From Phycisphaerae bacterium (GTDB lineage Bacteria > Planctomycetota > Phycisphaerae > UBA1845), in the NCBI GenBank assembly GCA_028282665.1, contig JANQHN010000182.1:1-33194 (forward strand): a stretch of DNA of 33,194 bases, given 5' to 3'. Numbering within the stretch: position 1 is the first letter of the stretch; each line of letters starts with the position of its first letter. The notes under the pieces are model-generated. The model was not told the origin of the DNA. It made no database searches and saw only the letters and a list, made by a program, of their open reading frames with translations. A program made the translations under genes and the position numbers. Shown piece after piece: positions 1 through 33,194 of the stretch.

Positions 1-1583
1 AACGCAAGGTGCCGCTCGAGTTCACCTGGGTGGGCGAAAAGCTGCTGACCGAACACCTGCCGGATATGGTTACGAAAGATGACTCGACGAACCGCTCGCC
101 GGCGCTGGTGTTTTGTTTCAACCGCAATGAATGTTGGGATGTGGCAGAACGGCTTAAAGGCCTGAAGTTCATCGATGAACAAACCCGCGCGAAGATCGAA
201 GAACACATCGCCGATCACGACTGGACAGTGGGGATTGCGCCGAAGCTGCGCAACATGCTCATTCGCGGCGTAGGTGTGCATCACGCGGGCGTTTTGCCCA
301 AACACAAGGAGATCATCGAGAAACTGTTCCTCGAAAAGCTAATCCCTATGGTGATCTGCACGGAGACGCTCGCAGCGGGAATCAACCTGCCCGCGCGCTC
401 GGTCGTGCTGACAACGCTTTTGAAGGGGAAACGCGGCGAAATGAAGCCGATTCCTTCTTCGTCCGCGCATCAGATGTTCGGGCGAGCCGGGCGTCCTCAG
501 TTTGATGATAAGGGTTACGTCTACGCGGTCGCGCACGACGATGACGTGAAAATCGCGAAGTGGCAAAAGAAGTACGACCAGATCGACCCGACGTCGAAAG
601 ACCCAGGCATCATGCGGGCGCGCAAACAGCTCGAACGCAAGAAACCGTCACGCCGCAAGACCGAGCAGTACTGGACGGAGGGTACGTTCAAGACGCTTAT
701 CGAAGCGGGACCGGCGAAGCTTGCGAGCCGGTCGATGATTCCGTATCAGGTACTCATTTACCTGCTCTTGCGATCGAACGACGTGCGCGAAGTGCGCAAG
801 TTCATCGCCAACCGCTTCAACAAGCCCGAAAAACTGCAGAAATTCCAGGACCAACTCGATCACATGCTCGGCAACCTCGAAGCCTTCGGATACTTGAAGC
901 GCAGCGAAGACGGGGAGCACGTCGAACTCGATAAGTCCGTCGATGAGTTACTGCCATTTCGCAGTGTCGATCCGGTGTATGGAGCGTTTCTTAAAAGCCA
1001 GCTTGTCTATGGCAACTACGAGGAAAAGGTTCAGGCGCTGGAATCGGTCCTGCCATTGCCCCCGGTGATGGAGCGGCAGGTTCGGCTGCCCTGGGAAATC
1101 GAGCCCGGTCCTTTGGAAACGAGCAAGCTCGATCCGGAATTGATCGCGCGGGGCGTCCTCTCTGCCGAGACGGGCGCACGGGCTAAGGACCCGGACGAGT
1201 TGCCGGATTATTGGGAGGAGGAGCGCGAAGAATACCCACCCACGATGCCGGAGAAGCTGAAGCTGTTGTTCGATGAAAAGCTGGAAACGCCGGAGGCAAT
1301 CTGGGTTCAGCCGAAGTGGGTACTGGGGGGAATCAATGAGTATCAAGGAGAATTCTACAAGTTTGTCGGCGCTCGAGACCTAACGAAAAATGAGGGTCTC
1401 GTCGTGCGGCACTTACTGCGGTTGATCATCCTCGCTGATGAGTTTTTCACGCTCACCGAAGACCCGGACTATCAGGACATAGGCCACAAAGCGACGGCGA
1501 TCTGTCAGGGCGTAGACGCTCAATACACCGACCGCTTCCTCGCGGGGGAGAAGGAATCCCGCAAATTGGCGGAGATGAAGTAA
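1..1583 (+). CDS. Ski2-like DEAD/DEAH-box helicase, C-terminal part (5' end outside window)
   Basis: This is the C-terminal half of a superfamily 2 RNA/DNA helicase; the frame is open to the left window edge, so the ATPase motifs I-III lie upstream. Counting from the GTG codon at position 9, the RecA2 domain shows motif IV-like ALVFCFNRNEC (about residues 32-42), the GVGVHHAGVLP segment typical of Ski2/Mtr4/Hel308-type helicases (87-97), motif V TETLAAGINLPARSVV (118-133) and motif VI QMFGRAGRPQFD (155-166). A helical C-terminal region of about 300 residues follows; it is not a family I recognise firmly, though it sits where bacterial Ski2-like helicases carry a DUF3516-type domain. The likely role is ATP-dependent unwinding in RNA turnover or DNA repair. 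The gene ends with TAA at 1581-1583 and is followed by a 324-bp gap. The helicase call is firm; the substrate is unknown. Confidence 0.9.
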   Translation, partial: RKVPLEFTWVGEKLLTEHLPDMVTKDDSTNRSPALVFCFNRNECWDVAERLKGLKFIDEQTRAKIEEHIADHDWTVGIAPKLRNMLIRGVGVHHAGVLPKHKEIIEKLFLEKLIPMVICTETLAAGINLPARSVVLTTLLKGKRGEMKPIPSSSAHQMFGRAGRPQFDDKGYVYAVAHDDDVKIAKWQKKYDQIDPTSKDPGIMRARKQLERKKPSRRKTEQYWTEGTFKTLIEAGPAKLASRSMIPYQVLIYLLLRSNDVREVRKFIANRFNKPEKLQKFQDQLDHMLGNLEAFGYLKRSEDGEHVELDKSVDELLPFRSVDPVYGAFLKSQLVYGNYEEKVQALESVLPLPPVMERQVRLPWEIEPGPLETSKLDPELIARGVLSAETGARAKDPDELPDYWEEEREEYPPTMPEKLKLLFDEKLETPEAIWVQPKWVLGGINEYQGEFYKFVGARDLTKNEGLVVRHLLRLIILADEFFTLTEDPDYQDIGHKATAICQGVDAQYTDRFLAGEKESRKLAEMK

Positions 1584-1633
1584 CAGCCGCCCGTTCCACA
1601 AAGCATCGGTTAGATCCCTGGAAAATCCGGAAA

Positions 1634-1654
1634 GTACTATACGGTTTATAGTAC
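1634..1654. repeat. Perfect 8-bp inverted repeat after the helicase gene
   Basis: GTACTATA (1634-1641) and TATAGTAC (1647-1654) are exact reverse complements separated by CGGTT. The stem is AT-rich and has no T-tract after it, so it is a poor rho-independent terminator. It lies 51 bp past the helicase stop. It could be a protein-binding palindrome or an RNA 3' end hairpin; the function is not known. Confidence 0.45.
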
Positions 1655-1810
1655 AGGATCAGCTAACGCCAGTGTGTGAATCAATGTCGTATCAAATAGC
1701 CACGTGATTTGCCACTTCAGAGGCCGACTGTCAGATGATTTATGCACAATCCCGCTTACGAATTGAAAGATACAGAACTTAGTTAATGCCTTACTCTAGT
1801 AGCTCCATTT

Positions 1811-1849
1811 ATAAAAACGTGCCGGAACGGATCTGTGATCCGCGCCGGC
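1811..1849 (-). terminator. Rho-independent-type terminator of the hsp20 cluster
   Basis: Read on the minus strand, GCCGG-CGC-GGATC and GATCC-GTT-CCGGC form a two-part stem (1849 down to 1821) with a 3-nt loop and a small internal loop. ACGTTTTTAT follows, giving a run of five T. It lies about 60 bp past the stop of the last hsp20 gene, as expected for the end of that transcript. Confidence 0.6.
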
Positions 1850-1907
1850 GTTAGTCTTATAAACTGCCCAAATTGATGGCCCGTTTTCCTTCGAGCCACA
1901 ATTTCCT

Positions 1908-2396
1908 CTATTCTCCCGCTACCGGAATCCGTTTCGGTTTCGCGGTCGGGTCTTTGCCGATGGTGATCGTCAACACGCCGTTGACGTGCTTCGCCTTCAC
2001 TTTCGCGGGATCCACCGCGGCGGGAAGTTGTACGCTTCGCGTGAAGCTGCCGTACTGTACCTCGCTATGGAAAAAATCCGCTTCTTTGGTTTTCTGTTCG
2101 CGTTTTTTCTCGGCTTTGATGATCAATGCCTGCCCGACGACTTCGACATTCACCTCCTTGGGCTCCACGCCGGACAACTCCGCTCTGACGATGACGTGAT
2201 CCTCGCCATCCGCGAGTTCGAGCCGGATACTTTTTTCGAACAACGGAGAAAATGCGCTCGACGCCAATCCGCTTAGCGATCGGTCGAAGAAGCGGTCGAA
2301 CAGGCCGTCCATCTCGCCGCGCAGCCGCTCTATGGGGCTAAGCGCGGACTGATCTTCGTTTACCTGGTTCTTGTTACGCCATGGAGTCAGACTCAC
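1908..2396 (-). CDS. hsp20: Small heat-shock protein, Hsp20/alpha-crystallin family (third gene of cluster)
   Basis: This is an ATP-independent holdase of about 162 residues that binds unfolding cytoplasmic proteins. The alpha-crystallin domain runs from about residue 50 (IRLELADGEDHVIVRAELSG) to the conserved GVLTI motif near the C-terminus. The tail carries the I-x-V oligomerisation anchor (RIPV). The open frame extends further upstream, but I chose the GTG at 2394-2396 because GGAAAGGAGG stands 7 bp before it, whereas the upstream ATG at 2436-2438 has no such site. It is the most distal of three tandem hsp20 genes on the minus strand, 105 bp after the previous one, and a terminator follows it. 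Sequence differences among the three are large, so this is an old duplication or independently acquired set rather than a recent one. Confidence 0.92.
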   Translation of the reverse strand: MSLTPWRNKNQVNEDQSALSPIERLRGEMDGLFDRFFDRSLSGLASSAFSPLFEKSIRLELADGEDHVIVRAELSGVEPKEVNVEVVGQALIIKAEKKREQKTKEADFFHSEVQYGSFTRSVQLPAAVDPAKVKAKHVNGVLTITIGKDPTAKPKRIPVAGE

Positions 2397-2501
2397 CGCA
2401 AAACCTCCTTTCCTACATAGCTGCCAATTCTTAACCATTCAGCTTTCCGCAATTCTGTTACAAACCTCGGATGCTTTGATTTGGGAAGCGTTTTGGCGTT
2501 T

Positions 2502-2903
2502 TTACCCGGCTTTTACTTCGATCTTGCGCGGTTTGACCGCATCCGCCTTGGGCAAGTACAACGTCAAGACGCCCTGTTTCACTTCAGCGACGATCTTCGA
2601 CGCATCAACGCCTTCGCCGATCTTGAAAGACCGGTAGAAATCGCCCACCCCGTACTCGCGGAGCAGGTAGTTCGTGGTTGCCTCATCCTGCCTCGGTTCA
2701 ACCCGGCCGTGGATGGAAAGTTCGCCATTTTCGTAGTCGACTTCGATGTCTTCGGCTCGCGCTCCGGGCACGTCCGCTATCAGCAGGATTTCGTCCTGCT
2801 TCTCGATAATGTCCGCGTTTGCCTTGTACGAGCGGCCTTCACGCATACGCTCGACAGGCTGGGTCGTTTCTTCGTGTTTTTCAATATTCGTATCGGCTGC
2901 CAT
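2502..2903 (-). CDS. hsp20: Small heat-shock protein, Hsp20/alpha-crystallin family (second gene of cluster)
   Basis: This is a holdase of about 133 residues with a short, charged N-terminal arm. The alpha-crystallin domain begins near the ANADIIEKQDEILLIADVPG segment and ends with GVLTLYLPKAD. The C-terminal anchor is IEV. The start is the ATG at 2901-2903, preceded by AACGGAGG seven bases upstream; an open frame reaching 2990 lacks a comparable site. It stands 101 bp after the first hsp20 gene and 105 bp before the third, gaps large enough to hold separate promoters or RNA elements, although I could not point to one. The GRVEPRQDEATTNYLLREY loop is typical of the bacterial class that oligomerises with other Hsp20s. 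The substrate range is not predictable. Confidence 0.92.
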   Translation of the reverse strand: MAADTNIEKHEETTQPVERMREGRSYKANADIIEKQDEILLIADVPGARAEDIEVDYENGELSIHGRVEPRQDEATTNYLLREYGVGDFYRSFKIGEGVDASKIVAEVKQGVLTLYLPKADAVKPRKIEVKAG

Positions 2904-3004
2904 GATTGGACCTCCGTTTAGTAAATCTTCAAATTGTGCCAACGTTTTGTCACCGGACTCGTGCGCCGGTGCTCTCATTCGAGACGTCACCGTGCTTTGA
3001 CGGA

Positions 3005-3451
3005 CTACTCGCCCTGAACCGTAATACGCCTAGGTCTTGCCGCTTCCGCTTTAGGCAGGACGACCATCAACACGCCGTTTTTCAGCGTCGCTTCGACCTT
3101 GTCCGCGTTCACTTCCACTGGCAAATTCACCGTGCGAGAGAACACGCCCGTACCGCGCTCGCGACGATGAAACGCCAAGTCTTCTCCTTCGAGCGGTTTG
3201 CGCTCACCTTTGATGGTCAGTTCGTTACCCGTCAGGTTGAGTTCGATATCGCTCATGCTCAATCCGGGCACTTCCGCCTCCGCGTAAAGCGACTCGCCGT
3301 CCTCCCACATATTCAGCGCGGGAAACGTACTCGTGCGGAACACGGCAGGCATACCGCCGACAGGCCTCATCACGCCGTCCATCAAGCGGTTCATTTCACG
3401 TCGCAGGTCGTTGATTGATTGGCTCGCCGGGTAAAATCGCTGCGGACACAT
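3005..3451 (-). CDS. hsp20: Small heat-shock protein, Hsp20/alpha-crystallin family (first gene of cluster)
   Basis: This 148-residue holdase is the promoter-proximal gene of the three. The N-terminus (INDLRREMNRLMDGVM) is an amphipathic helix typical of the family. The alpha-crystallin domain starts near FPALNMWEDGESLYAEAEVPG and ends with GVLMVVLPKAE; the tail keeps the I-T-V anchor. The ATG at 3449-3451 has AGGAGG seven bases upstream, a strong ribosome site. The 442-bp region upstream is shared with the divergent tetR gene. I saw no CIRCE element (TTAGCACTC-N9-GAGTGCTAA) or clear sigma-32 promoter in it, so the heat regulation remains open. Three different Hsp20s in a row suggests a co-expressed hetero-oligomer set for stress or desiccation. 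Confidence 0.95.
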   Translation of the reverse strand: MCPQRFYPASQSINDLRREMNRLMDGVMRPVGGMPAVFRTSTFPALNMWEDGESLYAEAEVPGLSMSDIELNLTGNELTIKGERKPLEGEDLAFHRRERGTGVFSRTVNLPVEVNADKVEATLKNGVLMVVLPKAEAARPRRITVQGE

Positions 3452-3592
3452 GTCGCCACCTCCTAGCTATAAACGTGTCACCCATGCTTACTTGTCATCA
3501 TTCCTCTTCACCCGTCAGCCCACGAGGCTAACTTCGCAAAGAAGAAAAATTGCACCGAGCATGCCAAAGCAAACCGGGCGGCGTTTTCGAAT

Positions 3593-3604
3593 GTAATCGA
3601 TTAC
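3593..3604. promoter_or_regulatory. 12-bp perfect palindrome GTAATCGATTAC
   Basis: GTAATCGATTAC is its own reverse complement. It lies 142 bp upstream of the first hsp20 start and 290 bp upstream of tetR. Symmetric AT-rich sites like this often bind dimeric regulators, but a 12-bp palindrome can arise by chance and no second copy is seen in the window. Confidence 0.3.
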
Positions 3605-3764
3605 GAATAAATGACTTAGAGGAAACGTCGATATTTGTCGGCAGGTGCGAAGGACTCGATTCTGCCAACTTGGCGGCAGAGATCGGTCATTTTGTCAGCA
3701 TTTCAATTATTGCTTTATTGGCGGTGACCTTAACTGGAAATGATGTAAACAATCGTCACGTTGG

Positions 3765-3793
3765 TTGACAGAGTGAAGGATGAAGCCGATACT
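3765..3793 (+). promoter_or_regulatory. Sigma-70-type promoter of tetR
   Basis: A perfect -35 box TTGACA (3765-3770) is followed by 17 bp and a -10 box GATACT (3788-3793, 4 of 6 to consensus). The TetR operator begins at the next base, so a bound repressor would cover the transcription start. The leader would be about 95 nt. Confidence 0.6.
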
Positions 3794-3809
3794 GTAAGTG
3801 TTCACTTAC
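3794..3809. promoter_or_regulatory. Probable TetR operator, site 1 (upstream of tetR)
   Basis: GTAAGT-GTTC-ACTTAC is a symmetric palindrome (arms of 7 bp if the central G and C are counted). It directly abuts the -10 box of the tetR promoter. The same arms with the same spacing occur at 4638-4653 before the next gene. Autoregulation through such a site is usual for TetR repressors. Confidence 0.7.
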
Positions 3810-3893
3810 TGATCTTTGACATTTGTGTTGTTGAATGCAGGTCACTAAGTGAGGGGCAGTCGCATCGAGTAATTCGCGGAAGGCGTACGAGCG

Positions 3894-4484
3894 ATGTCCA
3901 GACCTGATTTATCGAGCGAGAAGCGCGAGGCGTTTTTGCCGGTGATCGCGCGGGCGTTTGCCGAGCATGGTTATCGCCGTGCGACGACGGCCAAGCTTGC
4001 GGAGGCTTGCGGCGTTCGGGAGAACGTGCTCTACCGCCTTTGGCCGGACAAAAAGGCGATGTTCGTTGCGACGATCGAGTACATGTATCGCCTTTCGGCG
4101 GATGCGTGGAGCAACGTGATCGCCAAGGTCGGTCCGGGCCAGTCTGCGGCGGAGCGAGTGCTGGCGTATTCTTCGGAGCATCATGGTGAACTCGGTTTGT
4201 ACAAGCTCATCTTCGCCGGATTGACGGAGACCGACGATCCGGACGTGCAAAAAGCCTTGCGCGATATGTACGCCCGGTTTCACAAGTTCATCGCTCAGCA
4301 AATCGCAGTTCATCGCGACGAAAACAATGGCAAAATACCGCGTAACGTCGAACTTGCTGCGTGGGCGTTTGTGGGGCTTGGCACGGTCGTCGGTATCGGA
4401 CGAGAACTCGAATTGCTCGGCCCGGTCCAACGCAAGAACTTAATGCGGGAAATGGGCGCGTTGCTACTTAGTGGCGGAGACTGA
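3894..4484 (+). CDS. TetR/AcrR-family transcriptional regulator
   Basis: This 196-residue protein is a dimeric repressor that would release DNA on binding a small ligand. The N-terminal helix-turn-helix spans about residues 14-58, with the signature ATTAKLAEACGVRENVLYRLW and the following DKKAMFVATIEYMY helix. The C-terminal two-thirds is the helical ligand and dimer domain; it is divergent and gives no hint of the ligand. The ATG at 3894 has GGAAGG ten bases upstream. The gene sits under a TTGACA-N17-GATACT promoter whose start region is covered by a palindrome, and the next gene, for an exported protein, has a matching palindrome in its upstream region. The simplest reading is a repressor controlling itself and this neighbour. 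It could also act elsewhere in the genome. Confidence 0.93.
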   Translation: MSRPDLSSEKREAFLPVIARAFAEHGYRRATTAKLAEACGVRENVLYRLWPDKKAMFVATIEYMYRLSADAWSNVIAKVGPGQSAAERVLAYSSEHHGELGLYKLIFAGLTETDDPDVQKALRDMYARFHKFIAQQIAVHRDENNGKIPRNVELAAWAFVGLGTVVGIGRELELLGPVQRKNLMREMGALLLSGGD

Positions 4485-4500
4485 GCGTCTAATTGCGCGG

Positions 4501-4602
4501 ATGACTAGAGCAAGCTCTAGCCAGGTGTAGCGTCCGACACCGTGTTTTGTACTGTCGGAAAGTCGACATTCAGCGCTACGTTTGGATTGAAACTGCTATA
4601 GT
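4501..4602 (-). repeat. 102-bp structured inverted-end repeat, copy A (MITE-like)
   Basis: The reverse complement of this segment matches 27601-27702 at 94 of 102 bases with no gaps. One end carries TGACTAGAGCA (4502-4512), the other TGCTATAGT (4594-4602), an inverted pair that has decayed at the outer two bases here. Inside are a palindrome CTAGAGC-AA-GCTCTAG (4505-4520), an outer stem GTAGCG/CGCTAC (4528-4533 with 4574-4579) and an inner stem CCGACA/TGTCGG (4534-4539 with 4553-4558). It begins 16 bp after the tetR stop and ends 35 bp before the second TetR operator. It codes for nothing and no target-site duplication is obvious. Confidence 0.85.
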
Positions 4603-4637
4603 GCGATCGAGAGATCGTGTTTTCTTTTGGGTTTCAT

Positions 4638-4653
4638 GTAAGTGTATACTTAC
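4638..4653. promoter_or_regulatory. Probable TetR operator, site 2 (upstream of exported protein gene)
   Basis: GTAAGT-GTAT-ACTTAC matches site 1 at 14 of 16 positions, with identical arms. With flanking bases it extends to TGTAAGT/ACTTACA. It contains a -10-like hexamer TATACT (4645-4650), though the -35 position (TTCTTT) is weak. It lies 30 bp before the start codon at 4684, so a bound repressor would block transcription. Confidence 0.7.
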
Positions 4654-4683
4654 AAATAGGTATACGAACTGGAGGATAGATAG

Positions 4684-5796
4684 ATGAAGATAACGGGATT
4701 GGTTTGGGTTTTGGCTATTGTGGTGTCAGTCATGGTGGCGGGTTTTTCGGGGACTGCTGCCCAGGCGGGCGGAAAGAGCGGGAGTCGTTCAGTCGTCGCT
4801 AACAAGGACCGGCTCGCAGCCCTCCGGGCGAAAGGGGCGGGCGCCCCTGTGGTTATGTATCCGGTTTACGCGATGAGGGATGTTCACGCCAACATCGGCG
4901 ACACCGTTGGATTGATCCTAGAGAAAGGGGGTATGCGCGAGATTTCGCCATGTTCGCTGGTCTTCGTGCGGGAGCAGGAAGCCGAGTGGGAGGCTGTTGT
5001 CTCGGCTTTCGGTCGATCCGTGGCAGCCCATTCTCCTGCTGCTGAATATGCTCTTTATGCAGAAATCGACGGATCACCTCAGAATGGCACGAAGGAGATC
5101 CGTACGGTAGTCGTCGATCGTGCGGGGCAAGTCGTGTGGGCCGACCGCGCTGCGAAGGGATCGGGTGCATTTATGAAATACAACCCGGCGAATCCGATGG
5201 GCTGTGCGCAACTCATTGCGGGGGAATTTCTCGATGAACTGGGCGTATCTTCTTCGACGGCTCCCCGGAATGGCACCATGCAGCGGCACTGGCAAGCTTC
5301 GTCAGGTATGCCTTCGGATACGGAACGAAATCAGATGCAAACACGCCTTGCTGAATGCAAGACGAAAGGCGCCGCAAGAAAATTTGTCGTTTATCCGGCT
5401 CAGGTATGGCGTGAAGCAAGTGCAGAGTCGATGAGCCATCTGTGCGAGCTCTTCGAGGAGAATAAACTCGGCAAAGCGTCACCCGCGAAGCACGCCCCGG
5501 TCTTTGCCATTTCAGGCAACTCTAACGAACAGAAGCGTTTATGGGATTTGGCTCGAGCGTTCAAGAAGTACATTCGGAATCACACACCGGACGCGGATTA
5601 CGCCTTGCTGCCGGAATACACGATGGCGAAAGACGGAGTCCATACGGTGCATTTCATTCTGGTCGACAGTCGTGGCGAGTGGGTCGTAGTTGATTTCCAG
5701 AACGACCACCACGCCGATTTCAATAAAATCGCCCCGAAAACGGTAGCGGATGGCGATCAGTTGGTGATTAAAAGACTGGCGAGTTACCTGCGGTAA
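4684..5796 (+). CDS. Exported protein with two tandem homologous repeats, function unknown
   Basis: This 370-residue protein is not one I recognise. Residues 1-28 look like a Sec signal peptide (hydrophobic core LVWVLAIVVSVMVAGF, end AQA); there is no lipobox cysteine, so a soluble periplasmic or secreted product is likely. The mature part appears to be an internal duplication: residues 43-186 and 221-369 share RLA-x-KGA near the start, VVxYP (56-60; 235-238), then H-S/T-P-x-A-x-YAL (116-124; 300-308) and VD-x-x-G-x-x-V (144-151; 327-334), offset by about 184 residues. Cysteines at about 90, 174, 225 and 254 could form disulfides. The ATG has GGAGG eight bases upstream. The TetR operator at 4638-4653 precedes it, and a strong terminator follows, so it is a single-gene transcript. 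Its role under TetR control is unknown. Confidence 0.8.
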   Translation: MKITGLVWVLAIVVSVMVAGFSGTAAQAGGKSGSRSVVANKDRLAALRAKGAGAPVVMYPVYAMRDVHANIGDTVGLILEKGGMREISPCSLVFVREQEAEWEAVVSAFGRSVAAHSPAAEYALYAEIDGSPQNGTKEIRTVVVDRAGQVVWADRAAKGSGAFMKYNPANPMGCAQLIAGEFLDELGVSSSTAPRNGTMQRHWQASSGMPSDTERNQMQTRLAECKTKGAARKFVVYPAQVWREASAESMSHLCELFEENKLGKASPAKHAPVFAISGNSNEQKRLWDLARAFKKYIRNHTPDADYALLPEYTMAKDGVHTVHFILVDSRGEWVVVDFQNDHHADFNKIAPKTVADGDQLVIKRLASYLR

Positions 5797-5825
5797 AGCG
5801 CAAGCGACGGTAAGGTAAAAAAACG

Positions 5826-5850
5826 AAGGCCCCTTCCGGGGCCTTTTTTG
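5826..5850. terminator. Strong rho-independent terminator between convergent genes
   Basis: AAGGCCCC (5826-5833), loop TTCC, GGGGCCTT (5838-5845), then a T-tract (six T including the stem end). The left flank AAAAAAACG gives a T-run on the minus strand too, so it can end both the exported-protein transcript and the sulfhydrylase transcript. Confidence 0.9.
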
Positions 5851-5891
5851 TGCGCAAATGGCAGGTTTCGCAGTTCGACTAACCCCGCCTA

Positions 5892-7340
5892 TCATCCTGT
5901 TGCGACAGCGGTCGAGGTCGCCACTTGGCTCAAGGCTTGATCCAAATCGGCGATGGTGTCGTCCGGGCTTTCACCGCCGACGCAAAGTCGTACGAGGTTG
6001 GGCGGAATATTCGCCAGTTTCCGTCCTTGTTCGCCTTGCTGCTGGTGAGTTGAGATTGCAGGGATCGTCGCCACGCTCTTGATACGGCCCAAGTCCGTCG
6101 CCCGCCAGATACGCTGCAGGCCGTCGAAGAATTTGCGTGTCGGTTCGGGTCCACCTTTTACGCAGAACGACATCAAATGACCATAACGGTTCACGCGCTG
6201 TTTGTTGTACTGATCGTCGTACTCCGAATCGACCAGCCACATGTACTTGCTCGCCAGTTCGTGCAGCGGATGGTCGTTCAAGCCGAGGTACTCAACGCTT
6301 TCGACCGCGGGGTGCGTCTGCAGGTACTGCGCGACTTTCATCGTGTTGCGCGAAAGCATATCCATCTTGGTGCGCAGCGTACGCATGTCATTGAGGCTCA
6401 TAATCGCCTGCATCGGATGTAGATTCGGTCCGTAGTCGCGGTTGGGCAAATATTTGACGTAGATCGCGAAGTTTTCCTTGAGCACATCATTGTCGATGTT
6501 GGTGACCAAACCTTTGCGCGCGATCGCTGCTCCGCACACCCCGAAACCGCTGGAGGTGATGCTCTTGGTCACGGACTGTACGACAATGTCCGCACCATGG
6601 CAGATCGGCCGCAACAGCGCCGGCGTGGCCACGGTGGAGTCAACGATAAGCGGCAATTCGTGCGAATGGGCGAGGTCCGCGACTTGTTGAATATCGAAGA
6701 AACCAAGCCCCGGATTGCTCGGCAATTCGCCATAGAGGAAGCGCGTGTTTTCGTCGATCTTCTCCGCCCATTCATCCAGGTTCGTGGGATCCTGTACCCA
6801 GCGACACTCGATGTCCCGTTCTTCCTGCATGCGCACACTGAACTGTTGGAACGTTCCGCCATAGCATTGGGCGGTTGCGACGAAGTTGCGCGGTTCGTGT
6901 TTGTTGTGAAAACGATGAACCAGGAACGGTTGAACCGCAGTCATGATTGCCGCCATGCCTGACGACGTGGAGCAGGCTTCGGTCACGCCGTCGTACCCAT
7001 ATCCTTCCAAAAGCGCGAGTGTCCACTCGTAGTAGTAGGTTGAAGGATTGGCGATGCGGGAGTAACACCAAGTGGGGATCATGTATGCGAGCGCACAGGC
7101 CATCTCGTCCGAATCGCGGTACGCTTGAGCGGTACTCATAAAAATCGGCTCGATGATTGAACCCTGGTAGTCTTCGATGGCGTCCTCGACTGAGTAAAGT
7201 CCGTGTACCGCGATGGTGTCGAATTTCCACTTTTTAACCACCTCGCGGATGTATTTATCTCTTTTGGCGAGATACGCACCATTTTTGTCAATGTAGGCCT
7301 GCATTCCCGGAGTAATCTGGACTTCCTCGCCACCGTACAT
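5892..7340 (-). CDS. Cys/Met-metabolism PLP enzyme, O-acetylhomoserine sulfhydrylase-like
   Basis: This 482-residue protein belongs to the PLP-dependent gamma-family that includes O-acetylhomoserine (thiol)-lyase, cystathionine gamma-synthase and methionine gamma-lyase. Features seen: KFDTIAVHGLY near residue 40, the SRIANPSTYYYE segment (94-105) matching the family's SR-x-x-NPT loop, ACSTSSGMAAI (122-132), IVDSTVATP (232-240) and the PLP lysine in QSVTKSITSSG (K259). It is longer than the usual 400-430 residues, mainly through the first 40 residues and an insertion around 350-385 (DDQYNKQRVNRYGH). The likely reaction is sulfide plus O-acylhomoserine to homocysteine, but the family cannot be split reliably by eye. 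The ATG has AAGGGG seven bases upstream. It is divergent from threonine synthase, the other branch of homoserine use. Confidence 0.82.
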   Translation of the reverse strand: MYGGEEVQITPGMQAYIDKNGAYLAKRDKYIREVVKKWKFDTIAVHGLYSVEDAIEDYQGSIIEPIFMSTAQAYRDSDEMACALAYMIPTWCYSRIANPSTYYYEWTLALLEGYGYDGVTEACSTSSGMAAIMTAVQPFLVHRFHNKHEPRNFVATAQCYGGTFQQFSVRMQEERDIECRWVQDPTNLDEWAEKIDENTRFLYGELPSNPGLGFFDIQQVADLAHSHELPLIVDSTVATPALLRPICHGADIVVQSVTKSITSSGFGVCGAAIARKGLVTNIDNDVLKENFAIYVKYLPNRDYGPNLHPMQAIMSLNDMRTLRTKMDMLSRNTMKVAQYLQTHPAVESVEYLGLNDHPLHELASKYMWLVDSEYDDQYNKQRVNRYGHLMSFCVKGGPEPTRKFFDGLQRIWRATDLGRIKSVATIPAISTHQQQGEQGRKLANIPPNLVRLCVGGESPDDTIADLDQALSQVATSTAVATG

Positions 7341-7420
7341 GTTTGAACCCCTTGGCTAATTAAAAATACGAAGCTGACCAATGTCGGCGCCGGGCGATTC
7401 GCGGTCGCCGCGACTGCCAT

Positions 7421-7443
7421 GCCCAAGCGCCCTGCGCATGGGC
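7421..7443. other. GC-rich hairpin between sulfhydrylase and threonine synthase genes
   Basis: GCCCA-A-GCGC and GCGC-A-TGGGC pair around a CCT loop with one A-A mismatch. It lies in the divergent intergenic region, 81 bp upstream of the sulfhydrylase start and 163 bp upstream of thrC. It could be part of a 5' leader structure of the sulfhydrylase mRNA or a DNA-binding site. I do not recognise a SAM riboswitch around it. Confidence 0.3.
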
Positions 7444-7605
7444 TTATTGTAGCTTGTTTCGTATCGAAATGCAGGCAATCGCCATTCCAATTGGTTAAGA
7501 TCACGGCACAGAGCTTGCCAAGAGTGATTGGGATGTCTAGGCTGATTGGCGTTTCAACGTCCGTCGTATTGCGAAACCCATAAATCCATAAGCGAGGAAA
7601 CCACC

Positions 7606-8976
7606 ATGAGTGCGCCCATTCGCTTTTACAGTACTAATCGCCAGGTTCCTGACGTGGGGTTGGCGGAGGCGTTGCTCAAGGGGCAAGCGGACGACAAGGG
7701 TTTATACTTGCCGCGAACCTATCCACAGCTTTCGATGCGCGAACTCGCCCTCTGGCGTGATCTGCGTTACGCAGACATCGCGAAGGAAATTCTTGGACGT
7801 TTTTGTGAGGGCGTTTTTGACGAAGACACCATCTCCTGCCTATGCGACGACGCGTACGACTACAACATCCCGCTGGAGAAAGTGGCCGGGCGGCGTTACC
7901 TGATGCGGCTCGATCGTGGTCCGACGGCCTCTTTCAAAGACTTCGCTGCGCGAATGATGGCCCGGTGGATGGGTGTACTGATGGAGAAAGAGGACGGTCA
8001 ACTCGTTATCCTAACCGCGACCTCGGGCGACACCGGCTCCGCCGTCGCTCACGCTTACCATGGCCTGAATCGCGTTCACGTCGTGGTGCTCTTCCCCATC
8101 GATGAAGTCTCAAACCGCCAACGAAAGCAAATGACCACCATCGGCGACAATGTGGTCTCATTAGGCGTGGATGGCAAGTTCGACGACTGTCAGGCATTGG
8201 TAAAGCGTGCGTTCGCCGATCCGGATCTATCCGCGGTCCGCTTGACCTCCGCCAACTCGATCAACATCGGCAGATTGTTGCCGCAGTGTGTTTATTACGC
8301 CTACGCGTATTGCAAGCTCGCAGAGGCGGAATCGGGCGAATCGATCGTGATCTGCGTACCGTCGGGAAATTTCGGCAACATGATGGGAGCGGTCATTGCA
8401 AAGAGAATGGGCGTACCGATCGAGCGTATTATCATCGCAACCAATGCCAACGACGAAGTACCGCGTTTCCTGGAGACTGGGCAGTACAAGAAGATCGTGC
8501 CCTCTCGCGTCTGCATATCCAACGCAATGAACGTCGGACATCCGTCAAACCTTGCACGGCTGGTGGACGTGTACGGCGGGTGGCTCGATGAAACAGGCGT
8601 AATGAAGGAGCCGCCCGACATGGACGCTCTTCGCCACGATCTTTACGCCACCAGCGTGAGCGATGAACGTACCCGCGAGACCATCAAGCAAGTCCACGCA
8701 GAACACAGAGTCATCATTGAACCGCATGGGGCCGTTGGTTGGTGCGGCCTTACGGATTTCTTAAAAGCTTCCCCTGAACACGAGGACACCCTTTGCGTTT
8801 CCGTCGAGACCGCCCACCCGGCGAAGTTTCCAGAGGAAATCCAGGCAGCCATCGGTGTGGATCCGCCGCTCCCTAAAAGCTTGGCGGGTCTGGAAGAGCG
8901 CAATGAACGTTATGATCGTTTCACCACGGATTACGAACCGCTGCGTGACTACCTTCTAAGCAGATTTTCGTCGTAA
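7606..8976 (+). CDS. thrC: Threonine synthase
   Basis: This 456-residue PLP enzyme converts O-phosphohomoserine to threonine, the last step of threonine synthesis, in the cytoplasm. The N-terminus FYSTNRQVPDVGLAEALLKG followed by GLYLP is the classic threonine synthase opening. The PLP lysine is in TASFKDF (K111), and the ATSGDTGSA loop (about 145-153) and VPSGNFGNMMG (phosphate-binding region) are intact. Its length and N-terminal domain match the E. coli/yeast-type (non-plant) class. An open frame extends to 7546, but the ATG at 7606 has GAGGAAA at the right distance and begins where homologues begin. It is transcribed alone, divergent from an O-acetylhomoserine sulfhydrylase-like gene, so the two genes on either side of one promoter region compete for homoserine-derived substrates. 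Confidence 0.95.
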   Translation: MSAPIRFYSTNRQVPDVGLAEALLKGQADDKGLYLPRTYPQLSMRELALWRDLRYADIAKEILGRFCEGVFDEDTISCLCDDAYDYNIPLEKVAGRRYLMRLDRGPTASFKDFAARMMARWMGVLMEKEDGQLVILTATSGDTGSAVAHAYHGLNRVHVVVLFPIDEVSNRQRKQMTTIGDNVVSLGVDGKFDDCQALVKRAFADPDLSAVRLTSANSINIGRLLPQCVYYAYAYCKLAEAESGESIVICVPSGNFGNMMGAVIAKRMGVPIERIIIATNANDEVPRFLETGQYKKIVPSRVCISNAMNVGHPSNLARLVDVYGGWLDETGVMKEPPDMDALRHDLYATSVSDERTRETIKQVHAEHRVIIEPHGAVGWCGLTDFLKASPEHEDTLCVSVETAHPAKFPEEIQAAIGVDPPLPKSLAGLEERNERYDRFTTDYEPLRDYLLSRFSS

Positions 8977-9252
8977 TGCCGCTCTGAGCCCGGACTGCTC
9001 TTGTTTACAGTTCAATCAGGCACATCGAACACAGCTTCGCCTGGTCACAAATACCGATAATATCCGCATATACACACAAACTTTACGCATACACCGTTTG
9101 AACATTGCAACCAGGTGAAGTGACCGCTTGCGAAGCAGGTTGCTTTATCCTAACTTTCGGACTTCGCGATAAGCGATTCGGGCCTTGCCGTCGAGTTTGG
9201 GCACTCGAAATTTCGAACAACATCCAAATATCAAACCAGAGGAGTGCGAGTT

Positions 9253-11157
9253 ATGTCAGTCGATTCGCGCCAGCGACAGTGGTCGGTGTGTGTCCTATTA
9301 TCCGTTGGTTGTCTTTTGTGCAATTCGATAACGGCGTACGCTCAGCAGACGGAACCTGCTGCTGCACCCGAGGCCGGGAGTCAGCCGATCGTCGCCGAAA
9401 ACGTACCCGACACCGCGGACGAAAACGCGCCCAAGCTGTTGACTGGAGAAGAGCGCGTCGTTTGGCGCACCAAGATGGCCGGCGAGCAGGCAACCACGCT
9501 TGCCGATGTCCCCACAAGCGAGTTGCAACTATTTCTCGTCCCACTCACACTTGAAGAACTCGAAACCCGAAAGGGTGAGGCGATGATCGCTCTGCGCACT
9601 GTGGCGGATAAGCTCGCGGGCGCACTCATCGAGCAAGTTCGGGCTGTCTCAGCCGGCGAGTTGGACGCCGATCTTATCGTGGAATTGGACAACCGCATTC
9701 GCTGGCTTCGCGAGTTTCGGGCGGACTTGATCACTCGCGCGAACCTCATTCTCAAAGCTATCGAAGTAAAAGGCGGCGACGTTGCGGGAGACCGAGCGTA
9801 CGTCGCAGTTGTTGAAAAGCTCGATCCCGACCCGAACTTGATTGCCCCGACAGAAGCGCCCATCAGCGAGGAGGAGCAAAAGAAGATTCAGTTGGCGGAG
9901 CGCGTCGCTGCGGCGATTACGACGGTGCGTGAGATGCCGCCCGTACACGAAAGGCCTGAACCCTGGACGATCCCCGTTCGCGAACTGGAGCTCGAGCTTC
10001 AACCGCTACGAATGGTTCAGATTCAGGAGCGTGTCGAGAAATGGCTTGAAATTCTGCAGCGCAACGTCCGGCAGCGTATCCGCATGGACATCGCCGTCGA
10101 GAACGCTAAAAATCCCGACGAGCGTCAAGCACTCGCCGATCGCTCGAACGAACAACAGCTCATCGTCAACGCCATTGTGGAACGCGTTAACGTTGCCTTG
10201 TTGTCAATGCAACGGCGTGGCGGGGATGTTCGCGAGTACAACGATTACGTTGGCAACGCGACGGGACAGAAGCTCAACCTCTCCGACCCGGCGGTCCTCA
10301 TGGCTCAGATCAAGGCGTGGGTGAGAAGTCCAGACGGCGGAGTGAAAATCGGGCTTAATATTCTGAAGTTCCTGGGCATCCTGATCGTCTTCTGGATCGC
10401 GAGCAAGATCATCGGCGGCCTTGTCGGTGCGGCGGCCCGACGCGTACCGAAGACGTCGAGCCTGCTCCACAGCGTGCTGTCGAGCATGACCAGGCGGATC
10501 ATCCTGATCATCGGTATCGTGGTCGCTATCAGCATGTTGGGAATCAACATCAACCCGCTCATCGCCGCCATCGGCGCCGCCGGCCTGGTCATCGGTCTCG
10601 CGCTGCAAGGCACACTGAGCAACTTCGCCAGTGGCATTTTGATTCTCATCACTAGACCTTTCGACGTGGGTGACGTGATCAACGGCGGAGGTGTGGTCGG
10701 CAAGGTCGACGCCATGAACCTTGTCTCGACACGCATCCTCACCTTCGACAACCAGGTCATGCTGGTACCCAACAACCAGATTTGGAACGGCGTGATCACG
10801 AACGTCACAGCCCTGAGCACGCGACGCGTCGACCTGGTCATGGGAATCGGCTACAGCGACGATATCGACAAAGCTCAGGCGGTGATCGAAGAGGTCATTT
10901 CCAAACACGAGAAAGTGCTGGAAACGCCCGCGCCGACGATTAAAGTGCATGAACTGGCGGACAATTCGGTCAACTTCATTGTCAGACCCTGGTCGAGGAC
11001 GGCGGACTATTGGGATGTCTACTGGGACCTGACCCGCGACATCAAAAAACGATTCGACGAAGAAGGCATCAACATCCCATACCCGCAGCGTGACCTGCAC
11101 CTTTCAGGGCCGATCGAAGTGGTTACGCGCACGGAGGGGCAAACCGCAACGACTTAG
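9253..11157 (+). CDS. Large MscS-family mechanosensitive channel with periplasmic N-terminal domain
   Basis: This 634-residue inner-membrane channel would open under membrane tension to release solutes on osmotic down-shock. Residues 1-31 form a signal peptide (LLSVGCLLCNSITAYA). A long, charged, helical segment to about residue 350 is likely periplasmic. Three hydrophobic helices follow (about 370-395, 415-437, 440-470). The pore helix contains GAAGLVIGLALQGTLSNFASG, close to the E. coli MscS TM3, followed by RPFDVGD. The beta domain (VPNNQIWNGVITN) and the cytoplasmic alpha-beta domain ending in IPYPQRDLHL complete the MscS core. The ATG at 9253 is preferred over a GTG at 9244 because AGAGGAG stands eight bases upstream of it. 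It is a single-gene unit preceded by 276 bp with no recognised element. Confidence 0.93.
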   Translation: MSVDSRQRQWSVCVLLSVGCLLCNSITAYAQQTEPAAAPEAGSQPIVAENVPDTADENAPKLLTGEERVVWRTKMAGEQATTLADVPTSELQLFLVPLTLEELETRKGEAMIALRTVADKLAGALIEQVRAVSAGELDADLIVELDNRIRWLREFRADLITRANLILKAIEVKGGDVAGDRAYVAVVEKLDPDPNLIAPTEAPISEEEQKKIQLAERVAAAITTVREMPPVHERPEPWTIPVRELELELQPLRMVQIQERVEKWLEILQRNVRQRIRMDIAVENAKNPDERQALADRSNEQQLIVNAIVERVNVALLSMQRRGGDVREYNDYVGNATGQKLNLSDPAVLMAQIKAWVRSPDGGVKIGLNILKFLGILIVFWIASKIIGGLVGAAARRVPKTSSLLHSVLSSMTRRIILIIGIVVAISMLGININPLIAAIGAAGLVIGLALQGTLSNFASGILILITRPFDVGDVINGGGVVGKVDAMNLVSTRILTFDNQVMLVPNNQIWNGVITNVTALSTRRVDLVMGIGYSDDIDKAQAVIEEVISKHEKVLETPAPTIKVHELADNSVNFIVRPWSRTADYWDVYWDLTRDIKKRFDEEGINIPYPQRDLHLSGPIEVVTRTEGQTATT

Positions 11158-11186
11158 TTCAAAGCAAAACAACAAAACAGACTAAA

Positions 11187-11226
11187 GGGGCAGGTTCGTC
11201 TTTTGACTCCAAGAAACGGACCTGTC
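11187..11226. repeat. Imperfect hairpin between convergent mscS and acetyltransferase genes (REP-like or terminator)
   Basis: GGCAGGTTCGT (11189-11199) pairs with ACGGACCTGTC (11216-11226), allowing two G-T pairs, around a loop of about 16 nt. No long T-tract follows on either strand. The position between two converging genes suits a terminator; the sequence style (a GGCAGGT/ACCTGTC stem with a central loop) also resembles REP-type palindromes. Only one copy is seen here. Confidence 0.4.
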
Positions 11227-11245
11227 TATTAGGGAGAGAATCACC

Positions 11246-12142
11246 TCAACCCGTTGCACCGTTCGCCAGAGCAACTATGGTTCCGCGCCGAATAGCGGGG
11301 ATGACTTCGTCACCGCGGTGCATTCTTAGCGAGGACCGCATTTGTTCGAAACCGTGCGATCGAAATGTTTGCGTGGCGGACTCGTTAGCGCCGGGAATGG
11401 CCGCGATGACAGGCTGATCGGAAAAGGCGGCAAGGATTTCGCCAATGAGTAAACCGGCTAAAGCAGGATCCTCGCTGACACATGGACCAAGCCGCACTCC
11501 CACTGCAGACGGCAGCGCCAATCCGTATGCCAAAATCCTCCCCCGCTTCCGCGCGCAGAATGCGACAAGTGCAAGGTTCATAAGTTCCCGCAGAAACCTG
11601 TTCCGGTCGTCGCCGAAACACTTCGCGTCCAATTCGTAAGCTTGTTGTATATCAGACAGTTCCATCGACTCAATGGTGCCGGCTGATTCGGCGCTTCGAC
11701 ATTCCGCCTTATGGGGCGGGTTCTTCCGAAAACGTGGTGAATCAAATTGCCCAGCGAAACCGAGACTCTTGTACAATGCAACCCCGTCCGGGTCCGCTTC
11801 AAGCGAGACTGACCGTACGCCGCCTGCGTCGAGATGATCGAGAGCGTACCTCATGAGGTCACGACCAATGCCCTGGCGACGAAATGACGGGGTTACGATC
11901 AGATTCCCCACCCAAGCGGACTGTTGGTACCGAGTGGTCGTCACCATACCCACTCGCTCGCCATCGAACTCTGCAATGAAACATCCATCCGGATCGTGCG
12001 CGAGGAACAGGTGGAAGATTGCAGGCGTATTATCCCATCCCTCCCGGCGAGTTTGCTCGACGGCGAAATCGACATCATCTGTCGTGAACCGGCGAATCAG
12101 TAACGGGCTCGGCGAGTTTGTAGGGGCGGATTGTGTTGGCAT
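11246..12142 (-). CDS. GNAT N-acetyltransferase with second Acetyltransf_18-like domain
   Basis: This protein of about 298 residues has two acetyltransferase folds in tandem. The N-terminal GNAT domain shows the acetyl-CoA loop RRQGIGRDLM in VGNLIVTPSFRRQGIG, followed by VSLEADPDGVALYKSLGF. The C-terminal half (ILAYGLALPSAVGVRLGPCVSED ... ESATQTFRSHGFEQMRSSLRMHRG) matches the pattern of the Acetyltransf_18 (YitH-like) domain that often follows such a GNAT. The substrate is unknown; small molecules or amino-acid derivatives are likely. The open frame runs to 12382, but that would overlap the divergent peptidase gene; I chose the ATG at 12140-12142, where the GNAT fold begins about 14 residues later. 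No clear Shine-Dalgarno site precedes it, so the start is uncertain. Confidence 0.8.
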   Translation of the reverse strand: MPTQSAPTNSPSPLLIRRFTTDDVDFAVEQTRREGWDNTPAIFHLFLAHDPDGCFIAEFDGERVGMVTTTRYQQSAWVGNLIVTPSFRRQGIGRDLMRYALDHLDAGGVRSVSLEADPDGVALYKSLGFAGQFDSPRFRKNPPHKAECRSAESAGTIESMELSDIQQAYELDAKCFGDDRNRFLRELMNLALVAFCARKRGRILAYGLALPSAVGVRLGPCVSEDPALAGLLIGEILAAFSDQPVIAAIPGANESATQTFRSHGFEQMRSSLRMHRGDEVIPAIRRGTIVALANGATG

Positions 12143-12287
12143 GGTCGAAAGATACCGCGCACCGCCGCTTAACGGCAATATATGATTCTGTACAGTTTTT
12201 GAACATGTAACAGCTATCACATCCAGTCGACGGCGCGGTACACTGATCGGGCTTGATTGACGACCTTTCACCTGAGGAGGCAGAAAC

Positions 12288-14342
12288 GTGAGCATTCGAA
12301 TGCGACATGGATTATTCGTACTACCGATCGCGCTGGTGGTGTTGGCGACATCCACCGCGCAAGCCCGCCCTACGCACGACATCGAACCGGATGATTATTT
12401 CACCATCGGCACGGTGATCGAGTGCGCCGTCTCCCCCGATGGGCACAACATCGCCTACACCGAAATGCGCTGGGGTGAAATGAAGGAACGACGGACCACT
12501 GACCTGTGGGTGGTCAACGTCAAAACCAAAGAGCGAACCCGCCTCACTTTCGAGCGAACCGGAGCCCACGATCTTAACTGGAGCCCGGATTCCAAACAGA
12601 TTTATTTCCTAGGTCGCTACGATAAGCCTGGCCATGACAAAGCGCCCTACAACGGCAAGACGCAGCTCTACCGGATCCACTATCGCGGTGGAGATGCGTC
12701 TCCGGTGACGCGCGTCAAGAACGGCGTAGGTTTGTACGACCTGTCTGAAGACGGCAAAACGCTTTACTTCACCAAATCTAAGGAAAAAGTTGAAGGCGAT
12801 TTCAAGGATCTTAAAGAGCAATACGCCGAACTCGAGTACGGCCACGGCGTGGTCGATTACGACCAAGTATGGACGCTCGATCTCGAAGGTTGGAAGGAAA
12901 AAAAGCTAATTGACGAGGATCGCGTCATCCGCGATTTGGCGGTGTCGCCCGATGGCAAGCGTATCGCGATGATCACCACGCCGGATGGGACATTGCTCAC
13001 CAACGAAGGTTGGTCGCGCATCGATGTGTATCACGTTGACAAGGGCAATATCGAGATTGTTACGCCGGAAAAATGGCGTAGTCGGCATCCTTCACCGTAC
13101 GGTTGGGTCGAGCAACTCGCCTGGTCGAGTGATTCCGGTTCGCTGTCGTTCACCATTTCGTATGACGGTTATCCTTCAGAGTTGTACGTGGCTGAGTGGA
13201 TTCGCGCTCTTGCCACTGTGCGAAAAATCAGCAGGCCTGACGGGATTATGCTGGGTATGGCTAGACCCGTTTGGCGGAACGATTCATTGGATTTGTACTT
13301 CCTGGGCGAGGAGAAGGCGCGGGTCAGGCTTTATCGATTGCGTGACGTTGCAAAGAAACGCCAGGGCAGGGTTGATTGCCTTACGCCGGGGGACGTGGTG
13401 TTGACCAACTTCAGCATCAATGACTCGGGTCAAGTCGCCTTCGTGATGAGCACGCCAACACATATGCGCGACATTTTCACGCTTGGCATGAACAACGCGA
13501 CGACTCGTATCACCAAAGTGAATCCGCAGGCAGAGGAGTGGAAGTTTCCGCAGATAAAGGTCGTTTCCTGGAAAGGCGCAAACGGCGATACGGTTGAGGG
13601 CATTTTGGAGCTTCCCTATGATTACAAGGAAGGCGACGGACCACTGCCCATGGTCGTGGAGATTCATGGCGGACCGACCGCGGCGACGTATCTGCGCATT
13701 CGCTTTTGGATCTACGGTCGCGTGCTTATGCCTGCGAAAGGTTACGCGTTGCTAAGTCCCAACTACCGCGGCTCGACGGGATACGGTGATCAATTCCTCA
13801 CGGACCTCATCGGTCGCGAAAATGACATTGAAGTGACGGATATCCTGACGGGTATTGAGGCGATGATTGATCGTGGCATTGCCGATCCGCAACGGATAGG
13901 CGTAATGGGTTGGAGCAACGGCGGATTCTTAACGAACGCGTTGATCACGCGCGACGTGCCCATTAAAGCGGCGAGCAGTGGCGCGGGCGTCTTGGACATG
14001 ATGCTCCAGTGGGGCATTGAGGATACACCAGGCCACGTTGTGAACTATATGGAAGGCCTGCCGTGGGAGAAACCCGATGCATACCGCAAGGGTTCGCCCG
14101 TTTACGACTTGGACAAGTGCAAGGTTCCGACGTTGATTCACGTTGGCGGCTCGGACCCGCGTGTTCCGCCAGCTCATAGCAGGGCATTGTATCGGGCGCT
14201 TAGGCATTACCTCAACGTTCCGGTGGAATTGGTGGTGTATCCCGGCGAAGGCCATGGCTTGACCACCCGCGAAAACCGCAAGGCGAAGATGGAATGGGAT
14301 CTTGCCTGGTTCGACAAATACCTGCTCGGGAAAGAGGAGTAA
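12288..14342 (+). CDS. Secreted S9-family prolyl oligopeptidase/dipeptidyl peptidase
   Basis: This 684-residue serine peptidase has a signal peptide (hydrophobic FVLPIALVVLA, end AQA at about residue 26), so it acts outside the cytoplasm. Residues 40-410 form a seven-bladed beta-propeller with WD40/TolB-like blades (NWSPDSKQIYF, AVSPDGKRIAM, AWSSDSGSLSF). The C-terminal alpha/beta-hydrolase domain has HGGPTA (460-465), the nucleophile in GWSNGG (Ser543), Asp in GGSDPRVPP (Asp623) and His in PGEGHG (His656), a complete catalytic triad. Such enzymes degrade short peptides, typically after X-Pro or acyl-amino-acid sites, to feed on protein. The GTG start at 12288 has GAGGAGG seven bases upstream. 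It is a single-gene unit ended by the hairpin at 14411-14450. Confidence 0.93.
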   Translation: MSIRMRHGLFVLPIALVVLATSTAQARPTHDIEPDDYFTIGTVIECAVSPDGHNIAYTEMRWGEMKERRTTDLWVVNVKTKERTRLTFERTGAHDLNWSPDSKQIYFLGRYDKPGHDKAPYNGKTQLYRIHYRGGDASPVTRVKNGVGLYDLSEDGKTLYFTKSKEKVEGDFKDLKEQYAELEYGHGVVDYDQVWTLDLEGWKEKKLIDEDRVIRDLAVSPDGKRIAMITTPDGTLLTNEGWSRIDVYHVDKGNIEIVTPEKWRSRHPSPYGWVEQLAWSSDSGSLSFTISYDGYPSELYVAEWIRALATVRKISRPDGIMLGMARPVWRNDSLDLYFLGEEKARVRLYRLRDVAKKRQGRVDCLTPGDVVLTNFSINDSGQVAFVMSTPTHMRDIFTLGMNNATTRITKVNPQAEEWKFPQIKVVSWKGANGDTVEGILELPYDYKEGDGPLPMVVEIHGGPTAATYLRIRFWIYGRVLMPAKGYALLSPNYRGSTGYGDQFLTDLIGRENDIEVTDILTGIEAMIDRGIADPQRIGVMGWSNGGFLTNALITRDVPIKAASSGAGVLDMMLQWGIEDTPGHVVNYMEGLPWEKPDAYRKGSPVYDLDKCKVPTLIHVGGSDPRVPPAHSRALYRALRHYLNVPVELVVYPGEGHGLTTRENRKAKMEWDLAWFDKYLLGKEE

Positions 14343-14410
14343 CCGGACGGGTCGTCGGATCGTCAATGCATTGCGATAAGCGTAGCTTATTGCCGACCGA
14401 AATATAATAC

Positions 14411-14450
14411 AAAGGGGGGATAGGCACGTTCGTCGTGACTATCCCCCTTT
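14411..14450. terminator. Bidirectional terminator-type hairpin after the S9 peptidase
   Basis: AAAGGGGG(G)ATAG (14411-14423) pairs with CTATCCCCCTTT (14439-14450), with an inner CACG/CGTG stem. The A and T ends give a short U-tract in either direction. It lies between converging genes. A smaller hairpin, GCGATAAGC-GTA-GCTTATTGC, precedes it at 14373-14393. Confidence 0.75.
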
Positions 14451-14511
14451 GGCATGAGCTTGATTGTATGCGCAATGACTCATCGCCAGCTCACCGCGCC
14501 GCAACCGTGGA

Positions 14512-15870
14512 TCACTTCGTCAGCGCGACCTTCAGGGCCTCTACTGCCTGTTGCTCGATATCGATGATCTCCGCGATAATCTCGGAAACCCGTTCGTACA
14601 CGGGCAGGGTTGTCTTTTCGTTAACATTGCAGTTCGCGGCAAGCAACTGCATTTCATTGTAAATGGCAAGGAGTTCATCGGTTACATGTGTCCTATCCGC
14701 GTCGATCAGTTCGCCACGCCGTTCGGAGAGTTGGAAAATCTTGCGTACATCATCATCCTCGACCGAAGTCACCGCCTCGATCACCCGACCCCATGCACCC
14801 GCGGAGTTGCGGAACAACTTCGCGGCGGAACTCAGCGCGGACCACTTCGCTTTCTTCGCCACTTCGTCTAAAAATTCAGCATAGAACGCTCGCCCCGCAA
14901 GCGGTGCGGTGTACTCGTATTGCACGCAATCGTGAAGCCGCTGAAACCCCGCGACTGCTGCGGAACCGCTCGCGAATACCTTGTGCCAACCTTTCCTGTT
15001 TTTCGGATCGACAAGCAACGCCCGGAATTTTTCCATTCCGAAAAACCCGCAATTTACCTTGAACGAATCCGGTACGCCCACATCACCGTCTTCCAACGCC
15101 CGTACCGTGTCGCTGATTGCTTCTTTTAACACCCCAATGAATGTGTCCGCGTCTTGCGGTCGTTGTTGCTGCGTAACCGTCACCAGCAGGTGCTTCGCCT
15201 TCTTATATCCGCCGCGGGCTTTTGTGAATTGCTCCATGCTCAGTCGCACCGGTGCCACGCCTCGATCATCCACCCACACATCCTCGCCGTCCACACCGGC
15301 GACCGCGACGTATGTCGGATACATCCCCACTATCTGCGACGGAAGTCCGTAATGCGGCAACAGCGCCGTATCCACCACGCACATCGGCGGGCGTTTGGCT
15401 TCGATGGCTTCATCCAACGCTTTGCGGGCAACTTTCGCGCTTGTTGTCTGACTCACTTCGCTCGAAACGCCAGTCCTGTCGGCGATTGGCGCAAGGAACG
15501 TCTCGGGCATAGTCTTCGAGCGCATCGTGATTGTGAGCATGGGGTCATACCCCTTGTACTCGAAAACGGCGTACATAAAGCCCAGCCCGCCGCACAGGCC
15601 GCTGACCGTCGCCTCCGTAAAAGGCTTGCCATCCAGCGGATTCACAACCCCGCTGTATGCATAGACATTGCAAAGCACCGAGGTGTCGCTCTGCACGCCG
15701 CCAAATTGCTCGTATCCGGGAAACACACCCGGGAACGCGCCTGCGACATCCGTTGCGATCGAACGTTTCGCTGATTTTGCAAGAAGTTGGGAACGGGCAG
15801 TGGTATAGCGCTCGCCTGTTTTGTTCAGGCGCTCGCGAACGCGCTGTTTAAAGGATTGTTGCTTGGTCAT
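14512..15870 (-). CDS. BtrH_N / DUF4872-like protein with N-terminal TGERYTTAR motif
   Basis: This 452-residue soluble protein resembles the family that joins a BtrH-type N-terminal cysteine-peptidase/acyltransferase-like fold to a DUF4872-like helical C-terminal half. The match rests on SVLCNVYAYSGV (Cys at about 67), EATVSGLCGGLGFMYAVFEYKG (86-107) and the YVAVAGVDGEDVWVDDRG strand. Residues 1-30 (FKQRVRERLNKTGERYTTAR) are a short basic module I have seen attached to varied proteins. In BtrH-like proteins the cysteine is usually preceded by His and a second His opens the later strand; here those positions read L and T, so catalytic activity is doubtful. The C-terminal 200 residues are helical. 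The ATG has GGGAG eight bases upstream. The function is unknown; an acyl- or peptide-transfer role would be inference. Confidence 0.6.
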   Translation of the reverse strand: MTKQQSFKQRVRERLNKTGERYTTARSQLLAKSAKRSIATDVAGAFPGVFPGYEQFGGVQSDTSVLCNVYAYSGVVNPLDGKPFTEATVSGLCGGLGFMYAVFEYKGYDPMLTITMRSKTMPETFLAPIADRTGVSSEVSQTTSAKVARKALDEAIEAKRPPMCVVDTALLPHYGLPSQIVGMYPTYVAVAGVDGEDVWVDDRGVAPVRLSMEQFTKARGGYKKAKHLLVTVTQQQRPQDADTFIGVLKEAISDTVRALEDGDVGVPDSFKVNCGFFGMEKFRALLVDPKNRKGWHKVFASGSAAVAGFQRLHDCVQYEYTAPLAGRAFYAEFLDEVAKKAKWSALSSAAKLFRNSAGAWGRVIEAVTSVEDDDVRKIFQLSERRGELIDADRTHVTDELLAIYNEMQLLAANCNVNEKTTLPVYERVSEIIAEIIDIEQQAVEALKVALTK

Positions 15871-15999
15871 TTACCGACTCCCATACGGTAACCGTCGACA
15901 CGTTCCTCGCCCGCCCCGCGAGTCGTGCGACCCGAATGGAAGTAACAAAACAACCGCTCGATTCGGAAAAGACGTCGCTCTCCTTTGCTCTCATAAACA

Positions 16000-16021
16000 A
16001 AAACCCAGGGGCGGCGGGTTT
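16000..16021 (-). terminator. Possible terminator of the isc-SGNH transcript
   Basis: On the minus strand AAACCC (16021-16016) and GGGTTT (16006-16001) form a short stem around a GC-rich 9-nt loop, followed by TTGTTT. It lies about 118 bp past the stop of the SGNH gene, the last gene of the isc run. The stem is short, so confidence is modest. Confidence 0.4.
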
Positions 16022-16138
16022 ATTGAGAGTTGGGCGTCGAATCACCGCCGTAAGGCAGTGTAGTTAGCAGGCCTGCACAAGTCAAAATGGACAAATCTAA
16101 AAGCCATTTGAACATGCTTACCACCTGCGTACATCAAT

Positions 16139-17341
16139 TCAATCGTCCACCAGGCGTGGCAGCATTTCCTCAATGATGAACCGTTCGAGATGCTTCGCGG
16201 CGATCCTGTGTCCCTCGGCATTTGGGTGCTCATCCGTAGGCGCCACTCTAAGCGCCTCCGCATCTCGCCCCTCATAGACCTCCAAAAGATCGCAATATGG
16301 CGCGCCCAGCTTATCCTCCGCCAAGTGACGCAAGTGTTCATGAATGTCCGGTAACGGGTAGTCGTCTAATCTAAATATCCAAGGGAACACCACGATCCCG
16401 TACACAGCACCGCGCGCTTCCATTTCATCACGGACCTGCATCACATCCCGTTCGAAAAGCTCATACGTTTTTTCACGCTCTTCGAGCGTGCCGCCTCCGC
16501 GCAGGTAGTCCAACGTTTTGTGCCAAACGAGGTAATATCGAATCTGTTGCTCAACCATGCGCAGCACATATGACCATCGCTCGACGATTAAATCGTCGTC
16601 GCGCAAGTGGTAGATATCCTGCAACATGTATTTCACGTTGACGCCGAAATCGTTCAGGTAGATCACGTGAATGACGATGTCCGGATCGATGCACTCAGCC
16701 AAGTCGAGATAACTGTGAAGTTGGCCATACGGCTCGGTGGCGGGCCAACCGAGGTTAATCGTTAACACCTCGCCAGGTATATCGTCCGCCAACATTCCTT
16801 CTAGCAGATGACAGAATGTTTCGTCGCGCTCCACCCCTAAACCATAAACGAATGAGTCCCCCAAGAAGGCAATCTGCATACACTCATCGTCAAAAGCAAT
16901 CTCGTCCCACGGTTCGCGAATTCCCCAGGCGTTCACCGTGTGATCCACCTCTCGCATCGAAATCGGGACGTTCTCACGCCAGATACCGAATACACGGAAC
17001 ACAACCTCTGCCGCCAAAAACGCCAAAAGCACCGACATTCCCACGGAGGCAACGCGAAATCGCGCTATTCTGCGGGACCGCAACACCGCTTCATCTTGCT
17101 CACGCTCTTGGTAGCGTTTGCACGAGAAACCTGCCTGCCCGAATCGCCAAGCAACCAAGCACAAACGCCACTCGATATACGCTATCGCAACGACCGCCCC
17201 CACCCCCAGCCAAAGCAACGCGGACTGATCCAGGAGCACGACAATAAGAGGGTCAAGCCACAAGTTCAGCCAAGCGAACCAAAAACACGCCGGCAAAAAC
17301 AGTGCAAAGGGCAAGGAAAAATGTGGACGCTGAATGTTCAC
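16139..17341 (-). CDS. Membrane-anchored SGNH/GDSL hydrolase-like protein
   Basis: This 400-residue protein has three hydrophobic helices near its N-terminus (about 10-37, 41-58, 98-117) and a C-terminal SGNH domain. The block I motif is AFLGDSFVYGLGV (Ser163), a likely block III is in IVIHVIYLND, and block V is TDEHPNAEGH (Asp370, His372), giving the catalytic triad of esterases and O-acyl transferases/esterases of cell-surface sugars. The domain probably faces the periplasm. It lies 129 bp after fdx, the last recognised isc gene, and may be read from that transcript, although nothing in it suggests a role in Fe-S assembly; a promoter in the gap is possible. The substrate is unknown; deacetylation of polysaccharide or peptidoglycan is the usual inference for this class. 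Confidence 0.8.
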   Translation of the reverse strand: MNIQRPHFSLPFALFLPACFWFAWLNLWLDPLIVVLLDQSALLWLGVGAVVAIAYIEWRLCLVAWRFGQAGFSCKRYQEREQDEAVLRSRRIARFRVASVGMSVLLAFLAAEVVFRVFGIWRENVPISMREVDHTVNAWGIREPWDEIAFDDECMQIAFLGDSFVYGLGVERDETFCHLLEGMLADDIPGEVLTINLGWPATEPYGQLHSYLDLAECIDPDIVIHVIYLNDFGVNVKYMLQDIYHLRDDDLIVERWSYVLRMVEQQIRYYLVWHKTLDYLRGGGTLEEREKTYELFERDVMQVRDEMEARGAVYGIVVFPWIFRLDDYPLPDIHEHLRHLAEDKLGAPYCDLLEVYEGRDAEALRVAPTDEHPNAEGHRIAAKHLERFIIEEMLPRLVDD

Positions 17342-17470
17342 AATGTATCAGTATAGAAGTGTGCCAGTCGCCACACCAGCACGCTTGCGAGGTTCCACTG
17401 CTAATGAAGAGTAAAAGTGGGAATCTGGTTGATCGTTCGCTTCGTTGCAGCGCCAGGGAGAGTCGACTTG

Positions 17471-17878
17471 TTAATACCCTTCGCTCACCAGGTTGCGATT
17501 CCAATTCGGAACCTCCACCACGACATCGCACTCGCCGCTGGGCACGCAGCAGCACGCAAGCCTGCTCATCGGCGTCAAACCCGGCGCATTGTCCAGCTCA
17601 TCCTCTTCCTCTTCGGTGGTGCGATTCGTGGAAGCAAGTCCTTCCTTAACGATGATGTGGCATGTCGAACACGCGCAAAGCCCACCGCAGGCATGATCGA
17701 TCGTTACCCCGTGGGCAAGGGCGACATCCAATACGCTCCCCGGCAAACCATGATCGCCATACGGAACGCGCAAAGGATCAACCTCCACCGTTACTCCTAT
17801 CGGCAAAAACGTCAGTTTGTACACCTTCAATGGCTTGGAAGGTTCGCCTTGTCGAATATACGGATTGCGAGTGGTCAT
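17471..17878 (-). CDS. fdx: ISC-type [2Fe-2S] ferredoxin
   Basis: This 135-residue electron carrier supplies reducing equivalents for cluster assembly on IscU. The ligand pattern is that of adrenodoxin-type ISC ferredoxins: Cys64-x5-Cys70-x2-Cys73 in CGGLCACSTCHIIV, with the fourth ligand in RLACCCVP (Cys109 most likely). The CACSTCH stretch is nearly that of E. coli Fdx. Extra cysteines at 68, 110 and 111 beside the ligands are odd. The N-terminus is about 20 residues longer than the usual 110-residue form. It starts 54 bp after hscA and closes the canonical iscRSUA-hscBA-fdx order. The ATG at 17876-17878 has no clear Shine-Dalgarno site, so a slightly different start is possible. Confidence 0.93.
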   Translation of the reverse strand: MTTRNPYIRQGEPSKPLKVYKLTFLPIGVTVEVDPLRVPYGDHGLPGSVLDVALAHGVTIDHACGGLCACSTCHIIVKEGLASTNRTTEEEEDELDNAPGLTPMSRLACCCVPSGECDVVVEVPNWNRNLVSEGY

Positions 17879-17932
17879 GGGATTGTCGACTTTCGAATAG
17901 TGATTGTCGATTGATCGCGCGACTCAGCAAGC

Positions 17933-19765
17933 TCAACTATCTTTGAGCGATTCCTTCACCGCAATCTCCGCCAGCGGCACGGTCTTGTGATTGAACTTCA
18001 TGCGGGCTTTGTTGATCGCGTGTGGATCGTCACTGATTTTCGACAACTCTTTTAGTTCGTTTAGCTGCCTCGTTAGCTCATCCCGCTGTCCGGCAGGTAA
18101 AAGGTGGCCGTATTTTTGGATCATGCCCGACGCTTTGTTTAAATCGAATTCGACCGTCGTCCGTACATCCGCCAAATGATGCGCGCTCATGTCTTCGCGC
18201 GCGTGGGCAATCGCATCTTCCTGCAAGTGCTTCACTTCATCGCGCGTAAGCCCGTAGGATGGAACGATCTGCACGCTTGCGTTCTTACCACTCCGCTCTT
18301 CTACCGCGGTCACATCCAGGATCCCGTTCTGGTCGATCAGGAACGTCACTTTAATTTTCGGCAGCCCTGCCGGCATAGGCGGAATACCGCGCAGCTCGAA
18401 AACACCGAGAGAGCGACAGTCTTTCGCCATTTCCCGCTCCCCCTGCAGCACGTTGATTTTCACCGCCGTTTGGCCATCCTGGAAAGTCGTAAAATTCTCC
18501 GTCGCCTTGCAGGGAATACGAACGTTAGCCGGGATCAATTTCCCCATCGCCCCACCCATCGTCTCGATGCCGAGTGACAAGGGCGTGACATCGAACAGCA
18601 GCATGCCCCGTTGCGCTCCGCTAAGAATCGAAGCCTGCACCGCCGCTCCCATTGCCACAACGTGGTCCGGGTTGATCGCGGTGTAAGGCGCGCAGGCAAA
18701 CGCTTCGGCAACTCGCTGGCGAATAAGTGGCACGCGAGTCGATCCGCCGACCATAACCACACGATCAATCTCATCCACACGCACCCGGGCGGCCTTGGCA
18801 GCCCGGCCGCATGCAGCGATGGTTCGCTCGATCAATGGTTCGATCATTCCCTCGAACTCGTCACGCCTGATGACCCGCCGGTACACATCCTTTGGCCCTA
18901 TGGCGATTTCGACCTGTGCTTCGTCCGCATTACTCAGACGCACCTTGATTTCCTCAGCCAGCGTGCGGAGTTGTTGTTTGATGGTGGGCGTGGTGATATC
19001 TACCCCGAATTGCTTATGTACTTCGCGAATGAACAAATCGATGAGACAATGATCGAAGTCGTCCCCGCCGAGATGGGTATCACCATCTGTCGACAGCACT
19101 TCAAACATACCGTCTTCAATGCGCAAGATGGAAATGTCGAACGTTCCTCCACCCAGGTCGTAAACCGCAATCGTCGCCGTTTCCGCTCGATCGAGGCCAT
19201 ATGCCAAGGCTGCGGCAGTGGGCTCGTTGACGATTCGCACGACGTCGAGTCCAGCAATCAAGCCCGCGTCCCGTGTTGCCTGCCTTTGCGTGTCATCAAA
19301 ATGAGCGGGTACAGTAATAACTGCCTTTGTCACCTCCCTGCCGAGGTAGCCTGTTGCGCGGCGTTTCAACTCGGCCAGGATCATCGCGCTGAGTTGCGGT
19401 GGGGTGTAAAACTTCTCGCCGATCACGACCGAGGCAACGTCGCGCTCCTCGATTTCACAGCCGCGACGCAAGACACGATAAGGAAGCCGTTTCGACTCCG
19501 CTCTAAGATCGCCAAACCCTCGCCCCATCAGCCGCTTGATGGAGTGAACGGTGGTTTCGGGTTTTTCGACAGCGTGCAGTCGCGCGGTATGGCCTACCGT
19601 TACGTCGCCACCACTCAAGTCGAAGCCGATCACAGAGGGAAGAATCACGTCTTCCGCGCCGGCCGGACCGTGGATTAGGTGCGGCCCGGCTTCATCCGCG
19701 TAAGCGACGAGCGAATTCGTTGTGCCAAGATCAATACCGACAATCGGTGCGTCGTTATCTGTCAT
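17933..19765 (-). CDS. hscA: Hsp70-type Fe-S cluster assembly chaperone HscA
   Basis: This 610-residue Hsp70 family ATPase binds the LPPVK motif of IscU and helps release its [2Fe-2S] cluster. The nucleotide domain has [10 protein letters not shown] (about 10-19), [10 protein letters not shown] (phosphate 2) and [10 protein letters not shown] (adenosine region). The substrate domain begins near [14 protein letters not shown]. The shorter length and the divergent C-terminus (no DnaK-type acidic EEVD-like tail) fit HscA rather than DnaK, as does its position between hscB and fdx. Its start codon overlaps the last codons of hscB by 11 bp, so translation is probably coupled. The target is confirmed within the window by the IscU gene, which has LPPVK at residues 99-103. 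Confidence 0.95.
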
Positions 19766-20405
19766 GGTCAGTTTCCGAAGCAGGCATGAGTGGATCCGTT
19801 GCTACTTCGCTTGCGAGCGTATCGAAGTACTTGACGGCGTTGATGAGCAGACGAAGTGCGATTCGGTTCTTTTCACTACCTTCGTTGAGATAATCCGCCG
19901 ACTTGGACATGTCCGCCAGCAGTTCCTCGCGGCGAGCGGCGATCTCGTCGCGTAGTCCGGTCAGAGCGATGAGGTCGCCCGATGCGTTCGCCCCTTCGAT
20001 CCGCTCCCGCAATTCCATAACCTCCATAAGCACACCGTCCGGCACGCCGCGCTCGTCTTTGGCGCAGGGTCCGCCAGCCAAATGCAGCAGGTACGCCGCC
20101 CGTCTAGCGGGATCCTTCAGTGTCGTGATGGCATTGTTCAGGTCGGCGGAAAGCTTGGTTGCAAGGTTACGGACTTCCTCCGGCTGATCACAGAAACGAT
20201 CAGGATGTACCTTGCGGACCACTGCACGAAACGAAGAGGTTAACGCCTTTTCGTCGAGGTCGAACCGGCGATCCAACCCCAGCAATTGAAAGTAGTCCAC
20301 ATCTTGCGGCAACGGAAACAATGCTCGACATCCGCTGCACAGAATCGGAGACTCGAGTGGTGATCGACAGGAATTGCAATGGGCGGGCAGCGTTGAAGCG
20401 CTCAT
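19755..20405 (-). CDS. hscB: J-domain co-chaperone HscB with N-terminal tetracysteine module
   Basis: This co-chaperone of about 216 residues delivers IscU to HscA and stimulates its ATPase. The J-domain (about 35-105) has the essential HPD in RKVHPDRF, and the C-terminal three-helix domain ([13 protein letters not shown] ...) that binds IscU follows. What is unusual is the N-terminus: Cys10-x2-Cys13-x9-Cys23-x2-Cys26 (CNSC ... CSGCRALFP), then DYFQLLGL. Proteobacterial HscB lacks it, but the animal HSC20/HSCB protein has the same zinc-type tetracysteine before the J-domain, including a CRAL sequence after the last cysteines. I chose the ATG at 20403-20405; an open frame 15 codons longer has no better ribosome site. 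The 3' end overlaps hscA. Confidence 0.93.
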
Positions 20406-20551
20406 AAGGATATGAATATCATCAAAAACAAACACGAAAAGGCGGCGCAACCACCGCCCACGTCAATTTCATTGTACAGGCGACGCGTATGCCTGCCTGC
20501 TCAGGACGAGCCACAAAATCCACTGTTGGAAGCGGCAACCTGGTTCGCCAG

Positions 20552-20899
20552 CTACGCCGAAAAGCTCGATCCACAGCCGCACGAACTCGTCGCATTCGGA
20601 TTGTTGAACACAAACCCGCGCCCCATCATGCCATCCTTAAAATCGATCGTCGTCCCATTGAGATACAGATGGCTCTTGGGATCGCAAAGCAACTGCACGC
20701 CGTAAGAATCGAAAACCTCGTCGTTTTCGCCCTTGGCGTCGGACAAATCCAAAACGTACTCAAAGCCGCTGCAACCACCACCTTTAACGCTAACGCGCAA
20801 GAACTGCGGCGCTGGATCGCCCGCCTTCTGGGCTTCTTCCGCTTGTTCACCAATAACTCGCTGAATTTCCTCGGCTGCCTTTTCCGTAAGCGTGATCAT
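20552..20899 (-). CDS. iscA: A-type Fe-S carrier IscA
   Basis: This 115-residue A-type carrier accepts clusters made on IscU and passes them to target proteins, chiefly in [4Fe-4S] maturation. The three metal-binding cysteines are in place: Cys43 in GGGCSGFEY, and Cys107 and Cys109 in SSCGCGSSF near the C-terminus. The NNPNA stretch before the last cysteines is also typical. Residues 20-32 (EEAQKAGDPAPQF) form a slightly longer surface loop than in E. coli. The ATG at 20897-20899 has only a weak ribosome site. It stands 158 bp after iscU and 146 bp before hscB, the widest gaps in the operon, so an internal promoter or processing site is possible. ErpA is the alternative name, but the operon context favours IscA. 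Confidence 0.94.
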   Translation of the reverse strand: MITLTEKAAEEIQRVIGEQAEEAQKAGDPAPQFLRVSVKGGGCSGFEYVLDLSDAKGENDEVFDSYGVQLLCDPKSHLYLNGTTIDFKDGMMGRGFVFNNPNATSSCGCGSSFSA

Positions 20900-21057
20900 C
20901 GTTCTAACTTTGCCTCACAAGAAAATAGTCGCGATCGAAGAGCGGTGCCTCGTATAACCGTCACCACCGCCCGACTCATGTTCATATCGTCTGCGGCACG
21001 CCTGAGGCGTACTTGTGGATTCTATGCGCCAAGCCCCCTGTTGGGGCAAGCTGTCGA

Positions 21058-21453
21058 TTAACCACCGGCAGCGCCGTTCTTCTTTTTTTGGATGTCCGCG
21101 ATGGCCGCCCGGATCGCGTCCTCAGCAAGCACACTGCAATGGATTTTTACCGGCGGCAAAGCCAGTTCTTCCACGATATCCGTATTCTTTATGGTTAGCG
21201 CTTCATCGATTGTCTTACCCTTGACCCATTCGGTTGCCAGTGAACTGCTGGCGATCGCGCTGCCGCAACCGAATGTTTTGAATTTGGCGTCCACGATCCG
21301 ATCGTTTTCATCGACCTGTATCTGCAATTTCATTACGTCGCCGCATTCCGGCGCGCCCACAACGCCTGTACCCACGTTTTTGGCGTTTTTATCAAGAGCA
21401 CCCACATTTCGCGGATTCCGATAATGATCGACGACTTTATCGCTGTATGGCAT
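21058..21453 (-). CDS. iscU: Fe-S cluster scaffold IscU
   Basis: This 131-residue protein is the scaffold on which [2Fe-2S] clusters are built from IscS sulfur. The ligands match E. coli numbering exactly: Cys37 with Asp39 (APECGD), Cys63 (FGCGSAIASS) and His105-Cys106 (KIHCSVLAEDAI). Residues 99-103 are LPPVK, the motif recognised by HscA, which tells that the Hsp70/J-protein release step is used here. The SufU-type insertion is absent, so this is a true IscU. The ATG at 21451-21453 has GAGAGG six bases upstream. It stands 89 bp after iscS. The C-terminal tail KKKNGAAGG is unremarkable. Confidence 0.97.
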   Translation of the reverse strand: MPYSDKVVDHYRNPRNVGALDKNAKNVGTGVVGAPECGDVMKLQIQVDENDRIVDAKFKTFGCGSAIASSSLATEWVKGKTIDEALTIKNTDIVEELALPPVKIHCSVLAEDAIRAAIADIQKKKNGAAGG

Positions 21454-21542
21454 GGCGATCCTCTCTCAACTAGGTTCCGTCGCCCGTACGTCCCAACCCT
21501 GAAAAATTAGCAATTCTCATTCCTCGGTAACAAGCATCGGAC

Positions 21543-22754
21543 TTAGGCTTTCCATTGCACCTTCGAGATGTCGATGCCCTCCTGGGCCATCTCGTACAAC
21601 GGGCTAAGCTCCCGCAGCTTGTTTACCGCCTCAACCAATGCGTCTATCGCGAAAGTGATTTCTTCATCCGTATTGAATCTGCCCAGCGATATCCGAATCG
21701 AACTGTGAGCGATATCATCCCCCACTCCCATCGCCCGAAGCACGTAACTGGGTTCGAGCGAGGCGCTGGTGCAAGCGCTCCCGCTGCTGACGGCGATGTC
21801 GCTGATACCCATCATCAGGCTTTCGCCTTCGATGTACTTGAAGCTGACGTTCAATGTGTTGGGCAAACGGTGTGTTGGATGCCCATTGAGGGTAATCTCC
21901 GGAAGCCGGTCGTTCAGCCCGGCCCACAACCTGTCCCGCATTCCGGTAAGCCGTTCCCCCTCCTGTTTCATTTCCGAAAATGCAAGTTCCGCAGCCATTC
22001 CGCACCCAACGATACCGGGCACATTCAACGTCCCGCTGCGCATACCTCTCTCCTGCCCTCCGCCATAAACGACGGGTTGGAGCCGTACTCGCGGATTCCG
22101 CTTCCGCACAAACAATCCGCCAACGCCTTTCGGGCCGTAGACCTTGTGTGCCGACATGGTCAGCACGCTGATGTTCATCGCGTCCACGTCAATCGGCAAC
22201 TTGCCAAACGCCTGCGTCGCATCGGTGTGGAACAACACACTGCGCTCTTTGCATGCCGCTCCGATCTCCTCGATGGGATGAACCGTACCGATTTCGTTGT
22301 TGGCGTACATGATCGAAACGAGCATCGTATCGTCGCGCAGTGCCTCTCGCACCTGATCGGCCGACACGCGCCCGGTCATGTCCGGATCAAGCCAAGTTAC
22401 CTCGAATCCCTGAGTTTCGAGATACTTGCAAGGATCGACCACCGCCTTGTGTTCGGTCTTGCAAGTGATGATGTGCTTGTTCTTCTCGCCGTACATGCGA
22501 GCAGCACCGATGATCGCGATGTTATTGCCTTCCGTTGCACCGCTCGTCCAAAGGATCTCTGACGGATCGCATCCGATTACTGTGGCGAGTTGCTCCCTGC
22601 CCTTGTCCACCGCCTTCTCCGCAGTCCACCCGAACGCGTGGCTTTTGCTGGCGGCATTGCCGAACTGCCCCCGAAAATACGGGAGCATGGCTTCTAAAAC
22701 GCGCGGATCGACGGGTGTCGTCGCGTTGTAATCCATGTAGATGGGCTTGTTCAC
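21543..22754 (-). CDS. iscS: Cysteine desulfurase IscS
   Basis: This 403-residue PLP enzyme turns cysteine into alanine and an enzyme persulfide that feeds IscU and thiolation pathways. The PLP lysine is K204 in [10 protein letters not shown], the cofactor histidine is in KTEHKAV (102), and the catalytic loop is [19 protein letters not shown] with Cys328, the same number as in E. coli IscS. The C-terminal segment ([18 protein letters not shown]) resembles the E. coli end that contacts IscU. It is a group I desulfurase, not SufS. The GTG start at 22752-22754 has AAGGAG seven bases upstream and lies 23 bp after iscR, so the two are co-transcribed. Confidence 0.97.
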
Positions 22755-22777
22755 CCGACGTCTCCTTGCCAGAGGTG

Positions 22778-23275
22778 TTACCGCTTACTGGTTAACTGCA
22801 TTTCGTTTGAAGCTGCCCGTGTCTGGTTTCCCTCACAATCTTCGACAAGCTCCGCGAGCGTCAGACCGTCAAGAAACTCAATAACTCGAAGCTGAAGCTT
22901 GCCCACTGGAAACCGGATGGGGCAAGTACCTTCCATGCCGCAGGCCGGTTGTCGCGATTCCGTTTCCGTCATGCTTTCCCCCAGATGCGGAACGCATTGC
23001 ACCAGTTGCAAAGGCCCCTCGACAGCGACAATCAATTGGCGAAGTGTGATCTGTTCCACAGGCCTGGCAAGCTGATATCCGCCTCTCGCACCGCGTACAC
23101 TCACCACTAGCTCCGCCTGCGCGAGCTCTTTCATGACATTAGTCAACAACGGCACAGGTGCGTGATATTGCTCAGCAATCGACCGGGCACTGGCCAATCT
23201 GCCCGCCTGACGCGCCAAATGTGTCATCGCAATGAGAGCGTAATCCGTTTTTTTGGACAGCGAGAAGGTAGACAA
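22778..23275 (-). CDS. iscR: Rrf2-family Fe-S regulator, IscR-like
   Basis: This 165-residue winged-helix regulator would sense cluster supply and control the isc operon. The N-terminal domain shows the Rrf2 signature ([17 protein letters not shown] ... [20 protein letters not shown] ... [12 protein letters not shown]). Putative cluster cysteines are Cys94, Cys112 and Cys118 (CGMEGTC). The last two keep the C-x5-C spacing of IscR, but the first is 18 residues away instead of six, an arrangement also seen in regulators tied to SUF operons. The start is TTG at 23273-23275, with GGGAG seven bases upstream. The gene heads the isc operon and its own promoter carries an inverted repeat, which suggests autoregulation. 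Naming it iscR rests on operon position; ligand geometry may differ. Confidence 0.87.
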
Positions 23276-23684
23276 TCTCGATCTCCCGATCCGGTGTTAT
23301 ATAGCACCCTGATAGTGCCCTTTCAATATCGGTGCCAATCCGGTCGTTTGTCCAGGATTGATACGTTTCGACCTCACTCCGGACCATCGAGCTGCCCCTT
23401 AGCTGCGAATCGTGACCCACAACGCCTTAATCAAGTGATGCTGACAGCGTCAAGCGTAAATCCTGGAAATCCTAAGTGCAGTAATATAAAGGATATCGGG
23501 CGATTGGCATATGCAAAGTCACTCTATACGCTGGCCACCCGCTGTCAGTCTCGGCGCCAACCGGCATCCGATCAGAATAAGACTAGTTTTGTTAAAGAGG
23601 ATCGGTTATGCCTGCGTATAGTTTCTATCGAGGAGCGATGCTTCCTCCGCAGGCGATAATCGTAACCGCTGACAGGTACGTACC
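23276..23684. other. Divergent region between isc operon and ygfZ
   Basis: This 409-bp gap holds the isc promoter with its inverted repeat (23298-23326) and, on the other strand, a possible 26-codon leader ORF before ygfZ (23608-23688). The middle (about 23340-23590) shows nothing I recognise, and no ygfZ promoter stands out. Confidence 0.5.
23298..23326 (-). promoter_or_regulatory. Promoter of the isc operon with inverted repeat in its spacer
   Basis: On the minus strand TTGAAA (23326-23321), a 17-bp spacer and TATATA (23303-23298) form a near-consensus sigma-70 promoter, about 20 bp upstream of the iscR TTG. The spacer contains GCAC-N7-GTGC (23304-23318), a symmetric site placed to let a dimeric repressor such as the Rrf2 protein block the promoter. 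It does not match the E. coli IscR type 1 or NsrR consensus. Confidence 0.7.
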
Positions 23685-23688
23685 TTGA
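23608..23688 (+). CDS. Possible 26-codon leader ORF overlapping the ygfZ start
   Basis: An ATG at 23608 has a strong ribosome site, AAAGAGG, seven bases upstream. It opens a 26-codon frame ending in RYVP with a TGA at 23686-23688. That stop overlaps the TTG start of ygfZ (TTGA at 23685-23688), the arrangement of coupled translation. ygfZ itself has only a poor ribosome site, so the leader may load ribosomes for it. An alternative is that a frameshift split the real ygfZ N-terminus from its ribosome site. The peptide has no recognised motif. Confidence 0.4.
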   Translation: MPAYSFYRGAMLPPQAIIVTADRYVP

Positions 23689-24689
23689 GATACCAATCTA
23701 CCGAAGCAGAATACGAAGCGTTGACAACGGGTTTAGCCTTGGTCGATCGTTCGCAACGTGGCTTTATCGAGGTTCGCGGAAAAGACCGGATCGAGTGGGC
23801 GCACGGCAAATCCACCAATACCGTAAAATCCCTCAAGCCAGGACAGGGCAATTACGCCTTTTTCCTCGATAACAAAGGCAGAATCCAATTCGAAGGACAC
23901 CTCACGGTGAAACCTGAATCGGTTTGGCTCGACATTGAATCGGCAATAATGGATTCCGCGCTTGTTCACTTGAACAAGTACATCATTACCGAAGCCGTCG
24001 AGCTAATCGATCGCTCAGCAGATCAGGTCAGAATAGGACTGACCGGTGCGAAGCTGCCGGAAGCGTTGAAGGGGTACGTCGATTGCGATCTTTCGCAATT
24101 AGCCATCGGCTGGGTAGGCACGTTAAGCTTCGCCGAGCAATCGGTCGAATTCATCCGCACGGATTTCTGTGGTCCGATTGGTATTGAGTTTTTTGCTCCG
24201 TCCGACCAAGCCAAGGAATTGTGGAGCGCGCTAAGTGCACCTGACAGAGGGATTGGAGCAATACCCGCGGGTGATCAGGCAGTCGAAATGCTACGCATCG
24301 AATCGGGCATCCCCTGGTTTGGTCGCGACATCTCCAATAACACGCTACCGGAAGAAACCGGCCAATCGGATCGGGCGGTGAGCTTGAACAAAGGCTGCTT
24401 TCTTGGACACGAAGTTGTGGAGCGAATGCGGTCGCGCGGCATGCGAGCCCGACGTCTTATGGGTATACGGATTGCGTCCGAAGATCTTCCTCCGCGCGAA
24501 GCACCGCTACTCTCTTTTGCGGGTGAGGTAATCGGGCAAATCACCAGCATGTGCCATTCTGAGCAACTAAAGGCAGTCATTGCTCTTGGCTATGTGAAAA
24601 CAGGTGACGACAACGACGGTAAGTCCATCCGGGTGCAATGGCCCAATCACGCCTGCGAAGCGACGCTGGTGGAATTACCTTTCGTGTAG
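23685..24689 (+). CDS. ygfZ: YgfZ/GcvT-like folate-binding protein for Fe-S enzyme maintenance
   Basis: This 334-residue protein has the GcvT fold used by glycine cleavage T-protein, but its signature KGCFLGHEVVERM (about 240-252) is the K-G-C-x-x-G-x-E motif of the YgfZ/IBA57 branch. These proteins use tetrahydrofolate to support [4Fe-4S] enzymes such as MiaB. The N-terminal region (LVDRSQRGFIEVRGKDRIEWAHGKSTNTV) is the usual GcvT opening. A stop lies five codons upstream in this frame, leaving the TTG at 23685 as the only start that keeps the domain whole; it has a weak ribosome site and overlaps the stop of a short upstream ORF. It is divergent from the isc operon, which supports an Fe-S role. 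Confidence 0.88.
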   Translation: MRYQSTEAEYEALTTGLALVDRSQRGFIEVRGKDRIEWAHGKSTNTVKSLKPGQGNYAFFLDNKGRIQFEGHLTVKPESVWLDIESAIMDSALVHLNKYIITEAVELIDRSADQVRIGLTGAKLPEALKGYVDCDLSQLAIGWVGTLSFAEQSVEFIRTDFCGPIGIEFFAPSDQAKELWSALSAPDRGIGAIPAGDQAVEMLRIESGIPWFGRDISNNTLPEETGQSDRAVSLNKGCFLGHEVVERMRSRGMRARRLMGIRIASEDLPPREAPLLSFAGEVIGQITSMCHSEQLKAVIALGYVKTGDDNDGKSIRVQWPNHACEATLVELPFV

Positions 24690-24837
24690 CGCGCGTCGCG
24701 TTTGTTCAACTCCTTTTTTGTTGCCTTATCTTTCGATGGGCATTAGGCTTGCAACCGGTCGGTATAGTCGGGCACGATCGTATCCACTCGCATGCCTGAC
24801 CGTTTCCAACTACATACCTAATAAGAGGATAAACTAC

Positions 24838-25380
24838 ATGGCGGATGTGAATGACTACTCGCTCGCCCGTCTGAAAAAACTGGTTCGTGAGATTCCGGAT
24901 TTTCCTCATCCTGGGATCCTGTTTCGCGATATCACACCGTTGTTGCGTGACCCAGGAGGGCTCTCTTTGGCGATGGAACTCATGGCCCAGCCGTACCGCG
25001 ATCAGCGCGTGGATGTCGTCGCGGGAGCGGAATCGCGCGGGTTCATTTTCGCGATGGCAGTCGCCTCGAAACTCTCCGCCGGATTCGTCCCGATCCGCAA
25101 GCCGGGCCGGCTCCCGGCCAAGGCACGCAGCGCCGACTATTCCCTCGAATACGGCAAAAATAGCCTCGAAATCCACGAAGACGCAATCAGCCCCGGCAAT
25201 CGCGTGCTGCTAGTGGACGACCTGCTCGCAACCGGTGGGACGATGGGGGCTTGTTGCAAGCTGGTGGAGGAACTGGGCGGCGAAGTGGTTGGAACAGCCT
25301 TTCTGATTGAGCTTCGTTACCTCAATGGCCGAAATTTACTGCAAGGTCGCAATATCTACACCGTCTTGCAGTACGATTAG
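24838..25380 (+). CDS. apt: Adenine phosphoribosyltransferase
   Basis: This 180-residue cytoplasmic enzyme salvages adenine to AMP using PRPP. The opening LKKLVREIPDFPHPGILFRDITPLL is diagnostic of the family. The PRPP-binding motif is VLLVDDLLATGGT (123-135), and RKPGRLPAKA (88-97) is the flexible loop region. Length is normal. A longer open frame begins at 24604 inside ygfZ, but the ATG at 24838 has AGAGG nine bases upstream and begins where homologues begin. It stands 148 bp after ygfZ and 95 bp before the permease gene, so it may be its own transcript; I see no firm promoter. Confidence 0.95.
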   Translation: MADVNDYSLARLKKLVREIPDFPHPGILFRDITPLLRDPGGLSLAMELMAQPYRDQRVDVVAGAESRGFIFAMAVASKLSAGFVPIRKPGRLPAKARSADYSLEYGKNSLEIHEDAISPGNRVLLVDDLLATGGTMGACCKLVEELGGEVVGTAFLIELRYLNGRNLLQGRNIYTVLQYD

Positions 25381-25475
25381 TTTATGTAAGTGTCCGGATG
25401 GTGTGAATGCCTAAGAGCAACCAGACCACAGAAACGTTCGGGCCGTCGGCATGACAATCGAGCGGGCAAAATCGA

Positions 25476-26897
25476 TTGAAGATCGAACGCAGGCACATTC
25501 TGAAAGGTAGCATCGTCGGCATCGCTCTTACCGGCGCGGGCCTGCTGCTGGGCATGGATACGTTCGTTACGCCGAAGGCATTGCCGGAAGGTATGCTCCC
25601 TGAAGCACCACAGCGCTGCCTCGCGCTCTTTCTGATTTGCGTCTCGCTCTGGTTCACTAACATGGTTCACCCCGCCGCGGTGGGACTCCTCGCCATCGCC
25701 ATGTTGCCGCTGTTGGGCATCATCGCTCCCGATCGCGCCTTCGCCCTGTTTGGCAACAGCGCTGTGTTTTTTATGCTTGGCGTGTTTTTGATGGCGGCGG
25801 CGAGTATTTCGACTGGTCTGTCAAAGCGAATCACCTTGCTTGCGCTACAGCGGTTCGACAAAAGGCCTGCCTTGCTGGTCAGCGGTGTCGCAGTTTCGTC
25901 CGCGTTTCTCGCATTGTGGATGCCCGAGCATGCAGTCGCGGCGATGATCTACCCGATCATTGTGGAAACCGTCGAGTCGCTCAGGCTCAAAAAAGAACAC
26001 CCTTACGCTCAGAAACTTTTCTTCGCTCTCGCCTGGGGAGCGATCATCGGCGGCGTGGGTACGTTCCTCGGCGGAGCGCGAGCGCCGCTCGCCCTTAGTC
26101 TGCTTCGTCAAAGTTACCCCGAACAAAATATCAGTTTCGGATTCTGGATGGCGGCGGCGATGCCTGTAGTGATCTTAATGGTACTTGCTGCGGTCATGAT
26201 GCTGAGGTTCCGCATCCCCGACGACATCGAAGACATCAAGCCCGCCACCGCCATGCTGGACACGCGCGTCCGCAAACTCGGGCCAATGTCAGGCCCGGAA
26301 CTGCGACTTGCCCTCCTCGCGGCGGGAGTCATTCTCTGTTGGATTACCCTGGGGCACTCCTATGACCTCGCGGTGATCTCCATCATCGGCGCGACACTCC
26401 TTTTCATGCTTCGTATCGTGACGTGGAAACAGGTGCAAGGGTACGTCAACTGGGGTGTCTTGGTCATGTACGGCGGGGCGGTAGCGCTTGGCAAAGCCCT
26501 GACCGATACCCACGCAATGCAGTGGCTTGCTCATGAAGTGATTAACCCGACTGTGCCGGCGATCCTCATTATTGTGCTCCTCGTCGCAGCATCCAACATC
26601 TTGACCGAGGGCATCTCCAACGCCGCCGCAGTCGCGGTCCTCTTGCCGATTGGCTTTTCGTTGGGAGATATCGCGGGCATCGACCCGATTGTAGTCACCA
26701 TGACCGTGACGATTCCCGCCGGCTTGGCTTTCCTCCTGCCGATCAGTTCGCCGCCCAACGCAATCAGCTACTCGGCCGGTCATTACGGTCAGCGGATGAT
26801 GTTCCACATGGGTTGGCCTATGTCGTTGACGGCGTTTGTTGTCGTGGTGGCGGTGATTCTGCTATGGTGGCCTGTGCTCGGATTGAAAGTTTGGTGA
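25476..26897 (+). CDS. DASS/SLC13-family anion permease (sulfate or dicarboxylate type)
   Basis: This 473-residue inner-membrane transporter has about 11-12 hydrophobic helices. DASS family traits are RCLALFLICVSLWFTNMVHPAAVGLLA near residues 48-74, NWGVLVMYGGAVALGKAL (about 325-342), an SNILTEGISNAAAVAVLLP stretch and the LPISSPPNAISYSAGHY motif (about 425-441) that carries the anion and sodium sites. Members carry dicarboxylates, citrate, sulfate or phosphate with sodium. The next gene, five bases downstream, is related to APS kinase, which makes sulfate the best guess. The start is TTG at 25476; a stop lies eight codons upstream and no other start keeps the first helix. The ribosome site is weak, so the first few residues are uncertain. 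Confidence 0.85.
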   Translation: MKIERRHILKGSIVGIALTGAGLLLGMDTFVTPKALPEGMLPEAPQRCLALFLICVSLWFTNMVHPAAVGLLAIAMLPLLGIIAPDRAFALFGNSAVFFMLGVFLMAAASISTGLSKRITLLALQRFDKRPALLVSGVAVSSAFLALWMPEHAVAAMIYPIIVETVESLRLKKEHPYAQKLFFALAWGAIIGGVGTFLGGARAPLALSLLRQSYPEQNISFGFWMAAAMPVVILMVLAAVMMLRFRIPDDIEDIKPATAMLDTRVRKLGPMSGPELRLALLAAGVILCWITLGHSYDLAVISIIGATLLFMLRIVTWKQVQGYVNWGVLVMYGGAVALGKALTDTHAMQWLAHEVINPTVPAILIIVLLVAASNILTEGISNAAAVAVLLPIGFSLGDIAGIDPIVVTMTVTIPAGLAFLLPISSPPNAISYSAGHYGQRMMFHMGWPMSLTAFVVVVAVILLWWPVLGLKVW

Positions 26898-26901
26898 TAT
26901 C

Positions 26902-27507
26902 TTGAAAGACGCATTTACCATCTGGTTCACAGGCCCGACGCGCTCGGGAAAGTCCGCCATCGGCGAGTGGGTAGCCCAACTATTGCGCGCTCGCCAGTAC
27001 CACGTCGAGATCATCGACTCAGGTCGAATTCGCAAACAAATCAACCGTGACCTGGGCTTCACCAAGGCGGAGATTACGACGAACATCCTGCGTATCGGTT
27101 ACGATTGCAAAATTCTCAACCGCAACGGTGTGGTCGCAATTGTGGTTGCGGTTTCACCGTTTCGGGAAGCGCGAGACGCGGTACGCGAGCAGGTGGGCGA
27201 ATTCATCGAGGTGTACTGCGATTGTCCGGTTGAGGAGTTGATGAAACGCGACACGTCCGGCCTGTTGCAGCAGGCGAAGGAAGGCGGAGTGCAAAACGTC
27301 GCAGGTATCAACGCCCCCTACGAAGAACCTTTCAAACCCGAGGTCCACCTCCGTACCAGCGAGATGACCATTGAAGAGGCCGCAAACCTGGTGATCACGA
27401 CGCTCGAACTACTAGAAAAAGTCGACCGCATCGAACCCTCAGCCTACACACCAGAAGAAGAAGAGATGATTCGCAAACGACTGACGGACTTGGGATACTT
27501 AGAATAG
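26902..27507 (+). CDS. cysC: Divergent adenylylsulfate (APS) kinase-like P-loop kinase
   Basis: This 201-residue kinase follows the APS kinase (CysC) pattern: TIWFTG, P-loop GPTRSGKS (11-18), LGFTKAEITTNILRIG (51-66), VVAVSPFREARDAVR (81-95), EVYCDCPVEELMKRD (103-117), GINAPYEEP (135-143) and a C-terminal LRTSEMTIEEAANLVI. Several usual APS-binding residues differ: the DGD of the family reads DSG (39-41), the D-R-x-x-N helix reads E-I-T-T-N, and FTGI reads VAGI. The product may phosphorylate APS to PAPS or act on another substrate. An extra tail of about 25 acidic residues ends the protein. The TTG start lies five bases after the permease stop, and GGTGA at that stop could be its ribosome site, so the pair is translationally coupled. 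Confidence 0.78.
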   Translation: MKDAFTIWFTGPTRSGKSAIGEWVAQLLRARQYHVEIIDSGRIRKQINRDLGFTKAEITTNILRIGYDCKILNRNGVVAIVVAVSPFREARDAVREQVGEFIEVYCDCPVEELMKRDTSGLLQQAKEGGVQNVAGINAPYEEPFKPEVHLRTSEMTIEEAANLVITTLELLEKVDRIEPSAYTPEEEEMIRKRLTDLGYLE

Positions 27508-27925
27508 GTCAGTCAACCCATCGCGCGGAACAAAACCACCGCAAAGACGGAGATGCGCGCAGCGGCATGACCGCGCCTTCCGGAGGCGAAACAGCCATTG
27601 ACTATAGCAGTTTCAATCCGAACGTAGCGTTGAATGTCGACTTTCCGGCAGTACAAAACACGGTGCCAAACGCTTCACCTGGTTAGAGCTTGCTCTAGTC
27701 ATTTCCGCAAAAGTGAAAATGACGACGAAGTGAGAATTGGCTGGCGGTTGATACCGGATCGCTTAACGCACAACTATCCACAGAACCGCCTGCCGTTTTG
27801 CACGTATGATCGTTAGACACGATTACTGCGCGGTTGCGCGTACTCCGGTATCGGCGTGTCGATGCAGTACGGCGGCGCTTCCCGCAACATCTCCATCAAC
27901 GAGCAAACGTACGAGGACACAACAC
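27508..27925. other. Intergenic region carrying the second copy of the 102-bp repeat
   Basis: This 418-bp gap lies between the kinase and radical SAM genes. It holds a small hairpin CGCCT-TCCGG-AGGCG (27574-27588) without a T-tract, then the repeat copy B. After it, about 220 bp show no clear promoter or ORF with a ribosome site other than that of the next gene. Confidence 0.55.
27599..27702 (+). repeat. 102-bp structured inverted-end repeat, copy B (MITE-like)
   Basis: Positions 27601-27702 match the reverse complement of 4501-4602 at 94 of 102 bases, no gaps. Here the ends are better kept: TGACTATAGCA (27599-27609) and TGCTCTAGTCA (27691-27701) form inverted repeats agreeing at 10 of 11 positions. 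The outer stem GTAGCG/CGCTTC has one mismatch, and the inner stem reads CCGGCA/TGCCAA: one A-T pair of copy A has become G-C while the two outer pairs are lost. No coding potential and no clear target-site duplication (flanks GCCAT and TTTCC). Confidence 0.85.
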
Positions 27926-29434
27926 ATGAAGCCCTTTCTTCCACGCGAAATGCGTGAGCCGCCCAGGTTGCCATCTCGCCTGGATCATCCGCCGGCAACG
28001 CCAAAGCACGTCCTCCTGCTGATTCCATTTTATCCAAAGGATCCATACGGCAGTTTTGGAAAACACGTACTCACGCCGTCGCAGGCACTGACGTCAATCG
28101 CCGCGGCGACGCCATCTGACTGGTCGGTTTCCTATTGGGACGAGAATCTCCTGCAAGGCCCGCCACCAGTCAGTCCCATGCCCCAAGTCGTGGGGATAAC
28201 CGTGCATCTGACTTTCGCACGACGCACGTATGAGCTGGCCGCGTGGTATCGCGAGCGTGGAGCGATCGTCGTACTTGGCGGCCCGCATGTCACGGCCTGT
28301 GAAGAAGAGGCTGCCCCTCATGCCAACGCCGTTGTTCACGGAGAAGGCGCACAGGTCTGGCCTCGGCTTCTCCGCGATGTGGAACAGTCCACCCTGAAAA
28401 CCGCTTATCGAGGTTCTTACAAGCGTCCTTTTCGCAAATCCCCGTTACCCCGCCGGAGCGTGCTGCCAAGAGCCCTGTTCCTGACAACCAGCAGCCTCAT
28501 CGCAACGCGCGGTTGCCACAACCGGTGCGACTTCTGCTTCCTGTCGACATCGGGCATGCTTACTCCCTATCAACGCCGTGACGTGGCTGACGTGGTGGAG
28601 GACTTCGCAAGTGATGACCAGCCGTATGGCGTGTTCACGGATAACAACCTTGGATCCGATCGTCAGTATCTGCGTGAACTGTGTGAAGGGCTGCGTCCGC
28701 TGGACAAAATCTGGAGTGCAGCTGTTTCGTTGGACGTGACCGACGATGTGTCGCTCGTGCGCGAGATGGCGCTGGCTGGCTGCACGGGCGTATTCGTGGG
28801 TTTCGAGTCACTGTGGCACGAAAATCTGCGCGACGTGGGCAAACGCTGCTCCGATCCCGCGGACTATGGACGCCGCGTGCGCATATTTCGCAACCACGGC
28901 ATTCAAGTCAACGGCAGCTTCGTTTTCGGCTTCGATCATGACACAGAAGATGTTTTCAATCGAACTGTGGATTGGATCGAGCAACATCGCCTGGAATGCG
29001 CGACGTTTCACATTTTGACTCCGTACCCAGGAACGCCACTCTTCGACCGGTTGGAATACGAAGGGCGAATCTTGCACCGAAATTGGGATTTGTACGATAC
29101 AGCCCACGCAGTGTTTCGACCGGCGCGCATGTCATGCGAAAAACTGGAAGAGGGCTACGCTTGGTGCTATCAACGGTTGTTTTCCCACGCATCGATCTGG
29201 CGTCGCAGACCCGAGGACATACGAAGCGTAGCGCCCTATCTAGCGATGAGCTACCTGTACAAGAAATCGAATTTCCTTTGGCGCTTTCTGATTCGGCACC
29301 GGTTGACTGCAGCGGTTTGGCGACCACTGGTGGAAGTGACCCGCCGGCGACATTTGCGGTGTCGAAAAAAACTTGCCGCTTCGATGGGGGCGAATACGGT
29401 GGGCGTCGGAAATGTTGTTAGCGCCGGGGTATAA
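27926..29434 (+). CDS. B12-binding-domain radical SAM protein
   Basis: This 502-residue protein is a radical SAM enzyme of the cobalamin-binding-fold class. The N-terminal third (KHVLLLIPFYPKD ... VVGITVHLTFARR ... AIVVLGGPHVTACEEEA ... VVHGEGAQVWP) is a B12-binding-like Rossmann domain, though without a DxHxxG motif, so B12 may bind base-off without a histidine ligand or not at all. The [4Fe-4S] motif is C197-x3-C201-x2-C204 in TRGCHNRCDFC. A TIM-barrel follows (VFTDNNLGSD, VFVGFESL, GSFVFGFDHDTEDVF, TPYPGTPLF), then a helical tail with HR-rich end. The reaction is unknown; relatives act in hopanoid, lipid or natural-product methylation and ring chemistry. The ATG at 27926 has GAGGA eight bases upstream. 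No partner genes adjoin it. Confidence 0.88.
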   Translation: MKPFLPREMREPPRLPSRLDHPPATPKHVLLLIPFYPKDPYGSFGKHVLTPSQALTSIAAATPSDWSVSYWDENLLQGPPPVSPMPQVVGITVHLTFARRTYELAAWYRERGAIVVLGGPHVTACEEEAAPHANAVVHGEGAQVWPRLLRDVEQSTLKTAYRGSYKRPFRKSPLPRRSVLPRALFLTTSSLIATRGCHNRCDFCFLSTSGMLTPYQRRDVADVVEDFASDDQPYGVFTDNNLGSDRQYLRELCEGLRPLDKIWSAAVSLDVTDDVSLVREMALAGCTGVFVGFESLWHENLRDVGKRCSDPADYGRRVRIFRNHGIQVNGSFVFGFDHDTEDVFNRTVDWIEQHRLECATFHILTPYPGTPLFDRLEYEGRILHRNWDLYDTAHAVFRPARMSCEKLEEGYAWCYQRLFSHASIWRRRPEDIRSVAPYLAMSYLYKKSNFLWRFLIRHRLTAAVWRPLVEVTRRRHLRCRKKLAASMGANTVGVGNVVSAGV

Positions 29435-29587
29435 GTAAGATATTGTCGGTAAGGTACTTTCTACTCACCGGAAGGAAATCCACCGTTGCCCTGCGACGTC
29501 TCTGGTTCGCCGTTTTTTCTTCCACACGGCTTAAAAGCGTTTGTTTAGCCGTTTCGATTATCTTGACTTTTGGCATATCGGCTTTCC

Positions 29588-31339
29588 TTACGCCAATTCC
29601 ACCAACGGTCCAGCCAAGGCTTCGAAATCATCCAGAACACCGCGGTCGCCGCTTTGGATCATAGCGATGTTGGTTTGGATCATAAGCCGATTATTGGTGA
29701 TGAAGCGGCGGGCGATGTGTTTTTTGTGGTCGCAGGTTTCCGCATGCCGCAGGAAAAGATGCCCCACCAGCACCGCAATGGCGCTATCCACTAGCTTCCG
29801 ACCATAAAGATCCATGTACTCCGTGCCGCGTTCCTTCACCGCGGCGATACCGGCGATGACCTGTTCTTTGCCCTCGTCGAGCACTGTCTTGAGTTCACCC
29901 AGTGCGGCGTCTTTGTATTCGTGTTCCTCGTACACCGCGACGCGTTTTTCGAACGCACCACTGCACACACCGCGCACCGCTGCAACGATCTGAAGCTGGC
30001 TCGTACCTTCGTAAATGGAGGTGATACGCGCGTCGCGCAGATACCGCTCGACCGGATAATCCCTCATGTAACCCGAACCCCCGAGTACCTGAAGGGCGTC
30101 ATTCGCCACCGCGATGGACATCTCGGAAGCGTAGTATTTGCTCATGGGCGTGAGCATGCCGTTTAGGCGCTTAAGTTCTTTGCTGAGTTTCTTTCGTCGC
30201 TTGACCTCGTCCTTGTCCTTAGGCGGGTTTATCTCGAGCACGCGCAGATTGTTGTTCTCGAGATCGGTGACGTAAGCGGTCTCGTAAGTGAGCGTACGAG
30301 CGGCTTCGATCGCCATGCGCATGTTCACCACCATTTCCGCAACAGCAGGCAACCGTTCGATAGCAACGCCGAACTGCTTGCGCTTGCGGGCGTAGTCCCG
30401 CGCAACGCGGTACGCAGCTTCCGCGACACCCAACGCCTGCCCCGCCACGCCCAGCCGCGCACCGTTCATCAGGCTCATCACGTAACGAATCAAACCAAGT
30501 TGTCGCTCGCCGATCAGCTTCGCCGGCGCGTCGTCATAGACGAGTTCGCACGTCGGAGAACCGTGGATGCCGAGTTTTTCCTCAAGGTGACGCACACGAA
30601 TGCGCGGGCCTCGCTCGGACAGGAATAGGCTCAGGCCTCGACCATCCTTAATGTCCGGCTCGCTGCGGGCGAGAGTCAACAAAATCTCACCGCAACCGTT
30701 GGTAATAAAACGTTTCACGCCGTTTAAACGCCACTGCCCGTCATCGTCCTGCCAAGCACGCAGGCTTACCGCCTGAAGATCGCTGCCCGCGTCGGGCTCC
30801 GTAAGAACCATCGCGCCGGTCACTTCGCCTTTCGAGAATCGCGGTAAGTATTCCGCGCGAATTTCGTCATCGGCGAATGCGTAGATCGTCTCGGCGATGC
30901 CCTGCAAGCCGAAGAGATTCATCAGCGAGGTGTCTGCGCGGGAGATCATTTCGATGGCCATGGTGTAGACCACGTTGGGGCAATTCAGTCCGCCGTAGTC
31001 GCGCGGCAGGGTGAAACCCATCAGGTCCGCCTTGGCAAGAACGTCGAGATTCGCCTGGACCGCTTCACCGAGCGTAACCGTACCGTCTTCGTTGAGGGTG
31101 TTGCCCTTTTGGTCGACCTCTTCAGCGCGCGGAGCGATGTGATTCGCCGCGACGTCACCGACAATCTCAAGGATTCGACGGTAGTTGTCCACGGCGTCTT
31201 CCGCGTCTTGCGGCGCGTACTCCGCACCGAGCCCGCTGCCGCTTTCAAAATTATCCTCCTGCACCGCAGCCAGCGCCTCGAGGTCCATGTGTAAGAAGAG
31301 GAATTGAATGTCGTCGTTATCGGTGAAGTAATTAGCCAT
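29588..31339 (-). CDS. Acyl-CoA dehydrogenase
   Basis: This 583-residue FAD enzyme catalyses the first step of fatty-acid (or related acyl-CoA) beta-oxidation and hands electrons to the ETF encoded upstream. Domains: N-terminal helical (LMGFTLPRDYGGLNCPN ... FGLQGIAETIYAFADDE), the beta-domain with MVLTEPDAGSDLQ and RFITNG, and C-terminal helices with LGGSGYMRDYPVERYLRDARI and catalytic-base segment IYEGTSQLQI (Glu). A further extension of about 110 residues after this marks the long bacterial ACAD type. An insertion of charged residues (NPPKDKDEVKRRKKLSKEL) lies before the final dehydrogenase helices. I chose the ATG at 31337-31339 (MANYFTDNDDIQF), as homologues begin there; an open frame to 31441 has no ribosome site, and the chosen start also has a weak one. 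It is the last gene of etfB-etfA-acd, 220 bp after etfA. Confidence 0.92.
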   Translation of the reverse strand: MANYFTDNDDIQFLFLHMDLEALAAVQEDNFESGSGLGAEYAPQDAEDAVDNYRRILEIVGDVAANHIAPRAEEVDQKGNTLNEDGTVTLGEAVQANLDVLAKADLMGFTLPRDYGGLNCPNVVYTMAIEMISRADTSLMNLFGLQGIAETIYAFADDEIRAEYLPRFSKGEVTGAMVLTEPDAGSDLQAVSLRAWQDDDGQWRLNGVKRFITNGCGEILLTLARSEPDIKDGRGLSLFLSERGPRIRVRHLEEKLGIHGSPTCELVYDDAPAKLIGERQLGLIRYVMSLMNGARLGVAGQALGVAEAAYRVARDYARKRKQFGVAIERLPAVAEMVVNMRMAIEAARTLTYETAYVTDLENNNLRVLEINPPKDKDEVKRRKKLSKELKRLNGMLTPMSKYYASEMSIAVANDALQVLGGSGYMRDYPVERYLRDARITSIYEGTSQLQIVAAVRGVCSGAFEKRVAVYEEHEYKDAALGELKTVLDEGKEQVIAGIAAVKERGTEYMDLYGRKLVDSAIAVLVGHLFLRHAETCDHKKHIARRFITNNRLMIQTNIAMIQSGDRGVLDDFEALAGPLVELA

Positions 31340-31559
31340 GGCTTTGTGCAATCTCGGTTTCAATCCGCTGCGAATGCCCGGAGCATCGATCCCGGAAAAT
31401 TTCCAATCTTCATTCCCACGCCGACCGATCAGCCTCGCCAATCGCAGGGACCTGGGGTGGAGCCGTCCGCTTTTGTCGCCGGGCTCGCGCCTTGTCGCTC
31501 TAACTCAGTAGGCGTCCTTTCGCCAACTGCCACTGTCTCCAGCAGTGGTCACTTTCTCC

Positions 31560-32588
31560 TTACGCGCGCTCCTTGATTGCTCGGATCATCATGGGGATCG
31601 TCTTGTTCAAATCGCCCACGATACCGTAATGAGCAACGGAAAAAATGGGCGCCTCCGCATCCCAGTTGAGCGCGATAATCTTCGCTGATTCTTCCATGCC
31701 CGCACGATGCTGCACCGCGCCGCTAATGCCGCACGCGATGTACAAAGCAGGCCTAACCGTCGTACCGGTTTGGCCGATTTGATAATCCTTGCCGATAAAT
31801 CCGCCGTCCACCGCCGCCCGCGACGCCCCGACTGCTCCACCAATTGCGCCCGCGAGATCGTGAATCAACTGGAAGTTGTCCTTGCTGCCCACGCCCCCGC
31901 CGCCTGCAACGATGACGCGAGCGCCTTTCAGGTTGACCTTACGTTCCTCGCGATGGCGCTCGATCAATCGCACGGCGAGGTCGAAGTCGTCCAACTCAAC
32001 TTTTTTCTCGATGATTTCACCGCGTCGCCTCGGGTCGCCCTCGCCCATACGCATGACACCCTCGCGCACCGTCGCCATCTGAGGCCAACGATCGTAGTTA
32101 ATGATCGTAGCGATGATGTTGCCGCCGAATGCGGGGCGTATCTGCAAAAAGAGGTTTTTATAGTCCGTTTTGGTTTTGCCGTCACGGTAGTCGCCGATGT
32201 CCAAGTCGGTGCAGTCAGCCGTAAGACCCGCCTTCATCGCCGAGGCAACACGCGGCGCAAGGTCACGGCCGAGTGGGGTCGCGCCGTAAATCACGATCTG
32301 CGGCTTGTGCTCGGCAATCAACTCGCACATTGCTTTAGCGTAGGGCTGAGTGCGGTAATGTTCGAGGCGTGTATCGTGAACGTAGTAGACCTTGTCCACA
32401 CCGTGCGCGATCAGTCGATACGACAACTCTCGTACGTTCCAACCGGCGAGCACCGCACCGACCTTCACGCCAAGCCTGTCTGCAAGCTCCCGCGCTTTTG
32501 AGCAAATTTCGAGCGAAACGTCGTTTAGACTCTCGTCTTCTTGCTCCGCAAAAATCCAAACCTCACCTTTGGGATTGGGATCAATCAT
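31560..32588 (-). CDS. etfA: Electron transfer flavoprotein alpha subunit
   Basis: This 342-residue subunit forms the ETF heterodimer with EtfB and binds FAD; it takes electrons from acyl-CoA dehydrogenases and passes them to ETF:quinone oxidoreductase. The N-terminal domain opens with GEVWIFAEQEDESLNDVSLEI. The C-terminal FAD domain shows ARVIVAGGGGVGSKDNFQLIHDLAGAIGGAVGASRAAVDGGF, IGQTGTTVRPALYIACGISGAVQHRAGM and the closing FSVAHYGIVGDLNKTIPMM. These are the standard EtfA signatures. The ATG at 32586-32588 has AAGG seven bases upstream; a longer frame to 32624 is less likely. It lies 76 bp after etfB and is probably co-transcribed. Confidence 0.96.
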   Translation of the reverse strand: MIDPNPKGEVWIFAEQEDESLNDVSLEICSKARELADRLGVKVGAVLAGWNVRELSYRLIAHGVDKVYYVHDTRLEHYRTQPYAKAMCELIAEHKPQIVIYGATPLGRDLAPRVASAMKAGLTADCTDLDIGDYRDGKTKTDYKNLFLQIRPAFGGNIIATIINYDRWPQMATVREGVMRMGEGDPRRRGEIIEKKVELDDFDLAVRLIERHREERKVNLKGARVIVAGGGGVGSKDNFQLIHDLAGAIGGAVGASRAAVDGGFIGKDYQIGQTGTTVRPALYIACGISGAVQHRAGMEESAKIIALNWDAEAPIFSVAHYGIVGDLNKTIPMMIRAIKERA

Positions 32589-32664
32589 TTGATTACCTTC
32601 GTTAAGGTAGCTGCAATCTAACAAAGCTGTCAGCTTTCAGTTCACAACAGCATAAAAAAAGCGA

Positions 32665-33194
32665 CTAGCCCAGCGTGTGATCTTCGATCAGACCATGAAT
32701 CATCTCGCGAATACCCTCCTCAGTGGGTTCAACCTTAGTGAAGCCCTCCTTCGTCAGTACGATCGATTGCACGCGGTGAACTTTCGTGGGTGACCCCGAC
32801 ATGCCACACCACGTCAAGTCCGCCCCAACATCATCCAAGTCCCATTGTTCGATCGCGAGATCCTTAACACGCAGTTTTTCCAACCGTTTCGTCACCTCCG
32901 TCTGAACTGCGTCGGCATCCGCGTCCGCCATCTCTGCCTTGAGATTCCGTGCCAGTTCCATCGCGCTGCGGGCGCGCTTGAACTGCATCACCCGCCGGGC
33001 CGCAGCAGGCCTGGGTGTGTTGGCAGTGTCAAGCACGGTCACTACCGCCGGAAGCGGCGTATCCAGAACCTCCCAGCCGTTGCCTACATCTCGACGCAAC
33101 CGGGCGCGCTCCGCTTCCAGTGACACCACATCCTCAAAGTACGTTATCTGTGGCAGGTTCAATTTCTCGGCGAGTTGCGGGCCGACTTGTGCGG
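32665..33194 (-). CDS. etfB: Electron transfer flavoprotein beta subunit, C-terminal part (5' end outside window)
   Basis: This is the C-terminal portion (about 175 residues visible) of EtfB, the AMP-binding subunit of the electron transfer flavoprotein. The frame is open to the right edge and begins with AQVGPQLAEKLNLPQITYFE, matching the conserved T-A-Q-V-G-P-x-L-A-E segment of EtfB just after its nucleotide loop. Later sequence (RVMQFKRARSAME, the EQWDLDDVGAD segment, LTWCGMSGSPTKVHRV) also fits the family, including the recognition-loop end region. The start codon and first 80-90 residues lie past the window. It is the first known gene of the etfB-etfA-acyl-CoA dehydrogenase run. Confidence 0.94.
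   Translation of the reverse strand, partial: AQVGPQLAEKLNLPQITYFEDVVSLEAERARLRRDVGNGWEVLDTPLPAVVTVLDTANTPRPAAARRVMQFKRARSAMELARNLKAEMADADADAVQTEVTKRLEKLRVKDLAIEQWDLDDVGADLTWCGMSGSPTKVHRVQSIVLTKEGFTKVEPTEEGIREMIHGLIEDHTLG

Follow-up and report, generated by a model that had tools for sequence, protein, structure and literature searches.

The Repeat and Its Two Copies in the Window

The window, i.e., the whole stretch of DNA analyzed (33,194 bp), is one contig (C228) of a Phycisphaerae MAG (G000; 4.46 Mb in 446 contigs, 88% complete). It carries two copies of a short repeat, A and B, placed in opposite orientations. Copy A is flanked by a TetR-type regulator gene on one side and another gene on the opposite side, and copy B lies between an APS kinase gene and a radical-SAM gene; both are intergenic, as the sequence-only reading of the window had stated. 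No sigma-70 promoter-like sites were found around copy A, and two weak terminator-like sites were distinguished there.

The alignment on which that reading was based was recomputed and confirmed: the reverse complement of 4501-4602 matches 27601-27702 ungapped, with 94 of 102 positions identical. Comparison of the window with itself extended the match over 110 bp (90% identity, E = 1e-36). The same five bases (GTCAT in the orientation of the element) follow both copies, at 4501-4505 and 27698-27702, and due to this shared flank the match and the terminal repeat originally reported stretched past the end of the element. The 10/11 terminal match described for copy B is present, but its outer three bases (TGA/TCA) belong to the flank, and the terminal inverted repeats (TIRs) of the element itself are approximately 27 bp long and imperfect. 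The following features were distinguished:

4506..4600, minus strand: copy A, a 95-bp probable non-autonomous transposable element (MITE), from TA to TA, with its right end at 4506 and left end at 4600 (alignments)
4579-4600 (left) and 4505-4527 (right), minus strand: matches of copy A to the end patterns (genome-wide end search)
4506..4532, minus strand: right TIR of copy A, TAGAGCAAGCTCTAGCCAGGTGTAGCG (outside in), with the terminal palindrome TAGAGC-TT-GCTCTA (comparison with IS630 terminal repeats)
4574..4600, minus strand: left TIR of copy A, TATAGCAGTTTCAATCCAAACGTAGCG (22/27 identical to the IS630 ends in loci L319 and L322)
27603..27697, plus strand: copy B, a 95-bp probable MITE, from TA to TA (self-alignment, both end patterns)
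27603..27629, plus strand: left TIR of copy B (self-alignment, comparison with IS630 ends)
27671..27697, plus strand: right TIR of copy B, with the terminal palindrome (self-alignment, right-end pattern)

Copy Number and Structure of the Element

The prediction that the repeat would be abundant in the genome, rather than limited to these two copies, proved correct. In a whole-genome search allowing up to 3 mismatches, the left end (TATAGCNRTTTCAATYCAAACG) had 160 matches in G000 and the right end (CACCTGGCTAGAGCTTGCTCTAG) had 132, with none for the reversed patterns of either end, which places the copy number at roughly 130-160. A total of 419 kb of DNA surrounding the copies was gathered, and a profile was built from them. 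The unit is 95 bp long (TATAGC...GCTCTA), with TA at both of its sharp ends, and contains no open reading frame of its own. Read from the outside in, the left end is TATAGCAGTTTCAATCCAAACGTAGCG and the right end TAGAGCAAGCTCTAGCCAGGTGTAGCG; since the motif GTAGCG starts at offset 21 in both, the ends constitute 27-bp imperfect TIRs of the form TANAGC-N15-GTAGCG. The right one is additionally palindromic (TAGAGC-TT-GCTCTA).

No two of the 83 full-length (96-bp) copies are identical, and each differs from the consensus by about 6.5 mismatches on average (about 6.5%), so the burst of amplification was not very recent. Older, strongly diverged relatives with other cores were also observed in G000 (L045, positions 1391-1500; the left flank of the copy in L018; contigs C66, C282, and C315), which suggests several waves of amplification in this genome.

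Target Sites and Nested Insertions

The base 5' of the left TA is a pyrimidine in 117 of 118 copies in G000, and the base 3' of the right TA is a purine in all 118 (G in 112). The insertion context is thus Y-TA...TA-R, mostly CTAG. Transposases of the Tc1/mariner/IS630 group insert into TA, which is duplicated (PMC2170065), and IS630 prefers the TA of CTAG, according to the title of the study by Tenzen and Ohtsubo (1991), as cited therein.

Three copies (in L045, L002, and L018) start exactly at the terminal CTAG of an older, diverged element, and in another MAG of the order, OFTM174 (G011), one IS630 copy has its start precisely at the CTAG that closes the right end of a MITE (L386). Such nested insertions are filled sites for which the element consensus supplies the empty form. 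Comparison of the flanks of the copies revealed no detectable target-site duplication beyond TA, and such a comparison cannot tell a duplicated TA from a TA fixed at both ends of the element. When orthologous sites were compared in a same-genus pair of genomes (G095 and G096), the spacer had diverged beyond alignment.

Terminal Repeats Shared with IS630 Elements

Genes of IS630-type transposases (DDE_3; PF13358) are common among genomes of the order. Several DDE_3 elements are bounded by TAGAGC-N15-GTAGC repeats: those in L310, L318, and L319 (1059 bp), L314 and L348 (1027 bp), L315 (1058 bp), and L317 (998 bp); repeats of this kind are also present at the ends in L321 and L322. In L310, L314, L315, L317, L318, L319, L322, and L348, the outer and inner motifs and their spacing are as in the MITE. 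The closest match to the left end of the MITE was found for the IS630 ends in L319 and L322 (22/27 identical positions), while background 27-mers starting with TA in the DNA examined reach about 17/27, the few higher scores being attributable to element copies contained in that DNA. In L310, L319, and L322, two overlapping frames together encode the transposase (in L310 and L319 they are about 154 and 218 aa long). They meet at a lysine-rich stretch encoded by a run of A, as if the protein were produced by programmed frameshifting.

IS630-like TIRs at the same spacing, the YTAR/CTAG target and the nested insertions at CTAG together argue that the repeat is very probably an IS630/Tc1-mariner-type MITE, which would be driven in trans by an IS630-family transposase recognizing matching ends. 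The right-end palindrome is absent from the IS630 ends found, and hence simple internal deletion from a known IS does not account for the MITE. Among the three options offered by the sequence-only reading (MITE, REP-like element, structured RNA or regulatory module), it is the first that the high copy number, the fixed ends, the TIRs and the target favor. The near-absence of copies from predicted genes, the length class and ends retained across genera, and the joint presence of IS630 and MITE copies in OFTM174, all described below, point the same way.

The transposase with matching ends was located in related genomes and not in G000. A search with the L319 transposase gave matches in 33 of 114 genomes of the order and none in G000, and the single DDE_3 gene of G000 sits in an element with different ends. 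The driver of the G000 copies may have been lost, may be too diverged or may be unassembled; given an assembly that is 88% complete and divided into 446 contigs, its absence is weak evidence against the MITE reading. IS fragments occur at contig ends in other genomes, and none were found at the contig ends of G000. MITEs coexist with IS630 copies bearing such ends in two genomes, G011 and G010. OFTM174 (G011) contains a multicopy IS630 with TAGAGCGGTTTCAGTCAACATGTAGCG ends, which breaks ten contigs, alongside about 30 MITE copies. Many contig ends in G011 (L382-L391) and G010 (L392-L394) lie about 110 bases inside an IS630 copy, which means that the IS interrupts these assemblies and that counts of it are too low. 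To the left of the IS630 end in L391 there is a separate long hairpin, gtgtagcgccaccccttgtgggtggcgt...acaaggggcgacgctacat, with GTAGCG arms, which is possibly another miniature element.

According to the mechanism that we propose, the DDE transposase of an IS630-family IS with TAGAGC-N15-GTAGCG ends would bind the 27-bp repeats of the MITE in trans, excise it and insert it at the TA of YTAR, preferably CTAG, with duplication of the TA. Each insertion would leave a CTAG at the right end, at which later MITE copies, or the IS itself, could insert. The family is an old one, spread over 11 genera of one order and amplified separately in each lineage, and its driving IS630 in G000 may since have been lost or may have escaped assembly.

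Relatives in Other Genomes

The pattern GCTACANNNNNNTAGAGCTTGCTCTA (up to 1 mismatch) was found in 12 of 114 genomes of the order, representing 11 genera; 10 of these genomes and 9 of the genera belong to one family, that of G000. Individual genomes contain as many as 92 copies, and the reversed pattern gave no match. The pattern was absent from about 300 genomes sampled across the rest of the class. The named carrier records are Phycisphaerae/Planctomycetota MAGs: OFTM174, OFTM303, OFTM182, OFTM250, B5T3L8, CSMAG_2921, Dive96_bin2.90, Dive96_bin4.107, and UBA1845. The relatives retain a length of 93-96 bp, TATAGC and TAGAGCTTGCTCTA ends and the GTAGCG/CGCTAC motifs, and the terminal palindrome is common to those of other genera. 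Their cores differ from genome to genome. For 67 of 73 elements the nearest neighbor came from the same genome (8 expected with shuffled labels), which indicates separate amplification in each lineage. The exact core pattern had no match in any other organism among the GTDB r220 genomes, a set from which this genome or very near ones were perhaps left out.

Gene Avoidance and Orientation

Only 2 of 134 copies overlap a predicted gene, compared with 65% expected at random, the genes being ORFs called by codon usage in this analysis. Between co-directional genes, copies in G000 (L001-L161) are antisense in 34 cases and sense in 8 (p = 7e-5), and the relatives in other genomes (L162-L241) are antisense in 16 and sense in 5 (p = 0.03). 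Hairpins followed by a run of T were detected on the antisense strand of 26 of 75 elements and on the sense strand of 4 (about 6 in mononucleotide shuffles), using a simple, crude terminator search in which many elements gave no match. The antisense bias may reflect selection that favors or opposes a one-way terminator.

An IS630-type MITE might also terminate transcription one way, or form a 3'-end module, and be maintained or tolerated in antisense orientation. The antisense excess in both sets of genomes and the strand difference of the terminator-like hairpins agree with such a role. However, the purging of harmful sense insertions, or the direction of replication, could produce the same bias, which moreover depends on codon-usage ORF calls, and the hairpin search was as crude as noted above; we consider the terminator role unlikely. 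A somewhat more doubtful extension is that one MITE lineage survived while about ten genera diverged, keeping its asymmetric ends and its length of 93-96 bp but replacing its core, because a one-way terminator would let it sit harmlessly or usefully in antisense orientation behind genes.

Readings Other Than a DDE-Driven Transposon

The element could alternatively be of the REP/REPIN type, with a RAYT, i.e., a Y1 tyrosine transposase, mobilizing it as single-stranded DNA and the GTAG of its arms serving as the REP tag. Both arms contain GTAG motifs, the terminal hairpin is perfect, duplication outside the TA was not detected, and Planctomycetes are reported to have GTAG REPs (PMC3733652). In both arms GTAGCG lies 21 nt in from the end; IS630 ends carry it at that place too. 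However, PF01797 (Y1/RAYT) has no match in G000 (E ≤ 1e-5), whereas 103 of the order's 114 genomes contain one; in G021 and G010, which are rich in the element, a single weak match each was found. In the Y1 loci examined, the sole element-like right-end motif (L279; 2 mismatches) is located 1.2 kb from the gene and lacks the other features. The ends match those of a DDE transposon, IS630, at equal spacing and with YTAR on both sides. The REP-like option is thus largely refuted, and we regard it as very improbable.

Equally hard to uphold is the view that the repeat is a structured small RNA, or a cis-regulatory RNA module, which has spread across the genome and is retained for its fold. Both window copies can form stems, on three of the four strands the folding energy is 1 to 5 kcal/mol lower than the mean of shuffled sequences, and the orientation bias between co-directional genes would suit such a module, but no Rfam match was obtained at gathering thresholds, and the folding z-scores (-1.8, -1.2, -0.4, and +1.2 over both strands of each copy) are near those of shuffled sequence. 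The A-T to G-C double change that had been taken as a sign of a conserved fold (element positions 46 and 64) is real, but it is coincidental and carries no weight for a fold: over 82 copies in G000 the commonest state of this pair is G/T, and 32 copies have a Watson-Crick combination, where shuffling predicts 29.7 and yields at most 37. Across these 82 copies no covariation was found, as Watson-Crick pairs in the arms and the inner stem are not in excess over shuffled columns. The pairs with the highest mutual information are mostly neighbors rather than stem pairs, and the arms of other subfamilies are complementary only in part. The stems are thus a by-product of the inverted repeats, and changes accumulate in them uncompensated.

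Comparison with Known Systems and Significance

Judged by description, the closest analog of the Phycisphaerae MITE is RUP of Streptococcus pneumoniae, an element of about 107 bp with ends similar to IS630-Spn1 (PMC3049150). The two share the length class, about 100 copies per genome, IS630-like terminal repeats and a proposed movement in trans; they differ in phylum, in the spread of the MITE relatives over 11 genera, and in that the matching IS was not found in G000. The Nezha MITEs of cyanobacteria, likened here also by description, are non-coding as well, and ISNpu3-like elements, i.e., resident IS with similar ends, have been proposed to mobilize them (PMC3049150); their sequence and host are different. 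ISY100 and IS630, autonomous IS of the Tc1/mariner family, use the same TA target and duplicate it (PMC2170065), and the CTAG preference is reported for IS630 in the title cited above, but both encode their own transposase, whereas the MITE contains no ORF. GTAG REPs and REPINs resemble the MITE as high-copy, intergenic palindromic repeats with a GTAG motif and nested arrangements (PMC3733652; PMC2817692), but are moved by Y1 transposases (RAYTs), while the MITE has the ends of a DDE element, IS630, and the search of G000 for Y1 genes gave nothing.

The MITE family is of a familiar kind, and no description of it was found in the open-access literature searched. An abundant repeat family of an uncultured planctomycete lineage can now be named, with its ends, its target and its related IS630 transposases; since the ends and target are given and the transposases are identifiable, the copies may be masked or used as insertion markers. 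In an otherwise ordinary kind of genomic parasite, the combination of a fixed length, fixed asymmetric ends, changing cores and an antisense bias constitutes a natural data set on MITEs that outlive their drivers.
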